64,000 nt of DNA from positions 124,001-188,000 of the forward strand of contig NZ_JASISY010000003.1 of NCBI RefSeq assembly GCF_030063365.1. The letters are read 5' to 3'. This document shows positions 1 through 64,000 of this stretch, in pieces. The DNA comes from Cryobacterium sp. PH29-G1 (GTDB lineage: Bacteria > Actinomycetota > Actinomycetes > Actinomycetales > Microbacteriaceae). The notes beneath the pieces were generated by a model, which had not been told where the DNA came from, searched no databases, and saw nothing but the letters and a program-made list of their open reading frames with translations. The translations under genes were made by a program, and so were the position numbers. The number at the start of each line of letters is the position of its first letter. The stretch's first letter is position 1.

Positions 1-836
1 TGCAGTCGCAGGGCCGGGATGCGCAGGGCCCGGTTGCGGCCCGGTTCCTCACCGAAGGCGAGCGGGTTCGCGGCGGAGCCGACGACCATCGGGCTGTCGG
101 TGCGCGCGACGTTCTCACCGATATCAACGATGACCACGGTCACATTGTCGGGGGCGCCGCCGTCGAGGCTCTCCTTGACGAGCAGGTCGGCGACGTCTTG
201 CGCGTTCGCTCCGCTCGCCAGGGCGGAGGCCATGGCGGTGTGTGAGACCACGCCGGTGAGGCCGTCGGAGCAGAGGAGCCAGCGGTCGCCGGCAATCGTG
301 GCCAAAATCGAGGTATCGATCTCGGGGCTCGCTTCGACGTCGCCGAGCACGCGCATGAGCACGGAACGGCGGGGATGCACCATGGCTTCGGCTTCGGTGA
401 TGCGGCCGCTGTCAACCAGACGTTGCACGAAGGTGTGGTCGATGGTGATCTGGGAGAGTTCGTTGTCCCGGAGCAGGTAGATGCGCGAATCGCCGATATG
501 GGCAATCGCTACCTCGTTCTCGAGCACGACGATGGCACTGACGGTGGTGCCCATGCCGGTCAGCTCGGCGTGTTCGAACACCGTCTCGGCGAGTTGGGCG
601 TTGGCTCCGATCAGGGCAGCCTGCAGGGCGAATTCGGCGTCCTGAGCGCTCGTGTACGGCTTGTCGGCCTCGATGATGCGTTTGGTGGCGATCGACGACG
701 CGACGTCGCCGCCGGCGTGGCCGCCCATGCCGTCGGCGACCACAAACAGGTTGCGTCCGGCGTACCCGGAGTCCTGGTTGTTGGAGCGAATCTTGCCGAC
801 GTGCGATGCGGCTGCGCTGTGACTGACCGTTGCCAT
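1..836 (-). CDS. pstP: PP2C-type Ser/Thr protein phosphatase (partial, C-terminus outside window)
   Basis: Metal-dependent phosphatase that reverses PknA/PknB-type phosphorylation at the inner membrane and so tunes cell wall growth and division. The reading starts at ATG 836 and stays open to the window edge. PP2C motifs are visible in order: VADGMGGH near residue 35, GDSRIYLL near 118, CSDGL near 188 and GAPDNVT near 225. The C-terminal part, where a transmembrane anchor would be expected, is missing because the window begins inside the gene. It follows fhaB after only 3 bases, so the two are translationally close. The order fhaA-fhaB-pstP is the conserved actinobacterial cluster that continues with rodA, pbpA, pknA and pknB, which should lie to the left. 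The family is certain; the symbol rests on context. Confidence 0.93.
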   Translation of the reverse strand, partial: MATVSHSAAASHVGKIRSNNQDSGYAGRNLFVVADGMGGHAGGDVASSIATKRIIEADKPYTSAQDAEFALQAALIGANAQLAETVFEHAELTGMGTTVSAIVVLENEVAIAHIGDSRIYLLRDNELSQITIDHTFVQRLVDSGRITEAEAMVHPRRSVLMRVLGDVEASPEIDTSILATIAGDRWLLCSDGLTGVVSHTAMASALASGANAQDVADLLVKESLDGGAPDNVTVVIVDIGENVARTDSPMVVGSAANPLAFGEEPGRNRALRIPALRL

Positions 837-839
837 GTC

Positions 840-1406
840 TTACCGCCGAAGCTCGAAGCTGGTGGCACCGATCTTCACGGAGGCGTTCAGGGGAATCTTG
901 GTCGGGACGGTGACGCGGGATCCGGCCAGGAATGTGCCGTTGGTGGAGTCCAGGTCTTGCAGCATCCACTCGTCGTTCCAGAGCATGAGGCGAGCGTGGT
1001 GCGTGGAGGTGTAGTCATCGCGGATGACCAGGCTCGAGTCGCTCGAACGACCGATGGTGATCGTTTCGGTGCCGAGCGGAAACTCGGTACCGGCCTTCGG
1101 ACCACTCGTGATGACCAGGCGGGTGGTGTTCTGGCTCGTGGCCTGTCCAGCGCCGGCGGCCGGGCTCGCCCGTGCGGCCGGCGCTGGGACGGCTGTGGGA
1201 GCGGGAGCGGGAACGGGGGCCGGTGCGGCCGGAAACGCAGCGGCGGGAGCAGCGGCCGGTGCGGCGGCGGCATCCGTTTTCATTTTGCGTACCCGGTGAC
1301 CGAACAGGTCGCTGCGCAGGGCATAGACGATTCCGAAGATGAACATCCACAGCAGGAGCAGAAAGCCGATGCGCAGCACCAGCAGGGTGAGTTCGCTGAC
1401 ATTCAT
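840..1406 (-). CDS. fhaB: FHA domain protein FhaB/FipA
   Basis: Phosphothreonine-binding adaptor of the cell-division signalling cluster, 188 residues. One membrane helix sits near residues 7-28, then a positively charged stretch, an alanine/proline-rich linker (about 45-90), and a C-terminal FHA domain with the typical GRSSDSSLVI and STNGTFLAGS motifs that bind phosphopeptides. It overlaps the end of fhaA by 4 bases and lies 3 bases before pstP, which indicates one operon. In mycobacteria the equivalent protein (FipA) links PknA signalling to FtsZ; the same role here is inference. The linker has a composition (Ala/Pro/Val) prone to length variation. Confidence 0.9.
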   Translation of the reverse strand: MNVSELTLLVLRIGFLLLLWMFIFGIVYALRSDLFGHRVRKMKTDAAAAPAAAPAAAFPAAPAPVPAPAPTAVPAPAARASPAAGAGQATSQNTTRLVITSGPKAGTEFPLGTETITIGRSSDSSLVIRDDYTSTHHARLMLWNDEWMLQDLDSTNGTFLAGSRVTVPTKIPLNASVKIGATSFELRR

Positions 1407-2161
1407 GCGTTGGGTCCCCAGAATCCGCCCATGTCGTGGCGTTCCGTTCCCGGGTCGGCGGGCGGGGCGGCGCGCGGAACCTCGCGAGAGTCGTCTGCGG
1501 CCTGAGCCAGCACACGGAACACGATGCGGGTGCGGCCGATGGTGACGACCGAATCGGGCTCCAGGATGGCCTGGCTGACCGGGGAGCCGTTGAGCTGGGA
1601 TCCGTTGGTCGAGCCGAGGTCGCGCACCTGCGCGCGGGAGCCGTCCCAGAGAATTTCTACGTGGCGGCGTGAGGTGCCGGTGTCATCGACGGTGATGTCG
1701 GCGTCGGAGCCGCGACCGATCACGGTGCGGGCCTTGACCAGCGGATAGCGGGTGCCGTTGATGTCGAGTATCGGAGTCCAGGCGACGGTGCTCTTGACCG
1801 AGCTCGAGTCGATCTGCACCATGCCCTCACTGAGCGATCGGTCATCTTGCAGGGTGATATCGATGCCGCCGGTGAACTGGTAGCCCTGCTCGGTGCCGTG
1901 TTTTTGCACGAGCGCGGTGAGCTCGTCAATAAGCGTGACGCCGAGCGCGCTCATGCGGGCGTAGTCGGTGTGGGACATGCGCACGGTGAAGCGATTGGGC
2001 GCCAGAATGCGATCCCGCGCGACTACAGCGGCCTTGGTGTCGAGCTCACGACGCAGCGCGGAGGTTATTTCCACCGGCTGCAAGCCCGATCGAAAGGTCT
2101 TGGCGAACGCTCCGTTGACGGCGCGCTCCAAGCCTTTTTCAAAGTTATCCAGTATGCCCAC
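1403..2161 (-). CDS. fhaA: DUF3662 and FHA domain protein FhaA
   Basis: First gene of the fhaA-fhaB-pstP operon, 252 residues. The N-terminal half (about 1-120, starting MGILDNFEKGLER) is the DUF3662 domain typical of actinobacterial FhaA. The C-terminal half (about 140-225) is an FHA domain with IGRGSDADI and STNGSQLNG motifs. In mycobacteria FhaA binds the phosphorylated pseudokinase domain of MviN and regulates peptidoglycan precursor flipping; I infer a similar function. The upstream 260 bases before the tRNA gene should hold the operon promoter, but I could not pick out clear -35/-10 boxes. The last residues are Pro/Gly rich and overlap the fhaB start. Confidence 0.92.
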   Translation of the reverse strand: MGILDNFEKGLERAVNGAFAKTFRSGLQPVEITSALRRELDTKAAVVARDRILAPNRFTVRMSHTDYARMSALGVTLIDELTALVQKHGTEQGYQFTGGIDITLQDDRSLSEGMVQIDSSSVKSTVAWTPILDINGTRYPLVKARTVIGRGSDADITVDDTGTSRRHVEILWDGSRAQVRDLGSTNGSQLNGSPVSQAILEPDSVVTIGRTRIVFRVLAQAADDSREVPRAAPPADPGTERHDMGGFWGPNA

Positions 2162-2421
2162 AGGTCTCCCGATCCGGTCCGTTTGGCTATGAGCATGTTA
2201 CTTGTCTCGGGTGACAACGCGCCTTAGGGCGCAAACGGCACGAACAGTCATACTACCCGTGGAGGGTCCCGGATCGAATTCCGCGCCCATTATGGGCATT
2301 CCGTAGGACTTTTTTTTGGTGTGGCGGGGCCGGCCCCACTGCGGCAGGAGGCTTTGGTCGCGGCGGCGGCGCATCGTCGAATGGCGCTGACCCCCTTTGC
2401 AGTGTTAGCATTCCTAAGTTC

Positions 2422-2505
2422 GCGCGAGTGGCGGAATTGGCAGACGCGCTGGCTTCAGGTGCCAGTGTTCGAAAGGACGTAGGGGTTCAAGTCCCCTCTC
2501 GCGCA
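2422..2505 (+). tRNA. tRNA-Leu (anticodon CAG)
   Basis: Folds as a class II tRNA: acceptor arm GCGCGAG (2422-2428) pairs with CTCGCGC (2498-2504), discriminator A at 2505. The anticodon stem CTGGC/GCCAG encloses the loop TTCAGGT, giving anticodon CAG at 2456-2458. There is a long variable arm and a normal T arm (GGGGTTCAAGTCCCC). CCA is not encoded. It reads CUG, the main leucine codon expected in such a GC-rich genome. Confidence 0.97.
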
Positions 2506-2550
2506 CTGCGGATTGGTTGCGGTTAGCCGCACAATCCATGCGAACAGTCA

Positions 2551-2574
2551 GGGCCTCCGAGAAATCGGAGGTCC
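2551..2574 (+). terminator. Hairpin after tRNA-Leu, probable terminator
   Basis: A 10-bp stem (one G-T pair) closed by a GAAA tetraloop lies 45 bases past the tRNA. The following bases (TGTGTCG) are only mildly T-rich, as is common for terminators in high-GC actinobacteria. It would end the tRNA transcript before the cytochrome-b-like gene. The remaining bases up to 2709 show no other recognisable signal. Confidence 0.6.
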
Positions 2575-2709
2575 TGTGTCGTTAAGGCACGGTGTTGGTT
2601 ACGCACGATCGTTTCGGCATTGTGACCTGCCGCGTCAGGGTTCGACACGACGAACGGCCGGACAAGTAGCCTTGCGGGGACGCCACGGTACTCTGCCCGG
2701 CGGGAACGG

Positions 2710-3660
2710 ATGGCGATGACGACGCGAGCCTCCAGGCCGAGAATGTTTCGGCCGAATCGGTGGTTTCGGCTGGCCTGGATGGTGCCGGCCGCGCTCGTAG
2801 TGGCGGCTGTCGTTGTGCTCGCGGCCAATGGAGTGCGCGCCGTTCCTGCGGTCGAATCGTTTATGCGCAGTTACCCCGGTGTCGGCGCAAACCCGGCGGC
2901 GACGCCGATCGGGATTCCGGCCTGGCTGGCCTGGCAGCACGGGCTGAACGCCTTTTTCCTCTTCTTCGTCATTCGCACCGGGTGGCAGGTGCGCACCACC
3001 AAGCGCCCGTCCATATTCTGGACGCGCACGAATACGGGAATATTCCGCACCGGGAATGCCCCGATTCGCATCACCCTCGACCTCTGGCAGCACATCGTCT
3101 TCGACACCCTGTGGATGGTGAACGGCGTCGTGTTCTACGTCGTGCTGTTTTCGACGGGTCAATGGCTGCGAATCGTACCCACCAGTTGGGATGTCCTACC
3201 CAACGCGCTGTCGGCCGGCTTGCAATACGCCTCACTCAACTGGCCGACCTCGGCCGGCTGGGTGCACTACAACGCTTTACAGCTGCTGAGCTATTTCGTG
3301 GTCGTGTTCATCGCCGCTCCCCTCGCCCTCGTGACGGGCCTGCGCATGTCGCCGGGACTCTCGGCGCGGCTTCGGAGGCTCGACCGGGTTTTTCCCCTGC
3401 CCGTGGCGCGCCGGCTGCACTTTGCGGTGCTGGTCTTCTTCGTGGCCTTCATCATCGTGCACGTTCTGCTCGTGCTCACCACCGGAGCCCGCGCCAATCT
3501 CAACCACATGTATGCGGCGCGCAATGACGGTGGCTGGCTCGGCGTCTGGATTTTTGTCGCGGCGGTTCTGCTCACGGCCGCGATCTGGGTGGGCGCGCGC
3601 CCCAATGTCGTTCGTGCCATCGCCGCTCGCAGCGGCCGCATCATTCACCGGAAGCGCTAG
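2710..3660 (+). CDS. Cytochrome b/b6-domain integral membrane protein
   Basis: A 316-residue membrane protein with about six hydrophobic helices. Histidines placed in or beside helices (WQHGLN, LWQHIVF, WVHYNA, RLHFAVL, FIIVHVLL) are the expected axial haem b ligands of the cytochrome b561 / Ni-Fe-hydrogenase b-subunit type superfamily. It probably passes electrons between quinones and a partner oxidoreductase, but no partner gene is adjacent. ATG 2710 and ATG 2716 are both possible starts; neither has a strong Shine-Dalgarno site. It converges on the EI24 gene and the two coding regions overlap by 20 bases at their 3' ends. Confidence 0.8.
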   Translation: MAMTTRASRPRMFRPNRWFRLAWMVPAALVVAAVVVLAANGVRAVPAVESFMRSYPGVGANPAATPIGIPAWLAWQHGLNAFFLFFVIRTGWQVRTTKRPSIFWTRTNTGIFRTGNAPIRITLDLWQHIVFDTLWMVNGVVFYVVLFSTGQWLRIVPTSWDVLPNALSAGLQYASLNWPTSAGWVHYNALQLLSYFVVVFIAAPLALVTGLRMSPGLSARLRRLDRVFPLPVARRLHFAVLVFFVAFIIVHVLLVLTTGARANLNHMYAARNDGGWLGVWIFVAAVLLTAAIWVGARPNVVRAIAARSGRIIHRKR

Positions 3661-4447
3661 ACCCCGACGTTGACGAGGTGAGGACATCCCGGCTGAGCAT
3701 GGCCGCCCCGGCGACCGCCGCCGGCATCACGATGACCGCCGCGCCCGGAATCAAAAACAAGAGATAGGTGAGCACCCCGAAACCGAGGCTGCGGGCTCGG
3801 CGGGTGCGCAGCATCCGCTTGCGCTGGCCGAGGGTGAAACCGCGGGCGTCGAAAGCGAGACCGGTGAGTTCGAGAGTGAGGATCCAGCCACCGAAGACCG
3901 CTCCGAGAATGAGAGCGATCAGCTGGCCGAGGCCGGGAATGAAGCCGCACAGCAGCAGCCCGATCGCGACCACAATAGCCAGGCCGACCAGCCGCAGGGC
4001 GTCGGCCACGGAACGCAGAATGCCGCGCAGCAGACCGGGTGAGCGCTCTGCCGGCGGGTTGCCGAGATTGTTCTCGACGTCGTGCCAGATGCGCTCATAA
4101 AAAGGATCGCCCGCGATCAGCGTTACGGCCACAAAGCTGTAGGCCAGCACGAGGATGCCGGCGGCCGCAGCGGCGGCGCCGGCCACGATGCGCATACCGG
4201 TGCGCCAGGGCTCGTCCCAGCCACTCGCGAACGGGCTGAGCGCCACGGCGATGGTTTCGAGATTGACGAACAGCAGCACGCTGCCGGCGAGATAGGCAAT
4301 GCCCACGATGAGGGCGGGCAGCGCGCCGAGCAGCATCAGCCGCGGCGAGGTGACCCACAGCTGAAGACCGCGACCGAGAAACGCGGTTCCGGCGAAGAAC
4401 TCGCGGGTGGCGGTGGACGTGGTGGTGGAGTCGGGCGGCACTGTCAC
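3641..4447 (-). CDS. EI24-domain (CysZ-like) membrane protein
   Basis: 268 residues with four to five hydrophobic segments and the EI24/CysZ-family pattern (FLGRGLQLWVTSPRL at the start, GDPFYERIWHDVE in a central loop, FIPGLGQLIALILGAVFGGW near 170). CysZ members transport sulfate, but most actinobacterial EI24 proteins have no proven function, so I do not call it CysZ. It stands alone on the minus strand, its end overlapping the cytochrome gene and its start 79 bases from the mmsA stop. The C-terminus is Ser/Gly rich and probably cytoplasmic. Confidence 0.8.
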   Translation of the reverse strand: MTVPPDSTTTSTATREFFAGTAFLGRGLQLWVTSPRLMLLGALPALIVGIAYLAGSVLLFVNLETIAVALSPFASGWDEPWRTGMRIVAGAAAAAAGILVLAYSFVAVTLIAGDPFYERIWHDVENNLGNPPAERSPGLLRGILRSVADALRLVGLAIVVAIGLLLCGFIPGLGQLIALILGAVFGGWILTLELTGLAFDARGFTLGQRKRMLRTRRARSLGFGVLTYLLFLIPGAAVIVMPAAVAGAAMLSRDVLTSSTSGSSASGE

Positions 4448-4469
4448 ACCCTAACTCGCCGGCCTGACG

Positions 4470-4503
4470 CGGGCGGGCCCCCGGCAATGCGGGGACCCGC
4501 CCG
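4470..4503 (-). terminator. GC-rich hairpin downstream of mmsA
   Basis: A 13-bp stem with a single mismatch (CGGGCGGG with CCCGCCCG as outer part) around an 8-base loop lies 24 bases past the mmsA stop. It likely ends the mmsBA transcript. No T run follows. Confidence 0.55.
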
Positions 4504-4526
4504 ATCCGACGCCGGAGTTCAGCGAC

Positions 4527-6011
4527 CTAGGCCATCTGCGGAAAACCGAGGTCGATCTCCGAGGTGGCCGGGTCGGGCCAGCGCGTGGTGACGACCTTGC
4601 CGCGGGTGTAGAAACGGATGCTGTCCGGCCCGTACATGTGCGCATCGCCGAACAGCGAGTTCTTCCACCCGCCGAACGAGAACGATCCGACCGGCACCGG
4701 AATCGGCACGTTGATACCGACCATGCCGGCTTCGATCTCGAACTCGAACTGCCGGGCCGCACCGCCGTCGCGGGTGAACAGCGCGACACCGTTGCCGAAT
4801 TCGTGCTCGTTTACGAGGGTGACGGCCTCGTCGAAGGTGTCAACGCGCACGACCGACAGAACCGGGCCGAAGATCTCGTCGTCGTAGACCTTCATGCCCG
4901 GGGTGACATGGTCGATCAGGCTGACGCCGAGAAAGAATCCCTCGCTGTCGAAGTGCTGTGTTCGGCCGTCGACGACCATCGTGGCGCCGGCCGCCTCGGC
5001 GCCGGCCAGGTAGGAGGCGACCCGGTCGCGGTGTTCGCCGGTGATGAGCGGGCCCATCTGCGAGGTTGGATCGGTTCCGGGGCCGACGATGAGCTGTGTC
5101 ATGCGCTTTTCGATGGCGGCGACGAGGTTGTCGGCGATGCCGCCGACGGCCACGAGCACGCTGACAGCCATGCAGCGTTCCCCGGCGGACCCGTAGGCGG
5201 CGTTGATCGCGGCATCCGCTGCCATCTCCAGGTCGGCATCGGGCAGCACTACCATGTGGTTTTTCGCCCCGCCGAGCGCCTGCACGCGCTTGCCGTTGGC
5301 GGCCGCCCGGCTGTAAATGGATTTCGCGATCGGGGTGGACCCGACGAAGCTGATCGCCTTGACCTCGGGGTTGTCGAGTAGTTCGTCGACGGCCTCCTTG
5401 TCGCCCTGCACGACGTTGAGCACGCCGGCGGGCAGGCCGGCCTCGGCGAAGATTTCAGCGATGAAGATGGCCGATGACGGGTCTTTCTCACTCGGTTTCA
5501 GCAGCACGGTGTTGCCGCAGGCGAGGGCGCTGCCAATCATCCACAGCGGCACCATGGCCGGAAAGTTGAACGGGGTGACGCAGGCGACAACGCCCACGGC
5601 CTGGCGCACCGAGTGCACGTCGATTCCGGTGGAGACCTGCTGCGAGAAATCGCCCTTGAGCATGTGGGACAGCCCGGTGGCGAATTCAATGTTTTCGAGC
5701 CCGCGGGTGATCTCGCCGGCCGCATCGGAGAGCACCTTGCCGTGCTCGCTGGTGAGGATCGCCGCGAGTTCCGGCGTACGCTCGGCGAGCAACTCGCGCA
5801 CCTTGAAGAAGATGGCCGTGCGCTTGGCCATGCTGCTGGCCCGCCATGCCGGCAGGGCCGCCGCAGCGGAATCGATGGCGTCGATCACGACAGCGCGGGA
5901 GGCCAGAACGACCTGCTTCTCCTGTACGCCGGTAGCCGGGTTGAACACGGGGCCGAATCGTTCGGCCGAATCGACGCGCGCTCCGTTGATGAAGTGGGGA
6001 ATTGTTTGCAT
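4527..6011 (-). CDS. mmsA: CoA-acylating methylmalonate-semialdehyde dehydrogenase
   Basis: Converts methylmalonate semialdehyde (from valine) or malonate semialdehyde to propionyl-CoA or acetyl-CoA with NAD and CoA. The 494 residues match the family length. Visible hallmarks are the cofactor loop PFNFPAMVPLWM (about 150-161), FVGSTPIA near 230, and the catalytic cysteine in GERCMAVSV near 285 (ALDH fold but CoA-dependent subtype). The gene lies 30 bases downstream of mmsB on the same strand, giving an mmsB-mmsA operon whose order matches the two last steps of valine degradation. The inositol-pathway homologue iolA is the alternative name, but no inositol genes are nearby. Regulation is probably by the divergent LysR gene. 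Confidence 0.93.
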   Translation of the reverse strand: MQTIPHFINGARVDSAERFGPVFNPATGVQEKQVVLASRAVVIDAIDSAAAALPAWRASSMAKRTAIFFKVRELLAERTPELAAILTSEHGKVLSDAAGEITRGLENIEFATGLSHMLKGDFSQQVSTGIDVHSVRQAVGVVACVTPFNFPAMVPLWMIGSALACGNTVLLKPSEKDPSSAIFIAEIFAEAGLPAGVLNVVQGDKEAVDELLDNPEVKAISFVGSTPIAKSIYSRAAANGKRVQALGGAKNHMVVLPDADLEMAADAAINAAYGSAGERCMAVSVLVAVGGIADNLVAAIEKRMTQLIVGPGTDPTSQMGPLITGEHRDRVASYLAGAEAAGATMVVDGRTQHFDSEGFFLGVSLIDHVTPGMKVYDDEIFGPVLSVVRVDTFDEAVTLVNEHEFGNGVALFTRDGGAARQFEFEIEAGMVGINVPIPVPVGSFSFGGWKNSLFGDAHMYGPDSIRFYTRGKVVTTRWPDPATSEIDLGFPQMA

Positions 6012-6041
6012 GAGAGGGTGCTTTCTGGTGGGTGTCGGGGT

Positions 6042-6944
6042 TCAGGCGCTCGGCTGCAGGGTGCCGTCGACGAGCTTGACGATCATGGAACAGTCCTTGC
6101 CGCCCTCGCCCTCATCGATCAGCCGCTGGAACAGTTCGGCGACGTGCTCGCCGATTTCAAGCGGGGTGTTGGTCGCTTTGGCTGCTGCGATTGCCAGGCC
6201 GATGTCTTTGCTCGCGAGGGCGGTGGTGAAGGTCGGGGCGAAATCCCGGTTGGCCGCGGCCGTCTCGATGACGTCCTTGATCGGGTACCAGGTGCGCAGC
6301 GCCCAGCTGTCACCCGATGACACGGATGCGATATTCCAGAAGACCTGCTTGTCCAGTCCCAGCCGCTCGGCTAGAACGGCGCCCTCGGCGGTTGCGGCCA
6401 GGTTGATGAACAGCATGAGGTTGTTGCAGATCTTCGCGGCCTGCCCGGTCGTGGCCCCGCCGGTGGGGATGATATTGGCCGCCATCGGCTGGATGAAGCC
6501 TGTGGCGTCGGCGACCGCACCGGCCTCGCCGCCGATCATGAAGGTAAGCGTTCCCGCGGTGGCGCCGCTGATGCCGCCCGAGACCGGGGCATCGACGAAA
6601 CGAAAGCCCGCTGCCGCTGCGGCATCGTGCAGGGCCTGGGCGGTCTCCATGTCGATCGTCGAGGAATCCACCAACAGGGTTGACGTGTCGGTCGTGGCCA
6701 GCACACCGTCGTCTCCGAAATACACGGCGCGGGCGTGCTCGCCCTTGGGCAGCATGGTGAAGACGACGTCGGCACCGGCGACGGCGTCGGCAATGCTCTC
6801 GGCGGCGGTGACGCCGGCCGTGACGGCCGCGGCGAGGGCATCCGGATTCAGATCGAACCCACGCACCTCGTGGCCGGCGGCCACCATATTTGCTGACATG
6901 GGTCCACCCATGTTGCCTAACCCGATCCAGGCGACTACTGACAT
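6042..6944 (-). CDS. mmsB: 3-hydroxyisobutyrate dehydrogenase
   Basis: Oxidises 3-hydroxyisobutyrate to methylmalonate semialdehyde with NAD, feeding mmsA. 300 residues with an N-terminal Rossmann motif (GLGNMGGPMSANM, 8-20), the substrate-binding signature DAPVSGGISGATAGT near 118, and the catalytic lysine segment AKICNNLML near 168. The start ATG 6944 is preceded by AAAGGAG. The region up to the divergent LysR gene (6945-7058) carries the operon promoter and a perfect palindrome. A close paralogue lies at 60626-61519. Confidence 0.93.
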   Translation of the reverse strand: MSVVAWIGLGNMGGPMSANMVAAGHEVRGFDLNPDALAAAVTAGVTAAESIADAVAGADVVFTMLPKGEHARAVYFGDDGVLATTDTSTLLVDSSTIDMETAQALHDAAAAAGFRFVDAPVSGGISGATAGTLTFMIGGEAGAVADATGFIQPMAANIIPTGGATTGQAAKICNNLMLFINLAATAEGAVLAERLGLDKQVFWNIASVSSGDSWALRTWYPIKDVIETAAANRDFAPTFTTALASKDIGLAIAAAKATNTPLEIGEHVAELFQRLIDEGEGGKDCSMIVKLVDGTLQPSA

Positions 6945-7020
6945 GAAAGCTCCTTTGCTTGTCTACTCGCTCCACCTTCGCAGCCGGATAGAGTGCAATC
7001 AAGGCAATATTTCACAGGGG

Positions 7021-7042
7021 GTATGTGCGCAGATGCACATAC
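7021..7042. promoter_or_regulatory. Perfect palindrome between mmsB and the LysR gene, probable LysR operator
   Basis: Arms of 8 bases, GTATGTGC and GCACATAC, flank six bases (GCAGAT). It fits the T-N11-A pattern of LysR binding sites and lies 17 bases before the LysR start and 77 before the mmsB start, where it could control both. A matching TGTGC-N6-GCACA element is found at 9555-9570. Confidence 0.65.
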
Positions 7043-7058
7043 ATGAAAGGATTGATCC

Positions 7059-7961
7059 GTGAGTACACACCAGCTTCCGAGCCCGAATGACCTGCTCGTT
7101 CTGCTCACCGTGGCCCGGCTCGGCCGGTTCAACGCGGTCGCCGAGGCGCTCGGCACCACCCACACGACCATTTCGCGGCGCATCCTCTCGCTCGATCAGG
7201 AGCTCGGCGGCCGCACGCTTGAGCGCAGCCCGCACGGCTGGGAACTGACCGAGCTGGGTCGGCATGCCGTTGATGCGGCCGAAGCGATCGAAGACCGGCT
7301 CGGCGCCCTGACCACGGCGATCAGCCAGACGGATCCGCTGTCGGGGCTCCTGCGCATCAGTACGATCGACGGGTTCGGGGCCGAGATCGTCACACCGGCG
7401 CTCGTGAAGCTGCAGCAGAGCCACCCCCGCATCAATATTGAAATGTTCAGCGCTACCCGCAAGGTGAGCCAGAACCGATCGGGCGTTGATCTCGAGATTG
7501 TGGCCGGACGTAACGACGTGAACAACGCCCAGGCGATGTTTCTCACCAACTATTTTCTGCGGCTGTATGCCAGCCGCGAGTACCTGCTGCGGCGCGGTGT
7601 GCCCGGGTCGCTCGACGATATTCGGTCGCACGGCTTCGTATCGTACGTCGAGAGCGCCCTGCTCGTGACCGACCTCGGCCATCGGTCGTCGCAGTTGCCG
7701 GAGCCCGCCACGACCTTTCAATCGACCAGCCTGTTCGCGCAGCTGGAGGCGGTACAGGCGGGCGCCGGGATCGGGCTGTTGCCCAATTTCTTGGTGCACG
7801 ACCGGCCCGAATTCGTTCCCGTGCTGCCCGATGACTTTCAGCGTCAGTTGCCGATCTGGGCGGTCGTGCGAGCCGAATCGTTGCGCTCGCCCGTGGTGCG
7901 CGCCGCGATCGAAGCGATCTCCCGCGAGATTGCGCACCGACCGACGGCCTTCACCGACTGA
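7059..7961 (+). CDS. LysR-family transcriptional regulator of the mmsBA genes
   Basis: 300 residues: N-terminal winged helix-turn-helix (about 12-70, FNAVAEALGTTHTTISRRI) and a C-terminal periplasmic-binding-type effector domain (about 95-290). The GTG start at 7059 has GAAAGGA eight bases upstream. It is divergent from mmsB, the classic layout in which a LysR protein autoregulates and controls the neighbouring operon. The likely effector is 3-hydroxyisobutyrate or another valine/propionate intermediate; this is inference. Its stop codon lies inside a 17-bp tandem repeat, and it converges on the MHS transporter gene. Confidence 0.88.
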   Translation: MSTHQLPSPNDLLVLLTVARLGRFNAVAEALGTTHTTISRRILSLDQELGGRTLERSPHGWELTELGRHAVDAAEAIEDRLGALTTAISQTDPLSGLLRISTIDGFGAEIVTPALVKLQQSHPRINIEMFSATRKVSQNRSGVDLEIVAGRNDVNNAQAMFLTNYFLRLYASREYLLRRGVPGSLDDIRSHGFVSYVESALLVTDLGHRSSQLPEPATTFQSTSLFAQLEAVQAGAGIGLLPNFLVHDRPEFVPVLPDDFQRQLPIWAVVRAESLRSPVVRAAIEAISREIAHRPTAFTD

Positions 7962-7994
7962 CGGCCTTCACCGACTGACGGCCTTCACCGACTG
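7944..7994 (+). repeat. 17-bp tandem repeat across the LysR stop codon
   Basis: Three exact copies of ACGGCCTTCACCGACTG stand head to tail. The first encodes the last codons (TAFTD) and the second supplies the final base of the TGA stop. Because 17 is not a multiple of three, the extra copies are untranslated. It looks like recent slippage duplication. Confidence 0.85.
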
Positions 7995-8015
7995 ATGGAG
8001 GGGGCGCGGCGCGAA

Positions 8016-8047
8016 GCGGCGACCCGATAAGGAGATCGGGCCGCCGC
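8016..8047. terminator. Bidirectional hairpin between converging lysR and MFS genes
   Basis: A 13-bp stem (GCGGCGACCCGAT with ATCGGGCCGCCGC, one G-T pair) around a 6-base loop sits between two converging stops, a usual place for a shared terminator. Confidence 0.6.
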
Positions 8048-8055
8048 TGCACCCG

Positions 8056-9444
8056 TTAGCGGCTGGGCGCGCCAGCGAGGTCTGCGGAGGCGGCACGATC
8101 GGCCGACTCGACGGCATCCGCTGCGTCAATGTCGTGCAGCGACAGGCCGCGGGTTTCTTTGAGGGTCAGCACCACGATGGCCGTGAGGAGGCAGGCCGAC
8201 GCGAGGTAAATCGCCACCGGCACCGACGAGCCGTAGGCGGAGAGCAGGCTCACCGCGATGATCGGGGCGATGGAGCCCGCGATGACCGACGTGACCTGGT
8301 ACCCGAGTGAGACCCCCGAGTAACGCATGCGGGTGGGGAACATCTCGGCCATGATGGCGGGCTGGCCGGCGTACATGAGGGCGTGAAAGAGCAGGCCCAT
8401 CATGATGGCGAGGATGATGATCATGTCGTTCGCCGTATCCATCATGGGGAAGGCGAAGAAACCCCAGGTGCCGGCGAACACGGCACCCGTGAAGTACAGC
8501 GGACGACGGCCGAACCGGTCGGACAGGTGACCGACAATGGGAATCACGATGAAATGTACGGCGTGCGCGATGAGCAGGAGGAGCAGAACACGGGAGGTGT
8601 CCATCTGCACGATGATCTTCAGATAGGTGATCGAGAAGACCACGACGAGGTAGTACAGGATGTTCTCGGCGAAGCGCAGGCCCATGGCGGTGAACACCCC
8701 GCGCGGGTAGCGGCGGAAGACCTCGATAATGCCGAAGCCCTTGTCCTGTTCGACGACCTCCTTCTGCGCCTTGAGAAAGATCGGCGCATCACTGACCTTG
8801 GTGCGAATGTAATAGCCGACGAGCACGATCACGGCGGAGAGCCAGAACGCGACCCGCCAGCCCCAGCTGAGGAACGCCGCATCGGAGAGCGTGGTGGCGA
8901 GTACGAACAGTACGGCGGTGGCGAGCAGGTTGCCCATCGGCACCGCGGCCTGCGGCCAGCTGGCCCAGAATCCGCGCGACTTCGCGGGGCTGTGCTCGGC
9001 GACGAGGAGAACTGCGCCGCCCCATTCGCCGCCGACCGCGAAGCCCTGGATGAAGCGCAGGAGCACGAGAAGAACCGGTGCGAGGTAGCCGATCTGTTGG
9101 AACGTCGGCAGGCAGCCCATCAGGAAGGTGGCGACTCCGACCAGTACGAGGCTGAACTGGAGCAGGCGTTTGCGGCCGAACTTGTCACCGAAGTGGCCGA
9201 AGACGATGCCGCCGATCGGGCGGGCCAGAAACCCCACCGCATAGGTGGCGAATGCGGCGATAATGCCTTCGAGTTCGGTGCCCGCGTTCGGAAAGAACAG
9301 GGTGCCGAAGACCAGGGTGGCCGCGGAAGCGTACAGAAAGAATTCATACCATTCGACGACCGTGCCGGCCATGGAGGCCGCAACGACCTTCTTTAATCCG
9401 GATGACTGCACACCGTTTCGGGTGTCGGCTCTGGACGTACTCAT
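8056..9444 (-). CDS. MFS transporter, metabolite:H+ symporter (MHS) type
   Basis: Proton-coupled uptake system of the MHS branch (ProP, ShiA, KgtP, citrate/dicarboxylate carriers). From ATG 9444 the protein has 462 residues; this start is chosen because GAGGGGG precedes it, while the longer reading to 9597 adds an unlikely N-terminus. Twelve helices are apparent, with MHS/MFS signatures GHFGDKFGRKRLL after helix 2 and RPIGGIVFG, GEWGGAVLL near 150, and a second DRFGRRPLY loop. The substrate cannot be read from sequence. A TGTGC-N6-GCACA site 111 bases upstream matches the mmsB-lysR operator, so a valine- or propionate-related acid is a reasonable guess. Confidence 0.88.
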   Translation of the reverse strand: MSTSRADTRNGVQSSGLKKVVAASMAGTVVEWYEFFLYASAATLVFGTLFFPNAGTELEGIIAAFATYAVGFLARPIGGIVFGHFGDKFGRKRLLQFSLVLVGVATFLMGCLPTFQQIGYLAPVLLVLLRFIQGFAVGGEWGGAVLLVAEHSPAKSRGFWASWPQAAVPMGNLLATAVLFVLATTLSDAAFLSWGWRVAFWLSAVIVLVGYYIRTKVSDAPIFLKAQKEVVEQDKGFGIIEVFRRYPRGVFTAMGLRFAENILYYLVVVFSITYLKIIVQMDTSRVLLLLLIAHAVHFIVIPIVGHLSDRFGRRPLYFTGAVFAGTWGFFAFPMMDTANDMIIILAIMMGLLFHALMYAGQPAIMAEMFPTRMRYSGVSLGYQVTSVIAGSIAPIIAVSLLSAYGSSVPVAIYLASACLLTAIVVLTLKETRGLSLHDIDAADAVESADRAASADLAGAPSR

Positions 9445-9554
9445 GTAATTTCCCCCTCGTGTCTTCATTGACACAACGTGCGCGCACGTCGTTTGGCTCG
9501 TCTCAGCTTGCGTGCCGGTTGGGGAGCTGTCAAAGTCGATTCGCACAGACGGTT

Positions 9555-9570
9555 TGTGCAGAAATGCACA
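9555..9570. promoter_or_regulatory. Second TGTGC-N6-GCACA operator, upstream of the MHS transporter
   Basis: TGTGC AGAAAT GCACA repeats the core arms and spacing of the 7021-7042 palindrome. It lies 111 bases before the transporter start and 68 before the divergent cysteine-rich gene. An overlapping GCACA at 9543-9547 may form a second half site. Confidence 0.55.
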
Positions 9571-9637
9571 TTTTGTCGCGGGGAATGCGTGCGGCACCGG
9601 TATTCTCGACAGAACGAACCATGAGGTGGGAGCAACC

Positions 9638-10279
9638 GTGACGCACGCGCATCCGCTGCACGTCGACCTTGAAGTGGCCTGCTTGTGCTGCCTCGCGCCG
9701 CAGCCTTTTCACTTCACCTCGCTGAGTGACCAGGTGGTCTGCGCGCTCTGTGTGCGCCATATCGGAGCCGAGAAGAGTGAGCGCCGCGATCTCGAACATG
9801 TGCGAATGTGGGCTGCCCGCTGGGCCGCGTCCGAGGTCGCACAGGAGGAGTACCGCGTTGAAACGGATGCCCTGCTCGTGACCCGAGACCAGCACCTGAC
9901 CGCGCTGCGCGACCAGGTCGCCGAGCTCACCGCGCTCGTTGCCGGTCAATTCTCGGCCGGGATCGACGGGGTGCGGAGCTTGCTGCAGAACGATCTGGTC
10001 AAGCGCGCCGAACGCAACACCGAGCTTGCCCGGCGCCAGATCGACTGGGCCATGGCCGGACTCTGGCGCATCGAGCTGCTGCACCACGACGATCCGGCCC
10101 GGCCCGAGAAATGCTCCTGCGGCCGCACAGCCGGCACCTGCGCCGAGAGCACCGCGATCGACTCGCTCCGGCAGGCGCTGCGCGACTGGGAGAAGAAGAA
10201 CGTGGCGCTGTTGCAGGACGGCCGTCGGCATGGACTGCCTGGCGATCACCCGGCGGTGCTGGCCCAGCGCATCCGCTGA
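9638..10279 (+). CDS. Hypothetical protein with cysteine clusters
   Basis: I do not recognise this 213-residue protein. The start is taken as GTG 9638 with GGTGGGAG upstream. The N-terminus holds ACLCC and, about 20 residues later, CALCVRH, which together look like a treble-clef or zinc-ribbon metal site. A helical, charged middle (about 50-140; ARWAASEVAQEEYRVE, LRDQVAELTALVAGQF) may form a coiled coil. A second cluster, KCSCGRTAGTC, follows near 165. It is divergent from the MHS transporter and ends 4 bases from the converging drug exporter gene. A zinc-binding intracellular protein is likely; function unknown. Confidence 0.65.
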   Translation: MTHAHPLHVDLEVACLCCLAPQPFHFTSLSDQVVCALCVRHIGAEKSERRDLEHVRMWAARWAASEVAQEEYRVETDALLVTRDQHLTALRDQVAELTALVAGQFSAGIDGVRSLLQNDLVKRAERNTELARRQIDWAMAGLWRIELLHHDDPARPEKCSCGRTAGTCAESTAIDSLRQALRDWEKKNVALLQDGRRHGLPGDHPAVLAQRIR

Positions 10280-10283
10280 ACGG

Positions 10284-11741
10284 CTAGTGCGCCGGTGTGC
10301 TCTCGACGGCATCGCCGAGCGGGGGGCGTCGTACGAGGAATGCGGCGGGGATCGCGACGAGCGAGATGATGGCGCCGCACAGGAACGCACCGCGGATGCC
10401 GGAGGCAATAGCGGAGACCTCGGAGACACCCTGTGCCATCAGGTCGGCGGACTGCGAGGTCATGACCGCAATGAAGAGGGCCGTTCCGGCGGCACCGGCG
10501 AGTTGTTGGACGGTGCCGACGACCGCGCTGCCGTGAGAGTACAGGCTGGGCTTGAGGGAGCCGAGCCCCGCGCTGAACAGCGGAGTGAACAGCAGCGCGA
10601 GGCCGGCGCTCATCGTGATGTGGGCGAGCATGAGCATCCACGGCGGCGTCGTTTGTGCCAGCATGGTCATCGCCCAGAAGGCAGCGCTGACCAAAATCGA
10701 GCCGGGAACCAGCAGAATCGTCGTGCCGCGACGGTCGTAAATACGACCCACGAACGGCGCGAGCAGCCCCATGGTTAGGCCGCCCGGAAGCAGGAGCAGC
10801 CCGCTGGCGAGGGCCGTCATGCCGAGCACGTTCTGCATGTACAACGGCAGCAGAATAATGGTGCCGAACAGGGCGAGCATGCTGATGCCGAGCATGGAAA
10901 TCGCGAGCGTGAAATTGCGTGAGTTGAACGTGCGCAGGTCGAGCAGGGCGCGATCGGTGCGCTGCAGGTGCACTTGGCGCAAAATGAACACGGCGAGAGC
11001 GATCAGCCCGACGCCGAGTGGCAGCCAGCCGGCAGCGGATGCGCCGCCCAGGTTGCTCAACCCGTAGACGAACCCGCCGAAGCCCAATGCCGAGAGAATG
11101 ATCGAAATCACGTCGATCGGGATTGTGCGCGGTGTCGTCACGTTCTGAATGCGTGCGGCGCCGAGCAGGAGGGCGCCGACGGCGATGGGCAGCACCAGCA
11201 GAAACATCCAACGCCAGTCGAGCACGCTCAGGATGAGGCCGGAGATGGTCGGGCCGATCGCCGGGGCGACGGAGATGACGATGGAAATATTGCCCATCGT
11301 TTTGCCGCGCGAGGCCGGTGCGACGAGAGTCATCACGGTCGTCATGAGCAGCGGCATCATGATGGCCGTTCCGCTGGCCTGCACGATGCGGCCGATGAGC
11401 AACACCTCAAAGCCCGGCGCGAGTGCGGCGACTAGGGTGCCGGTGCTGAACAACGTCATGGCGGTAATGAACACGGGGCGGGTGTGGAACCGCTGAATCA
11501 GAAAACCGGTGATCGGAATGACGACGGCCATTGTGAGCATGAACGCCGTGGTCAGCCACTGCGCGGCGGTGGCCGTGATGCTGAGGTCTTTCATGAGGCG
11601 CGGCAGGGCCACGCCCATGATGGTTTCGTTCAAGATGACCACGAATGCGGAGATCAGCAGCAGTCGGATCACCAGCTGATTGCGTTTGGTGTCGAGGAGA
11701 CCGGCCTGCGGCATCGAATCGGTGGCGGCTGGTGCGGTCAT
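10284..11741 (-). CDS. MFS multidrug exporter, DHA2 (EmrB/QacA) family
   Basis: 485 residues with about 14 hydrophobic helices. Family marks include the motif C-like stretch near 160 (SVAPAIGPTISGLILSVLDWRWMF), the WLTTAFMLTMAVVIPITGFL segment after helix 1 and QRFHTRPVF in the first loop. It should export drugs or other amphiphiles using the proton gradient. The gene stands alone; its upstream 220 bases up to the uvrA-like stop contain a long palindrome rather than an obvious regulator gene. Confidence 0.9.
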   Translation of the reverse strand: MTAPAATDSMPQAGLLDTKRNQLVIRLLLISAFVVILNETIMGVALPRLMKDLSITATAAQWLTTAFMLTMAVVIPITGFLIQRFHTRPVFITAMTLFSTGTLVAALAPGFEVLLIGRIVQASGTAIMMPLLMTTVMTLVAPASRGKTMGNISIVISVAPAIGPTISGLILSVLDWRWMFLLVLPIAVGALLLGAARIQNVTTPRTIPIDVISIILSALGFGGFVYGLSNLGGASAAGWLPLGVGLIALAVFILRQVHLQRTDRALLDLRTFNSRNFTLAISMLGISMLALFGTIILLPLYMQNVLGMTALASGLLLLPGGLTMGLLAPFVGRIYDRRGTTILLVPGSILVSAAFWAMTMLAQTTPPWMLMLAHITMSAGLALLFTPLFSAGLGSLKPSLYSHGSAVVGTVQQLAGAAGTALFIAVMTSQSADLMAQGVSEVSAIASGIRGAFLCGAIISLVAIPAAFLVRRPPLGDAVESTPAH

Positions 11742-11895
11742 TGCTGGTCCTGACGGTCGTGCGAATAGAGGGCGGTGCGGTTCCGGGGCCGGTCGCCCCG
11801 GGGCGGGGCGGCGTGACCGGGGCGGCTCACTGTGACCGCCGCTAAATGCAGCGTTACCCCGGCCTCGAATTATTCCGCCGCCCCTGACTCAGCTT

Positions 11896-11956
11896 CGCGA
11901 AAGCGGGAAATTGGTTGCTTCCGGTACCGTGAAGCAACCATTTTCCCGCTTTCGCG
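11896..11956. repeat. 61-nt near-perfect palindrome
   Basis: Two 26-base arms (beginning CGCGAAAGCGGGAAA and ending TTTCCCGCTTTCGCG) differ at one position and flank a 9-base centre that itself contains CGGTACCG. It sits 9 bases beyond the uvrA-like stop. It could act as a strong terminator for that transcript, but it is longer than usual and has no T run; a palindromic mobile repeat is the alternative. Confidence 0.75.
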
Positions 11957-11960
11957 TGAC

Positions 11961-12020
11961 GGGGTTAGGGGAGGGGGAGGCGGAGGGGGAGGGGGAGGCG
12001 GAGGCGGAGGTAGGGGGCGG
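11961..12020 (+). repeat. G-rich hexamer-type repeat at the end of the uvrA-like gene
   Basis: On the plus strand this is almost pure purine, built from GGGGGA and GGCGGA words with many runs of three to five G. It encodes the repetitive LRLRLPLPLRLPLP tail of the UvrA-like protein on the other strand. It can in principle form a G-quadruplex and is prone to slippage. Confidence 0.75.
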
Positions 12021-14481
12021 TGCGGCTGGTGGGATGGGCGGCGACCGTGGCGGGGGTACCGGCGGCGATGATGCGACCTCCGGCGTCACCTCCGGAGGGG
12101 CCGAGGTCGATCACCCAGTCGGCGGCGGCGACCACATCCATCTCGTGTTCGACCAGTACCACCGTGTTGCCGGCGTCGACCAGACGCCCGAGCTGCAGCA
12201 TGAGCAGTTCAACGTCGGCCGGGTGCAGCCCGGTCGTCGGCTCGTCGAGCAGGTAGAGCGTGTGGCCGCGGCGGGCTCGTTGCAGTTCGGTCGCGAGCTT
12301 GATGCGCTGCGCCTCCCCGCCGGAGAGTTCGGTGGCGGGCTGACCGAGGCGCAGATACCCGAGGCCCACTTCGCGCAGGGTTTCGAGGCTGCGCGCCGCC
12401 ACGGCGACGTCGGCGAGAAAGAGCAGCGCGACATCGACTGTGAGGCCGAGAACCTCGGCGATGCTCTTGTCGCGGTAGGTCACCTCGAGGGTTTCAGAGT
12501 TGTAGCGCGCTCCGCCGCAGTCGGGGCAGGGCGCGTAGCTACCCGGCAGAAAGAGCAGCCCGACGGCCACGAACCCTTCACCGAGGCACGTTTCGCAGCG
12601 GCCGCCGGCCACGTTGAAGGAGAACCGTGAGGCGGTGTAGCCGCGCGCCCGCGCCTCATCGGTAGCGGCAAACGTGGCACGAACGGCATCGAACAGGCCG
12701 GTGTATGTGGCGAGGTTGGAGCGCGGCGTGCGCCCGATCGGCTTCTGATCCACCTGCACCAACCGATCGACGGCCTCGAGCCCGGTGACCGCGGTCACCG
12801 GCATCCGCTCAGCGAGCTCGATCTCGGCATCGGGGTCGGCGAGGTCGAGCACGGGGCCATCGTCGGGGTCGGGATGCAGGTACCGCCCGACGGCTTCGGC
12901 GAGTACCTGGCTGACCAGGGTCGACTTGCCGGAGCCGCTCACACCGGTCACGGCCGTCAGCACCCCGAGCGGAATTTGCGCGTCCAGGCCCTGCAGGTTG
13001 TGCCGGGTGATATCGGTCAGGCCTAACCAGCCCAGCGGATGCCGCAACTCGCCCCGCGTCACCGGCGTGCGGTCTGCCTCGAACAGGTAGTTGCGGGTTA
13101 TGGACGCTTCGACCTCCGCCAGCCCGGCGGTGGGCCCGCTGTAGAGCACCTCGCCGCCGCCCTCGCCGGCCAGGGGGCCGACGTCGACGACCCAGTCGGC
13201 GCGTGTGACGACGTCCATATTGTGTTCGACCACGAAGACCGAGTTGCCCGAGAGCTTGAGCTGTTCGAGCACGAGCAGCAGGGGTTCGGCGTCGGCCGGG
13301 TGCAGCCCGGCCGAGGGCTCATCGAGCACGTAGATGACACCGAACAGACCCGAGCGCAGCTGCGTCGCGATGCGCAGGCGCTGCATTTCTCCCGGGGAGA
13401 GGGTTGGGGTCGACCGGCCGAGGGCCAGGTAGCCGAGACCGAGCTCGAGCAGCACATCGATGCGGCGGAGCAGGTCGCCGGCCAGGGTGACGGCCACCTC
13501 CGACGAAACGGCGGTCCCGTCGCCGGCCACGATCGGCCGCAGAATATCGACCAACGCGGTCATCGGCAGGGCGTTGAGCTCGGCAATCGAGAACCCGGCC
13601 ACAGTGACGGCGAGGGCTTCGGGCTTCAGGCCGCTGCCCGCGCAGTCCGGGCAGGGGCCGGTGTCGACATAGCGCAGCGCCCGTTGCCGCACGTTCGGGC
13701 TTTTGCTGTCGGCCAGCGTGTGCAGCAGGAAGCTCTTCGCGCTCCAGAACCGGCCCTGATACGGCTTAGCGATGCGATCACGTTGCGGCACGACCTCAAC
13801 CACCGGCTGTTCCTCCGTGAAGAGAATCCAGTCGCGGTCGGCACGGGAGAGTTGCTGCCACGGCGCATCGATGTCGTAGCCGAGCACGGCGACGATATCG
13901 CGCAGGTTCTTGCCCTGCCAGGCTCCGGGCCAGGCTGTGATGGCACCGTCGCGAATGCTCAGCGTGGGGTCAAGTACCATCGACGCCTCAGAAACGGTGT
14001 GGGCCATGCCCAGGCCGTGGCAGCGCGGGCAGGCGCCCATCGCTGTGTTCGGTGAGAAGGAGTCGGATTCGAGGCGACTGACGGCGGCCGCTGGATATAT
14101 GCCGGCACGGGAATACATCATGCGCAGTGAGTTGGAAAGGGTCGTGACCGTGCCGACGCTCGAGCGGGAACTGGGGGTTCCTCGGCGCTGTTGCAGGGCA
14201 ACGGCCGGCGGCAGCCCGGTGATCTCGTCGACGTGCGGGGTATGTCCCTGCTGGATCAGGCGCCGGGCATAAGGCGCGACCGACTCGAAAAAGCGTCGCT
14301 GCGCTTCGGCGAAGATCGTGCCGAAGGCCAGCGACGACTTGCCAGAACCAGACACCCCGGTGAACGCCACGATGGCATCGCGGGGCACATCGACGTTCAC
14401 ATCACGCAGGTTGTTCTCTCGGGCACCGCGCACCCGCACAAAAGAATCGGCGGAAAACGGGTTCGACTGGAGGGAAGGCAT
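11965..14481 (-). CDS. Short class-II UvrA-like ABC ATPase
   Basis: 838 residues, against about 950 for housekeeping UvrA, in keeping with class II UvrA proteins that lack the UvrB-binding region. Two ABC modules are present, each with Walker A (GVSGSGKSS near 41, GVSGSGKST near 500), signature (TLSPGEMQR, ELSGGEAQR) and Walker B followed by D-loop (LDEPSAGLHPAD, LDEPTTGLHPAD). Four CxxC zinc pairs occur: CPRC, CPDC, CETC, CPDC. Such proteins are linked to DNA-damage tolerance or to resistance against DNA-binding drugs (DrrC type). The C-terminus runs into an odd Leu/Arg/Pro repeat made by a G-rich microsatellite. It lies 51 bases after the acyl-CoA synthetase on the same strand. Confidence 0.9.
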   Translation of the reverse strand: MPSLQSNPFSADSFVRVRGARENNLRDVNVDVPRDAIVAFTGVSGSGKSSLAFGTIFAEAQRRFFESVAPYARRLIQQGHTPHVDEITGLPPAVALQQRRGTPSSRSSVGTVTTLSNSLRMMYSRAGIYPAAAVSRLESDSFSPNTAMGACPRCHGLGMAHTVSEASMVLDPTLSIRDGAITAWPGAWQGKNLRDIVAVLGYDIDAPWQQLSRADRDWILFTEEQPVVEVVPQRDRIAKPYQGRFWSAKSFLLHTLADSKSPNVRQRALRYVDTGPCPDCAGSGLKPEALAVTVAGFSIAELNALPMTALVDILRPIVAGDGTAVSSEVAVTLAGDLLRRIDVLLELGLGYLALGRSTPTLSPGEMQRLRIATQLRSGLFGVIYVLDEPSAGLHPADAEPLLLVLEQLKLSGNSVFVVEHNMDVVTRADWVVDVGPLAGEGGGEVLYSGPTAGLAEVEASITRNYLFEADRTPVTRGELRHPLGWLGLTDITRHNLQGLDAQIPLGVLTAVTGVSGSGKSTLVSQVLAEAVGRYLHPDPDDGPVLDLADPDAEIELAERMPVTAVTGLEAVDRLVQVDQKPIGRTPRSNLATYTGLFDAVRATFAATDEARARGYTASRFSFNVAGGRCETCLGEGFVAVGLLFLPGSYAPCPDCGGARYNSETLEVTYRDKSIAEVLGLTVDVALLFLADVAVAARSLETLREVGLGYLRLGQPATELSGGEAQRIKLATELQRARRGHTLYLLDEPTTGLHPADVELLMLQLGRLVDAGNTVVLVEHEMDVVAAADWVIDLGPSGGDAGGRIIAAGTPATVAAHPTSRTAPYLRLRLPLPLRLPLP

Positions 14482-14532
14482 TAGACCAACTTTAGTTCGC
14501 CCGCCTGAGATTGTGTTGGTCGCGCTGCGCGA

Positions 14533-16173
14533 CTATTTCGGCACGCTCTCTTCGGGCAGATCGCGCAGCACGACCTTCATGATCTTGCCGGTGGCCGTGC
14601 GCGGCAGGGCATCGACGAAGGTGACGAAGTCGGGCACCTTGAAAGCCGCGATGAGGGTGCGGGTGTGCGTGAGCAGATCGACCTCGGTGGAGATATGGTC
14701 GGGCCGCAGCACGACGTAAGCTTTGGGCCGCTCGCCCCACTTGGGATGCGGTATTCCCACGACAGCCACATCGAGCACCGTCGCGTGGGTCAACATGGCG
14801 TTCTCCACCTCGATCGTAGAAATGTTCTCGCCGCCCGAGATGATGATGTCCTTGGCCCGGTCCTTGATCTCGATGTAACCGTCGGCGTGCATGACACCGA
14901 GGTCGCCGGTATGAAACCAGCCACCGCGGAAGGCCTCGGCGGTGGCCTGGCGGTCCTTGAAATAGCCGAGCATGACGTTATTGCCGCGCAGGACGATCTC
15001 GCCGATCGTCTGGGCATCGGCTGGAACGTCGCGCATGTCGGCGTCAACGATGCGTGCCGATTCGGCCTGCACCATGCCAACACCCTGGCGGGAAATCTTG
15101 CGGGCACGTTCCTCCGCGGGCAGATCGTCCCACTCACGCTGGTATTCGCAGATCGTGTACGGGCCGTAGACCTCGGTCAGGCCGTAGACGTGCACGACCG
15201 TGATGCCGAGCGTGTCCAACTGCTCGATCACGCTCGGCGATGGCGGGGCGCCGGCCGTCGTGATCGCGAGCGGGGTCTCCAGCTTGTGCTTCATCGGTGC
15301 GTTGGCGATGACGCCGCACACGGTGGGAGCGCCGCACAGGTTGGTCACGCCGAGGGTATCGATGGCCGACCAGACCGATTCGGCACGCACCGTGCGCAGG
15401 CAGACGTGGGTGGCCCCGGCAGCCGTGACGGCCCAGGGCGTGCACCATCCGTTGCAGTGGAACATGGGCAGGGTCCACAGGTAGACCGAATCGCTCGTGA
15501 ACTTGTTGTGGAACACCTCGCCAAAGGAGTTGAGGTACGCGCCGCGGTGGGAGTACATGACGCCCTTGGGCTTGCCGGTCGTGCCCGAGGTGTAATTGAT
15601 CGAGATCACGCCGCGCTCGTCGGTGACTTCCCAGGCCAGCGGCTCATCGGAGTCATTGTCAGCCTCGGCCAGAAAGGATTCGAGCGTCTGCTGGCCGACA
15701 TCGAGGCCGCTTTCGGTGACGCCGAACTCACCGTCGGAGATTTCAATGACCCCCGTCAGTGCAGTGGATGCCGCGAAGGCGTTGCCGACACCGCCGACCA
15801 GCTCGGCGTCAATGAACAGCAGGGCAGCCTCGGAGTGCTCCAGAACGTAGTGCACCTCCGGCCCGGCCAGCCGGGAATTCAACGCGACGAGCACACCGCC
15901 GGCCAGTGGAACCGCGTAGTGAGCGATGAGCATCTCGGGTATATTCGGCGCGAGGAATATAACGCGATCGCCCGGATTGATGCGGGAGCGGATGGCGTGG
16001 GCCATCCGCTCTGCCGCCCGGGAGAATTCCAGGTAGCTGTACCGACGATCGCCGTAAATGATCGCATCCTTGTTGGGGAATACTTCGGCGCTGCGCTGCA
16101 GAAACCGCATCGGCGTGAGCGGTGAGTCATTGGGTGATCCGGTGCTGCTGAGCATTGTCGAAAGGTCAATCAC
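14533..16173 (-). CDS. Acyl-CoA synthetase (AMP-forming)
   Basis: Activates a carboxylic acid to its CoA thioester through an acyl-adenylate. 546 residues of the ANL superfamily: P-loop YTSGTTGKPKGV near 195, the YGLTEVYGP motif near 335, and GWFHTGDLGVMHADGYIEIKDR near 420 ending in the hinge that moves the C-terminal domain; the catalytic lysine lies in RTATGKIMK near 532. The sequence resembles medium-chain or methylmercaptopropionate-type (DmdB) ligases; chain length is not readable. It follows the acyl-CoA dehydrogenase by 66 bases, so the two probably serve one beta-oxidation route under the TetR regulator. Confidence 0.9.
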   Translation of the reverse strand: MIDLSTMLSSTGSPNDSPLTPMRFLQRSAEVFPNKDAIIYGDRRYSYLEFSRAAERMAHAIRSRINPGDRVIFLAPNIPEMLIAHYAVPLAGGVLVALNSRLAGPEVHYVLEHSEAALLFIDAELVGGVGNAFAASTALTGVIEISDGEFGVTESGLDVGQQTLESFLAEADNDSDEPLAWEVTDERGVISINYTSGTTGKPKGVMYSHRGAYLNSFGEVFHNKFTSDSVYLWTLPMFHCNGWCTPWAVTAAGATHVCLRTVRAESVWSAIDTLGVTNLCGAPTVCGVIANAPMKHKLETPLAITTAGAPPSPSVIEQLDTLGITVVHVYGLTEVYGPYTICEYQREWDDLPAEERARKISRQGVGMVQAESARIVDADMRDVPADAQTIGEIVLRGNNVMLGYFKDRQATAEAFRGGWFHTGDLGVMHADGYIEIKDRAKDIIISGGENISTIEVENAMLTHATVLDVAVVGIPHPKWGERPKAYVVLRPDHISTEVDLLTHTRTLIAAFKVPDFVTFVDALPRTATGKIMKVVLRDLPEESVPK

Positions 16174-16239
16174 GGGGACTCCTTTGTCCGAAAGGTTTGC
16201 CTACACGTAGGAGGGATGAAGCGAAAGCGTAAGGGGTGC

Positions 16240-17424
16240 CTAGTGGAAGGCGCTGACCCCGGTCAGATCACGACCGATGAGCAGTGACTGAATGCTCTCG
16301 GTGCCTTCGTAGGTGTGAATGGATTCGATGTCGGCGAGGTGCCGAATGACGTGGTTCTCCAGCAGGATGCCATTGCCGCCGAGCATGTCGCGGGCGATGG
16401 ACGCCAGATTGCGCGCTGCCCGGGTGTTGTGAAACTTGGCCAGGCTGGCCTGGATAGGACGCAGAGTGCCGGCCGCATCGAGCTCGGACAGGCGCATGCA
16501 GTGCAGCTGCATCGAGGTGAGCTCGGAGAGCATGAGGGTGAGTCGTTCCTGCACGATCTGGAATCCGGCAAGCGGCTTGCCGAACTGCACGCGCTGCTGG
16601 GCGTAGCTGAGCGCTGCCTCAAAGACCGCGGTGGCATGCCCGAGCGCCGACCAAGCCACCCCGAGGCGGGTGGCGAAGAGCACGACGGCGGTGTCCTTGA
16701 AGGTGTGCGTGCCCGGCAGTACGGCGTCGAGCGGAACGCGCACGTCGGTGAGGGTGATGCGGGCCTGGTGCACGGCGCGGAGCGAACCCTTGCCGGTCAT
16801 GGTCTCGCCGTGGTAGCCGGGCAGGGACTGGTCGACCAGAAAACCGCGCACGTTGCCGTCATCGTCGCGGGCCCAGACCACGGTCACGTCGCCGACCGAT
16901 CCGTTGCCGATCCACTTCTTTTCGCCGTTGATGACCCACTCGTCACCGTCGCGGTGGGCGGTGGTCTCCAGGGCCACCGAATCCGAGCCGTGGTCCGGTT
17001 CCGTCAGGGCGAAGGCGCCCAGCTTCTCGGCGCGGGCCAGGGGCACCAGCCAGGTGGCCTTCTGTTCGTCGCTGCCGAACATCGCGATGCTGCGCAGGGC
17101 GAGTCCGCCCTGCACGGCGACGACGGTTCCCATCGACCCGTCTCCGCGCGAGATCTCCATGTTCACCAGGCCGGCAGCGAGCGGCGACATCGGGGTCAGT
17201 CCCGGTCCCTCGACGCCATCGGTGAGCAGATCGAGCTCGCCGAGGCGACGAGCCAGGTGCAGCGGGTACTCCGCTTTGTCCCAGGCCTCGGTGAGCTCGT
17301 CGAGTGTCTCCACCGCAAAGGTGCGTGCCCGGCTCCAGAAGGCGCGATCGGCGTCTGGAACATCGGCGAATACGCCGTAGTAATCGGTGTCGAGCGGTGC
17401 GGAGACGTCGTAATCGGGCATCAT
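16240..17424 (-). CDS. Acyl-CoA dehydrogenase (glutaryl-CoA dehydrogenase-like)
   Basis: FAD enzyme that introduces the alpha-beta double bond into an acyl-CoA. 394 residues, with ALTEPDHGSDS near 138, the KKWIGNGSVGDV segment near 168, and QFGKPLAGFQIVQERL near 280. The C-terminal IHTYEGTESIQSLLIGRDLTG contains the expected catalytic glutamate region. The RGDGSMGTVVAVQGG and MLGGNGI segments recall glutaryl-CoA dehydrogenase-type members, but substrate specificity is inferred only loosely. The promoter region upstream (17425-17495) carries two identical palindromes, probable binding sites of the TetR protein encoded just upstream. Confidence 0.9.
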   Translation of the reverse strand: MMPDYDVSAPLDTDYYGVFADVPDADRAFWSRARTFAVETLDELTEAWDKAEYPLHLARRLGELDLLTDGVEGPGLTPMSPLAAGLVNMEISRGDGSMGTVVAVQGGLALRSIAMFGSDEQKATWLVPLARAEKLGAFALTEPDHGSDSVALETTAHRDGDEWVINGEKKWIGNGSVGDVTVVWARDDDGNVRGFLVDQSLPGYHGETMTGKGSLRAVHQARITLTDVRVPLDAVLPGTHTFKDTAVVLFATRLGVAWSALGHATAVFEAALSYAQQRVQFGKPLAGFQIVQERLTLMLSELTSMQLHCMRLSELDAAGTLRPIQASLAKFHNTRAARNLASIARDMLGGNGILLENHVIRHLADIESIHTYEGTESIQSLLIGRDLTGVSAFH

Positions 17425-17461
17425 TGCCTTTCGCAGTAGCGGGTGTGCCTACAGTTCTACC

Positions 17462-17498
17462 TGACACTGAGTGTCACGTCAAGTGACACTGAGTGTCA
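17462..17498. promoter_or_regulatory. Twin TetR operator
   Basis: Two exact copies of the 15-bp palindrome TGACACTGAGTGTCA (17462-17476 and 17484-17498) are centred 22 bases apart, about two helical turns, on the same DNA face. The right copy overlaps the stop codon of the TetR gene. Their place between tetR and the acyl-CoA dehydrogenase suggests repression of the downstream dehydrogenase-synthetase genes. Confidence 0.8.
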
Positions 17499-18245
17499 GG
17501 TTGCTGGGAATCGAAGACGATTCTCGATCGCGCGTGCGACATCTTCCGGGAGTGCGGAGGCAGGAAAGACGGCGACCAGCAGTTCGCTGGCGGGGGTGGC
17601 CGTGGCCTCGACCGTGGCGCCAGCGGGATCGAAGCGATGGCGTACGGCGTGTAACTCGGCAGCGAGACCGGCCGCATCGAGCAGCTTGCTGGAGTCACTG
17701 CCGCGGATCATGTGGCGCAGTTCGAAGTTGTGCGTGGCGGTGACGGCCGCTGCGAACTGAATCGCAATGACCGGGTCCACCTCGGGCAGGCTTCGCCGGA
17801 GATACGACGAGAAGGTCTTTTCGTAGCGCGACACCATGACCGTTTCGCGATCCCGCAGAACGGATGTCTGGCGCACGAGCAGATCCCGCGCCCGTACGAT
17901 CTCCAGTCGCTCCCGAAATCGCTCGAACACGAGGGTCGCTGCTTCGCAGACGGCCAGCCAGGGATCAGGATGCGCGGCCGCGAAATAGTCATCGATCTGC
18001 TCGAGCAGCTCGTCGTGATCGGCGAAGATCACGTCGTCTTTCGACCGGAACTGACGAAAGAAGGTGCTGCGGGACACCCCGGCGGCCGCGGCGATTTGCG
18101 TGGTGCTTGTGGCTTCATAGCCCTGGGCGTGAAAAAGCCCCACGGCAATGTCGGCGACGGCGACACGGCTGCGGGCATCCGTTGGCCTGGGGGAGGCAGA
18201 GCGCCCGAAATCGTTCGGCGCGGTTGGGGCAGACGGATCAGACAT
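17496..18245 (-). CDS. TetR-family regulator of the acyl-CoA genes
   Basis: 249 residues with the N-terminal TetR helix-turn-helix (about 28-75; GYEATSTTQIAAAAGVSRSTFFRQFRSKDDVIF). The C-terminal ligand domain is family-variable; an acyl-CoA or fatty acid ligand is inferred from context. The first 25 residues are a disordered Pro/Ala/Asp stretch. It lies 71 bases before the acyl-CoA dehydrogenase, facing the same way, and its own stop is embedded in the right half of the twin operator. No copy of that palindrome occurs in front of tetR itself, so autoregulation is not evident. Confidence 0.88.
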   Translation of the reverse strand: MSDPSAPTAPNDFGRSASPRPTDARSRVAVADIAVGLFHAQGYEATSTTQIAAAAGVSRSTFFRQFRSKDDVIFADHDELLEQIDDYFAAAHPDPWLAVCEAATLVFERFRERLEIVRARDLLVRQTSVLRDRETVMVSRYEKTFSSYLRRSLPEVDPVIAIQFAAAVTATHNFELRHMIRGSDSSKLLDAAGLAAELHAVRHRFDPAGATVEATATPASELLVAVFPASALPEDVARAIENRLRFPAT

Positions 18246-18375
18246 GGTCTGGCGAAATTAGCACGGAACGGCAAACGTAAACTTCAGTACCTTGCCAAGG
18301 GCGAGCGTGGCCGGCGTGGATTTTTGGGGTTATAGGATGAGAAATGCAGCGCGCGCACGATCATTGGAGGGCACC

Positions 18376-19482
18376 GTGGCCAAGGCATCGACCGTGTACG
18401 ACGTGGCTGGTCACGCGGGGGTGTCGATCGCAACCGTCTCTCGCGTACTTCGTCGTCCCGACGATGTACGCGCATCCACTCGAGATAAAGTGCTCGCTTC
18501 GGTCGCGGAACTCGGATATGTCCCCAGTGCCAATGCTCGGGGGCTGGCCGCGCGTCGCACCGGCGTTCTTGGTCTCTACTTTCCGAACCTTGATGCCATG
18601 GAAGAGCTGGACGACGGTGAATTCGATGCGTCGAGTCTCGTTGAGGTAGTTCAGGATATTCCCGATTCCGGTCTGGTGCGACCGCCGAACCTGTATTTTG
18701 ACGAGGTGCTCCGCGGCAGCGAGCTGGAGGCGTGGCGGCAGGGTTTCGCCCTCATGGTCGGCGTGGGGCGGGTGGCTTACCCTGCCGATATGGTCAATGA
18801 TATTGCCGGCCGTGTCGATGGGATGGCCGTGCTCGCGCAGAGCATTCCTGACTCCGTGCTCCAGCACGTGTCGAGGCGTATTCCGATCGTGTTAATCGCC
18901 GGACCACGGCGCGGCGATAGTTATGACCACGTCAGTGTCAGCAACTCCGAGGGCATGGGCGCGCTCACGACCCATCTGCTCGATTCCTTGGCCGTGACGG
19001 ATTTTGCCTACGTGGCCGGCCCGGACGACTCGCCCGACGGCGCCGAGCGGTATTCGGGCTTTCGGCAGGCGCTGCATTCGCGTGGGCTGGATCCGGATGC
19101 CCGGCCCGTCTTGCACGGCGGATTCTCCAGGCAGCGTGGGCGCGAGGTCGCGACGCAACTAGTGAACGACGGCAAGCTGCCGCGCGCCCTCGTGTGCGGC
19201 AATGATCAGATGGCTCTGGGCGCCCTCGACGTCTTGCGAGCGCACGGTGTGCGGGTGCCCGACGAGGTGATTGTGACCGGCTTCGACGGTATCGAAGCCG
19301 GTCAAACGTCGTCGCCGCGTCTGACGACCGTGCGCCAGCCCATGGTCGACCTCGGTCGGGCGGCCATGCGGGTGATGCTCAGTCGATTGGAGGATCCGAA
19401 GCAGCCGCCCATCTCTGTGCGGCTCCCCGTCAAGGTGCTGCTGCGTGAGAGTTCCGAAGGGCCCGTCGACTCGTCGAGCTGA
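18376..19482 (+). CDS. LacI-family regulator of the glycan-use locus
   Basis: 368 residues from GTG 18376, chosen because GGAGG lies 5 bases upstream; a longer reading from 18292 adds 28 unlikely residues. The N-terminal LacI headpiece is plain (STVYDVAGHAGVSIATVSRVLRRPDDVRASTRDKV, shown here as positions 4-38), followed by a hinge helix and a sugar-binding domain with GNDQMALGALDVLRAHGVRVPDE near 276. An insertion of about 20 acidic residues near 75-100 (MEELDDGEFDASSLVEVVQD) is unusual for the family. It precedes the hydrolase-transporter genes and probably binds the two TGTATGCGCWTACA palindromes. Confidence 0.88.
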   Translation: MAKASTVYDVAGHAGVSIATVSRVLRRPDDVRASTRDKVLASVAELGYVPSANARGLAARRTGVLGLYFPNLDAMEELDDGEFDASSLVEVVQDIPDSGLVRPPNLYFDEVLRGSELEAWRQGFALMVGVGRVAYPADMVNDIAGRVDGMAVLAQSIPDSVLQHVSRRIPIVLIAGPRRGDSYDHVSVSNSEGMGALTTHLLDSLAVTDFAYVAGPDDSPDGAERYSGFRQALHSRGLDPDARPVLHGGFSRQRGREVATQLVNDGKLPRALVCGNDQMALGALDVLRAHGVRVPDEVIVTGFDGIEAGQTSSPRLTTVRQPMVDLGRAAMRVMLSRLEDPKQPPISVRLPVKVLLRESSEGPVDSSS

Positions 19483-19518
19483 GTTTCGGCGCCGATTGAC
19501 GATGCTTGCAACCGAAAC

Positions 19519-19532
19519 TGTATGCGCATACA
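19519..19532. promoter_or_regulatory. LacI-type operator before the secreted hydrolase
   Basis: TGTATGCGCATACA is a perfect 14-bp palindrome with the central CG typical of LacI operators. A TTGACG hexamer at 19496-19501 lies 17 bases upstream, so the operator would overlap the -10 region and block transcription. Confidence 0.7.
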
Positions 19533-19623
19533 CTCGGCGGAGGCGCTGGGTGGCCGATGGGCACGCATCCTCCCCCCTCACCGAACAAGCTGCTCCGTCA
19601 ACGACGACACGAAGGACACTGCT

Positions 19624-21189
19624 GTGAAACGATCATCGAAGGTGCTGGCGCTGGCCGCCGCACTCGTAACGGGCACCCTGCTCATGGCGCCGAGCGCGAT
19701 TGCCGCCCCCGGCCAGGCCGGTTCCTCCGGCGGAGGTCATAACGAGACCGGCGGCGCCGACACGGTCCTGCGGGGCTATGCGCAGGACACCTGGACGTCG
19801 CTGGCAGCCATGACCGACAAGAAAACAGGTCTACCCGCCGACAAGCTCTCCGGCGACCTGACTGTAGCCAGCGAAAACACCAGCCCCACGAATATCGGCG
19901 GCTATCTGTGGTCGACAATATCGGCGCGTGATCTAGGAATCATCAGTAAGAACGAGGCCTATCAGCGGATGAAAACGACGCTGAAGACCCTCTCGGTGAT
20001 CGAGCGGCACGCGCCGAGCGGCATGTACTACAACTGGTATTCGCGCCTCGACGGTCACAAGCTCACGACCTGGCCAGACAGTGGCGACCCGGTTGATCCG
20101 TTTCTGAGCACCGTCGACAACGGGTGGCTCGCCGCCGCCTTCCGCGTCGTCGCTGCGGCCGAACCCCGACTGGCGAGCTCGGCCGACGCGCTCTATGACA
20201 GCATGGACTTTGGCTACTTTCACGACCTCGCTGCACGTCCCGAAGCCGGCCTGAACCGCGGCGGGTTCTGGGTCGTGCCACCGGCTGGCTGCAACATTCC
20301 GGGCAACTACGGTGACGACGGACCCGACGTGTACTACACCTGCCACTGGTACGACACGACGGTGAGCGAGGCGCGGATTGCGACCTATCTCGGCATCAGC
20401 AATGGCCAGATTCCGCCGGAGGCCTACTACGGCACCGTGCGCACGATGCCCGACGAGGGCTGCGACTACTCCTGGCAGGAGCAAAAGCCGACCGGGGTCA
20501 CCCGCGAGTATCTCGGTGTCTCGGTCTATGAAGGGGTCTACTCCTACCGCGGAATGTCGCTCGTTCCAGCCTGGGGCGGCAGCATGTTCGAGGCGTTAAT
20601 GCCCGATCTGTTCGTGCCCGAAGCTCAGTGGGGTCCGCGATCCTGGGGTGTGAATCACCCAGCTTCGGTGCGAGCCCAGGTTGAACACGGCCTCGACGAA
20701 ACACGGTACGGCTACTGGGGCTTCTCCCCGGCGAGCGACCCGTTCGGCGAATATGCCGAGTACGGTGTCGAGGGCATCGGCATGTCGAGCGACGGCTATG
20801 CTTCCGACCGCCAGCGCACCGACGTTGATGGCGGCTATGACGGATGCCGCGAGGCCACCAACCCGACACCGACGTTCGGTGACGGCGTGGTGACCCCGCA
20901 CGCCTCCTTTCTCGCCCTCGCCTACGACCAGACTGCGGCTCTGAAGAACCTTGCGAATCTGAAGACAGACTTTGATTCGTACGGTCCGGGCGGGTTCTAT
21001 GACGCTGTGGCGACCCAGAGCGGCACGGTGGCGGATCGCTACCTCTCCCTCGACCAGTCGATGACCATGGCCGCGATCACCAACGAGCTGCTGCATGACC
21101 GCGTCAAGGGCTACTTCGTCGACCGGCACTTTGCGGCCACGGTCAAGCCGCTCGTGGCCGCACAGATATTCGGGTCACGCTTGGGCTAG
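19624..21189 (+). CDS. Secreted Glycoamylase-domain glycoside hydrolase (candidate beta-1,2-glucanase)
   Basis: 521 residues from GTG 19624 (GAAGGA upstream), beginning with a Sec signal peptide: KRSSK, a hydrophobic core, then cleavage after AIAA near residue 29. The body resembles the Glycoamylase fold (PF10091) found in endo-beta-1,2-glucanases of family GH144 and in the middle part of cyclic beta-1,2-glucan synthases. Cues are the NIGGYLWSTISARDLGII segment near 80 and PAWGGSMFEALMPDLFVPE near 315, with several conserved acidic and aromatic residues. It should cut a beta-glucan outside the cell and release oligosaccharides for the downstream ABC importer. The beta-1,2 linkage is inference from fold similarity; another glucan is possible. 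Confidence 0.72.
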   Translation: MKRSSKVLALAAALVTGTLLMAPSAIAAPGQAGSSGGGHNETGGADTVLRGYAQDTWTSLAAMTDKKTGLPADKLSGDLTVASENTSPTNIGGYLWSTISARDLGIISKNEAYQRMKTTLKTLSVIERHAPSGMYYNWYSRLDGHKLTTWPDSGDPVDPFLSTVDNGWLAAAFRVVAAAEPRLASSADALYDSMDFGYFHDLAARPEAGLNRGGFWVVPPAGCNIPGNYGDDGPDVYYTCHWYDTTVSEARIATYLGISNGQIPPEAYYGTVRTMPDEGCDYSWQEQKPTGVTREYLGVSVYEGVYSYRGMSLVPAWGGSMFEALMPDLFVPEAQWGPRSWGVNHPASVRAQVEHGLDETRYGYWGFSPASDPFGEYAEYGVEGIGMSSDGYASDRQRTDVDGGYDGCREATNPTPTFGDGVVTPHASFLALAYDQTAALKNLANLKTDFDSYGPGGFYDAVATQSGTVADRYLSLDQSMTMAAITNELLHDRVKGYFVDRHFAATVKPLVAAQIFGSRLG

Positions 21190-21251
21190 TTCATTCAGCC
21201 CGGCCGCAGGGGGGCGGCGGGAAACTTGAAAAAAGGACTTGCGCGGCAGGA

Positions 21252-21265
21252 TGTATGCGCTTACA
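21252..21265. promoter_or_regulatory. Second LacI-type operator, before the solute-binding protein
   Basis: TGTATGCGCTTACA differs from the 19519 site by one base. It lies 92 bases before the binding-protein start, giving the transporter part of the locus its own regulated promoter. Confidence 0.65.
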
Positions 21266-21343
21266 GTGGATCTCGAACGGGCACACATTCCGATAGGAGC
21301 GTGACCGGTCAGGGTCAAGGACGACGCGAAAGAAGGCATTGCA

Positions 21344-22996
21344 ATGAAGCATTTGAGACGGCGCGGCACCCGCACGGTTTTAGCCGTGATCGGCGTGGCC
21401 GCTGTGCTGGCGACCAGCGCCTGCAGCATCAACACCGCCAAGTCCGGCGCGAGTTCGGCCGATGGGTCGATGCTCATTGCGGCCGACAACGGTTCGCCCA
21501 CATTCGAGAGAAACTTCAACCCTTTCTCCACGAGCAAGCGCGTGACGGCCACGTACATGTACGAGCCGCTCCAGGTCATTAACACTCTGGACGGCAAGGC
21601 CACCCCGTTTCTGGCGACCGGGTACACCCAGCCAGACGCCAAGACCATCATCTACACGATCCGCACGGGCGTGACCTGGTCCGATGGCGTGGAGTTCACT
21701 CCCGCCGATGTGGCCTTCACGTTCGACCTGATCAAGAAAACTCCGGCCCTCGACAACAAGGGAATGTGGCAGCACATCGAGAGTCTTGAGGTTGACGGCG
21801 ACACAGTGGTGTTCCACCTGAGCTCCGAAGACGTACCGGCCGCGTCGATCATTGACCAGCAGCTCATCGTTCCGGAGCATATCTGGAAGGATGTCGCCGA
21901 CCCGCTCACTTTCACGAACGAAGATCCGGTCGCGACCGGCCCGTACGTGCTCGATGAGTTCACGCCTAACCAGTACACGCTCAAGAAGAACGAGACGTAC
22001 TGGCAGGCCGACAAGGTTGCCGTGGAAAAGCTCGTGCTTCCGGCCGCGAACAGCCAGCTCGACGTCGTCAATAACGGCTACGACTGGGCCTACGCCTTCA
22101 TCACCGACGTTGAGGGCACCTGGGTCAAGGCCGACGAACAGCACAACAAATACTGGTTTCCGCCGGGCGGCACCATCGCCCTCGTGCCCAACCTCACCAA
22201 GGCCCCGTACAACGATGTGAATTTTCGGCAGGGGCTGAGCCTCGCGCTGGATCGTGCGAAGATCGCAACGGATGCCGAGCAAGGATACGTTGACGCGGCC
22301 GGTCAGTCCGGTCTCCTATTGCCCAACCAGGAAGCCTGGCTTAGCGCTGACCTGCCGGATGGTGGCCAGGTCGCCCAGGACTCCGGCGCCGCCCTCGCGG
22401 CCTTCGAGAAGGCCGGGTACACGATGAACGGCGACAAGCTCGTCGACGCTGACGGCGCCCAGGTGTCGATCAATATCATGACCGCCAACGGCTACACCGA
22501 CTGGTTGCAGGGATTGCAGACCGTGCAGTCGCAGCTGGGAGCCATGGGCATCGACGTGAAACTCAGCCAGCCGCAGCCGGCCGCCTACTATGAGTCGCTC
22601 GGCAACGGAGACTTCGACATGGCCATGACCGGATTCGGCGGAAGTGGCAGCGTGTTTCAGGACATGAACCTATTGCTCAACAGCGAGTTCGCCACACCCG
22701 TCGGAACGACGACGACCGGTAACTTCGGGCGGTTCAGCAACGCCGACACCGACGCGTTGCTGGCCAGGTTCAAGGCCTCGACCGATGAGGCCGAGCAGAA
22801 GAACATCGCCGGGCAGCTCGAACAGACGGTGTACGACCAGCTGCCCGTGATCAGCATGTTCTACGGCGGCCTCTGGGGGCTGTACAGCGACGCGAACTAC
22901 ACGGGCTGGCCGAGTGCCGACGATCCGTACGCACCGCCGAACACCTACAACTCCACGCCCCTGCTCATTCTCACTCACCTCGAAAAGGCGAAGTAG
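21344..22996 (+). CDS. Family-5 ABC solute-binding lipoprotein (glucan oligosaccharide uptake)
   Basis: 550 residues. The N-terminus is a lipoprotein signal: charged MKHLRRRGTR, hydrophobic core, lipobox TSAC with Cys at about 28, so the mature protein is membrane anchored. The rest is the large family-5 (DppA/OppA-like) fold, with LIVPEHIWKDVADPLTF and the ATGPYVLDEFTPNQYTLKKN segment typical of the family. Family-5 proteins bind peptides, but some, as in Thermotoga, bind beta-gluco-oligosaccharides; the flanking hydrolase and beta-glucosidase favour sugar here. A stem-loop follows the stop, likely lowering expression of the permeases relative to this abundant receptor. Confidence 0.88.
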   Translation: MKHLRRRGTRTVLAVIGVAAVLATSACSINTAKSGASSADGSMLIAADNGSPTFERNFNPFSTSKRVTATYMYEPLQVINTLDGKATPFLATGYTQPDAKTIIYTIRTGVTWSDGVEFTPADVAFTFDLIKKTPALDNKGMWQHIESLEVDGDTVVFHLSSEDVPAASIIDQQLIVPEHIWKDVADPLTFTNEDPVATGPYVLDEFTPNQYTLKKNETYWQADKVAVEKLVLPAANSQLDVVNNGYDWAYAFITDVEGTWVKADEQHNKYWFPPGGTIALVPNLTKAPYNDVNFRQGLSLALDRAKIATDAEQGYVDAAGQSGLLLPNQEAWLSADLPDGGQVAQDSGAALAAFEKAGYTMNGDKLVDADGAQVSINIMTANGYTDWLQGLQTVQSQLGAMGIDVKLSQPQPAAYYESLGNGDFDMAMTGFGGSGSVFQDMNLLLNSEFATPVGTTTTGNFGRFSNADTDALLARFKASTDEAEQKNIAGQLEQTVYDQLPVISMFYGGLWGLYSDANYTGWPSADDPYAPPNTYNSTPLLILTHLEKAK

Positions 22997-23004
22997 CCGT
23001 ACCG

Positions 23005-23043
23005 CTGCCGAGATCGCCCCGCTCGTGTGGGCGGTCTCGGCAG
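23005..23043 (+). terminator. Intra-operon stem-loop after the binding-protein gene
   Basis: A 15-bp stem (CTGCCGAGATCGCCC with GGGCGGTCTCGGCAG, one G-T pair) around a 9-base loop lies 8 bases past the stop. Such loops often stabilise the upstream message and partly terminate, so binding protein exceeds permease. Confidence 0.6.
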
Positions 23044-23136
23044 GCGTGGCCATCAGCCCGTGGCGATCTCGCCACCGTCATGCCGTCTTCAGACCTCCAC
23101 TGACCGGCGACAGCACGATAGAAAGGTGAAGGAACC

Positions 23137-24117
23137 GTGCGTTTTCTGCTCACGAAGGTCGGTCTGCTGGTGCTCACACTGTGGGCGGCCATCACGCTGA
23201 ACTTTCTGCTGCCGCGCTTGATGCCCGGGTCCCCGGCCGACGCGGCGATAGCCAAACTGGCCCAGAACGGGCCGGTCAGCTCGGCTACCCGCGCTTCGAT
23301 CGAGGCCCAGCTCGGCGTCCCGACCGGCAGCATGGTCGACCAGTACCTGCAATATCTGAACAACGTGGCCCACTTCGACTTCGGTGTCTCGTACACGTTC
23401 TTCCCGCAGAGCGTTGCCGGCCTGGTCGGCGCGGCCCTACCGTGGACTCTCGTGCTCGTCGGCCTCGTCACGGTGATTGCGTTCATCGCCGGAACCCTGC
23501 TGGGGGTGCTCGCCGCGTGGAAACGTGGCACCTGGCTGGACACTCTGCCGACCGTCGGCGGCACGTTCGCCAGCGCGTTCCCCTACTTTTGGACCGCCCT
23601 GCTCCTCTTGTTTTTTCTGGGCTATGTGGCGGGCTGGTTCCCCACCAGCGGGGCGTACCGCAGCGGCGGTACGGTCGATTTCACCGGCGAATTTCTGCTC
23701 GACGCGCTCTACCATTCCATTCTGCCGGCAACGACCATCCTCATCACCTCGCTCGGCGGCTGGATCCTCGGCATGCGCAGCACGATGATCAATACGCTCG
23801 GCGACGACTACGTGACCTTTGCGGAAGCGAACGGGCTCAAGCCAGGAACCGTGGCCATCCGCTACGCCGCTCGCAATGCAATTTTGCCGAACCTCACCAG
23901 CTTCGGTCTTGCACTCGGTGGCGTCGTGGGTGGTTCCCTGCTGGTCGAGCGGGTGTTTAACTACCCCGGCGTTGGCTACCTGCTCTATACCGCTGTCGTC
24001 AACCAGGACTTTCCGTTGATGCAGGGCCTGTTTCTCATCATCACCATCAGCGTGCTGATGGCCAACTTCATTGTCGACATTTTGTACGGCATCCTGGATC
24101 CGAGGACGAGGCGATGA
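23137..24117 (+). CDS. ABC transporter permease, DppB type
   Basis: 326 residues with six membrane helices and the DppB-type order: N-terminal helix and the LPRLMPGSPADAAIAKL segment, then the transport domain with the coupling loop (GDDYVTFAEANGLKPGTVAIRYAARNAILPNLTSFG, about 224-258) that contacts the ATPase. The GTG start has a GGTGAAGGA site just upstream. It overlaps the next permease by ATGA, so the two are translated together. It would form the channel with the DppC-type partner at 24114-25063. Confidence 0.9.
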   Translation: MRFLLTKVGLLVLTLWAAITLNFLLPRLMPGSPADAAIAKLAQNGPVSSATRASIEAQLGVPTGSMVDQYLQYLNNVAHFDFGVSYTFFPQSVAGLVGAALPWTLVLVGLVTVIAFIAGTLLGVLAAWKRGTWLDTLPTVGGTFASAFPYFWTALLLLFFLGYVAGWFPTSGAYRSGGTVDFTGEFLLDALYHSILPATTILITSLGGWILGMRSTMINTLGDDYVTFAEANGLKPGTVAIRYAARNAILPNLTSFGLALGGVVGGSLLVERVFNYPGVGYLLYTAVVNQDFPLMQGLFLIITISVLMANFIVDILYGILDPRTRR

Positions 24118-25063
24118 CTACTCCCACCCACGACCCCTCCGAACGCGGCACCCACGCCGTTATGGTCACGCGCAAACAAGCGGATGTACCGCCCGCGACG
24201 AGCCCGCTACGGGTGCTCTGGCGGGCCGTCGCCACGATTTGGAGCGTACCGAAGGCGCGAGTGGGCGTGGCCCTTCTCGGCTTCTTCGTGGTGCTCGCCG
24301 TGTTCGCGCCGCTCATCGCCCCCTACGATCCGACCGACAACAGCTTTGGGCGCAGCGAGGACTTCAGCGCCGCGCACTGGATGGGCACGACCGCTGCCGG
24401 TCAGGATGTACTCTCCCAGATTATTCACGGTGCGAGCACGTCGGTGTTCGTTGGCTTCGTGGCGGGTTTGCTCTCGACCATCATCGCCGTCACGATCGGC
24501 CTCACCTGGGGCTACTTGCGCAATATCACCGGCGACGTGATCAACTTTGTGGTCAACCTGTTTCTGGTGATTCCGGCACTGCCGCTCATGATCGTGATCG
24601 CCGCCTACCTGCAAAACGGCGGCATCGGCATGATCATCTTCGTGGTCGTCATTACCGGCTGGGCGTGGGGGCACGAGTGTTGCGCTCACAGACCCAATCG
24701 CTGCGGAGCCGCGACTTCGTGACGGCGGCCGTGTTCAGCGGTGACAGCCCGGCCCGCATCGTGTTTCGGGAGATTCTTCCGAACATGACCTCGCTCATTG
24801 TGGGTAGCTTCTTCGGGGCAGCGACCGCCGCTATCCTCGCTGAAGCCGGGCTGGAGTTTTTGGGCCTCGGAGACTCCACCACGATCAGCTGGGGCACCAT
24901 GCTGTTCTGGGCGCAGAACAGCAACGCCCTGCTCACCGGCCAGTGGATCTTGTTGTTTGCTCCGGGCCTCTGCATCTCCCTGCTCGCGACGTCGCTGAGC
25001 TTGATCAACTTCGGCGTGGATGGCCTGAGCAATCCGCGCTTGCGAGAAGGAGCGAACCGATGA
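24114..25063 (+). pseudogene. ABC transporter permease, DppC type, frameshifted in a G run
   Basis: The first 186 or so codons (from ATG 24114) encode the normal N-terminal part of a DppC permease, up to ITGWAWG. At the G run 24667-24671 the frame then goes astray and stops at 24722. The expected continuation (ARVLRSQTQSLRSRDFVTAA, then the coupling helix and last helices, ending NPRLREGANR) is intact one frame over, as if one G were missing (TGGGGGCACGA instead of TGGGGGGCACGA). The restored protein would have about 316 residues. The stop overlaps the ATPase start by ATGA. Possible causes are a sequencing error, a recent mutation, phase variation, or slippage that rescues the full protein. 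Confidence 0.85.
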
Positions 25064-26736
25064 ACGCCAGGAATGAGCCGCTGTTGAGCGTGCGCGACCT
25101 GTCGGTGGTCTACGAGCCGCGCAGCGGCGAACCGGTTCCGGCCGTCGTCGGCGCCAACTTTGACCTGCAGCAGGGAGACTTCGTCGGACTGGTCGGCGAG
25201 AGCGGGTCGGGAAAATCGACGCTGGGCTTCGCGTTGACGGGGCTGTCCAAACCGCCCGCACGGATCAGCGCTGGCAGCATCCTCTTCAACGGCGTCGACA
25301 TCGCCAACCTCAGTCCGGCCGAATTGCGGGTGCAACGGCACGGCGGGTTTGCGATGGTGCTGCAGTCGGGAATGAACGCGCTCAACCCGGTGCGCAGCAT
25401 TCGCAACCACTTTTACGACATTTTTGCCGCGCACGGGCATGTGCCGCGCGCCGATCGGGAGGCCCGCGCGGCGGAACTGGTCGGCAAGGTGGAGCTGCCC
25501 TCGAGTGTGCTCGACCGGTTCTCGGGCGAGCTCTCCGGCGGAATGCGGCAGCGGGTATCGATCGCACTCGCCCTGTCGCTCGAACCCAAACTGATGATTT
25601 TCGACGAACCGACGACAGCCCTCGACGTGCTCGTGCAGCACGCAGTCATGAATACGATTCGTGAGCTGCAGGCGTCTGAGCGCTTTACCGCCGTGTTGAT
25701 CAGCCACGACCTGGGCATGGTGCTCGAGGTGACCGAACGGGTCATGGTCATGCACGAGGGAGTCGTCGTCGAAGACAATACAGCGGCGGCGATTCTGGCC
25801 GCGCCGCAGCATGCCTATACCCAGATGTTGCTCAGTCACTATGGCGACCCACGTGCTGAGGTCGTCGAAGTACCAGGCCTCGCTGTTCGCGGAGCGACGG
25901 GAGCGAAATCGACCGTCGCGGTGGCGAGCCGTGAGGGCCGAGCAGCGCGCGAGGCCATCGTGGTCACCGGGGTCAGCAAGACCTACCCGCCGCCGCGGCG
26001 CGGGGAGGACGCCGTGCGCGCCGTGAAAGATGTGTCTTTTCGGCTGGAACCGGGCGCGTCGATGGCGCTTGTGGGAGCCAGTGGCAGCGGCAAGAGCACG
26101 ATCGCCAAGATGATCACCGGCGTGGAACGGCCGACCAGCGGCACGATCAGCTTCGGCGATCTGCAGATCGACGCGATCAAACGACGCTCACTCAAGCGCC
26201 TGCACACCGAGGTGCAGATGGTGTTTCAAGACCCGTACGCGGCGCTCAACCCGCTGCACACTGTCGAGTACATTCTCACCCGACCCATTCTGAACTTCTC
26301 GAATCGGCGTGGGAAGGACGCCCGGCGGCGCATGCTCGAACTGCTCGACACCGTTGGGTTGACCCCGGTCGAGCAGTTCGCGGCCCGGCTTCCGCACCAG
26401 CTGTCCGGCGGGCAACGCCAGCGCGTGGTGATTGCGCGAGCGCTCGCGAGCGACCCGCAGGTCATCATCGCCGACGAGCCGGTTTCCATGCTTGACGTGT
26501 CGCTGCGGGCGGGAGTGCTCGCGCTACTGGACAGCCTGCGCGAAACCTGGGGCGTCAGCATGCTCTACATCACCCACGATTTGCTCAGTGCCCGACTCGT
26601 GACCGATCAGATCATGGTGCTGAATCAGGGGGCCGTCGTCGAGGAGGGGGAGACTGCATCCGTTTTGCAAAACCCGCAAGACGACTACACCGTGAGATTG
26701 CTCGAAGCGATTCCGCACCCGCAGGTTGGCCAATGA
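25060..26736 (+). CDS. Double ABC transporter ATPase (DppD-DppF fusion)
   Basis: 558 residues from ATG 25060, with AGAAGGAG upstream and an ATGA overlap with the permease. Two complete ATPase domains are joined: Walker A GESGSGKST (46-54) and GASGSGKST (near 350), signatures ELSGGMRQR and QLSGGQRQR, Walker B MIFDEPTTALD and IIADEPVSMLD. Together with the two permeases and the family-5 receptor this makes a complete oligosaccharide or peptide importer. The linker near 270-310 carries an Ala/Val/Arg-rich stretch. If the second permease is truly broken, this ATPase lacks its partner. Confidence 0.92.
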   Translation: MNARNEPLLSVRDLSVVYEPRSGEPVPAVVGANFDLQQGDFVGLVGESGSGKSTLGFALTGLSKPPARISAGSILFNGVDIANLSPAELRVQRHGGFAMVLQSGMNALNPVRSIRNHFYDIFAAHGHVPRADREARAAELVGKVELPSSVLDRFSGELSGGMRQRVSIALALSLEPKLMIFDEPTTALDVLVQHAVMNTIRELQASERFTAVLISHDLGMVLEVTERVMVMHEGVVVEDNTAAAILAAPQHAYTQMLLSHYGDPRAEVVEVPGLAVRGATGAKSTVAVASREGRAAREAIVVTGVSKTYPPPRRGEDAVRAVKDVSFRLEPGASMALVGASGSGKSTIAKMITGVERPTSGTISFGDLQIDAIKRRSLKRLHTEVQMVFQDPYAALNPLHTVEYILTRPILNFSNRRGKDARRRMLELLDTVGLTPVEQFAARLPHQLSGGQRQRVVIARALASDPQVIIADEPVSMLDVSLRAGVLALLDSLRETWGVSMLYITHDLLSARLVTDQIMVLNQGAVVEEGETASVLQNPQDDYTVRLLEAIPHPQVGQ

Positions 26737-26762
26737 TTTTTTTACCACTAGCTAGGAGCACC

Positions 26763-27935
26763 ATGCTGAATTTTCCGAACGGCTTTCTCTGGGGGGCAGC
26801 CACGGCCGCACACCAGGTTGAGGGCAACAACACGAACAACGACTGGTGGGTTAAGGAGCACGCTGCCGGAACCAGCATCGTGGAGCCGAGCGGCGACGCG
26901 ATGGACAGCTATCACCGCTATCGCGAAGACATGCGCTTGCTCGCCGATGCCGGTCTGAACTCCTACCGATTCAGTTTGGAATGGAGCCGCATCGAACCGG
27001 AGCCCGGATTCATCTCGCGGGCCGAGATCGACCATTACCGCCGCATGGTCGATACTGCCCGTGAGTTCGGTCTGAACCCCGTAGTCTCGCTCTTGCACTT
27101 CACCGTGCCGCAGTGGATGTTCGAGCGCGGCTTTTGGCGCAATCCTGACGCCCCCGACCTGTTCGCGCGCTTTACCGAGGCGGCGTTGCCGATCGTGGCC
27201 GACGTGGACTTTGTCTGCACCATCAATGAGCCCAATATCGCCGCGATGCTCGCTGGTGGCGAGACCGCCGCAAACCTCGTCGCTTTCGGGCTGCCGCGAC
27301 CCGATTTGCAGGTGGCGGATGCCCTGCTCGCCTCCCACAAGGCTTCGCGCGAGGTGCTCTCGTCGATTTCTGGACTGAAGAGCGGATGGACGGTCGCGAC
27401 CCAGGCATTCCACTCGACCGGGGAGCCCGGCGCCGACGAGAAACTTCGAGAGTACGCCTACCCGAGTGACGACTGGTACCTCGAGAACGCCCGCGGCGAC
27501 GACTTCATCGGTGTGCAGGCCTATACCCGCACGTTCATCGGCCCCGACGGGCCGATCCCGGTGCGCGATGACGTCGAGACGACGCTCACCGGCTGGGAGT
27601 ATTTTCCCCCCGCGCTCGAACTCGGCGTGCGCGCCGCGTGGGAGCTAACCGAGCATGTGCCGGTGTTCGTGACCGAGAACGGCATCGCGACCGCGGATGA
27701 TGCCCGCCGTATCGCCTACACGGATGCCGCGCTGCGCGGCCTGCACGCCGCAATCGAGGATGGTATCGAGGTGATCGGCTACGAGCACTGGAGTGCACTC
27801 GACAACTACGAGTGGGCGAGCGGGTATCGGCCGACCTTCGGTCTCATCGCGGTCGACCGTGAGACTTTCGTGCGCACGCCGAAACCGAGCCTGGCCTGGC
27901 TGGGCGGGGTCGCCAGGGCAAACGGGCTGAACTAG
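26763..27935 (+). CDS. GH1 beta-glucosidase
   Basis: Cytoplasmic glycoside hydrolase family 1 enzyme, 390 residues from ATG 26763 (CTAGGAG upstream), shorter than the usual 440-460. It lacks a signal peptide. The family start FPNGFLWGAATAAHQVEG is present. The acid/base glutamate is E156 in TINEP and the nucleophile is E305 in VTENG. EHWSALDNYEWASGY near 342 matches the conserved C-terminal substrate loop. It would cleave imported beta-linked gluco-oligosaccharides, such as sophorose-type products of the secreted hydrolase, to glucose. It is the last gene of the locus, 26 bases after the ATPase. Confidence 0.92.
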   Translation: MLNFPNGFLWGAATAAHQVEGNNTNNDWWVKEHAAGTSIVEPSGDAMDSYHRYREDMRLLADAGLNSYRFSLEWSRIEPEPGFISRAEIDHYRRMVDTAREFGLNPVVSLLHFTVPQWMFERGFWRNPDAPDLFARFTEAALPIVADVDFVCTINEPNIAAMLAGGETAANLVAFGLPRPDLQVADALLASHKASREVLSSISGLKSGWTVATQAFHSTGEPGADEKLREYAYPSDDWYLENARGDDFIGVQAYTRTFIGPDGPIPVRDDVETTLTGWEYFPPALELGVRAAWELTEHVPVFVTENGIATADDARRIAYTDAALRGLHAAIEDGIEVIGYEHWSALDNYEWASGYRPTFGLIAVDRETFVRTPKPSLAWLGGVARANGLN

Positions 27936-27978
27936 CCCGGTGCTCAGAAGGAACGACCCCGCTCGGTGTTGGCTGAAC

Positions 27979-29750
<1,772 letters not shown>

Positions 29751-29773
29751 CTTCTGACTCCTTCACCCTAGCG

Positions 29774-30628
29774 TCAGCGGGCGAGCGCGGCCAGCTCGGC
29801 CCGGCTCGAGGCACCGACCTTGCGCAACAGGTTGGCCACGTGAAACTTCACAGTGTTCTCGCTGATGGTCAGGGCCTCGGCGATCGCCTTGTTGCGCGCG
29901 CCCGAGGCGACGAGTTGGAGCACACCGCGTTCGCGCGGGCTGAGACCCCAGGCTGCGGCGCCGGTGACGGATGCCGTGGGCGCGTCGAGCGGGAGCGATA
30001 CCGCCATTTCGGATCCCCATCCGGCGGTCGACTCCACGCTGAGCGTGCCGCTGAGCGCCACGACGCGAGCGGCCAGTTGGCGCACGCTCGGCACTTCGGC
30101 ATCGAGGTCGCCCGGTCCGTCGTCCCGAATGCGAATGAGCAGGTTGCTGCCGTCGCAGTCCCACTGCACCCGCACCCGCGCCACACCGGCTTGTTCGACC
30201 AGGGCCAGTACAGCTCCGCGAACGATGGCACGGGCCTCGTGGGCGACTTCGCCGGGCAGGGCGCGACCGTTCACCGGTGGCTCCACGAACTGCACGTCGA
30301 CGTCGCCGAACCGCACGAGCGGGCGCAGGTCGTCGCGCAGCCGTTCGAAGGCGCGGGCCACCGGTTCCTCGGTGAGGCTGCGGTCGAGGTCGCTCACCGC
30401 GCGCAGGGCGACCATCGCCGCCGCGGCCAGATCGGTGGCCTGTTGACGCGCTATGGGGTCACTCGTGCTGCGCGAGCGCAGCACGGCGAGCAGCGATTCC
30501 AGCGTGGTCGCGTGCGCGTCGGTGAGGTCGGCAATGAGCATGGAGCGTTCGGCCGCTGCCGAACGCGCTGTCTGTGCGGTCTGTGCCGTCTGCAGCGTCT
30601 GCACGGGAGAAATAGCGGGGAGCGTCAT
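29774..30628 (-). CDS. Degenerate histidine kinase-like ATPase fused to a LuxR helix-turn-helix
   Basis: 284 residues. After a repetitive QTAQTAQTA leader, residues about 28-110 resemble the HisKA_3 dimerisation domain of NarL-type kinases, but the phosphoacceptor histidine position reads LTD instead of LHD. Residues about 115-215 resemble a HATPase_c domain: the G1-like box RIRDDGPG and a G2-like GWGSEMAVSLP remain, while the N box asparagine is not evident. The C-terminal 65 residues are a LuxR/GerE helix-turn-helix (LSPRERGVLQLVASGARNKA, then ISENTVKFHVANLLRKVG). It is divergent from hxlB, with two direct repeats in the shared promoter, so it probably regulates the RuMP genes. Whether it binds ATP or a ligand is unknown. 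Confidence 0.78.
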   Translation of the reverse strand: MTLPAISPVQTLQTAQTAQTARSAAAERSMLIADLTDAHATTLESLLAVLRSRSTSDPIARQQATDLAAAAMVALRAVSDLDRSLTEEPVARAFERLRDDLRPLVRFGDVDVQFVEPPVNGRALPGEVAHEARAIVRGAVLALVEQAGVARVRVQWDCDGSNLLIRIRDDGPGDLDAEVPSVRQLAARVVALSGTLSVESTAGWGSEMAVSLPLDAPTASVTGAAAWGLSPRERGVLQLVASGARNKAIAEALTISENTVKFHVANLLRKVGASSRAELAALAR

Positions 30629-30663
30629 TTCCCGAGCCTATCCGAACCGCTCCGTAAGTCGTA

Positions 30664-30700
30664 GAAAACCATTCGTTTGAGTAGGAAAACCGTTCCTTTG
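30664..30700. promoter_or_regulatory. Two direct repeats in the LuxR-hxlB intergenic region
   Basis: GAAAACCATTCGTTTG (30664-30679) and GAAAACCGTTCCTTTG (30685-30700) differ at two positions and repeat every 21 bases, two helix turns. They sit between the divergent LuxR-type gene and hxlB, the expected place for the regulator's binding sites. Confidence 0.65.
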
Positions 30701-30740
30701 GCGGGCCGCATCCCTGCTCGAAGGAGTGGACCATTGACCT

Positions 30741-31325
30741 ATGACCGATACCGCAACCATTCCGGGCACAACGGATGCCCTCGACCTTATTCTCTCGGAG
30801 AACAGCCGCGTCGCCGACGCGCTGGGGGCGGCATCCGCTTCATCGCTTGATGATGCGGCCGGACTGCTCGCGGCGGCTCCGCGCATTTTTGTGCTCGGAG
30901 CCGGCCGCTCGGGACTGGCGCTGAAGATGACCGCGATGCGACTGATGCACCTCGGCCGTACGGTGCACGTGGTCGGCGAGGTGACCACCCCGGCGATCGC
31001 GTCGAATGACGTGCTGCTGGTGGCGAGCGGATCCGGAACGACGGGCGCCATCGTGCGCGCCGCCGAGACGGCTCACGGCGTGGGGGCGAGTATCGTCGCG
31101 CTCACGACGGCGCCCGATTCGCCACTGGGCCGGGTCGCTGCGGTGACCGTGGTCATTCCCGCGGCCGCCAAGCAGGACCACGCCGGGCAGATGTCGGCGC
31201 AATACTCGGGCGGCTTGTTCGAGCAGGCCGTGCTCCTCGTGGGCGATGCCCTGTTTCACACCCTCTGGCACCGGAGCGGGGCCACGGCCGCCGAGCTCTG
31301 GCCCCGCCACGCCAACCTCGAATAA
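30741..31325 (+). CDS. hxlB: 6-phospho-3-hexuloisomerase
   Basis: Isomerises 3-hexulose 6-phosphate to fructose 6-phosphate, the second step of formaldehyde fixation in the RuMP pathway. 194 residues of a SIS-domain protein: FVLGAGRSGLALKMTAMRLMHLG near 45 and the sugar-phosphate loop ASGSGTTGAIVRAAE near 95, with QDHAGQMSAQYSGGLFEQ near 145 typical of PHI. AAGGAG lies unusually far (about 15 bases) from ATG 30741, and no nearer in-frame start exists. hxlA follows after 107 repeat-rich bases. In a heterotroph this pair usually detoxifies formaldehyde. Confidence 0.93.
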   Translation: MTDTATIPGTTDALDLILSENSRVADALGAASASSLDDAAGLLAAAPRIFVLGAGRSGLALKMTAMRLMHLGRTVHVVGEVTTPAIASNDVLLVASGSGTTGAIVRAAETAHGVGASIVALTTAPDSPLGRVAAVTVVIPAAAKQDHAGQMSAQYSGGLFEQAVLLVGDALFHTLWHRSGATAAELWPRHANLE

Positions 31326-31330
31326 TACCC

Positions 31331-31397
31331 ACCGGGCCCGGGCCCGGAAACCAGGCCCAGGTTAGATCATGGGCCCACTTTCCGGGCCCGGGCCCGG
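31331..31397 (+). repeat. GGGCCC-rich repeat between hxlB and hxlA
   Basis: CCGGGCCCGGGCCCGG (31332-31347) and, after TAGATCATGGGCCC (31363-31376), the unit GGGCCCACTTTCCGGGCC continuing to 31397. The same TAGATCATGGGCCC word and nearly the same 27-bp unit reappear behind hxlA (32129-32193). The two CCGGGCCC blocks can pair as a stem around 31363. Confidence 0.75.
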
Positions 31398-31432
31398 GCA
31401 ATGAAAACCACCCCAACAGAAAGTAGAACCTT

Positions 31433-32056
31433 TTGAAGCTTCAGGTTGCAATGGACGTATTGACCACCGACGCCGCGCTCGCACTCGCCGCCCAGGTTGC
31501 CCCGCACGTGGACATCATCGAGCTCGGCACCCCGCTGATCAAGGCCGAGGGGCTGCGTGCCGTCACCGCGATCAAGGCCGCGCACCCCGACAAGATCGTT
31601 TTCGCCGACCTCAAAACGATGGATGCCGGCGAGCTCGAAGCCGACATCGCCTTCGCCGCGGGAGCCGACCTCGTGACCGTGCTTGGCACGGCCGGCGACA
31701 GCACCATCATCGGTGCCGTTGCCGCTGCGACCAAGCACGGCAAGGGCATCGTCGTCGACCTCATCGGCGTTGCCGATAAGGTTGCCCGGGCCCGCGAGGC
31801 CATCGCGCTCGGCGCGCAGTTCGTGGAGATGCACGCCGGACTCGACGAGCAGGCTGAGCCCGGCTTCTCGCTCGCCAAGCTGCTGAGCCAGGGCGAAAGC
31901 GCCAAGGTTCCGTTCTCGCTCGCCGGTGGCGTGAACCTCGCGACCATTAAATCGGTACAGCGTGCCGGAGCCTCCGTCGCCGTTGCCGGTGGCGCGATCT
32001 ACGGCGCTGACGACCCGGCCGCCGCCGCTGCCGCCCTGCGTGCCGCCATTATCTAG
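31433..32056 (+). CDS. hxlA: 3-hexulose-6-phosphate synthase
   Basis: Condenses formaldehyde with ribulose 5-phosphate, the key capturing step of the RuMP pathway. 207 residues of the OMP-decarboxylase superfamily; the metal-binding DLKTMD motif lies near residue 62, with IELGTPLIKAEG near 28 and the phosphate-binding SLAGGVN and VAGGAIYG loops near 163 and 185. The start is TTG 31433, giving the family-typical MKLQVA N-terminus; the ATG at 31451 would remove it. Repeats on both sides isolate the gene from hxlB and from the following oxidoreductase. Confidence 0.94.
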   Translation: MKLQVAMDVLTTDAALALAAQVAPHVDIIELGTPLIKAEGLRAVTAIKAAHPDKIVFADLKTMDAGELEADIAFAAGADLVTVLGTAGDSTIIGAVAAATKHGKGIVVDLIGVADKVARAREAIALGAQFVEMHAGLDEQAEPGFSLAKLLSQGESAKVPFSLAGGVNLATIKSVQRAGASVAVAGGAIYGADDPAAAAAALRAAII

Positions 32057-32122
32057 CTTCCTTCCGCGGGTGCGGGCACCCGCGGGGTCCCGCAGCGGAT
32101 GCTCGCCCACCTCCGGCAGGGA

Positions 32123-32167
32123 CACGCTAGATCATGGGCCCGGCAACCGGGCCCATGATCTAGCGTG
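32123..32167. terminator. Perfect 21-bp-arm palindrome after hxlA
   Basis: Arms 32123-32143 and 32147-32167 are exact inverted copies (outer word CACGCTAGATC) around the loop CAA. It begins 67 bases after the hxlA stop and probably ends its transcript, although no T run follows. The inner word TAGATCATGGGCCC also occurs before hxlA. Confidence 0.7.
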
Positions 32168-32193
32168 GGCCCACTTGCCGGGCCCGGGCCCGG
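32167..32193 (+). repeat. 27-bp direct repeat, second copy (partner of 31371-31397)
   Basis: GGGCCCACTTGCCGGGCC continuing to 32193 matches 31371-31397 except for one base. The two copies flank hxlA in the same orientation. Confidence 0.75.
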
Positions 32194-32195
32194 TT

Positions 32196-32291
32196 GGACG
32201 TGTACGTGTGCGGACGTGTACGTGTGCGGATGTGTACGTGTGCGGATGTGTACGTGTGCGGACGTGTACGTGTGCGGACGTGCGGACGTGC
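32196..32291 (+). repeat. 16-bp minisatellite
   Basis: Five head-to-tail copies of GGAYGTGTACGTGTGC (32196-32275; the Y is C in units 1, 2 and 5 and T in units 3 and 4) followed by two shortened 8-bp copies GGACGTGC. The gene-free stretch 32057-32393 therefore holds, in order, the palindrome, the 27-bp repeat, this array and about 100 bases leading to the next gene. Length variation between strains is likely. Confidence 0.88.
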
Positions 32292-32393
32292 GGATGCGCG
32301 GGTGCGGGGATGTGCGGGCGGGGCGCAGGTCGCCGGTAGGCTGGTGGCGCCCGAGACAGTTGGCGGCATTGTCGCCGCGAGAGGACGCCCGTC

Positions 32394-33830
32394 GTGAACA
32401 TGACCACTACCATTTTCGACCGAGCTCGACCGGCGGCATCCGTTGTCGCTGAAGCACTGACCGGCACCCGGCAGGGCTCGTTTTGGCTCGAAGATCTCGA
32501 GCCGCGCGCACAGTATCCTCGGCTTTCCGGTGATCTGAACTGCGACCTCGCGATAGTCGGTGGCGGTTATCTCGGCCTGTGGAGCGCGGTGCTGGCTAAG
32601 CAGCAGAATCCAGCCGCCCGGGTGATACTGCTGGAGGCGCGCACGGTCGGATGGGCGGCATCCGGTCGCAATGGCGGCTTCTGCGAGGCAAGCCTCACGC
32701 ACGGCGAAGAAAACGGGCGGAGTCGCTGGCCGCAGGAGTTCGATCGATTGACCGAACTCGGCCACGAAAACCTCGACGAGATTGAGAGGGCTGTGGCCCG
32801 CCTCGGTCTCGACTGCGATTTCGAACGCACCGGTTCCATCGACCTGGCCATTGAAGACCACCAGATTGAGTGGCTGCGCGAGGAAACGACCGACCAAAAC
32901 ACTGTGTTCCTCGACACGGCGGCCGTGCAGGCCGAGGTGTCGTCGCCGACCTATCTGGCGGGGGTCTGGCACCGGCGCAGCAACGCTCTCGTGCATCCGG
33001 GCAAGTTGGCCGCCGAGCTGGCTCGCGTGGCTACCGAGCTTGGCGTTGAAATCTTCGAGCACTCCCTCGTGCAGAACCTGGACACCGCCGGTCGCACGCC
33101 CGGCCAGGGCACCCGGGTGGTCACCGCGGGCGGCACCGTGACGGCCGAGAAGACGGCGCTCGCCACGAACGTCTTTCCCTCGCTGCTCAAGCGCAACAAG
33201 CTGGCCACCGTGCCGGTCTACGACTACGTGATCATGACCGAGCCGCTCGATGCCGCGCAGCTTGCCGCGATCGGCTGGCAGAACCGGCAGGGCCTGGCCG
33301 ACCTGGCCAACCAATTTCACTACTACCGGCTGAGTGCCGACAACCGCATTCTGTTCGGTGGCTACGACGCTATTTACCACTACGGCCGGAAGGTGCGCAG
33401 CGGCTACGAGAACCGACCGGAAACCTTCGAGAAGCTGGCGAATCACTTCTTCACGACGTTTCCGCAGCTCGCCGGGGTGCGCTTCAGTCACAAGTGGGCC
33501 GGCGCGATCGACACGTCCACGCAGTTCTGCGCGTTTTTCGGCCAGGCCCGCGGCGGGCGCATCAGCTACGCCGCAGGATTCACCGGCCTCGGCGTGGGTG
33601 CCACTCACTTCGCGGCCCAGGTCATGCTCGACCAGCTGGCCGGCCGCACCACGGAGCGCACGGAACTGGCCATGGTGCGGGGCCGTCCGCTGCCGTTCCC
33701 GCCGGAGCCCGCGGCATCCGCCGGCATTCAGGCGACCCGGTGGGCGCTCAACCGTGCCGACCACGACCGCGGAAAGCGCAACGCCCTGCTCAAGACCCTC
33801 GACGCCCTCGGCCTGGGCTTCGACTCCTAG
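32394..33830 (+). CDS. FAD-dependent oxidoreductase (DAO / gamma-glutamylputrescine oxidase-like)
   Basis: 478 residues from GTG 32394 (AGAGGA about 8 bases upstream; ATG 32400 is the alternative). The ADP-binding motif IVGGGYLGLWSAVLA lies near residue 53, followed by GRNGGFCEAS near 91, a pattern shared with PuuB-type amine oxidases, and a C-terminal FAD contact GFTGLGVGATHFAAQ near 400. It probably oxidises a secondary amine or amino acid derivative. Placement behind hxlBA hints at a substrate releasing formaldehyde on oxidation (an N-methyl compound), but the strong palindrome in between argues for separate transcription. Its stop TAG lies in a CTAG shared with the repeat of the converging phosphatase gene. 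Confidence 0.82.
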   Translation: MNMTTTIFDRARPAASVVAEALTGTRQGSFWLEDLEPRAQYPRLSGDLNCDLAIVGGGYLGLWSAVLAKQQNPAARVILLEARTVGWAASGRNGGFCEASLTHGEENGRSRWPQEFDRLTELGHENLDEIERAVARLGLDCDFERTGSIDLAIEDHQIEWLREETTDQNTVFLDTAAVQAEVSSPTYLAGVWHRRSNALVHPGKLAAELARVATELGVEIFEHSLVQNLDTAGRTPGQGTRVVTAGGTVTAEKTALATNVFPSLLKRNKLATVPVYDYVIMTEPLDAAQLAAIGWQNRQGLADLANQFHYYRLSADNRILFGGYDAIYHYGRKVRSGYENRPETFEKLANHFFTTFPQLAGVRFSHKWAGAIDTSTQFCAFFGQARGGRISYAAGFTGLGVGATHFAAQVMLDQLAGRTTERTELAMVRGRPLPFPPEPAASAGIQATRWALNRADHDRGKRNALLKTLDALGLGFDS

Positions 33831-33890
33831 CCGAGCAGCAGCTTGCCGAGCAGCAGCTTGCCGAGCAGCAGCTAGCCGAGCAGCAGCTTG
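33831..33890. repeat. 15-bp tandem repeat at two converging gene ends
   Basis: Four copies of CCGAGCAGCAGCTTG (third copy ends CTAG) follow the oxidoreductase stop. On the minus strand each copy encodes KLLLG, the phosphatase C-terminus; the CTAG variant supplies its stop. Without that change the frame would run 15 codons further to the CTAG at 33827. Confidence 0.85.
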
Positions 33891-34540
33891 CCGAGCTGGT
33901 CGGTCGAGTGCACCACGGCCGTCGCCGACGCGGCTTCGGCGGGGGAACCATAGCCCCACTCGACCAGAACCGCCGGAATTCCGTTGGCCTCGGCGCCAAT
34001 GGCGTCGTAGCTGCGATCGCCGACCAGGACCGCGCCACTCGTGTCGACGCCGGTCGCGGCGAGACGGGCCAACGCTTCGGCGACGATGTCTGATTTGTTG
34101 CTGCGGCTGTCATCAGCGGATGCGCCGACCATGGCCGTGAAGTATTTTGCGAGGTCGAAGTGCGTGAGAATGGCGATCGCACTCAGCTCGGGCTTGCTGG
34201 TGGCGAGGGCGAGGGGAATTCCGGCCGCGTGGATGCGTTCGAGCAGCCCCGCGATTCCGGGAAAGACAGCAGTATCCAGCGCTGCGGCACCGTGGTAATC
34301 GGCGCGGTAGATGGCGATGGCCTCTGCGGCGTCGTCCGGGGTCATGCCCGCATATTCCTGAAAGGCAGCGAGCATCGGCGGTCCGACATAGGCGAGCAAT
34401 TCGGCGGCCGACGGAATCGGGCGGCCGAGCTGCGCGAACGTGCGGGCCAACGAGCTGGTGATCGCCGGGGCGGAATCGGTGATGGTTCCGTCGAGGTCGA
34501 AGAGAATGGCGCTCCAGGTGCGCGTCAAAGTTGCGTTCAT
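33872..34540 (-). CDS. HAD-superfamily hydrolase (phosphoglycolate phosphatase-like)
   Basis: 222 residues from ATG 34540; upstream codons in the same frame are Arg/Pro/Ser rich and unlikely to be translated. HAD motif I FDLDGTITDSAPA (about 13-25), motif II LATSKP near 110, the conserved lysine SNKSDIVAEAL near 143, and motif IV LVGDRSYDAIGAEANG near 166. The cap-1 helical insert follows motif I, as in Gph/PGMB phosphatases. Substrate unknown. The C-terminus ends in KLLLG repeats produced by a 15-bp tandem duplication. Confidence 0.88.
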   Translation of the reverse strand: MNATLTRTWSAILFDLDGTITDSAPAITSSLARTFAQLGRPIPSAAELLAYVGPPMLAAFQEYAGMTPDDAAEAIAIYRADYHGAAALDTAVFPGIAGLLERIHAAGIPLALATSKPELSAIAILTHFDLAKYFTAMVGASADDSRSNKSDIVAEALARLAATGVDTSGAVLVGDRSYDAIGAEANGIPAVLVEWGYGSPAEAASATAVVHSTDQLGKLLLG

Positions 34541-34643
34541 TCCGGATAGCTTAGGCGATCGACCGGGAACGAGTCCCATTTGCCCACAATTCGCCACCGA
34601 GCCCACGGGTGTGGCAGGCGTGAAACCCGACTCGAAACCCGGC

Positions 34644-35339
34644 CTAGAACAGTTTGGACGCCGTGTCGTCGAGGCCGCGCATGGCGTCATAGTCCAGCAA
34701 CAGGCAACGGATGCCGCGATCCTCGGCGAGCTTGCGGGCCTGCGGCTTGATGGTCTGCGCGGCGAAAACCCCGCTGACCGGCGCCAGATGCGGGTCGCGG
34801 TTCATCAGGTCGAGGTAGCGGGTGAGCTGCTCGACACCATCGATGTCGCCGTTGCGCTTGAGCTCGACCGCGACGGACCGACCCGTCGCATCCTGCGCGA
34901 GAATATCGACGGGCCCGATGGCCGTCATGTATTCGCGGCGCACAAAGGTGAATCCCTCACCCAGCAAGTGGATGTGCTCGGCCAGCAGCTTTTGCAGGTG
35001 CGACTCGGCGCCGTCCTTGATCAGGCCGGGGTCAATGCCGAGCTCGTGCCTGGAGTCGTGCTGCACCTCATAGACGCTGACCACAAGTTGGTCGGCGGTT
35101 TTGGCGTGGGTGACGGTCCAGAGGGCGGTGATGCCGGCATCCGCCTGGTCGCCATCCGGCTCGGAAATCGTGACCGAGCAGGGCGGGCTCATCCAGTTGA
35201 GCGGCTTGTAGGAGCCGCCGTCGGAGTGCACGAGCACGCTCCCGTCGGATTTGATCATCAGCAGTCGGGTGGCCAGCGGCAGATGCGCGCTGAGACGACC
35301 GGCATAGTCAACGGAGCATTTCGCAATTACAAGGCGCAC
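34644..35339 (-). CDS. nucS: Mismatch-specific endonuclease NucS (EndoMS)
   Basis: Cuts both strands at mismatches and provides the MutS/MutL-independent mismatch repair of most actinobacteria. 231 residues, normal length. The N-terminal dimerisation/DNA-binding half carries [11 protein letters not shown] near 45; the RecB-like nuclease half carries GPVDILAQD near 142 and VAVELKR near 155, the catalytic D-x(n)-ExK set, and a C-terminal LLLDYDAM. It starts within 9 bases of the converse-side MFS gene end, on the same strand, and is the only repair gene of this type in the window. Confidence 0.95.
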
Positions 35340-35348
35340 TGGTCGATC

Positions 35349-36596
35349 TTAACCGGGCGAGCGCGAATCGGTGGCACCGGATGCTGCCGGCCGCGCCGCC
35401 GGGGCCGCCAACCCGGCCAGCACCATTAGCGCCACGATCAAGTACAGGGCAGTGAGGATGCCCCAGGCCTCGCCGAGCAAGCCGAGCACGGGCGGCCCGA
35501 CCAGAAAGGCGAAGTAGCCGATGATGGCCACGGCGCTCACCCTCGCCGCCGCGTTCCTGGTGTCGTCGGCCGCCGCCGACATGCCCACCGGAAACCCGAG
35601 CGAGGCGCCGAGGCCCCAGAGCACGGTGCCGACGAACATGAGCGGGGTGGTCGGCGCGAGAATGAACAACACGAGTCCGACAATGCCGATCCCGGCGCAG
35701 ACGCGCAGCACGAGCACCCGCCCGAACCGGTCCAGCAGCGGCCCGCCGATCACACGGCCCACGGTCATCGCCGTCACGAACACGCCGAACACGATGGCAC
35801 CGTCGGTGTTGCTGAGCCCGTGGCCATCCACCGAGGCGAGGGCGAGCCAGTCGTTGGCTGATCCCTCCGCGAAGGTCATACCGAGCACGATCACGCCGAT
35901 CAAGAGCAGTTTGCGATCCCGCCAGACGGCGAGACTCTCGCGCAGACGCGCACGCCAGAGCCGGGGTGGGGCATCCGTGGCGACAGCGGGCGGGGTGGCG
36001 GCGGGCAGATACCGCACCGCGACGATGATCGTGCCGAGTACAAGTACCGCGATGAGCAGCAGATGCCAGAACACCGACACGCGCAAAGCGGATGCCGCGG
36101 CGCCGCCGAGTGCACCGACGACCGTACCGAGGCTGAAGCAGGCGTGCATGAGCGGCATGAGTGTGCGGCCGATGGCACGCTCGGCCGCCGCGCCCTCGAC
36201 GTTCATCAGAACGTCGAGGGCGCCGATGCCCATACCGAAGACGGCCAGGGCAGCGAACACGAACGGGGCCGACGGCACGATGCTGACCCCCGCGCCCATG
36301 AGCACGAGGCCGCTGGTTAATAGTGTGGCGCACAGCAGCATGGCCCGGCGCGCGCCCAGCCGGGCCAGCAGGCCTGCCGCGATCAGCAGGCCGAGCACCG
36401 AGCCGGCCGAGAGTCCGAAGATGAGCAGGCCGACCTGGGCGGTATTGAGCTGGAGGCCGTCGCGCACGGCGGGAACCCGCGACATCCAACTGGCCAGGCC
36501 GAGCCCGGACACGAAGAACACGGCGAACACGGCAGTGCGCCAGCCGATCAGGGCCGAGCGGGCGGTCACGGGGGATTCAGTCATCGGGATCCTCAA
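35349..36596 (-). CDS. MFS transporter (sugar permease/exporter-like)
   Basis: 415 residues with 12 hydrophobic helices. The first loop reads SRVPAVRDGLQLNTAQVG and the domain-linking GPLLDRFGRVLVLR loop follows helix 6, as in the FucP/YfcJ-like branch. GIGALDVLMNVEGAAAE near 125 is a typical stretch of this subfamily. Substrate cannot be told. It is 9 bases upstream of nucS on the same strand, perhaps co-transcribed. Its upstream 308 bases to the iron transporter hold the REP-like repeat and the DtxR box. Confidence 0.85.
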   Translation of the reverse strand: MRIPMTESPVTARSALIGWRTAVFAVFFVSGLGLASWMSRVPAVRDGLQLNTAQVGLLIFGLSAGSVLGLLIAAGLLARLGARRAMLLCATLLTSGLVLMGAGVSIVPSAPFVFAALAVFGMGIGALDVLMNVEGAAAERAIGRTLMPLMHACFSLGTVVGALGGAAASALRVSVFWHLLLIAVLVLGTIIVAVRYLPAATPPAVATDAPPRLWRARLRESLAVWRDRKLLLIGVIVLGMTFAEGSANDWLALASVDGHGLSNTDGAIVFGVFVTAMTVGRVIGGPLLDRFGRVLVLRVCAGIGIVGLVLFILAPTTPLMFVGTVLWGLGASLGFPVGMSAAADDTRNAAARVSAVAIIGYFAFLVGPPVLGLLGEAWGILTALYLIVALMVLAGLAAPAARPAASGATDSRSPG

Positions 36597-36710
36597 GCGG
36601 CGGCGGGCCTCGGCAACGGACAGTTACCGCAAGGCTACAACGATTGGAAGCCCGCAGGTCGGGGGAGTGTGACAGCGACCCGCGCGCTCGACGATGCCCG
36701 GTGCATCCGC

Positions 36711-36824
36711 TCGCCGAGCCGTGAGTGTAGGGACTGCCCGCTCGCCGAGCCGTGAGTTTGATCTCCTATTTCGCCCGGAACGACTCAGGACTCACGGCTC
36801 GGCGACTCAAACTCACGGCTCGGC
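36711..36824. repeat. REP-like palindromic repeat element, copy 1
   Basis: Four copies of a CGCCGAGCCGTGAGT word: forward at 36711-36726 and 36742-36760, inverted at 36790-36804 and 36808-36824. The forward and inverted pairs can fold into a nested hairpin. The inverted pair closely matches 61735-61767, showing a dispersed family. No coding potential seen. Confidence 0.85.
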
Positions 36825-36855
36825 GCTCGCACCGCGATTAGCGCCCCCGGCGAGG

Positions 36856-36874
36856 TTAGCGTAGCCTTACCTTG
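36856..36874 (+). promoter_or_regulatory. DtxR/IdeR-type iron box
   Basis: TTAGCGTAGCCTTACCTTG matches the 19-bp DtxR/IdeR consensus TWAGGTWAGSCTWACCTWA at 16 positions. It lies 31 bases before the iron-binding lipoprotein start, so iron-loaded DtxR would repress the transporter. Confidence 0.8.
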
Positions 36875-36904
36875 GTAGTTCAAGCCCCACAGAACTGGAG
36901 TCAC

Positions 36905-37942
36905 ATGCGCATCCCTCTCTCTGTCGCCGCGTTCGTTGCTGGCGCCACCGTACTTGCCCTCGCCGGCTGCACTCAGGCTGCGGACACCGCGCCGACGGCG
37001 GAATCCAGTGACGGCGCCTTCACGCTGTACTCCGGCCGCGACGAAGCGCTCGTGCAGCCGCTCATCGACCAGTTCGAAGAGCAGAGCGGAATCAGCGTCG
37101 ATGTGCGCTACGGCAATACCGCCGAGCTCGGCGCGCTGCTGCTCGAAGAGGGCGACGCCACTCCCGCCCAGGTCTTTCTGGCGCAGGATGCCGGAGCGCT
37201 CGGCGCACTCTCTAACGCCGACCTGTTCGCAACCCTGCCCGCCGCAACAACCGACGCGGTTCCGGCCGGATTCACCTCGACCGATGACACCTGGGTGGGC
37301 GTTACCGGACGTGCCCGCGTGATCGCCTACGACAGCGAGGTGCTGCAGGCGGCCGACGTGCCGGCATCCGTTGACGCTTTCACCGACCCGGCCTGGGCCG
37401 GAAAATTCGGCATCGCGCCCACCAACGCGAGCTTCCAGGCCTTCGTCACCGCCTATCGAGTGCTCAACGGCGAAGCGGCCGCCGATCAGTGGGTCGAAGC
37501 CGTCGCCGCCAACGACCCGGTCATCTTCGACAACAACCGCGCCATTCTCGCCGCCGTCAATGACGGCGTGATCGAGGCCGGACTCATCAACCACTACTAC
37601 TGGTTCGCCCAGGCCGCCGAAACCGGCGCGGAGAACATGCGTGCCCAGCTGTCCTACCCCGAGGCCGGTGATGCCGGTTCGATCGTGAATGTCACCGGCG
37701 CCGGCCTGCTCAGCGGCGCGGCCACGGATGCCGATGCGCTCAAGTTCATTGACTACCTCGTGAGCGCCGATGCGCAGCAGTACTTCGTCGACGAAACCTT
37801 CGAATACCCGCTCATTTCCGGCATCGAAGCCCCGGCCGGCCTGCCCGCGCTCGAGTCGCTCGTGAACCCCGAGCTCGATCTTGCCGACCTGGACACCCTC
37901 GAAGACACCCAAACCCTGCTCGGCAAGCACGGCCTGATCTAG
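36905..37942 (+). CDS. Fe(III) ABC transporter substrate-binding lipoprotein
   Basis: 345 residues from ATG 36905 (CTGGAG upstream). Lipoprotein signal with lipobox LAGC, Cys near residue 21. The mature part is an FbpA/FutA-type ferric-iron-binding fold: FTLYSGRDEALVQPLIDQFEEQSG near 41, RARVIAYDSEVL near 136, and the twin-tyrosine segment INHYYWFAQ near 230 typical of iron ligands. With the permease and ATPase that follow it forms a complete ferric importer. Regulation by iron through the upstream DtxR box is likely. Confidence 0.92.
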   Translation: MRIPLSVAAFVAGATVLALAGCTQAADTAPTAESSDGAFTLYSGRDEALVQPLIDQFEEQSGISVDVRYGNTAELGALLLEEGDATPAQVFLAQDAGALGALSNADLFATLPAATTDAVPAGFTSTDDTWVGVTGRARVIAYDSEVLQAADVPASVDAFTDPAWAGKFGIAPTNASFQAFVTAYRVLNGEAAADQWVEAVAANDPVIFDNNRAILAAVNDGVIEAGLINHYYWFAQAAETGAENMRAQLSYPEAGDAGSIVNVTGAGLLSGAATDADALKFIDYLVSADAQQYFVDETFEYPLISGIEAPAGLPALESLVNPELDLADLDTLEDTQTLLGKHGLI

Positions 37943-38018
37943 GCGTGAACGGATGGGTGCGGGCGCCGATCGGTAGCCGCGCCCTACCCTTCGCCGGCCG
38001 ATTGACGGGGCCGCCGTC

Positions 38019-39599
38019 ATGACCGCATTGATCATCCCGCCCGTGACAGCGGATGCCCCGGTACCGCCGCGCGCGCCCGCCCGGTATCGCTTCGGAGCAC
38101 CGCTCTGGCTCCTGGTGCTCGCCGCACTGTGCGCCGCAACCGCCGCTATCCCGCTGGTCTACCTCGTCGTGCGCACGACCGAGGCCGGGCTCACGGAACT
38201 TTTCGACACGCTGGTGCGCCCACGGGTGCTGCAGCTCACGGTCAATACGGTGCTCCTCGCCGTGGCCGTCACGCTGTCGACCCTCGTGCTCGGCACGATC
38301 GGTGCGTGGATTCTCACGCGCATCCGCTTGCCCTTCCAGCGCACGCTGCTGCTGGTGTCGGCGCTGCCGCTCGCGGTGCCGAGCTACCTCGCAGCCTACG
38401 GCTGGCTGGTCTGGTTTCCCCATCTGCACGGCTTCGGCGCCAGCTGGTTCGTCATGACGATGGTCTGCACCCCCTACGTGACGCTGCCGGTCGCTGCGGC
38501 ATTGCGCGGGGCATCCGCTGATCTGGAATCGGTGGCGCGCACGCTCGGTCGTGGGCCGCTACGGGCCTTCGTTGCCGCCACGTGGCCGCAGATTCGCCCG
38601 GCCGCAATTGCCGGGGCGCTTCTGGTCTGCCTGTACTCGCTGAGCGATTTCGGGCTGGTCTCGATGCTGCGTTTTCAAACGCTCACCTGGGGAATCAATG
38701 CCGCCTACGGCGCGAGCTTCGACCGCAACCAGGCCGCCCTGCTGGCCCTCGTACTCGTCGTGCTCGCCCTCGTGGTCGTCGCCGGTGAACGCCGCAGCCG
38801 CCGCCAGGTGGGAAGCATTCCCGGCCGCAGCACGATGCCGGCGCGGGCACCCGGAAAAGCCGGCGTTGTCTACGTCGCGGTGCTTCTCGCCGCGCCGCTG
38901 GCCGGGGTCGTCGTTCCGGTGGTCGGGCTGCTCAGTCGCCTGCTCGAAGCCGAAACCCTGCGCGCTATCGATGTGCCGCGATTGTTGGAAGCGATCGGTG
39001 CGACGCTCGGACTCGCCCTCGCCGCCGCCGTAGTGTCCGTGCTCGTGGCGCTCCCGATCGCCGCGCTCGCGGCGCGCTATCGCGGACGTCTGGTGGCGGT
39101 GATCGAGGCCGTCGGTTTTCTCGGCCATGCCCTGCCCGGTATCGTCGTCGGCCTCTCCCTCGTGTTCTTCGCCCTCGCCGCGGTGCCGATGTTCTACCAA
39201 ACGTCGGTCGTGCTGGTCTTCGCCTATGTCGTGTTGTTCATGCCGCGGGCCATCGGCAGCGTGCGCAGTGGCATAGCGGCGGTGCCGGCCAGTCTCAGCG
39301 ATGTCTCCCGCATGCTCGGCCTGTCACCGTTTCAGACCTGGTTGCGGGTGACTGCGCGCCTCGCCCTGCCGGGCATTGCGATCGGTGCACTGCTCGTGGC
39401 CATCTCGGCCATGAAAGAATTGCCGGCGACGCTGTTGCTGCGGCCGACGGGTGTGTCAACGCTCGCGACCGAGCTGTGGAGTCGCACGGCCCTGTTCGAG
39501 TTCGGCGCTGCGGCGCCCTACGCGGCAGCGCTCGTGCTCGTGGCGATGGTGCCCGCGGTGCTGCTCTCCGGCATCCGCGGCACGGCAAAGGAGAACTAG
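38019..39599 (+). CDS. Fe(III) ABC transporter permease (duplicated FbpB type)
   Basis: 526 residues carrying two fused permease modules of six helices each, as in FbpB/SfuB. Each module has a coupling loop: ESVARTLGRGPLRAFVAATWPQIRPA near 170 and SDVSRMLGLSPFQTWLRVTARLALPG near 427. The stop TAG shares a base with the ATPase GTG start, showing tight translational coupling. It lies 76 bases after the binding-protein gene. Confidence 0.92.
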   Translation: MTALIIPPVTADAPVPPRAPARYRFGAPLWLLVLAALCAATAAIPLVYLVVRTTEAGLTELFDTLVRPRVLQLTVNTVLLAVAVTLSTLVLGTIGAWILTRIRLPFQRTLLLVSALPLAVPSYLAAYGWLVWFPHLHGFGASWFVMTMVCTPYVTLPVAAALRGASADLESVARTLGRGPLRAFVAATWPQIRPAAIAGALLVCLYSLSDFGLVSMLRFQTLTWGINAAYGASFDRNQAALLALVLVVLALVVVAGERRSRRQVGSIPGRSTMPARAPGKAGVVYVAVLLAAPLAGVVVPVVGLLSRLLEAETLRAIDVPRLLEAIGATLGLALAAAVVSVLVALPIAALAARYRGRLVAVIEAVGFLGHALPGIVVGLSLVFFALAAVPMFYQTSVVLVFAYVVLFMPRAIGSVRSGIAAVPASLSDVSRMLGLSPFQTWLRVTARLALPGIAIGALLVAISAMKELPATLLLRPTGVSTLATELWSRTALFEFGAAAPYAAALVLVAMVPAVLLSGIRGTAKEN

Positions 39600-40858
39600 T
39601 GGGCTGGGTATCGATCGAGGGGCTGCGCGTCGCCTACGGTGACACGCGGGTGCTCGACGACGTCAGTTTGCGCATTCCGCGCGGCAGTCTCGTGGCGGTT
39701 CTCGGGCCGAGCGGATGCGGCAAGACCACCCTGCTGCGCGCGGTCGCGGGTCTGCTGCCGGTCACCGTCGGCACGATCACGGTCGGCGGACGCCTGGTCA
39801 CCGGCCCCGGCGTGCAGCGGGCACCGGAAAAACGCGGCATGGGCTGGGTGCCCCAGGATGCCTCGCTGTTTCCGCACCTCACGGTCGGTGAGAACATCGG
39901 CTTCGGTCTGCCGCGCACGAAGCAGAGCGACGATCTCTTCTGCGAACCCAGCGAGGTTGCGGGCGGTGCGGCCGGGCTGCTGGACCGTTTCACGAGGCGA
40001 GGGCGCGCCGCCCGGGCCCGTCCCGCCGCGGCGCGGGAGGACGGCGCGGAGCACCCGGCCGCTCGCGCTGCCGTGCCGAGGAGCCGAGAGAACAGCCGGG
40101 AGAACAGCCGTGCGGGCCGGATCGCGGAGCTTGCGGCACTGGTTGGGCTCGCCGAACTCGTTGACCGCGCCCCCGCGCAGCTCTCCGGCGGGCAGGCCCA
40201 GCGCGTCTCACTGGCCCGGGCCCTCGCCCCACGGCCCGACCTCATGCTGCTCGATGAGCCCTTCGCCGCCCTCGATCCGCTGCTGCGTTCGGCGCTGCGC
40301 ACGGAGGTGGCCGCCCTGCTGCGCGGAGCGCACAATACGAGCCTGCTCGTAACGCACGATCAGGAGGAGGCGCTCTCCCTCGCCGATTTCGTGGCCGTGA
40401 TGCGCGGCGGCGCGATCTTGCAGTTCGGCACGCCGGCCGACGTGTACGAGCGCCCGGTCGACCCCTGGGTTGCCGGATTCGTGGGCGACACAGTCGAGCT
40501 TGACGGCCAGTGGCACAGCAACGATGGGCGCAGCGGCGACGGGCCGGATACCGCCGGCCGCGCCGGCCTCGTGGACTGCGTGCTCGGAACGCTTCCGGCG
40601 GACTGGATGGGCGCGGCAGCCGCTCCCGCAGCAACCCCCGTGCGGGTGTTGCTGCGCCCGGAATGGCTGATCCTGGCGGAGCAGGGAACGCCGGCCGTGA
40701 CCACGGCCATCGCCTACGCCGGCCACGACGCGCTGGTGAGCTTCGCCCTCGAGGGCGGCATCGTCGTGCGTGCGCGCATCGCCGCCCCCGACCTGCCGCA
40801 GCTCGGAGCCCGCGTGACCCTCGGGGTACGCCAAAGCGCGCTCGCGTACCCGATCTAG
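39599..40858 (+). CDS. Fe(III) ABC transporter ATPase with an unusual insertion
   Basis: 419 residues from GTG 39599 (AAAGGAG upstream, overlapping the permease stop). Walker A GPSGCGKTT near 36, Q-loop PQDASLFPHLTV near 85, signature LSGGQAQRV (195-203), Walker B LMLLDEPFAALDP, H-loop THDQEEAL, and a C-terminal TOBE-like domain (about 300-419). Between the Q-loop and the signature, residues about 112-170 form an Ala/Arg-rich insertion (LFCEPSEV to SRENSRENSR) not expected in FbpC-type ATPases. It keeps the frame and lies in the helical subdomain, where an extra surface loop may be tolerated. Confidence 0.9.
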   Translation: MGWVSIEGLRVAYGDTRVLDDVSLRIPRGSLVAVLGPSGCGKTTLLRAVAGLLPVTVGTITVGGRLVTGPGVQRAPEKRGMGWVPQDASLFPHLTVGENIGFGLPRTKQSDDLFCEPSEVAGGAAGLLDRFTRRGRAARARPAAAREDGAEHPAARAAVPRSRENSRENSRAGRIAELAALVGLAELVDRAPAQLSGGQAQRVSLARALAPRPDLMLLDEPFAALDPLLRSALRTEVAALLRGAHNTSLLVTHDQEEALSLADFVAVMRGGAILQFGTPADVYERPVDPWVAGFVGDTVELDGQWHSNDGRSGDGPDTAGRAGLVDCVLGTLPADWMGAAAAPAATPVRVLLRPEWLILAEQGTPAVTTAIAYAGHDALVSFALEGGIVVRARIAAPDLPQLGARVTLGVRQSALAYPI

Positions 40859-40980
40859 CGGCGTCGCAACACGGCCAGCGGCAGAACGGGGACTTTCGGC
40901 CCTCGCGCGGGCCGACCGGCACTGGTTAGAGTGAGCCTGCCCGCTATCGTTGAGCGAGCAGCAACGTGAAACGAGGCGGG

Positions 40981-41787
40981 ATGGCCGGTCACACGAACGC
41001 ACCCGGCCAATCGGTGACCAGCCGGGTACTGAGCATTCTGGCGGCGTTCGAACACAGCGCATCCGCTCGCTCCCTCTCGGAGATCAGCCGCGAAAGCGGG
41101 CTGCCGCAGAGTACCGCGCATCGTTTGCTCGGTGAGTTGGAGACTTGGGGCGCCGTGCAGCGGGATGCCCAGGGCCGTTACCAGATCGGCCTACGCCTGT
41201 GGGAACTCGGCCAACACGCCGGCCGCAAGCTGCGCGACGTTGCCCGGCCCTATCTGCAAGACCTGTTCGGCCTGACCCAGGAGACCGTGCACCTCGCCAT
41301 TCGCGACGGCGCCGAGGTGCTCTACATCGACCGCGTCTATGGCAGCCGGCGCGTGCCTCAGGCCAGCCGGGTGGGCGGGCGCCTACCGCTGCACGCCACT
41401 GCCGTTGGCCGCGCCATTCTGGCTTTCGAAGAGGAGTGGGTGCAAAACGCCGTACTCGATGGTGAACTCGTGCGCCGCACCCCGCTCACCAAGACCGATC
41501 CGGCCGAGCTGCGCCGGGAACTCGGCAAGATCAAGGAACTCGGGTTCGCCCTCGCCTCCGAAGAGGTGCGGCAGGGCTCCTGTTCGCTTGCGGTGCCGGT
41601 GTTTCAGCCGCCCGGGCAGATCTTCGGTGCCCTCGGCATCGTGCTGCCCACCTCACGGGCGCACCAGCTGGAGCGCTACCTGCCGGTATTGCAGGGCGCC
41701 GCGCAGCGCATTCAGGCTGGAATCGCGTACCTGCCTCCCGCCGTGCTGCGCTTGCCGGCCAGTGTGCCGACCCCGATTCAGCCGTGA
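40981..41787 (+). CDS. IclR-family regulator, probable regulator of the cre-like cluster
   Basis: 268 residues from ATG 40981 (GTG 40966 adds five). The N-terminal winged helix-turn-helix spans about 12-70 (SLSEISRESGLPQSTAHRLLGEL) and the C-terminal effector domain about 85-255, with RLPLHATAVGRAILAF and the GCSLAVPVF-like stretch (QGSCSLAVPVF) of aromatic-responsive IclR members. It lies directly before the P450 operon on the same strand, the usual arrangement for a local regulator of aromatic degradation. Activator or repressor mode cannot be told. Confidence 0.88.
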   Translation: MAGHTNAPGQSVTSRVLSILAAFEHSASARSLSEISRESGLPQSTAHRLLGELETWGAVQRDAQGRYQIGLRLWELGQHAGRKLRDVARPYLQDLFGLTQETVHLAIRDGAEVLYIDRVYGSRRVPQASRVGGRLPLHATAVGRAILAFEEEWVQNAVLDGELVRRTPLTKTDPAELRRELGKIKELGFALASEEVRQGSCSLAVPVFQPPGQIFGALGIVLPTSRAHQLERYLPVLQGAAQRIQAGIAYLPPAVLRLPASVPTPIQP

Positions 41788-41901
41788 TCGGCCACCAAGC
41801 CACTTCCATCCAGTGGGACACTCCGGAGCTTTTCGCTACCGACGCGTCTTAGATTGACCTCGTCGACCTCAACGTTGAGAAACGCAAACCAAGGAGCCAT
41901 C
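41788..41901 (+). promoter_or_regulatory. Probable promoter region of the cre-like operon
   Basis: 114 bases between the IclR gene and the P450. TTCCA-N5-TGGGA at 41804-41818 is a near-perfect inverted repeat and a possible IclR site. AAGGAG at 41890-41895 sets the GTG 41902 start. No clear -35/-10 pair was found. Confidence 0.4.
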
Positions 41902-43278
41902 GTGACCGCTCAACCAGCACTCGCCCACCCGGCCACCGCACCGGGCCACTGCCCGGTTGCCCACGGCACGCCTGAAACCGGCAGCTCCGCAACCGGCAGC
42001 TCCGCAACCGGTAGCTCCGAAGCTGGCACCCCCGCGCAGATCGCCCACCACGGCTATTCCCCGTTCGCGATGACCGACCCGTTCCCGTCTTACGCCGCCC
42101 TGCGCGAGAACGAACCGGTCATGTTCGATGAGGAGATCGGATACTTCGTCGTCTCCCGCTACGACGACGTGAAGGCCGTCTTCGACAACTGGCAGGTGTT
42201 CAGCAGCGAAAACGCCCAGGCCCCGGTGCGGGCCCGCGGCGCCGCAGCCACCACGATCATGAATGACGGCGGCTTCACCGCCTACTCCGGCCTCAGCGCC
42301 CGCATCCCCCCGGAACACACGCGCATGCGCGCCATCGTGCAGAAGGAATTCACGCCGCGCCGCTATAAGGCTCTCGAACCCACCATTCGCGAAAACACCG
42401 CCCGGCTGCTGCAGCAGATGCTGGCCCATCCGGATGCTCGGGGCGACTTTCTGAAAGACGTCGCGGTCGACATCCCCACGATTACCATCCTCGGGCTGCT
42501 CGGTGTTGGTCCCGAAATGGTCTCGACCTACAAGAAATGGTCCGATTCCCGCGCCGCGATGACCTGGGGCGACCTGAGCGATGAGGAACAGATTCCACAC
42601 GCACACAACCTCGTCGACTACTGGACCGAATGCCTGCGTCTCGTCTCGAACGCCCACGAGCAACTCGCGAACGGTGTGAACGGCGACAACCTCGTCTTCG
42701 ATCTCGTGCAGGCCCAGTCCACCGGCTCCGAGATCTCCGACCACGAGATCGCCTCGGTCTGTTACAGCCTGCTCTTCGCCGGCCACGAGACCACCACAAC
42801 GCTCATCTCCAACACCATTCGCGAGCTGCTCGCCCACCCCAGCGAATGGCAGAAGCTGCAGCACGACCCGAGCGGCATCCCGGCCGCGATCGACGAAACC
42901 CTGCGCTTCTCCCCGAGCATCGTGGGCTGGCGGCGCAAAGCGCTCGTCGACACCGAGATCGGCGGCGTGCCCATTGTGGCCGGGTCAAACATCCTCCTGC
43001 TCATGGGGTCGGCGAACCGTGATGCGGACACCTTCGAACAGCCCGAAACCTTCGACATCAACCGGGTGAACGCCCGCAATCACCTGTCGTTCGGCTTCGG
43101 CATTCACTACTGCCTCGGCAACATGCTCGCCAAGATGCAAGACAAGATCGTCGTCGAGGAAACCCTGAAAGCGGCACCCACTCTGCGCCTGATCGACGCC
43201 GACAAGATTGTGTTCGGAGACAACCTGTCGTTCAGGGCGCCCACCGCGGTACCCGTCACCTGGGGAGAAAAGAAATGA
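41902..43278 (+). CDS. creJ: Cytochrome P450, CreJ-like
   Basis: 458 residues from GTG 41902. Class I bacterial P450: I-helix oxygen-binding motif FAGHETTTT, K-helix ExxR in DETLRFSP, and haem-thiolate loop FGFGIHYCLG near the C-terminus. In C. glutamicum, CreJ with CreE/CreF oxidises the methyl group of 4-methylphenyl phosphate stepwise, needing the phosphate as an anchor. The neighbouring phosphotransferase, ferredoxin and reductase genes support the same role here, which is inference. The N-terminus has a TGSSA tandem repeat and is probably disordered. The stop overlaps the next start by ATGA. Confidence 0.85.
   Translation: MTAQPALAHPATAPGHCPVAHGTPETGSSATGSSATGSSEAGTPAQIAHHGYSPFAMTDPFPSYAALRENEPVMFDEEIGYFVVSRYDDVKAVFDNWQVFSSENAQAPVRARGAAATTIMNDGGFTAYSGLSARIPPEHTRMRAIVQKEFTPRRYKALEPTIRENTARLLQQMLAHPDARGDFLKDVAVDIPTITILGLLGVGPEMVSTYKKWSDSRAAMTWGDLSDEEQIPHAHNLVDYWTECLRLVSNAHEQLANGVNGDNLVFDLVQAQSTGSEISDHEIASVCYSLLFAGHETTTTLISNTIRELLAHPSEWQKLQHDPSGIPAAIDETLRFSPSIVGWRRKALVDTEIGGVPIVAGSNILLLMGSANRDADTFEQPETFDINRVNARNHLSFGFGIHYCLGNMLAKMQDKIVVEETLKAAPTLRLIDADKIVFGDNLSFRAPTAVPVTWGEKK
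41976..42020 (+). repeat. 15-bp tandem repeat in the P450 N-terminus
   Basis: Three in-frame copies of AACCGGCAGCTCCGC (last copy with two changes) encode TGSSA repeats. Length changes here would leave the frame intact. Confidence 0.8.
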
Positions 43279-44375
43279 CCAGCACACCCTACATTCAGTT
43301 CTTCGACGGCGCCGACGAGCCCCGCCACGACCTGCTCGGCGGCAAATGCGCCTCGCTCGTGGCCCTCACGCAGGCCGGCATGCCGGTGCCGCCCGGATTC
43401 GCCATCACCACGGCCTCCTACGACGCGTTCATCGCTGCCGCCGGTATCCAGGCCGACATTCACGTGTTGCTGGCCGACCTGGACGCCGATGACGTGGCCG
43501 AGGTTGACCGGGTCTCGGCGCAGCTTCGGTTTGAGATTGAGAGCCGCCCGGTACCCGCCGAGGTGCGCGCCGACTTTGTGGCCGCCTACCACGCACTCCA
43601 GGCCCGGTTCAGCGAGCCGGTCCCGGTGGCCGTACGGTCTTCGGCGACCGCCGAAGACCTGCCAGATGCGAGTTTCGCCGGCCAGCAAGACACCTACCTC
43701 TGGCTCAACGGCATCGAGGACGTCACCGAACACATCCGCCGCTGCTGGGCCTCGCTGTTCACTTCGCGGGCGATCACCTATCGGCTCAAGAACAACATCC
43801 CCAACGAGGGCCTGTCGATGGCTGTCGCCGTGCAGAAGATGGTCAACGCCCGTGCCGCCGGCGTGGCCATCACCATGGATCCAACCACCGGCGACCGCTC
43901 CAAGATCGTGATGGAAGCCTCCTACGGCCTGGGCGAACTGGTCGTCTCTGGCCTCGTCACCCCCGACAACATCACCGTCGACAAGATCATGCTCATGGTG
44001 GTCAAGCGCGTGATCGGCGACAAACACGCCGAGCTCGTGCCCGACCCGGCCAACAGGGCGCTGGTTGAGCTCGAGGTGTCCGCCGCCCGCCGTGGGGTGC
44101 TCTCGATCAGCGAAACCGAAATCACCGCCATCGCGGCCATCGCTAAGAAGGCCGAGAAGCACTTCAAATGCCCCCAGGACATCGAGTGGGCGCTCGATGG
44201 CGACCTGCCCGATGGACAGAACCTGCTCTTGCTGCAGTCCCGCCCCGAAACCGTGCACTCATCGTCCGGTTCCGACACGAGAACGGATGCCGCCGGACCC
44301 GCGCCGACCGCCGGCTACGGCATCGAGAGCATCACGCGCTCGTTGCTGGTGCAGGCCGGGAAATCGACGGACTAA
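43275..44375 (+). CDS. PEP synthase/PPDK-like ATP-grasp subunit of a phenol-phosphorylating enzyme (CreH/CreI pair)
   Basis: 366 residues corresponding only to the N-terminal nucleotide-binding half of PEP synthase or pyruvate phosphate dikinase: GGKCASLVALTQAGMPVPPGFAITT near 18, VAVRSSATAEDLPDASFAGQQDTYL near 118 and MVNARAAGVAITMDPTTGD near 190, ending DGQNLLLLQSRPET. The PEP-utilising half is the separate gene at 44478. Split enzymes of this kind phosphorylate phenols, as in phenylphosphate synthase and in CreHI. Here it should build the aryl phosphate ester on which the P450 acts. Which of the two is CreH and which CreI I cannot say. The start overlaps the P450 stop; a 102-base gap with short GCAACAGCACGG repeats follows. 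Confidence 0.85.
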   Translation: MTSTPYIQFFDGADEPRHDLLGGKCASLVALTQAGMPVPPGFAITTASYDAFIAAAGIQADIHVLLADLDADDVAEVDRVSAQLRFEIESRPVPAEVRADFVAAYHALQARFSEPVPVAVRSSATAEDLPDASFAGQQDTYLWLNGIEDVTEHIRRCWASLFTSRAITYRLKNNIPNEGLSMAVAVQKMVNARAAGVAITMDPTTGDRSKIVMEASYGLGELVVSGLVTPDNITVDKIMLMVVKRVIGDKHAELVPDPANRALVELEVSAARRGVLSISETEITAIAAIAKKAEKHFKCPQDIEWALDGDLPDGQNLLLLQSRPETVHSSSGSDTRTDAAGPAPTAGYGIESITRSLLVQAGKSTD

Positions 44376-44477
44376 ACCCGCGGCATCCGCTGCGCAGCAC
44401 GGCCCGCAACAGCACGGCACGCAACAGCACGGCCCCGACTATCACTACCCGCGCACCACCTCGAGAACGGTTTTCTT

Positions 44478-46394
44478 ATGACAGAGAAGTCATTTCCCAG
44501 CCCCTATGACCAGGCCCCGGCGGCCGGCGCCGAGGACTGGAAAGACCTATACGCCTACAACCTGGTCTTTCAGGAGAACCGCCGCGAGGTTGAAGAGGCC
44601 AAGTTCTGGTTCTGCGACAGCCAGCACTGGCCCACCGTGACGAAGCCGTTCGAGACAATCGGGTTCGAGTTCGCCGTCTCCTGCCTCGGCCAGTACAACA
44701 CTCGCCACCTGCTCATTCCGCCGGCCAACGGCATCGAGTTTCGTATTCACAACGGCTACCTGTTCATGTCGCCGGTGGGCGTGCCCGAGTCGGAGATCGC
44801 CGCCCGCGTTCCCGAGTTCATGGCGCGGGCCGGCCACTACTTCCAGAACTGGGAAACCCTGCTCGAGCAGTGGCAGGGCAAGATTCGCGGCACGATCGAC
44901 GAGCTCGACGCTCTGTCGTTCGAGGCCCTGCCCGACAGAGTCGATATCAACGACGTCACGAGCGGCAAGGGCACCGGCCCGAACAACGATTTGCTCGCTC
45001 AGTACGACGCGCTGATTGCGCTCACCTACCGCGCCTGGCAGTATCACTTCGAGTTTCTCAACCTCGGCTACGTTGCCTACCTCGACTTCTTCAGCTTCTG
45101 CAAGGAGGTCTTTCCGGGTATCCCAGACCAGGCCGTGGCGAAGATGGTGCAGGGCGTTGACATGGAACTGTTCCGGCCAGACGACGAGCTCAAAAAGCTC
45201 GCCAAGCTCGCTGTGGAACTGGGCCTGACCGGCCTGTTCGGCGACACCGCAAACCCGGAGCAGACGCTTTCCGGCATCGAAGCGGCCACCGCTGGTGCCG
45301 AGTGGATGGCCGCCTGGAACGAGGCGAAGGATCCGTGGTTCAACTTCACCGTTGGAAACGGCTTCTACGCCCACGACAAGTATTGGATCGACCACCTCGA
45401 GCTTCCGCTCGGCTACATCAGCGATTACATCGGGCGTCTGCAGGCTGGCCAGAACATCGACCGCCCGGTGGCCGAACTCGTCGCCGAACGCGACCGCATC
45501 ACCGAGGAATACTCGGAGCTGCTCACCCCCGAGCAGCTCGCCGCCTTCACTGGCAAGCTCGGCCTGGCCCGCCAGGTTTACCCCTACGTCGAAAACCACA
45601 ACTTCTATATCGAGCACTGGACCATGGGAATCTTCTGGCGCAAGGCGCGCCAGCTCTCGGCGATGCTGCAGGAGCAGGGCTTCTGGCCCGACGCCGACGG
45701 CATGTTCTTTCTGCGCCGCGAAGAGGTGCGTGAAGCACTCTTCGACTACGTCACCGGCTGGGCCGTCGGCGCCCCGGCCATCGGCCCGTCGTACTGGCCC
45801 GAGCAGATCGAGCGTCGCCGCGCCATCGTGGATGCCCTGCAGAGCGAGCGCCCGCAGCCGGCCCTGAACACCCCGCCCGCCGTGATCACCGAACCATTCA
45901 CCCTCATGCTCTGGGGCATTACGAGCGACCAGATCAAGAACTGGCTGGGTGATTCCGACGCCCCCGAGGGAGAATTCCGTGGAATGGCCGCCTCAAGCGG
46001 GGTGGCCGAAGGACCGGCCCGCGTGATCAGTAGCTCCGACCAGCTCTCCGAGGTGCAAGAAGGGGACATCCTCGTAGCCCCCGTCACGGCGCCGTCGTGG
46101 GGACCGATCTTCGGCAAGATTCGCGCCACCGTCACCGATATCGGCGGCATGATGAGCCACGCGGCCATCGTCTGCCGCGAATACGGCATGCCGGCCGTTA
46201 CCGGAACCGGCACCGCTTCGTCGCAGATCGTCACCGGGCAGTGGCTGCGTGTGGACGGCAACAATGGCACCGTCACCATCGTGGAAGATCACAGCGGTGA
46301 GGGTCACCGGCACGATCTCGGCCTGGCCGCCGACGCGTCCAGTCAGCTGGCACAGTCTCTCGACGGCCCGATTCTCGAAGGCAGCCATGCCTGA
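44478..46394 (+). CDS. PEP-utilising (swivelling His) subunit of the phenol-phosphorylating enzyme (CreH/CreI pair)
   Basis: 638 residues. The C-terminal 110 or so form the mobile phosphohistidine domain: GMAASSGVAEGPARV near 500 and TDIGGMMSHAAIVCREYGMP near 551, with the catalytic His in MSHAA. The long N-terminal part (about 1-480), rich in aromatic residues (WKDLYAYN, FWFCDSQHWP), is not the standard PEP-binding barrel of PpsA and probably binds the phenolic acceptor. It complements the ATP-grasp protein encoded upstream. No good Shine-Dalgarno site precedes ATG 44478. The stop overlaps the SDR start by 8 bases. Confidence 0.85.
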   Translation: MTEKSFPSPYDQAPAAGAEDWKDLYAYNLVFQENRREVEEAKFWFCDSQHWPTVTKPFETIGFEFAVSCLGQYNTRHLLIPPANGIEFRIHNGYLFMSPVGVPESEIAARVPEFMARAGHYFQNWETLLEQWQGKIRGTIDELDALSFEALPDRVDINDVTSGKGTGPNNDLLAQYDALIALTYRAWQYHFEFLNLGYVAYLDFFSFCKEVFPGIPDQAVAKMVQGVDMELFRPDDELKKLAKLAVELGLTGLFGDTANPEQTLSGIEAATAGAEWMAAWNEAKDPWFNFTVGNGFYAHDKYWIDHLELPLGYISDYIGRLQAGQNIDRPVAELVAERDRITEEYSELLTPEQLAAFTGKLGLARQVYPYVENHNFYIEHWTMGIFWRKARQLSAMLQEQGFWPDADGMFFLRREEVREALFDYVTGWAVGAPAIGPSYWPEQIERRRAIVDALQSERPQPALNTPPAVITEPFTLMLWGITSDQIKNWLGDSDAPEGEFRGMAASSGVAEGPARVISSSDQLSEVQEGDILVAPVTAPSWGPIFGKIRATVTDIGGMMSHAAIVCREYGMPAVTGTGTASSQIVTGQWLRVDGNNGTVTIVEDHSGEGHRHDLGLAADASSQLAQSLDGPILEGSHA

Positions 46395-47190
46395 CGCGCG
46401 CACGGACCAGCCCGCCACCCAAACCGATTCGGCCAGAACGGTGCTGATCACGGGCGCCGCTGGCGGGCTGGGCCGTGCCTTTGCCCTGGGCTTCGCGGCC
46501 CAGGGCGACCGGATGGTCGTCGCCGACACCAACCTCGAGGGTGCGCAGCAGACCGTCGCGTTGATCGAGGCGGCCGGCGGCTCCGCCCTCGCCCTGCAGG
46601 CGAACGTGACGCAGCTCGACTCGGTCACCCGGCTGGCAGCGGATGCTGCGGCCTTCGCCGCGGCCGCCGCGGCCGAAGGCACCGGCCAGATCGACGTCAT
46701 CATCAACAACGCGGCGATCTACGCCACCATCACCCGATCACCCTTCGAAGAGATCGACGTCGACGAGTGGGACCGCGTGATGGCGGTCAACCTCAAAGGA
46801 CCCTGGTTGGTGACCCGCGCCTGTTCTCCCTACCTGGCCAACGGGGCCGCGGTGATCAACCTGTCGAGCGCGACCGTGCTCAGCGGATCCGCCCAGTGGG
46901 CGCACTACGTGGCCTCGAAGGGCGGCGTGATCGCGCTCACCCGGGTTCTCGCCAAGGAGCTCGGCGACCGCAACGTCACCGTGAACGCCATCGCCCCCGG
47001 GTTCACCCTCACCCAGGCCAGCTACGGCCTGATCGAGGGCGCCGCCGAGTACGGCGTCGACCGCGGTTCGATCAAACGGGCCAGCGAGCCCGATGACATC
47101 GTCGGGGCGGCCCTGTTTTTGGCCGGCCCCGGCTCCCGCTACATCACCGGCCAGACCCTCGTGGTCGACGGTGGCCGACAGTTTCTGTAA
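46387..47190 (+). CDS. creG: SDR-family alcohol dehydrogenase, CreG-like
   Basis: 267 residues from ATG 46387 (GAAGG upstream), overlapping the previous gene by 8 bases. Short-chain dehydrogenase motifs: TGAAGGLG cofactor loop near 20, NNAA near 104, active-site serine segment NLSSATV near 158 and YVASK near 176. The C-terminal PGFTLTQASYGL and GQTLVVDGG are typical. In the cre pathway CreG oxidises the phosphorylated benzyl alcohol to the aldehyde; this step is inferred here from operon content. An Ala-rich insertion lies near 90. Confidence 0.85.
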   Translation: MPDARTDQPATQTDSARTVLITGAAGGLGRAFALGFAAQGDRMVVADTNLEGAQQTVALIEAAGGSALALQANVTQLDSVTRLAADAAAFAAAAAAEGTGQIDVIINNAAIYATITRSPFEEIDVDEWDRVMAVNLKGPWLVTRACSPYLANGAAVINLSSATVLSGSAQWAHYVASKGGVIALTRVLAKELGDRNVTVNAIAPGFTLTQASYGLIEGAAEYGVDRGSIKRASEPDDIVGAALFLAGPGSRYITGQTLVVDGGRQFL

Positions 47191-47200
47191 GGAGAAATGA

Positions 47201-47512
47201 ATGCCTTCTGTAACCTACATATCCGCCACCGGCGGCGAAACGGCCGTGGTCGGATTCGCCGGCGACTCCGTCATGGAGACCGCCGTGCGCAACGGCGTTC
47301 CCGGCATCGTGGCCGAATGCGGCGGCAGCCTGTCCTGCGCCACCTGCCACGTCTTCGTCTGCGCTGACAGCGTATTTCCCGCGATGGAAGACCTCGAAGA
47401 CGACATGCTCGACGGCACCGCCGTCGACCGCGAAGTCAACTCCCGGCTCTCCTGCCAGCTCAAGCTGCTCGACGCGGACATTCGCGTGACCACCCCCGAA
47501 ACGCAGGTATAG
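47201..47512 (+). CDS. creF: 2Fe-2S ferredoxin, CreF-like
   Basis: 103 residues, putidaredoxin/adrenodoxin type. The cluster ligands are C-x5-C-x2-C in CGGSLSCATCHVF near 40 and a distal Cys in SRLSCQLKL near 84. EDLEDDMLDG between them is the acidic surface that docks the P450. AAGGAG lies upstream of ATG 47201. It passes electrons from the reductase encoded 2 bases downstream to the P450. Confidence 0.92.
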   Translation: MPSVTYISATGGETAVVGFAGDSVMETAVRNGVPGIVAECGGSLSCATCHVFVCADSVFPAMEDLEDDMLDGTAVDREVNSRLSCQLKLLDADIRVTTPETQV

Positions 47513-47514
47513 AG

Positions 47515-48816
47515 ATGACCGGCACCGGAGCATCCGCTCACGTGGCAGCACAAGCGCGGGGTACCCTCATTATCGGCGCCTGCCAGGCTGGCGTGCAGCT
47601 CGCCAGCTCGCTGCGTGAACAGGGCGACACCGAGCCAATCGTGCTCGTCGGCGAAGAACCGCACGCGCCGTATCAGCGGCCGCCGCTGTCGAAGGCGTTC
47701 CTGAAGGGCGAGGCCACGGCCGATTCGCTCACCTTTCGCACCCACGAGTTCTACGCCGAACACCACATTGAGCTCGTCACCCGGGAGCGCATCGTCGCGA
47801 TCGAGCGTGATGCCACGGGCGGGGTGGCCACGGCCGAATCCGGCCGGCGCTTCGAATTTGCCCGGCTCGCCCTCACCACGGGGGCCGTACCGCGGCAGAT
47901 TCCGTTTGACGGCAGCGAACTTGAGGGGATCACGTACCTGCGCACCGCAACGGATGCCGCCCTGCTCGAACAGAGGCTGGCCGGCGCTCACGATGTGGTC
48001 GTCGTCGGCGGTGGCTTCATCGGCCTGGAAGTGGCCGCCGGTGCCCGCGCGGCCGGCAAGACCGTGACCGTGCTCGAAGCTTCGCCGCGGCTGGTCGGGC
48101 GGGCCGTGTCCGAGACCACGAGTGCGTTCTACCTCGCGGCTCATCGTCGACGTGGCACCCGAGTGATCTTGAACGCCCAGGTCGTGCGCTTTCTCGGGGA
48201 GCACGATCGGGTCACCGCGGTTGAGCTGGGCTCGGGCGATGTGATCAAGGCCGATGTCGTCTTGATCGGTGTCGGCGTGATCGCCCGCACCGAACTGGCC
48301 GAGCAACTCGGCCTCGCCGTCGATAACGGCATCGTCGTTGACGCCAGCGCGCTGTGTTCCGACGGCCTCACCGTCGCGGCGGGGGACTGCGCCAACCTGC
48401 CTAACCCGTCATTGACCCCCGGCGGCATTGAACGGCTGCGACTGGAGAGTGTGCAGAACGCGGTCGAACAAGCCAAGGTCGCCGCCGCAACCCTGCTCGG
48501 CCGGCCGGCCGAATACTCCACCGTTCCGTGGTTCTGGAGCGACCAAGCCGACCTCAAGCTGCAGATCGCCGGTCTCAGCGGCGGCCACGACCAGATCGTG
48601 CTGCGCGGCGACCCCGACAGCGAGAAATTCTCGGTGCTGTACTACCGCGCCGGACAGCTCATCGCCGCTGACTGTGTGAACCGCCCGCTCGATTTCATCG
48701 CCGTGCGCGCCATGCTGCACTCGGGGCAGCACCTGCCCAGTGACCGCGCGGCCGACCTGTCACTGCCGCTCAAGAAGCTTTTTCTTCCTGCTGTGCCCGT
48801 CCTAATCGGAAAGTAA
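47515..48816 (+). CDS. creE: Ferredoxin reductase, CreE-like
   Basis: 433 residues, NAD(P)H-dependent FAD enzyme of the putidaredoxin-reductase family. The N-terminal FAD motif is slightly altered (LIIGACQAGVQLASSLRE, with GACQAG for GxGxxG), the NADH motif VVVGGGFIGLEVAAGARA lies near 160 and the ATG-like GDCANLPNP near 282. PYQRPPLSKAFL near 44 is a family hallmark. Completes the electron chain for the P450. It follows the ferredoxin by 2 bases and precedes the HD gene by 4. Confidence 0.9.
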   Translation: MTGTGASAHVAAQARGTLIIGACQAGVQLASSLREQGDTEPIVLVGEEPHAPYQRPPLSKAFLKGEATADSLTFRTHEFYAEHHIELVTRERIVAIERDATGGVATAESGRRFEFARLALTTGAVPRQIPFDGSELEGITYLRTATDAALLEQRLAGAHDVVVVGGGFIGLEVAAGARAAGKTVTVLEASPRLVGRAVSETTSAFYLAAHRRRGTRVILNAQVVRFLGEHDRVTAVELGSGDVIKADVVLIGVGVIARTELAEQLGLAVDNGIVVDASALCSDGLTVAAGDCANLPNPSLTPGGIERLRLESVQNAVEQAKVAAATLLGRPAEYSTVPWFWSDQADLKLQIAGLSGGHDQIVLRGDPDSEKFSVLYYRAGQLIAADCVNRPLDFIAVRAMLHSGQHLPSDRAADLSLPLKKLFLPAVPVLIGK

Positions 48817-48820
48817 ACCC

Positions 48821-49504
48821 ATGACACTGCAGACCCAAGAACTCGTTGATACTTCACCGATAGCCGTGGGGGTGAGCTCGATCGACCTCAATCCGCTCTG
48901 GCGGGCCGTGCGCCTCGAGATGCGATCGCGTTCCAACGACATTCATATTCCCATCTCGTTCGCCTTCGCCGAGCGACTGTGCCTGGCCTATCCGGAGGCC
49001 GACGCTCTCGTGGTGCGCGTGGCGATTCTGCTGCACGACACCGGGTGGGCCCGGGTCGATGAGACCAAGATCATCTCGGAGGGTTTCGGCGCCAACTGGC
49101 GCCAGGCCGACATCCGCTACGAACACGAGCTCAAGGGCTGCGAGATTGCCCGCCAGGTGTTGCCCGAACTCGGCTACACCGCCGAGTTCGTGACCCGGAT
49201 CACCGACATCATTGATGGCCACGACACCCGCTCCGAGAGCTACTCGATCGAGGATTCCCTCGTGCGCGACGCCGATCGCCTCTGGCGATTCACCACCACC
49301 GGTATCGCCCTCGCGTCGGGCTGGTTCGGCCAGGAGCCCTCGGCGTACTGCCGGCGCCTGCGCACCGACATCATGCCCGAGCTCATCACCGCGGCCGCCC
49401 ACGAGATGGCCGCGGCCGAGCTGGATCGCGCCGAAGCGCTGCTGCAGACCGAGGTGCTCGCGAGCGGCGTCGAGGCTCCCGCGCTCGACGGCAGCGGACG
49501 ATGA
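48821..49504 (+). CDS. creD: HD-domain phosphohydrolase, CreD-like
   Basis: 227 residues. HD-superfamily metal ligands are visible: H in NDIHIPISFAFAERL near 48, HD in LLHDTGW near 76, then YEHELKG near 105, GHD near 135 and D in RDADRLWR near 150. In the C. glutamicum system CreD removes the phosphate anchor after oxidation, giving 4-hydroxybenzoate-type products. The HD fold and position fit, but activity is inference. The stop overlaps the ALDH start by ATGA, so the two are co-translated. Confidence 0.8.
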   Translation: MTLQTQELVDTSPIAVGVSSIDLNPLWRAVRLEMRSRSNDIHIPISFAFAERLCLAYPEADALVVRVAILLHDTGWARVDETKIISEGFGANWRQADIRYEHELKGCEIARQVLPELGYTAEFVTRITDIIDGHDTRSESYSIEDSLVRDADRLWRFTTTGIALASGWFGQEPSAYCRRLRTDIMPELITAAAHEMAAAELDRAEALLQTEVLASGVEAPALDGSGR

Positions 49505-51012
49505 CGAGCCTGGTTGCGGTCGAGGTGACCGCCAACCTGCCCTATCGGCACACCGACGACCTCTTCATTGACGGGCAGTGGCGGGCAGCCACGGGAACCG
49601 GCCGCACCCTGGTGACCAATCCGGCAACGGAGGAGGTTTGGGGTTCGGTGCCGCAGGCATCCGGTGCCGACCTTGATCAGGCGGTCGCGGCCGCCCGCCG
49701 TGCGTTCACCGGCACGGGGCGGTCGGTTCGGGGCGCGGGGAACGGATGGCGCGACCTGGCTCCCGCAGTGCGGGCCGGCTATTTGCTGCGGCTGGCCGAG
49801 GAGATCGAGAAGCGGGCCGAGGCCATCTCGCACACCAACACCTGGGAGAACGGATCACCGGTTGCGGAGTCGTCACGGGCCGCCAGCAATGCCGCCTCAA
49901 TCTTTCGCTACTTCGCCTCTCTCGCCGGCCTGCTCGAAACCGTCGATATTCGCCCGTTTGCCGATGGTTCGGGCGAAACCGTGGTGCGGCAGGACCCGAT
50001 CGGGGTGTGCGCGCTCATCGCGCCGTGGAATTTTCCGATCAACCTCGTCGTGGCCAAGCTCGCACCGGCCCTGATGGCCGGGTGCACCGTGGTGATCAAG
50101 CCGGCCTCACCGACGCCGCTTTCGGTGCGGCTCATCATCGACGCCGTCGTGGCCACCGGCCTGCCGGCCGGAGTCGTCAACCTCGTCACCGGCCCGGGCT
50201 CGTTCGGCGACGCGCTGGTCAAGCATCCCGGCATCGACAAGGTGGCCTTCACCGGGTCGACCCCGGTCGGCCGGTCGATTGCCGGAGCCTGCGGTCAACT
50301 GCTGCGACCGGTCACGCTCGAACTCGGCGGAAAGTCGTCGGCGCTCGTTCTGCCCGACGTTGATCTCGATGCGTTGTCGCAGGTGCTTATTCGCACCTGC
50401 ATGCGCAACACCGGGCAGACCTGCTACATCTCGACACGTATTCTCGCCCCGGCCGAGCGTTACGACGAACTCGTCGACATGGTCACGGCCACCATCGCCG
50501 CCGCCAAACAGGGCGATCCGATGCAACCAGACACCGTGTTCGGGCCGGCAGCCACGCGCGCCCAGGAGCAGACCGTGCGCGCCTACCTGCGCAGCGGAGT
50601 AGCTGAGGGTGCCCGAGCCACGACCGGTGGCGACGTGCCCTCCGGCTTTGATCAGGGCTTCTTCGTGAAGCCCACGGTGTTCGCCGATGTGACTCCCGGC
50701 ATGCGCATCGCACGGGAGGAGATTTTCGGCCCGGTGCTGTCGATTCTGCGCTACGACAGTGTCGACGAGGCTGTCGCTCTCGCCAACAACACCACGTTCG
50801 GGCTCGGTGGCACGATCTTCTCCGAAGACCCCGATCGAGCGTTCGCGCTGGCCGGCCAGCTCGACACCGGCTCGTTAGGCTTGAATTTCTTCGCCTCCAA
50901 CCATGCCGCGCCGTTCGCCGGCCGGCATGATTCGGGCCTCGGCGCCGAGTTCGGACCGGAGGGGCTCAAGGCCTACCTGTCGCCGCAATCGGTGCATCGC
51001 CGCATCCGCTGA
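49501..51012 (+). CDS. creC: Aldehyde dehydrogenase, CreC-like
   Basis: 503 residues of the NAD(P)-dependent ALDH superfamily: IAPWNFPINLVVAKLAPAL near 168, FTGSTPVG near 245, the general-base glutamate in LELGGKS near 267, and the catalytic cysteine in NTGQTCYIS near 302; EEIFGPVLSILRY near 408. CreC oxidises the phosphorylated benzaldehyde to the acid in the known pathway. Last gene of the eight-gene block. It ends 51 bases from the converging MATE gene. Confidence 0.88.
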   Translation: MTSLVAVEVTANLPYRHTDDLFIDGQWRAATGTGRTLVTNPATEEVWGSVPQASGADLDQAVAAARRAFTGTGRSVRGAGNGWRDLAPAVRAGYLLRLAEEIEKRAEAISHTNTWENGSPVAESSRAASNAASIFRYFASLAGLLETVDIRPFADGSGETVVRQDPIGVCALIAPWNFPINLVVAKLAPALMAGCTVVIKPASPTPLSVRLIIDAVVATGLPAGVVNLVTGPGSFGDALVKHPGIDKVAFTGSTPVGRSIAGACGQLLRPVTLELGGKSSALVLPDVDLDALSQVLIRTCMRNTGQTCYISTRILAPAERYDELVDMVTATIAAAKQGDPMQPDTVFGPAATRAQEQTVRAYLRSGVAEGARATTGGDVPSGFDQGFFVKPTVFADVTPGMRIAREEIFGPVLSILRYDSVDEAVALANNTTFGLGGTIFSEDPDRAFALAGQLDTGSLGLNFFASNHAAPFAGRHDSGLGAEFGPEGLKAYLSPQSVHRRIR

Positions 51013-51063
51013 CCCGGCGGTACCGCGTCGACTTGCTGCGGGCGCGTAGCGTCGGAGGCGGCG

Positions 51064-52386
51064 CTAGCGTGCGCCGACGACCAGCCAGGCCATGCTGCGG
51101 GCGCGCAGGCTCAGCGTTACGGCGCGAGCTCCGAGATAGCCGAGCGCAAACGCGGCCATGAGCAGCGCGAGTCCGGCCGCGCCTTTGGGAGCCCAGGCCA
51201 GCACCGCTGCGGCCAGCGGAATGAACACGGCGAGGTTGATCAGACCGGTCAGCGCGAGGTAGCGAGCGTCGCCGGCACCGATGAGCACACCGTCGAGCAC
51301 GAACACGACCGCGCCGAGGGGAACGGATGCTCCGAGCACGACCAGGCTCAGCGGCAGGAGCGATGTCACCGCCTCGGCATTGGTGAACGCGTGCCCGAGT
51401 ACCCCGCTCGTTGCGATCACAGCGGCGGCCAGCACCAGGCCGGCGAGTACGCCCCACTCCAGGCAGCGGCGCAGCACGGCGCGCACTCCCGCAACGTCTC
51501 CCGCGCCGAGGCCGCGGCCGACGAGCGCCTGGGCGGCGATCGCGAGGGCGTCGAGGGCGAAGGCAAGCGTCGCGAACAGCGTCATCGTGATTTGAAAAGC
51601 AGCTAGTTCGGGGGAGCCGAGCTGCGCGGCCACGAAGACGGCGAGCAGCATGGCGGCGCGCAGACTCAGCGTGCGCAGGAATAGCCAGCCACCGCTGCGG
51701 GCACCGAGCATGAGCCCGGCCCGGTGCGGGCGCAGCGGAGCGCTGTGCCGCCGGGCATGGGTGGCAACCACGACGAGGTAGACCAGGGCCATGCCCCACT
51801 GCGCCACGACCGTGCCGACGGCCGATCCGGCGATGCCCCAGCCGAGCAGATAGATGAAGACGTAATTGAGCGCGATATTCACGCCGAATCCCACCCCGGC
51901 CACGTAGAGCGGGGTACTTGTGTCTTGCAGGCCGCGCAGCAGCCCGGTGGCGGCGAACACCAGCAGCATGGCGGGCAGGCCGAACATGGAGATGCCAAGG
52001 TAGGTGGCGGCATCCGCTGTCACTGCGGTTTCGGCGCCGAACGCGCCAACGAGCGCGGGGGTGGCGAGACGGCCGCCGATGGCCAACACGACGCCGAGGC
52101 CGAGGGCGAGCCACAGCCCATCGATGCCGACGGACACGGCTCGACGCGTGTTTCCGGCGCCGAGCCAGCGGGCCACGGCCGGCGTGGTGCTGTAGGCGAG
52201 AAAGACCATGAGACCGATGATGGTCTGCAGCACCGCGCTGGCCAGGCCGAGGCCGGCCAGCGGCGTGGTGCCGAGGTGTCCGACCATCGCCGAATCGGCC
52301 AGGAGAAAGAGCGGTTCGGCCACGAGTGCGCCGAGCGCGGGTACGGCAAGCCGCAGAATGTCCCGATCGATGGGCTGTGCCCGCAA
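51064..52386 (-). CDS. MATE-family multidrug exporter (DinF-like)
   Basis: 440 residues with 12 hydrophobic helices in two repeats of six. The start RQ-type segment LRLAVPALGALVAEPLFLLADSAMVGHLG is the DinF-branch signature. It should export cationic drugs or toxins with Na+ or H+. It faces the cre-like block tail to tail, and its upstream region is the 329-base gap before the transhydrogenase genes. No regulator lies beside it. Confidence 0.9.
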   Translation of the reverse strand: MRAQPIDRDILRLAVPALGALVAEPLFLLADSAMVGHLGTTPLAGLGLASAVLQTIIGLMVFLAYSTTPAVARWLGAGNTRRAVSVGIDGLWLALGLGVVLAIGGRLATPALVGAFGAETAVTADAATYLGISMFGLPAMLLVFAATGLLRGLQDTSTPLYVAGVGFGVNIALNYVFIYLLGWGIAGSAVGTVVAQWGMALVYLVVVATHARRHSAPLRPHRAGLMLGARSGGWLFLRTLSLRAAMLLAVFVAAQLGSPELAAFQITMTLFATLAFALDALAIAAQALVGRGLGAGDVAGVRAVLRRCLEWGVLAGLVLAAAVIATSGVLGHAFTNAEAVTSLLPLSLVVLGASVPLGAVVFVLDGVLIGAGDARYLALTGLINLAVFIPLAAAVLAWAPKGAAGLALLMAAFALGYLGARAVTLSLRARSMAWLVVGAR

Positions 52387-52715
52387 AATGTTGATGGTTC
52401 GACTTTACGGGTTCGACCGCACGGTACGACGTCGCGGTGGTTCCGTTAGGCGTCGTCGGGCCGCTTCGCGGGCGCGAACATCCGCCGTTGTTAAGAATGC
52501 CGATTCTTTCATTCGCGATGGCGCTCTTTCGAGCCTTGAACCGGGCGCTTCGAGCTATGTTCGACCTAGGAGCATCTGCCGATCGTGGGCGCTTCGGGCA
52601 CGCTCTGCCGCGCGGGAGCCATCATTCCCAGCCTGGAGTGCCCCCTTCCCGCAGGATTGTTGCCGCCTCACCGCTGAGTGTGCCGACGTCCTCGTCGCTT
52701 CGAAAGGTTTCCCCC
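52387..52715 (+). other. Gene-free region between the MATE exporter and pntA
   Basis: 329 bases of divergent promoter space. It carries AAAGG at 52703-52707 as ribosome site for pntA. I find TTGAAC near 52535 but no convincing -10 partner, and no repeat, RNA motif or strong hairpin. An open frame runs through it into pntA but its codons look random. Confidence 0.5.
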
Positions 52716-53831
52716 ATGACCGATTCCCAGCTGCCCGCCGAGGCGCCACGCATCGGCGTTGTTCGCGAGAGCGGGGCCGATGAGCGGCGTGTCGCTCTCG
52801 TGCCTCGCGCCGTCGCTACGCTCGTAGCCCAAGGGCTCGACGTCGTCGTCGAGCCCGGTGCCGGGGCGGAAGCCCTGATGGGCGACGATCTCTACCTCGC
52901 CGCCGGCGCCACCCTGGGCGATGCGTGGAGCGCCGACATCGTGCTCAAGGTTGCCGCGCCGACCGACAGCGAGATAGCCCGCATGTCCGCAGGCTCGACC
53001 CTGATCGGATTTCTCGCGCCGCGCAACGTTGACAATAAGATCAGCGCTTTGCAGGATGCCGGAATCGTCGGCTACGCGGTCGAAGCGATCCCGCGCATCT
53101 CCCGGGCGCAGGTCATGGACGCCCTCTCGTCGCAGGCGAACGTGGCCGGCTACAAGTCGGTTATTCTCGCGGCGTCACTGTCGACGAGGTTCTTCCCGAT
53201 GCTCACCACGGCGGCAGGAACAGTCAAGCCGGCCAGTGTGCTCGTGCTGGGCGTCGGCGTGGCGGGCCTGCAGGCTCTCGCAACCGCCAAACGGCTGGGC
53301 GGTCGTGCCACCGGCTATGACGTGCGACCGGAGGTCGCCGACCAGGTTCGTTCGGTGGGGGGCCAATGGCTCGACCTCGGGATCGATGCGGCCGGTGACG
53401 GCGGCTATGCCCGCGAGCTCACCGAGGAGGAGCGCGCCCAGCAGCAGGCGGCACTCGAGACCGCCATCTCTACGTTCGACGTCGTGATCACCACCGCTCT
53501 CGTGCCGGGGCGCCCGGCGCCGCGACTGGTGACGGCCGGTGCCGTGTACGGAATGAAGGCGGGCAGTGTCGTCATAGACATGGCGGGGGAGACCGGCGGT
53601 AACTGTGAACTGACCGTCCCCGGCGAGACCGTAGTGGTCGACGGTGTCACCATCGCTTCCCCGCTCAACCTGCCCTCGACCATGCCCGAACATGCCAGCG
53701 AACTGTATTCGAAGAATCTCACCGCGTTGCTCGGCCTGCTCGTGCGCGACGGCCGCCTCAACCCCGACTATTCCGACGACGTTGTCGCGCTCTCCTGCGT
53801 GACGCGCGACTCGGTCGCGAACAGGATCTGA
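52716..53831 (+). CDS. pntAA: NAD(P) transhydrogenase subunit alpha, part 1
   Basis: Soluble NAD(H)-binding domain I of the proton-translocating transhydrogenase, 371 residues from ATG 52716. IGVVRESGADERRVALVP near 9, the GYKSVILAA segment near 144 and the nucleotide-binding VLVLGVGVAGLQALATAKRLGGRATGYDVR (about 175-204). The split of PntA into two genes follows the Rhodospirillum-type organisation. Together with the next two genes it makes NADPH from NADH using the proton gradient. Confidence 0.93.
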   Translation: MTDSQLPAEAPRIGVVRESGADERRVALVPRAVATLVAQGLDVVVEPGAGAEALMGDDLYLAAGATLGDAWSADIVLKVAAPTDSEIARMSAGSTLIGFLAPRNVDNKISALQDAGIVGYAVEAIPRISRAQVMDALSSQANVAGYKSVILAASLSTRFFPMLTTAAGTVKPASVLVLGVGVAGLQALATAKRLGGRATGYDVRPEVADQVRSVGGQWLDLGIDAAGDGGYARELTEEERAQQQAALETAISTFDVVITTALVPGRPAPRLVTAGAVYGMKAGSVVIDMAGETGGNCELTVPGETVVVDGVTIASPLNLPSTMPEHASELYSKNLTALLGLLVRDGRLNPDYSDDVVALSCVTRDSVANRI

Positions 53832-53834
53832 TCC

Positions 53835-54155
53835 ATGGACTACACAAACTTCCTGGCGAACATCGCCATCCTCGTGCTCTCAGGCTTCATCGGGTTCGCG
53901 GTCATCTCCAAGGTGCCGAACACGTTGCACACCCCGCTCATGTCGGGTACCAACGCCATCCACGGCATCGTCGTGCTCGGCGCCCTGGTCGTGCTCGGCA
54001 CGGCGGAGAACCCGGGTATTCCGCTGCAGGTCATCTCCTTCGTGGCGATCGTGTTCGGAACTGTCAATGTCATCGGCGGTTTCGTCGTGACCGACCGGAT
54101 GCTCGCCATGTTTAAAACCCGCCCCACCAACGCCGCGACCGACGGGAAGAACTGA
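53835..54155 (+). CDS. pntAB: NAD(P) transhydrogenase subunit alpha, part 2
   Basis: 106 residues with three to four membrane helices: LANIAILVLSGFIGFAVISKVP, HGIVVLGALVVLG and a third near 70-95. It supplies the membrane part (domain II) contributed by the alpha chain. It starts 3 bases after pntAA and ends 2 bases before pntB. Confidence 0.92.
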   Translation: MDYTNFLANIAILVLSGFIGFAVISKVPNTLHTPLMSGTNAIHGIVVLGALVVLGTAENPGIPLQVISFVAIVFGTVNVIGGFVVTDRMLAMFKTRPTNAATDGKN

Positions 54156-54157
54156 CC

Positions 54158-55582
54158 ATGGAGATCCTCGTCTACGCCCTCTACATCATCGCTTTCGCGA
54201 TGTTCATTCTCGGACTCTCCGGCCTGACCGCGCCGAAATCCGCCGTTCGCGGCAACAAGATCGCGGCCGCCGGCATGGCCGTCGCCTTCGTCGCCACCCT
54301 CATCCACATCCGTGACACCAGCAGCTGGTTGCTCATCATCGCCGCACTCGTCGTGGGCGTGATCGTGGGCATTCCGCCCGCCCGCCGGGTGAAGATGACG
54401 GCGGTGCCGCAGCTCGTGGCACTGTTCAACGGCGTCGGGGGCGGAACGGTTGCCCTCATCGCCTGGGGTGAGTACATCGACAGCGACGGCTTCACCGGTC
54501 TGCATGTGACATCCGGTCCGGTACTCCCGCTCGTCATTGCCTCGCTCTTCGCTGCCATCATCGGATCGTTGTCGTTCTGGGGCTCGATAGTGGCGTTCAT
54601 GAAGCTGCAGCAGATCCTGCCCGGGCATCCGTTGTCGGTCGGCCGGTTGCAACAACCGCTCAACGCGATCCTGTTCATCGGCGCTGTTGTGGCGGCGGTC
54701 ATCGTCGGTATCGGCTCGGCCAGCGCCGGGGCAAGCCCGATCTGGTTCGTCGCGATCTTGATCTTGGCCGGCATCCTCGGGGTGACCATGGTGCTCCCGA
54801 TCGGTGGCGCCGATATGCCCGTCGTCATCTCACTGCTCAACGCACTCACCGGCCTCTCGGCCGCAGCGGCCGGGCTGGCGCTGAACAATATCGCCATGAT
54901 CGTGGCCGGCATGATCGTCGGCGCCTCGGGCACCATCCTCACCAACCTCATGGCGAAAGCGATGAACCGGTCCATCCTCTCCATCGTGGCCGGCGGGTTC
55001 GGCGGCGGCAGCGGCGGCTCAGGCGCTGCCACGTCAAGCGCCGGTGACCAGGTGGCGAAGTCCACCTCGGCAGCGGATGCCGCCATCAAGCTCGCCTACG
55101 CCAACCAGGTCATCGTCGTACCCGGCTACGGCCTCGCTGTCGCCCAGGCCCAGCACGCGGTCAAGGATATGGCCAAGGTGCTCGAAGCCCGTGGTATCGA
55201 AGTGAAATACGCGATCCATCCGGTGGCTGGCCGTATGCCGGGGCACATGAACGTGCTCCTCGCCGAAGCCGATGTCGAATACGACGCCATGAAAGAGATG
55301 GACGATATCAACGGCGAGTTCTCCCGCACCGACGTCACCATCGTCATCGGCGCCAACGACGTCACCAACCCTGCCGCACGCACCGACCCCAACTCGCCGA
55401 TCTTCGGCATGCCCGTGCTCAATGTGACCGAGTCCAGGTCGGTGATCGTGCTCAAGCGCTCCATGAGTTCCGGCTTCGCCGGCATCGAGAACCCGCTGTT
55501 TTTCGGCGCCAACACCACGATGCTCTTCGGCGATGCGAAGAAGTCCGTCGCGCAGGTGACCGAGGAACTCAAGGCGCTCTAA
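54158..55582 (+). CDS. pntB: NAD(P) transhydrogenase subunit beta
   Basis: 474 residues: about eight membrane helices (1-260), a glycine-rich linker (GGFGGGSGGSGAA near 285) and the NADP(H)-binding domain III with VIVVPGYGLAVAQAQHAV near 322, PVAGRMPGHMNVLLAEADV near 358, and GANDVTNPAAR near 400. It completes the complex. A strong bidirectional terminator follows at 55718. Confidence 0.94.
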   Translation: MEILVYALYIIAFAMFILGLSGLTAPKSAVRGNKIAAAGMAVAFVATLIHIRDTSSWLLIIAALVVGVIVGIPPARRVKMTAVPQLVALFNGVGGGTVALIAWGEYIDSDGFTGLHVTSGPVLPLVIASLFAAIIGSLSFWGSIVAFMKLQQILPGHPLSVGRLQQPLNAILFIGAVVAAVIVGIGSASAGASPIWFVAILILAGILGVTMVLPIGGADMPVVISLLNALTGLSAAAAGLALNNIAMIVAGMIVGASGTILTNLMAKAMNRSILSIVAGGFGGGSGGSGAATSSAGDQVAKSTSAADAAIKLAYANQVIVVPGYGLAVAQAQHAVKDMAKVLEARGIEVKYAIHPVAGRMPGHMNVLLAEADVEYDAMKEMDDINGEFSRTDVTIVIGANDVTNPAARTDPNSPIFGMPVLNVTESRSVIVLKRSMSSGFAGIENPLFFGANTTMLFGDAKKSVAQVTEELKAL

Positions 55583-55585
55583 GCC

Positions 55586-55699
55586 CGGCTCGACGCCGAT
55601 AACGTCGGCGAGCTCGAGTGGCTGGCGGCCGAGTGGGGTCGCGGCACATCGATGACCGGGGCGCGGGAAGCGCTCGGCCGGATTGCACCGCCCAACTGA
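55586..55699 (+). other. Open, protein-like stretch in frame behind the pntB stop
   Basis: After the pntB TAA the same frame continues for 38 codons (LDADNVGELEWLAAEWG is the clearest part) to TGA 55699, with natural-looking acidic/aliphatic composition. It has no start codon near its beginning. It could be the tail of a decayed neighbour or chance; I do not recognise it. Confidence 0.25.
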
Positions 55700-55717
55700 T
55701 GTGGCCCAGGCTGCAGT

Positions 55718-55763
55718 GCACGACCAAGGGCCCCGACGGATTCGTCGGGGCCCTTGGTCGTGC
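55718..55763. terminator. Strong bidirectional terminator
   Basis: A perfect 20-bp stem (GCACGACCAAGGGCCCCGAC and its inverse) with a 6-base loop lies between pntB and the converging surface-protein gene, 18 bases past the latter's stop. Confidence 0.9.
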
Positions 55764-55781
55764 TTGATTACGTGGTGCTGG

Positions 55782-57389
55782 TTACGCGGTGCGGTGCTTG
55801 CGGCGCAGCGCGGCGCCGAACAGCAGGACGCCAGCGAGGGTGAGCGCAAGGGCTCCGAGGGCGCCGGTGCTGCCGGAGAATCCGGTTGCGGCCAGTTCGG
55901 CCTCGACGGCCGGTACGGCCGTCACCGTGGTTGCGGCGACAGCGGCATCGACGATGGTATCGACCGGGGCAGCGGTTTCAACCGGAATTCCCGTGTAGTT
56001 CGATGACAGAAGCTGGCCGGCGGCATCGATTTCGAAGTACACGACGCGGCTGAGGGTGGTCCCGGTGTTATCGGTGGAATCGAGTGTGATCGAGTGCCAT
56101 CCGGTTTCGAGGCCGGCCGGGATGGTCGCGACGCCGGAGACGGTTCCGGTGGACGTGACAAATCCGTTGCCGATGACCTGCGGGGTGGAGCGCAGGGTCA
56201 GGGTCCACGCGGCGCCGTCCTGCAAGCCGCTCGCGGAATAGGTAATGTCACTGCCGGCGATGAGTGCGCCGACTGAGGCGTTCAGGGTGAGGTCGGCGGC
56301 AACGGGCTCGTTGATGACGGTCAGCGTCAGCGCGCGATCCGCATCCATCCCTTCATCGTCTGCAAGATAGATGTATGTGTCGACGGCGCCCACGGTGGTC
56401 GGCGTTCCAAAGATGTGGATGGTGGGGGGTGTTTCGTCGTCCGACCACGTGTTGAGAACTTCGGCTTCGAGGCCGGCCGGCAGGTCGCCGATCTGGGCGT
56501 AGCCGCCGTGGGTCCAATCGAAGTTGTCATAGCCGTCGAAGGTGAGGGTGGTGTCGACGGCGACGCCGCGGGTGAACGTGGTCGTTCCGACGACGTCGAA
56601 GCACTGCTGCTCAGACGAGATCTCGGCGATCTCGGTGTTCGCATACGACAACCAGTCGGCATCAATGCTGGTCAGGAGAGTGGGCAGTGCTGCCGGGTCA
56701 GCACACGCCTCGTAGCCGATCAGGATGTTCTCCAGCCTGGCGGACGAGGCCACACCAAAGTCGAAGGAGAGCGTGTCGTTGCCGTTTACGTAGCTCGCTT
56801 CCCCCGTGCTCTTCCACAGCAGGTAGGGATCGTAGATACCCGTATCAGTCGACAGGAGGAACGTGTCGTACGGCGTGTACGTTGAATCACCGTCAGAGCC
56901 GAGGTTGCCAGTGATGAACAGCGGCATATCTGCCGGAATATCCGTTCCCGCCTCGAAAACGTCGACGGTCCATGTCGCCGTGTTGCCAACGAACGTGCGC
57001 GTCACATGCGCATCGACGAAGCCGTCGGTGAGGCTGTTATAGACATCGGTGTCGACGAACGTAAACGTCGTGCCGTCGACTTCGTAGGTGTCTGCGGTGA
57101 AGAGGTACTGCGATTCGTCCGCGTTGGTCGTTCCGACGTAGCCGAAGCCATCATAGGCATCGGTCGTGTGTTCAGTCCGGGCGTCGCTGATGCTACCCGA
57201 GGTCTGGCAGACGTAATTGAACGAAGTGGTCGCGGTGTCAACACTGCTGCTGCTCACTCCGCCGCCGAGCCCGCACAGGAGGGATTCATTGGTGACGTTC
57301 CCGGGGCTGGCCTGCGCGGGGGCTGCGAGAAGCATCACCCCAGCCAGGGAAAGTGCCGTGACGGCAGCGGTCAGAGTTCTCTTTTTCAT
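55782..57389 (-). CDS. Secreted, sortase-anchored (LAATG) surface protein
   Basis: 535 residues from ATG 57389 (GGGAAGA upstream; longer readings add a junk N-terminus). Signal peptide MKKRTLTAAVTALSLAGVM with cleavage after AQA near 28. The C-terminus has a sorting signal: LAATG near residue 500, a hydrophobic helix and the tail RRKHRTA. LAxTG is the motif used by class E sortases of high-GC actinobacteria. The body is Thr/Asp/Val rich, likely beta-sandwich modules; around 300-400 it resembles an Ig-like/putative-Ig repeat (ADDEGMDADRALTLTVINEP). Adhesion or envelope function is a guess. It has slightly lower GC than its neighbours. Confidence 0.82.
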   Translation of the reverse strand: MKKRTLTAAVTALSLAGVMLLAAPAQASPGNVTNESLLCGLGGGVSSSSVDTATTSFNYVCQTSGSISDARTEHTTDAYDGFGYVGTTNADESQYLFTADTYEVDGTTFTFVDTDVYNSLTDGFVDAHVTRTFVGNTATWTVDVFEAGTDIPADMPLFITGNLGSDGDSTYTPYDTFLLSTDTGIYDPYLLWKSTGEASYVNGNDTLSFDFGVASSARLENILIGYEACADPAALPTLLTSIDADWLSYANTEIAEISSEQQCFDVVGTTTFTRGVAVDTTLTFDGYDNFDWTHGGYAQIGDLPAGLEAEVLNTWSDDETPPTIHIFGTPTTVGAVDTYIYLADDEGMDADRALTLTVINEPVAADLTLNASVGALIAGSDITYSASGLQDGAAWTLTLRSTPQVIGNGFVTSTGTVSGVATIPAGLETGWHSITLDSTDNTGTTLSRVVYFEIDAAGQLLSSNYTGIPVETAAPVDTIVDAAVAATTVTAVPAVEAELAATGFSGSTGALGALALTLAGVLLFGAALRRKHRTA

Positions 57390-57474
57390 GGATGTCTTCC
57401 CGACATATTTGTAGCGATTCTCAAAACGCGAAGTCGGATTCGAGACAGATAAATACCAAACTAAGGGAATGTTA

Positions 57475-57491
57475 TTGCCCGAATAGGGCAA
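57475..57491. promoter_or_regulatory. Palindrome TTGCCC-N5-GGGCAA upstream of the surface-protein gene
   Basis: A perfect 6-bp inverted repeat in the unusually AT-rich 230-base intergenic region, 86 bases before the surface-protein start and 129 before the divergent peptidase. A regulator site is plausible; no partner is known. Confidence 0.4.
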
Positions 57492-57619
57492 ATGGGCGTT
57501 CGGGTGCGCCCCAGAAGGGGGGCAGAATGTCGAGTCTAGCGATGGCTCCGTGGGCACCGCGGACACCGCTGAGCGGCTTCACTCGGCCAGCTGTCACCCC
57601 GCCCGGATAGGCTGAAGAC

Positions 57620-59584
57620 ATGACTGAGCTGGCTACTGCATCCGGAATCAACCAGGCCGAACTCGACCCGGAGGTACGGCCGCAAAACGACCTCTTTCGG
57701 CACGTGAACGGCAAGTGGATCGCGCGCAGCGAGATCCCCGCCGACAAGGCGCGTTGGGGCTCCTTCATGATGCTCGCCGAAGACGCCGAGAAGGCCGTGC
57801 GCGAAATCATCATCGAGGCGCAGACCGCTCCGAAGGGCAGTCTCGAGCGCAAGTTCGGCGACCTCTACACGAGCTTTCTCGACGAAGAACGCATCGAAGC
57901 ACTCGGCGCCACGCCGCTGGTCAGCGACCTCGCTGCGGTCGACGCGGTCACCACCATCTCCGAACTGCTCTCGACCCTCGGCCGGCTCGAACGCGGCGGC
58001 GTGGCGGGAGCCTTCCACCTCTACGTCGACAACGACCCGGGAAACCCCGAGCGCTACCTGGTCTTCATCGCGCAGGGCGGCATCGGCTTGCCCGACGAGT
58101 CGTACTACCGCGAAGAAAAGTTCGCCGAGATTCGTACGAAATACCAAGAATTTCTTGAGCGGATGTTCACCCTCGCCGGTTTCGCCGACGCCGCCGAACG
58201 TGCCGGGCGGGTATTTGCCCTTGAAACCGAACTCGCCGCGCACCACTGGGACAAAGTCGCTACCCGCGACAGCGAGAAAACCTACAACCTGCGCACCTGG
58301 GGTCAGGTATCGGCGCTCGCCGCTGGCGCCGACGTCGACCTCTGGCTGGAGGGCCTCGACGCCCCGGCCGGCGCCTTCGAAGAGGTCGTCGTGCGCGAGC
58401 CGAGCTTCATCGCCGGGCTCGCCGAGACCCTGACCGATGACCGCCTGGAATCATGGCAGGACTGGCTGCGCTGGCAGGTCATCCGCTCGAGTGCCGCCTA
58501 CCTGTCGGGTGAATTCGTGGAGGCGAACTTCGACTTCTACGGTCGTACCCTGAGCGGAACCCCGCAGCTGCGCGACCGCTGGAAGCGCGGTGTCTCACTC
58601 GTGGAGGGTGCCCTCGGCGAGGCCGTCGGACGTATCTACGTGGATCGCCACTTCAAGCCGAGCGCCAAGGCGAGCATGGACGTGCTCGTGGCCAACCTCG
58701 TCACCGCCTACGAAAACAGCATCAGCACCCTCGACTGGATGACCGAGGAGACCCGCGGCCGCGCCCTCGAAAAGCTGAGCAAATTCACGCCCAAGATCGG
58801 CTACCCGGTGAAATGGCGCGATTACTCGAGCCTCGAGATCACCGCCGACGACCTCATCAGCAACGTCAAGGCCGCGGGCGAGTTCGAGTTTCAGCGCGAG
58901 CTCGGCAAGATCGGCAAGCCGCTCGATCGTGACGAGTGGTTCATGACCCCGCAGACCATCAACGCCTACTACAACCCCGGATTCAACGAGATCGTTTTTC
59001 CGGCCGCCATTTTGCAGTTTCCGTTCTTCGACGAGAGCCGCGATCCGGCCGCCAACTACGGCGCGATCGGCGCGGTCATCGGCCACGAGATCGGCCACGG
59101 GTTCGACGACCAGGGCTCGAAGTACGACGGCGACGGCCGTCTCATTGACTGGTGGACCGCCGAAGACAAGGCTGCATTCGAGCTGCGCACGACCGCGCTC
59201 ATCGAGCAGTTCGACGGCCTCGAGCCCCGGGCCATTCCGGGTCACACCGTCAATGGTGCCCTCACCATCGGCGAGAACATCGGCGACCTCGGCGGCCTCT
59301 CCATCGCCTGGAAGGCGTACGTGCTTTCGCTGAACGGCGAAGAAAGCCCGGTCATCGACGGACTCACCGGCGCGGAACGCTTCTTCCTCTCCTGGGCCCA
59401 GGCCTGGCAAATGAAGCTGCGCGACGCTGAGGCCATCCGCTTGCTGGCTATCGACCCGCACTCGCCGAACGAGTTTCGCTGCAACCAGATCGTCAGCAAC
59501 ATTCCCGCGTTCTATGAGGCGTTTCAGGTGAGCGAAGCGGATGCCCTCTGGCTCGCCCCCGAGAAACGCGTCACCATTTGGTGA
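57620..59584 (+). CDS. pepO: M13-family zinc metallopeptidase (PepO-like)
   Basis: 654 residues, full length for the neprilysin family. Zinc site H489-E-I-G-H493 in VIGHEIGHGFDDQG, third ligand E552 in GENIGDLGG, and the substrate-binding NPGFNEIVFPAAILQ near 452. There is no signal peptide or membrane helix, so it acts in the cytoplasm on oligopeptides, or is released by another route. The start ATG 57620 is divergent from the surface protein. The stop overlaps the next gene start by one base. Confidence 0.92.
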   Translation: MTELATASGINQAELDPEVRPQNDLFRHVNGKWIARSEIPADKARWGSFMMLAEDAEKAVREIIIEAQTAPKGSLERKFGDLYTSFLDEERIEALGATPLVSDLAAVDAVTTISELLSTLGRLERGGVAGAFHLYVDNDPGNPERYLVFIAQGGIGLPDESYYREEKFAEIRTKYQEFLERMFTLAGFADAAERAGRVFALETELAAHHWDKVATRDSEKTYNLRTWGQVSALAAGADVDLWLEGLDAPAGAFEEVVVREPSFIAGLAETLTDDRLESWQDWLRWQVIRSSAAYLSGEFVEANFDFYGRTLSGTPQLRDRWKRGVSLVEGALGEAVGRIYVDRHFKPSAKASMDVLVANLVTAYENSISTLDWMTEETRGRALEKLSKFTPKIGYPVKWRDYSSLEITADDLISNVKAAGEFEFQRELGKIGKPLDRDEWFMTPQTINAYYNPGFNEIVFPAAILQFPFFDESRDPAANYGAIGAVIGHEIGHGFDDQGSKYDGDGRLIDWWTAEDKAAFELRTTALIEQFDGLEPRAIPGHTVNGALTIGENIGDLGGLSIAWKAYVLSLNGEESPVIDGLTGAERFFLSWAQAWQMKLRDAEAIRLLAIDPHSPNEFRCNQIVSNIPAFYEAFQVSEADALWLAPEKRVTIW

Positions 59585-60555
59585 TGGCCGTTCCCAGTCG
59601 CGATGCCGAGGGCGCGGGCGGTCAGCATGCCGGCGTGAACCCGGCGTCCAGCGCAGCGGATGCCGGCGGCGGTGCCCGCTCCCGGCACGCCGCCGCGCCC
59701 GCTGGCAAACATCGCACCTCGAATTCTCCCGAAAGCTTCGCCCGCGGTTTTGCAGCCCTGGGCGAGCTCGCTCTGGGCGGAGTGCAGGTCTCGGCCCGGG
59801 CGACCGATCTCGCAACCGGGCGGGTGCTGTTTTCGGTCGACGACCACGTGTCGATGCCGACGGCGAGCATCGGCAAGGTGCTGCTTCTCATCGAGGTGGC
59901 AGCGCGCTTGAACGACGCCGAATTCGGCCTGGCCACGATGCTCGAGCGCACCCCGCTGGACGCCGTGACCGACTCGGGCGTGTGGCAGCACCTGCAGGTG
60001 GCGCGACTCGGCGTCGCCGACCTCGCTGCGCTGGTCGGCGCGACGAGTGACAACCTCGCAACGAACGTGCTCATTCGCGCCGTGGGGTTGCACTCGGTGC
60101 GCACCCGCACGGAGCAGCTGGGACTCAGCCGAACCGCGCTGCTCGATCTGGTGCGCGATCAGCGCGGCCCGGATGATGCACCACAGCTGTCGGTCGGCAG
60201 TGCCAAAGAGCTCACCTGGTTGTTCACGGCATTGGCCCGCGGTGAGATTGTCGATGCCGCCACCAGCGCGCGGGTGATCGGTTGGCTCTCGCTCAACACC
60301 GACCTGTCGCTCGTGGCCAGCGCGTTCGGGCTGGATCCGCTCGCGCACCGCGAAAGCGACCACGGTCTGCTCATGGTCAACAAGACCGGGGCGACCACCG
60401 GCGTGCGCAGCGAGGTGGGTATTCTTCGCGGTCCGCGGGCCGGCGTGACGTACGCCGTCTCGATGTGCTTCGATGACACCGAGCTCATGACCCGACTCGC
60501 AGTGCTCGACGGGATGCGCGCGGTCGGCGCCGATTTGCTGGAGTACGTGCACTAG
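59584..60555 (+). CDS. Serine hydrolase of the class A beta-lactamase fold
   Basis: 323 residues from ATG 59584 (TGATG overlap with the peptidase stop). SxxK motif S95-I-G-K98, SDN triad at 155-157 and KTG at 267-269 are all present. The Glu of the omega loop (ExxLN), needed for beta-lactam deacylation, is not evident (the region reads RDQRGPDDAP). No signal peptide: the first 50 residues are Ala/Gly/His/Arg rich. So it is more likely a penicillin-binding-type esterase or amidase acting inside the cell than a resistance enzyme. Confidence 0.8.
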   Translation: MAVPSRDAEGAGGQHAGVNPASSAADAGGGARSRHAAAPAGKHRTSNSPESFARGFAALGELALGGVQVSARATDLATGRVLFSVDDHVSMPTASIGKVLLLIEVAARLNDAEFGLATMLERTPLDAVTDSGVWQHLQVARLGVADLAALVGATSDNLATNVLIRAVGLHSVRTRTEQLGLSRTALLDLVRDQRGPDDAPQLSVGSAKELTWLFTALARGEIVDAATSARVIGWLSLNTDLSLVASAFGLDPLAHRESDHGLLMVNKTGATTGVRSEVGILRGPRAGVTYAVSMCFDDTELMTRLAVLDGMRAVGADLLEYVH

Positions 60556-60625
60556 CCCAGCCAAGTTGTGCCATCGTGGAGTTGTCGGGCAGAGACGCCC
60601 GCCACCTACGCGAAGGAGCTATGCC

Positions 60626-61519
60626 ATGGCGGTCATCGGATGGATTGGGCTGGGCCACATGGGCGGCCCCATGACGGCGAATCTGGTGAAGGCCGGGCAC
60701 AGTGTGCGCGGCTTCGACCTCAACACCGAAGCCCTCGACGCGGCGGTGGCTGCGGGCGTCACACGCCAGACGAGCATCGCCGACGCGGTGGCCGGTGCCG
60801 ACGTGGTCTTCACCATGCTGCCCAAAGGCGAGCACGCCCGCGCGGTGTACTTCGGCGACGAGGGTGTGCTGGCCAACGCCGACACCAAGACTCTGCTGGT
60901 GGACTCCTCGACCATCGATATTGAATCTGCTCAGGCGTTGCACGATGCCGCCGCCGGGGCCGGCTTTCGCTTTGTCGATGCCCCGGTCTCGGGCGGCATC
61001 ACCGGTGCCGAGGCCGGCACGCTCACCTTCATGATCGGCGGTGCAGCGGATGCCGTCGCCGAAGCCACCACATTCATTGAGCCGATGGCCGCGAATATCA
61101 TTCCCACCGGTGGGGCCACGACCGGCCAGGCCGCGAAGATCTGCAACAATCTCATGCTGTTCATTAACCTTGCGGCGACCTCGGAAGGCGCTGTTTTGGC
61201 CGATCGGCTGGGACTGGACCCGCAGGTGTTCTGGAATATCGCATCCGTTTCCTCGGGGGATAGCTGGGCGCTGCGCACCTGGTATCCCATTGCCGGAGTG
61301 GTGCCGTCTGCGGCCGTGAACCGGGATTTTGCGCCGACCTTCACGGCCGAGCTGGCCAATAAGGACATGGGCCTCGCGGTTGCTGCCGCTGCCGCCACCG
61401 ACACACCGCTGGAGATCGGGCAGCACGTGCAGCAACTGTTCCAGCGCCTGATCGACCACGGCCAGGGCGGCAAGGACTGCTCGATGATCGTGCAACTGGT
61501 CGACGGCACCCTGGAGTAG
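60626..61519 (+). CDS. mmsB: 3-hydroxyisobutyrate dehydrogenase, second copy
   Basis: 297 residues from ATG 60626 (GAAGGAG upstream). The sequence is very close to the mmsB at 6042-6944 over its whole length (roughly three quarters of residues identical by eye), with the same motifs: GLGHMGGPMTANL, DAPVSGGITGAEAGT and AKICNNLML. It stands without mmsA and without the LysR operator seen at the first copy. It may serve the same valine step or act on a related beta-hydroxyacid such as tartronate semialdehyde reductase substrates. Confidence 0.88.
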   Translation: MAVIGWIGLGHMGGPMTANLVKAGHSVRGFDLNTEALDAAVAAGVTRQTSIADAVAGADVVFTMLPKGEHARAVYFGDEGVLANADTKTLLVDSSTIDIESAQALHDAAAGAGFRFVDAPVSGGITGAEAGTLTFMIGGAADAVAEATTFIEPMAANIIPTGGATTGQAAKICNNLMLFINLAATSEGAVLADRLGLDPQVFWNIASVSSGDSWALRTWYPIAGVVPSAAVNRDFAPTFTAELANKDMGLAVAAAAATDTPLEIGQHVQQLFQRLIDHGQGGKDCSMIVQLVDGTLE

Positions 61520-61685
61520 GGTCGCGCGCCGCCGAGGGTCTCGCATCCTGGTCCTCGGAGCCAACTGGATGCCGGTGGTTTACGGCGCCGTCAGCTTCGT
61601 GCTCACCTTCGCCCTCTATTCGAACACTTGATGTCAGATTCCAGAGCAACAAGCGGCCGAATCCTGATGACCAAGGCCTAAGCCG

Positions 61686-61767
61686 CCGCCGAGCCGTGAG
61701 TTCCGGGTCGATTCGAACGATTCAACGGCGAGAAATTCACGGCTCGGTGCCACAAACTCACGGCTCA
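61686..61767. repeat. REP-like palindromic repeat element, copy 2
   Basis: One forward word (CGCCGAGCCGTGAGTT, 61687-61702) and two inverted words (61735-61749, 61753-61767) share sequence and order with copy 1 at 36711-36824. Its right end overlaps the stop codon of the membrane glycosyltransferase. The rest of the gene-free stretch 61520-61764 shows no other signal. Confidence 0.8.
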
Positions 61768-62976
61768 GGGGTACCCGATAAACCAGAGCAGCACGATGGC
61801 CGCCGGCTGCAGGACGATACCCGCGCCGAGCAGGGTACGGCGCAGCGTCTTCGACCGGGCGATGGCCGGGTCACCGAGCAGGGGCGCGAGCGGCATCAGC
61901 AGTCGCAGCAAGCTCTGCTGCGGCAGAAACACCGCCACCAGGTAGAGTCCGTAGCTCGCGGAGTAGGCCACGATCTCCGGTCGAAGCGGATGCAGCGACC
62001 GCCGCGACAACCACCACCCAAATCCGTCCGCAAGGATCAGGATCAGCAGGATTCCGGCCAGACCGAGATACTTTCCCGCCATCAGAAACCACGGCGTGAG
62101 CGGCACGAACTCCACCCGGCCGACAAAGCCGGTCCACCACGACAACTCGGTCTGCAGGTAGGCGTCGTGTACTCCGGTGACGGCACCGGCCACGAGCGGC
62201 CAGGCCAGCCCGACCGCGGCAATGGTGAGCCCGGCGACCACGACGGCCCAGCGCTCCCGCCACGCGAACCGGCTACCCTCGCGCCAGCGCACGACCAGCA
62301 TGATGGCCAGGGCCAGTGACAGTGCGAGCACACCGGGGCGGGTGAACGCCGCCAGAACGGCAAACGGAATCATGAGTAGGTAGCGCCGAGCCATCATCAG
62401 ACCAAGGCTCGCGAAGATCAAAAACAGATACAGGCTCTCGGCGTAGGCCACCTGCAGAATGAACGACAGCGGCCCGAAGCAGAACAGGGCCACCGCCCAC
62501 AATGCCGAGCTGGCTCCGACGCGCGGCGCGAGGAGGCGGTGCAACATCAGAGCGGCCAGGGCTCCGAACAGAGTCGCCACGAGTACCCCGGCAACGTAGA
62601 AGTCCAGGCCGGTCACCGCCACGATGCCGCGCGTCAGCCACGGAAAAAACGGGAGAAAAGCCCAGGCATTCGGTTCGATGTTGCCGGCGGCATCCGTTGG
62701 CAACTCGGCGGGGTAGCCCTGCAGCGCAATCTGGCGGTAGAAGGAGCTATCCCACGAGCCCGAAAAGGTGAAGAAGCTCGGGTCCGTGCGGTAACTCGCA
62801 AATGTCCAGCCCGCGCGAGTGGCGACGGCGAAGACGGCGCCGAGCAGGGCCGTGGTGAGTACCCGAGAGGCGGCCCAGATCAGCAGTACTTGACCCCACG
62901 GTGGCAGGCTGCTGAACAGTGCGCTGAGCCGCAAAAGGAGCGCGCGCGGGCGCTGTGCTACACCCCCGCTCGTCAT
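61765..62976 (-). CDS. PIG-V-like polytopic mannosyltransferase
   Basis: 403 residues from ATG 62976 (an upstream start at 63009 is possible). About ten to twelve hydrophobic helices. The first extracytoplasmic loop holds SGSWDSSFYRQIALQGYP near 72, the WD...Y..IA..GY pattern of PIG-V/GT-C mannosyltransferases, and QVAYAESLYLF near 170. Such proteins transfer mannose from polyprenyl-phosphate-mannose to envelope glycolipids or proteins in actinobacteria. Its acceptor is unknown. The stop codon is built into the REP-like repeat. Confidence 0.8.
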   Translation of the reverse strand: MTSGGVAQRPRALLLRLSALFSSLPPWGQVLLIWAASRVLTTALLGAVFAVATRAGWTFASYRTDPSFFTFSGSWDSSFYRQIALQGYPAELPTDAAGNIEPNAWAFLPFFPWLTRGIVAVTGLDFYVAGVLVATLFGALAALMLHRLLAPRVGASSALWAVALFCFGPLSFILQVAYAESLYLFLIFASLGLMMARRYLLMIPFAVLAAFTRPGVLALSLALAIMLVVRWREGSRFAWRERWAVVVAGLTIAAVGLAWPLVAGAVTGVHDAYLQTELSWWTGFVGRVEFVPLTPWFLMAGKYLGLAGILLILILADGFGWWLSRRSLHPLRPEIVAYSASYGLYLVAVFLPQQSLLRLLMPLAPLLGDPAIARSKTLRRTLLGAGIVLQPAAIVLLWFIGYP

Positions 62977-63036
62977 CACACCAGAATAGCGTGGCCCTGT
63001 TTTGACCACACGGCATAGCTCGATCAGATCACACGT

Positions 63037-63267
63037 CTAGCAGCAGCGACTCTGCGGGTTCTTGTCCTGGCGGTCGGTCTGGTCGCGCCAGAACTCCCGC
63101 TCGGTCATGATCGGATGAGCCGGATCGGGCTCGCAGCTCGCGTGGTGCTCCACGTATTTCTCGTAGGCGTCTTCGCCCATGAGGGCACGAGTCCACCAGA
63201 CAACGCGACGGGTGCCGGCACGAAGGCCGAGGCGCAACCGCGTTCCGATGCCCACCGAGGTAGGCAT
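63037..63267 (-). CDS. ybdD: YbdD/YjiX-family small protein
   Basis: 76 residues (DUF466/PF04328): VGIGTRLRLGLRAGTRRVVWWTRALMGEDAYEKYVEHH and TEREFWRDQTDRQDKNPQSRC, the latter the conserved C-terminal signature ending in Cys-Cys. It is nearly always encoded right behind cstA, as here, where its start overlaps the cstA stop by ATGA. It is required for pyruvate transport by CstA/BtsT-type carriers in enterobacteria; the same link is inferred here. Confidence 0.92.
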   Translation of the reverse strand: MPTSVGIGTRLRLGLRAGTRRVVWWTRALMGEDAYEKYVEHHASCEPDPAHPIMTEREFWRDQTDRQDKNPQSRCC

Positions 63268-64000
63268 CAGTGCCCGGTCCGCTTCGGGCGTTTGGCGGCC
63301 GGCACGGCATCCCACTGGGCCTGAATGACCTTCTCGGACGGGGTCATCATCAACCCGGCCGGGGCGAAGAGCTGCGACTGCACGGCGTCATCTTCATTCG
63401 TGGCATTCGAGTGGGTGCGGTAGGCATGAATGGTGGCCTGAATCGTGGTGATGATCACGACGATGGTCAGCACCACGAACACGATCGACAGCACCCCCTG
63501 AACCATCGTGTTGCGCACAACGGCCTCCATGGCAACGACCGATGGAGCGGTGCCGAAGCTAGTCTGCCCGTCGGCGAGGGCCGCGGCAAACGCCCGGTTC
63601 TGTGCGAAGTAGCCGATGCCCGGAACGGTCGAGAAGATCTTCAGGAACGAGGCGTAGATGGTGATGACGGATGCGAAACCAAGCGGGAGTGCGACCACCC
63701 AGATGTACTTGAATAGCCCGCGCCGGGCGATGATCGCCATGGCGACCGCGAGGGCGATCGCTGCGAGCAACTGGTTGGCGATACCGAAGAGCGGGAACAG
63801 GGTGTTGATGCCGCCGAGTGGATCGGTCACTCCCATGAGCAGCACGGCTCCCCACGCCGCGACCATGATCGCGGTGGCCGCCCAGGCACCTGGGCGCCAC
63901 GAGGTGTTCTTGAACTTCGGAAAGAAGTTGCCGAGGCTGTCCTGCATCATGAAGCGCGCAACGCGGGTGCCGGCATCCACTGCGGTGAGGATGAAGAGCG
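63267..64000 (-). CDS. cstA: Carbon starvation protein A (partial, N-terminus outside window)
   Basis: The C-terminal 244 codons of a CstA-family carrier, open to the window end. TAVDAGTRVARFMMQDSLG and DPLGGINTLFPLFGIANQLLAAIALAV are family signatures, with about five membrane helices in the visible part. CstA imports pyruvate (and possibly peptides) under carbon limitation. The last 35 residues, ending PAAKRPKRTGH, are cytoplasmic. Coupled by ATGA overlap to ybdD. Confidence 0.93.
   Translation of the reverse strand, partial: LFILTAVDAGTRVARFMMQDSLGNFFPKFKNTSWRPGAWAATAIMVAAWGAVLLMGVTDPLGGINTLFPLFGIANQLLAAIALAVAMAIIARRGLFKYIWVVALPLGFASVITIYASFLKIFSTVPGIGYFAQNRAFAAALADGQTSFGTAPSVVAMEAVVRNTMVQGVLSIVFVVLTIVVIITTIQATIHAYRTHSNATNEDDAVQSQLFAPAGLMMTPSEKVIQAQWDAVPAAKRPKRTGH

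Follow-up and report, generated by a model that had tools for sequence, protein, structure and literature searches.

What does a protein that resembles a histidine kinase without its phosphoacceptor, and that carries its own DNA-binding domain, do beside genes for the fixation of formaldehyde? The question is raised by a gene in the 64,000 nucleotides of Cryobacterium sp. PH29-G1 DNA that were analysed here (the window), which a first-pass annotation had read as HisKA_3- and HATPase-like regions fused to a LuxR helix-turn-helix (HTH), with the phosphoacceptor histidine replaced (LTD for LHD). The gene, the domains predicted in its product and its presumed targets are as follows:

29774-30628, minus strand: regulator gene (degenerate histidine-kinase module plus LuxR HTH), a 284-residue open reading frame at exactly these positions
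29777-29947, minus strand: LuxR/NarL-type HTH, about residues 228-284 (Pfam PF00196)
29981-30367, minus strand: ATPase (CA)-like domain, about residues 88-216, from alignments and model; N-box Asn replaced by Ala142, DDGPG (169-173) kept, lid glycine motif absent
30380-30565, minus strand: DHp-like helix pair, about residues 22-83, from the model (predicted helices 8-51 and 57-83)
30741-31325, plus strand: hxlB, 6-phospho-3-hexuloisomerase, presumed target (NCBIfam TIGR03127, over the equivalog cut-off)
31433-32056, plus strand: hxlA, 3-hexulose-6-phosphate synthase, presumed target, listed with a TTG start (NCBIfam TIGR03128, over the equivalog cut-off)

Pfam GerE (PF00196) matched residues 229-283 of the 284-residue regulator at 72 bits against a cut-off of 23.5, and a C-terminal LuxR HTH can be assigned with certainty from the sequence. 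HATPase_c scored 18 bits, under its cut-off of 26.4, and HisKA_3 was absent among the Pfam matches, so that the DHp assignment rests on the register described below and on the model; no receiver family was found among Pfam matches up to E 10, nor was there a Pfam match to an autoinducer-binding or ATP-binding LAL domain. NCBIfam matches were HTH-only similarities, for example to NarL and MadR, together with a weak match of residues 139-213 to the UhpB kinase. A profile built from 44 relatives of the regulator reached the DevS ATPase domain (PDB) by sequence with an E value of 5.2e-05, and hhalign aligned the same profile, over regulator residues 92-213, with an intact sensor kinase that this genome encodes (E 3e-7, probability 93). 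In the AlphaFold2 model (mean pLDDT 81, pTM 0.54) a pair of long helices and the HTH accompany an ATPase-domain fold, the relative arrangement of these domains being unreliable at that pTM. Foldseek searches with the model returned DesK, VraS and other kinases, with E values down to 2.7e-09, and a second structural aligner placed VraS on it with a Z score of 17.4 and an rmsd of 2.5 Å over 129 residues. The HATPase-like region and the LuxR HTH of the earlier reading are thus both present in one protein, and its HisKA_3-like region survives as DHp-like helices in the model but not as a Pfam HisKA_3 match. Alignments and model together indicate that the kinase part is real but diverged.

The extent of this divergence was read from an alignment of 82 rows, comprising 80 relatives, the window regulator and a paralogue from its own genome, in which the position of the phosphoacceptor is taken, in the window regulator, by:

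30521-30523, minus strand: Thr36, in place of the phosphoacceptor His (ungapped register by eye; column counts)

The LTD-for-LHD register was judged by eye, without gaps, as hhalign left that stretch unaligned, and in this register the column holds T in 59 of the 80 rows with a letter, then V (8), A (4), G (4), S (3), M (1) and H (1), with gaps in the other 2. The sole histidine occurs within an LHD motif, which supports the register; it belongs to L054 (Marisediminicola senii), the only one of the 80 rows with a letter to have it, whose N-box is lost like that of the rest. At positions taken from the hhalign alignment with the intact kinase of the same genome, the N-box asparagine is replaced by alanine in 80/82 rows (Ala142 in the window regulator) and the glutamate four residues before it by glycine in 76/82, and the lid glycine motif of that kinase has no counterpart in the regulator. 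The DDGxG box has been kept, with D169, G171 and G173 in all 82 rows and D170 in 79, and Asp169, Gly171, Trp156, Trp204 and Gly205 were identical in 106/106 rows (two of which are duplicate rows of this genome), indicating that part of the predicted former ATP pocket is under strict conservation. With the phosphoacceptor, N-box and lid motifs all lost, catalysis is very unlikely, and the regulator almost certainly has no kinase activity. The replaced histidine of the first-pass annotation is therefore upheld, in the register by eye, but the degeneration is not limited to that residue, as the N-box and lid have gone with it. The best reading of the protein is a LuxR one-component regulator apparently built on a pseudokinase.

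Linkage to hxlBA was examined in the best 80 of 342 relatives, kept for neighbourhood reading with 5-kb flanks. Within these flanks hxlB was found in 73 of the 80, and it was divergent from the regulator in 69 of these, co-directional in 3 (L039, L045 and L049) and convergent in 1 (L077). Among the other 7, two lie at contig ends (L059 and L071), two adjoin fdhA (L070 and L076) and one adjoins transketolase (L072); a further one of the 7, L041, is without a recognised neighbour. The record of L041 is titled Rhodococcus jostii NBRC 16295, and its regulator falls among those of the Microbacteriaceae in the tree, which points to transfer or to a foreign contig. At L031 (Cryobacterium zongtaii), the last of the 7, hxlBA has gone from the 5-kb flanks, where a regulator with the N-terminal domain described below and the adjoining HAD gene remain; at L063/L159 (Cryobacterium breve ERMR7:08) the regulator is spread over three frames, by frame-shifts or sequence errors, beside an intact hxlBA and an exact copy of the palindrome described below; and at L080 (Flexivirga endophytica) hxlBA is flanked by a regulator copy on each side, and pentose-phosphate genes lie beyond these.

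An even draw of 199 Microbacteriaceae genomes (regulator at E ≤ 1e-30, hxlA all over the family cut-off) gave the regulator in 53, hxlA in 52 and both in 51 (Fisher p 7e-44, ignoring kinship). In this draw 48 of the 55 hxlA copies had a regulator within 5 kb, in every case in divergent orientation; of the remaining 7 copies, three start less than 300 bases from a contig end (G544, G336 and G487), the second copies of G000 and G195 are about 9 kb from a regulator, that of G408 is 823 kb away, and G564 has hxlA without a regulator at the threshold used. In the two genomes with a regulator and no hxlA (G486 and G526), the regulator is divergent from an fdhA homologue that is 89% identical to that of G138, and so every one of the 53 regulator-bearing genomes has hxlA or fdhA. 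At the level of the class (394 genomes; regulator at E ≤ 1e-20) the regulator was found in 21 genomes, at 26 places, and HxlA over the family cut-off in 7, all of them within the 21; 16 further genomes gave weaker HxlA-family matches. The close placing of a kinase module without phosphoacceptor beside formaldehyde-fixing genes, pointed out earlier for the window, where hxlB and hxlA adjoin it on the other strand and pass their cut-offs, therefore extends to its orthologues, and the regulator is very likely dedicated to the adjacent formaldehyde genes.

Several further features were seen around the locus. A TPP riboswitch lies before thiC at 29643-29750 on the minus strand (Rfam RF00059, E 4.6e-10; its 53.1 bits fall narrowly short of the gathering score, which is 54.3). 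The flanks of hxlA hold two 58-bp repeats that are rich in G+C and share 84% identity (31340-31397 and 32136-32193), and a 16-bp tandem repeat array (32180-32314). Downstream of hxlA, at 32394-33830 on the plus strand, is a gene for an FAD-dependent oxidoreductase (Pfam DAO) that is kept at this place in many close Cryobacterium relatives; it may be a source of formaldehyde, by demethylation.

The neighbours of the class-level relatives were varied. Within 1.5-kb flanks, the 26 class-level places adjoin hxlBA in 7 cases, quinone-oxidoreductase-like genes in 9 (7 divergent and 2 downstream), transketolase and S-(hydroxymethyl)mycothiol dehydrogenase in 2 each and fdhA in 1; at the remaining 5 no neighbour was recognised. 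Both S-(hydroxymethyl)mycothiol dehydrogenase genes are divergent from their regulators (L104 and L106) and score 678 and 690 bits against an equivalog cut-off of 512.9; the glutathione-independent formaldehyde dehydrogenase gene divergent from L101 scores 752.8 against 636.95, and the FdhA homologues divergent from the regulators at L070, L076, G486 and G526 are 81-89% identical to the FdhA of L101. The quinone-oxidoreductase-like genes at L103, L110 and L111 pass no equivalog cut-off, and no neighbour of L112, L113, L115, L116 or L121 was identified as a formaldehyde gene. With 9 of the 26 places beside quinone-oxidoreductase-like genes and 5 without a recognised neighbour, it may be that not every member of the family has formaldehyde as its signal.

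A second formaldehyde island lies in the genome of the window itself:

Contig C11, loci L149 (1629-13922) and L095 (7357-15063): second formaldehyde island

It holds an N-demethylase-like pair (HODM alpha-like and DmmA-like), a GntR regulator, a second copy of hxlBA and a long-form paralogue of the regulator (435 residues, 58% identity) with a pentose-phosphate operon. The paralogue is divergent from genes for transketolase, transaldolase, Rpe, RpiB and 6-phosphogluconate dehydrogenase (tkt-tal-rpe-rpiB-gnd), the enzymes of RuMP regeneration and oxidation; the second hxlBA is about 9 kb from it and is followed by glucose-6-phosphate dehydrogenase and OpcA, with the N-demethylase-like pair further off. 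By their predicted products, the genes of this region make up a dissimilatory RuMP cycle. One 26-nt element has exactly two copies in the genome, before the paralogue-linked transketolase gene and before the second hxlB (reversed control 0). Elsewhere in the genome, close matches to the regulator were confined to the HTH, apart from this paralogue and, on contig C4, a kinase that neighbours a response regulator.

Regions upstream of hxlB in the relatives have in common a palindrome, CTACCC-N4-GGGTAG, which is a candidate operator. Counted with the window (L081) excluded, the best match had 0, 1 or 2 mismatches at 11, 29 and 18 of the 73 loci respectively (58/73 at no more than 2, the other 15 being without a site at this level), and 0.77% of dinucleotide shuffles of the same stretches came to 2 mismatches or fewer. 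The exact palindrome occurs once each in 5 of 12 whole genomes, and all 5 copies lie between a regulator and hxlB; with one mismatch allowed it is found at 1-6 places per genome, against 8-30 for a reversed control pattern, and is not specific. Its centre lies 63-66 nt before an in-frame start codon in 52 of the 55 loci having a site (the totals of 58 and 55 differ because the second count searched the unshifted stretch where the match starts inside hxlB). In these 52 loci a weaker site lies 21 bp nearer to hxlB, with C at +22 in 50 and G at +32 in 50, and a NANNAT-like stretch precedes the start, with A at -11 in 41, A at -8 in 35 and T at -7 in 43. The corresponding elements of the window are:

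30669-30684, no strand assigned: probable first operator site (site 1), a degraded copy of the palindrome with mismatches at 4 of its 12 specified bases; placed by positional homology, centre 64 nt before the hxlB start
30690-30705, no strand assigned: probable second and weaker site, 21 bp from site 1 on the hxlB side (column counts)
30729-30734, plus strand: possible -10-like NANNAT element just before hxlB (column counts)

A best match with 4 mismatches was reached in 37% of shuffles, and site 1 of the window is therefore not significant alone; another match with 4 mismatches lies at 30714. The distance of 64 nt is the same as in the near relatives, whose own sites have 1 to 4 mismatches. 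A first guess at the operator, GGAAAACCRTTCSTTT, had been made from two similar stretches of the window and was replaced by the palindrome after the family comparison, in which the two stretches proved to be the degraded palindrome and the weaker second site. A consensus scan found no sigma-70 promoter in the 112-bp intergenic region between regulator and hxlB. A -10-like element directly before hxlB would make the mRNA leaderless, and a palindrome at a fixed distance before the start is in an activator-like place; we infer that the transcript may be leaderless, with an activator placed near -64 and -43.

Most relatives outside the clade of the window are longer at the N-terminus by about 140-160 residues, among which a FTEDCTGRPQKKAG-like motif is conserved. 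By this comparison the family normally has an additional, predicted N-terminal domain, which is missing from the shortened window regulator. No Pfam domain, GAF included, was found in that region of the long form, and none of the structural matches of the long form extend over it; the order of its predicted helices and strands looks GAF-like to us. A tree of 104 core sequences (35 short and 69 long, the root being for drawing only) needs 3 changes of form, of which well-supported branches force at least 2, and all outgroup rows are long, so that the short form would be derived and has arisen at least twice. In the Microbacteriaceae draw, 29 of the 48 hxlA-adjacent regulators have open frames of no more than 330 residues.

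Without this domain the window regulator has a single cysteine:

30155-30157, minus strand: Cys158, sole cysteine of the window regulator, conserved in 77/77 hxl-linked proteins

Classes of neighbour were assigned by the analyst with one label per row, L080 and L077 being labelled tkt even though hxlBA is also near (the L080 regulator is directly divergent from hxlBA), and on these labels the Cys158 column is cysteine in 77/77 hxl-linked (34/34 of the short ones), 5/5 tkt-linked, 3/3 fdhA-linked, 1/2 mscR-linked and 0/9 qor-linked proteins. A second cysteine, in the N-terminal motif, is present in 43/43 long hxl-linked, 5/5 tkt-linked, 2/2 mscR-linked, 7/9 qor-linked and 0/3 fdhA-linked proteins and is absent from the short forms. 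Duplicates L089 and L090 were left out throughout and duplicates L099 and L119 from the tree and class table; L059, cut by a contig end, and the frame-shifted L063 did not enter the full-length alignment. HxlR, FrmR and AdhR use a conserved cysteine as formaldehyde sensors, according to the review PMC8879981, which makes Cys158 a candidate sensing residue, and we take it no further than that; its absence from all 9 qor-linked forms means that the groups may differ in signal.

The computation establishes the architecture, the loss of kinase motifs, the linkage, and a conserved palindrome with its fixed position, and from these we propose, as reasonably likely, that the protein is a one-component, kinase-dead activator which binds the palindrome and switches on hxlBA upon formaldehyde. 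A GAF-type sensor kinase of the NarL family would have been fused to a LuxR HTH and become a one-component transcription factor, whose kinase part, unable to phosphorylate, would serve as a platform that dimerises and responds to the signal. With formaldehyde, or an adduct formed directly from it, present, the HTH pair of the dimer would bind CTACCC-N4-GGGTAG, some 64 nt upstream of hxlB, and the weaker site 21 bp on; the bound dimer would activate the divergent hxlBA operon, and HxlBA would then fix formaldehyde onto ribulose 5-phosphate. That the regulator acts as an activator seems probable from the position of its putative site. As to the signal, we lean only slightly towards formaldehyde or a direct adduct, the case for which is made by neighbour genes from several formaldehyde pathways together with the fixed-position palindrome. 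A bolder version, which we hold to be doubtful, is that formaldehyde hydroxymethylates or cross-links Cys158, at the edge of the former ATP pocket, a modification which re-sets the pseudokinase dimer to turn hxlBA on, and that one family, through different sensing cysteines, controls the formaldehyde routes of actinobacteria by RuMP, FdhA and mycothiol.

Four other explanations have to be weighed. The old ATP pocket may have been kept to bind some metabolite, such as a hydroxymethylated thiol, a RuMP sugar phosphate or a nucleotide, and so report the state of the pathway and not formaldehyde itself; in favour of this, pocket-side residues are invariant in 106/106 rows although the Mg/ATP-handling N-box is lost, and a paralogue beside pentose-phosphate genes fits a sugar-phosphate signal. 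The cysteine beside the pocket, however, is as strictly kept in all hxl-linked forms, for which a pure pocket model has no need, and sugar-phosphate chemistry does not extend to the relatives that adjoin formaldehyde dehydrogenases, so we regard a metabolite as possible but not likely. A general sensor of reactive electrophiles or thiol stress, with formaldehyde one signal among them, is in our view rather unlikely: it suits the 9 of 26 class-level relatives that adjoin quinone-oxidoreductase-like genes and the N-terminal cysteine shared by long hxl-linked (43/43), mscR-linked (2/2) and qor-linked (7/9) forms, but that cysteine is missing from all 3 fdhA-linked and from the short forms, Cys158 is missing from all 9 qor-linked forms, and all 53 regulator-bearing Microbacteriaceae genomes have hxlA or fdhA.

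Divergent gene pairs that share an intergenic region are typical of repressors too, and the regulator could accordingly repress hxlBA until released by its signal. We think this improbable, as a palindrome 63-66 nt from the start (52/55), with the weaker site 21 bp nearer, lies upstream of, and not over, the presumed promoter core. It is decidedly improbable that the short form of the window clade is sensor-less, a signal-blind or partner-controlled activator giving basal hxlBA expression; the N-terminal domain is indeed missing from 35 of 104 rows, through at least 2 losses, but the core is kept as strictly as in the long forms (Cys158 in 34/34 short hxl-linked proteins), and most regulator-hxlA pairs have short frames (29/48 at no more than 330 residues). 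The family is a candidate for the local regulation of actinobacterial formaldehyde genes; its architecture is fixed and an operator can be predicted for it. Should the reading of the signal be true, a complete kinase module would have been re-used as a sensor without phosphotransfer, and the family would be a source of formaldehyde-responsive promoters.

Searches of open-licence papers gave no recognised description of this regulator family. The review PMC8879981 names FlhRS, HxlR, TtmR, AdhR and FrmR as formaldehyde regulators and RamA, RamB and GlxR as regulators of ald in Corynebacterium glutamicum, and states that the regulation of the mycothiol-dependent formaldehyde dehydrogenase gene of that species is not known. 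Of these, HxlR of Bacillus controls the same hxl genes that our regulator adjoins, and both proteins have a conserved cysteine; the same review describes HxlR as sensing formaldehyde by a Cys-Lys cross-link. HxlR is an unrelated protein of the MarR/DUF24 type, however, whose winged HTH is not among the Pfam matches of the regulator, and the regulator has three lysines only, all in the HTH (247, 261 and 270). RamA, a LuxR-type protein which regulates ald and methanol catabolism in C. glutamicum (PMC8879981), has the HTH in common with the regulator (64 columns by hhalign). Kinship with RamA beyond the HTH was considered and rejected, as the N-terminal part remained unaligned and the NF041673 model scored 22.3 bits against 500, over the HTH only. 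DfdR of Rhodococcus YK2, an aromatics sensor with a GAF-like domain and a LuxR HTH, resembles the long form as far as its partial description goes. In fold the regulator is like the NarL-family sensor kinases VraS, DesK and DevS/DosS, with which its model shares the DHp-like helices and ATPase fold (structural Z 17.4 for VraS, about 16 for DesK and 15.0 for DosS). Like kinases of the VraS, DesK and DevS type, the regulator keeps the DDGxG box, but unlike them it is without the phosphoacceptor His, the N-box Asn and the lid motif and is fused to its own DNA-binding domain. With LuxR/NarL-FixJ one-component regulators it shares the C-terminal GerE domain, and it differs from them by the predicted dead kinase module at its N-terminus.
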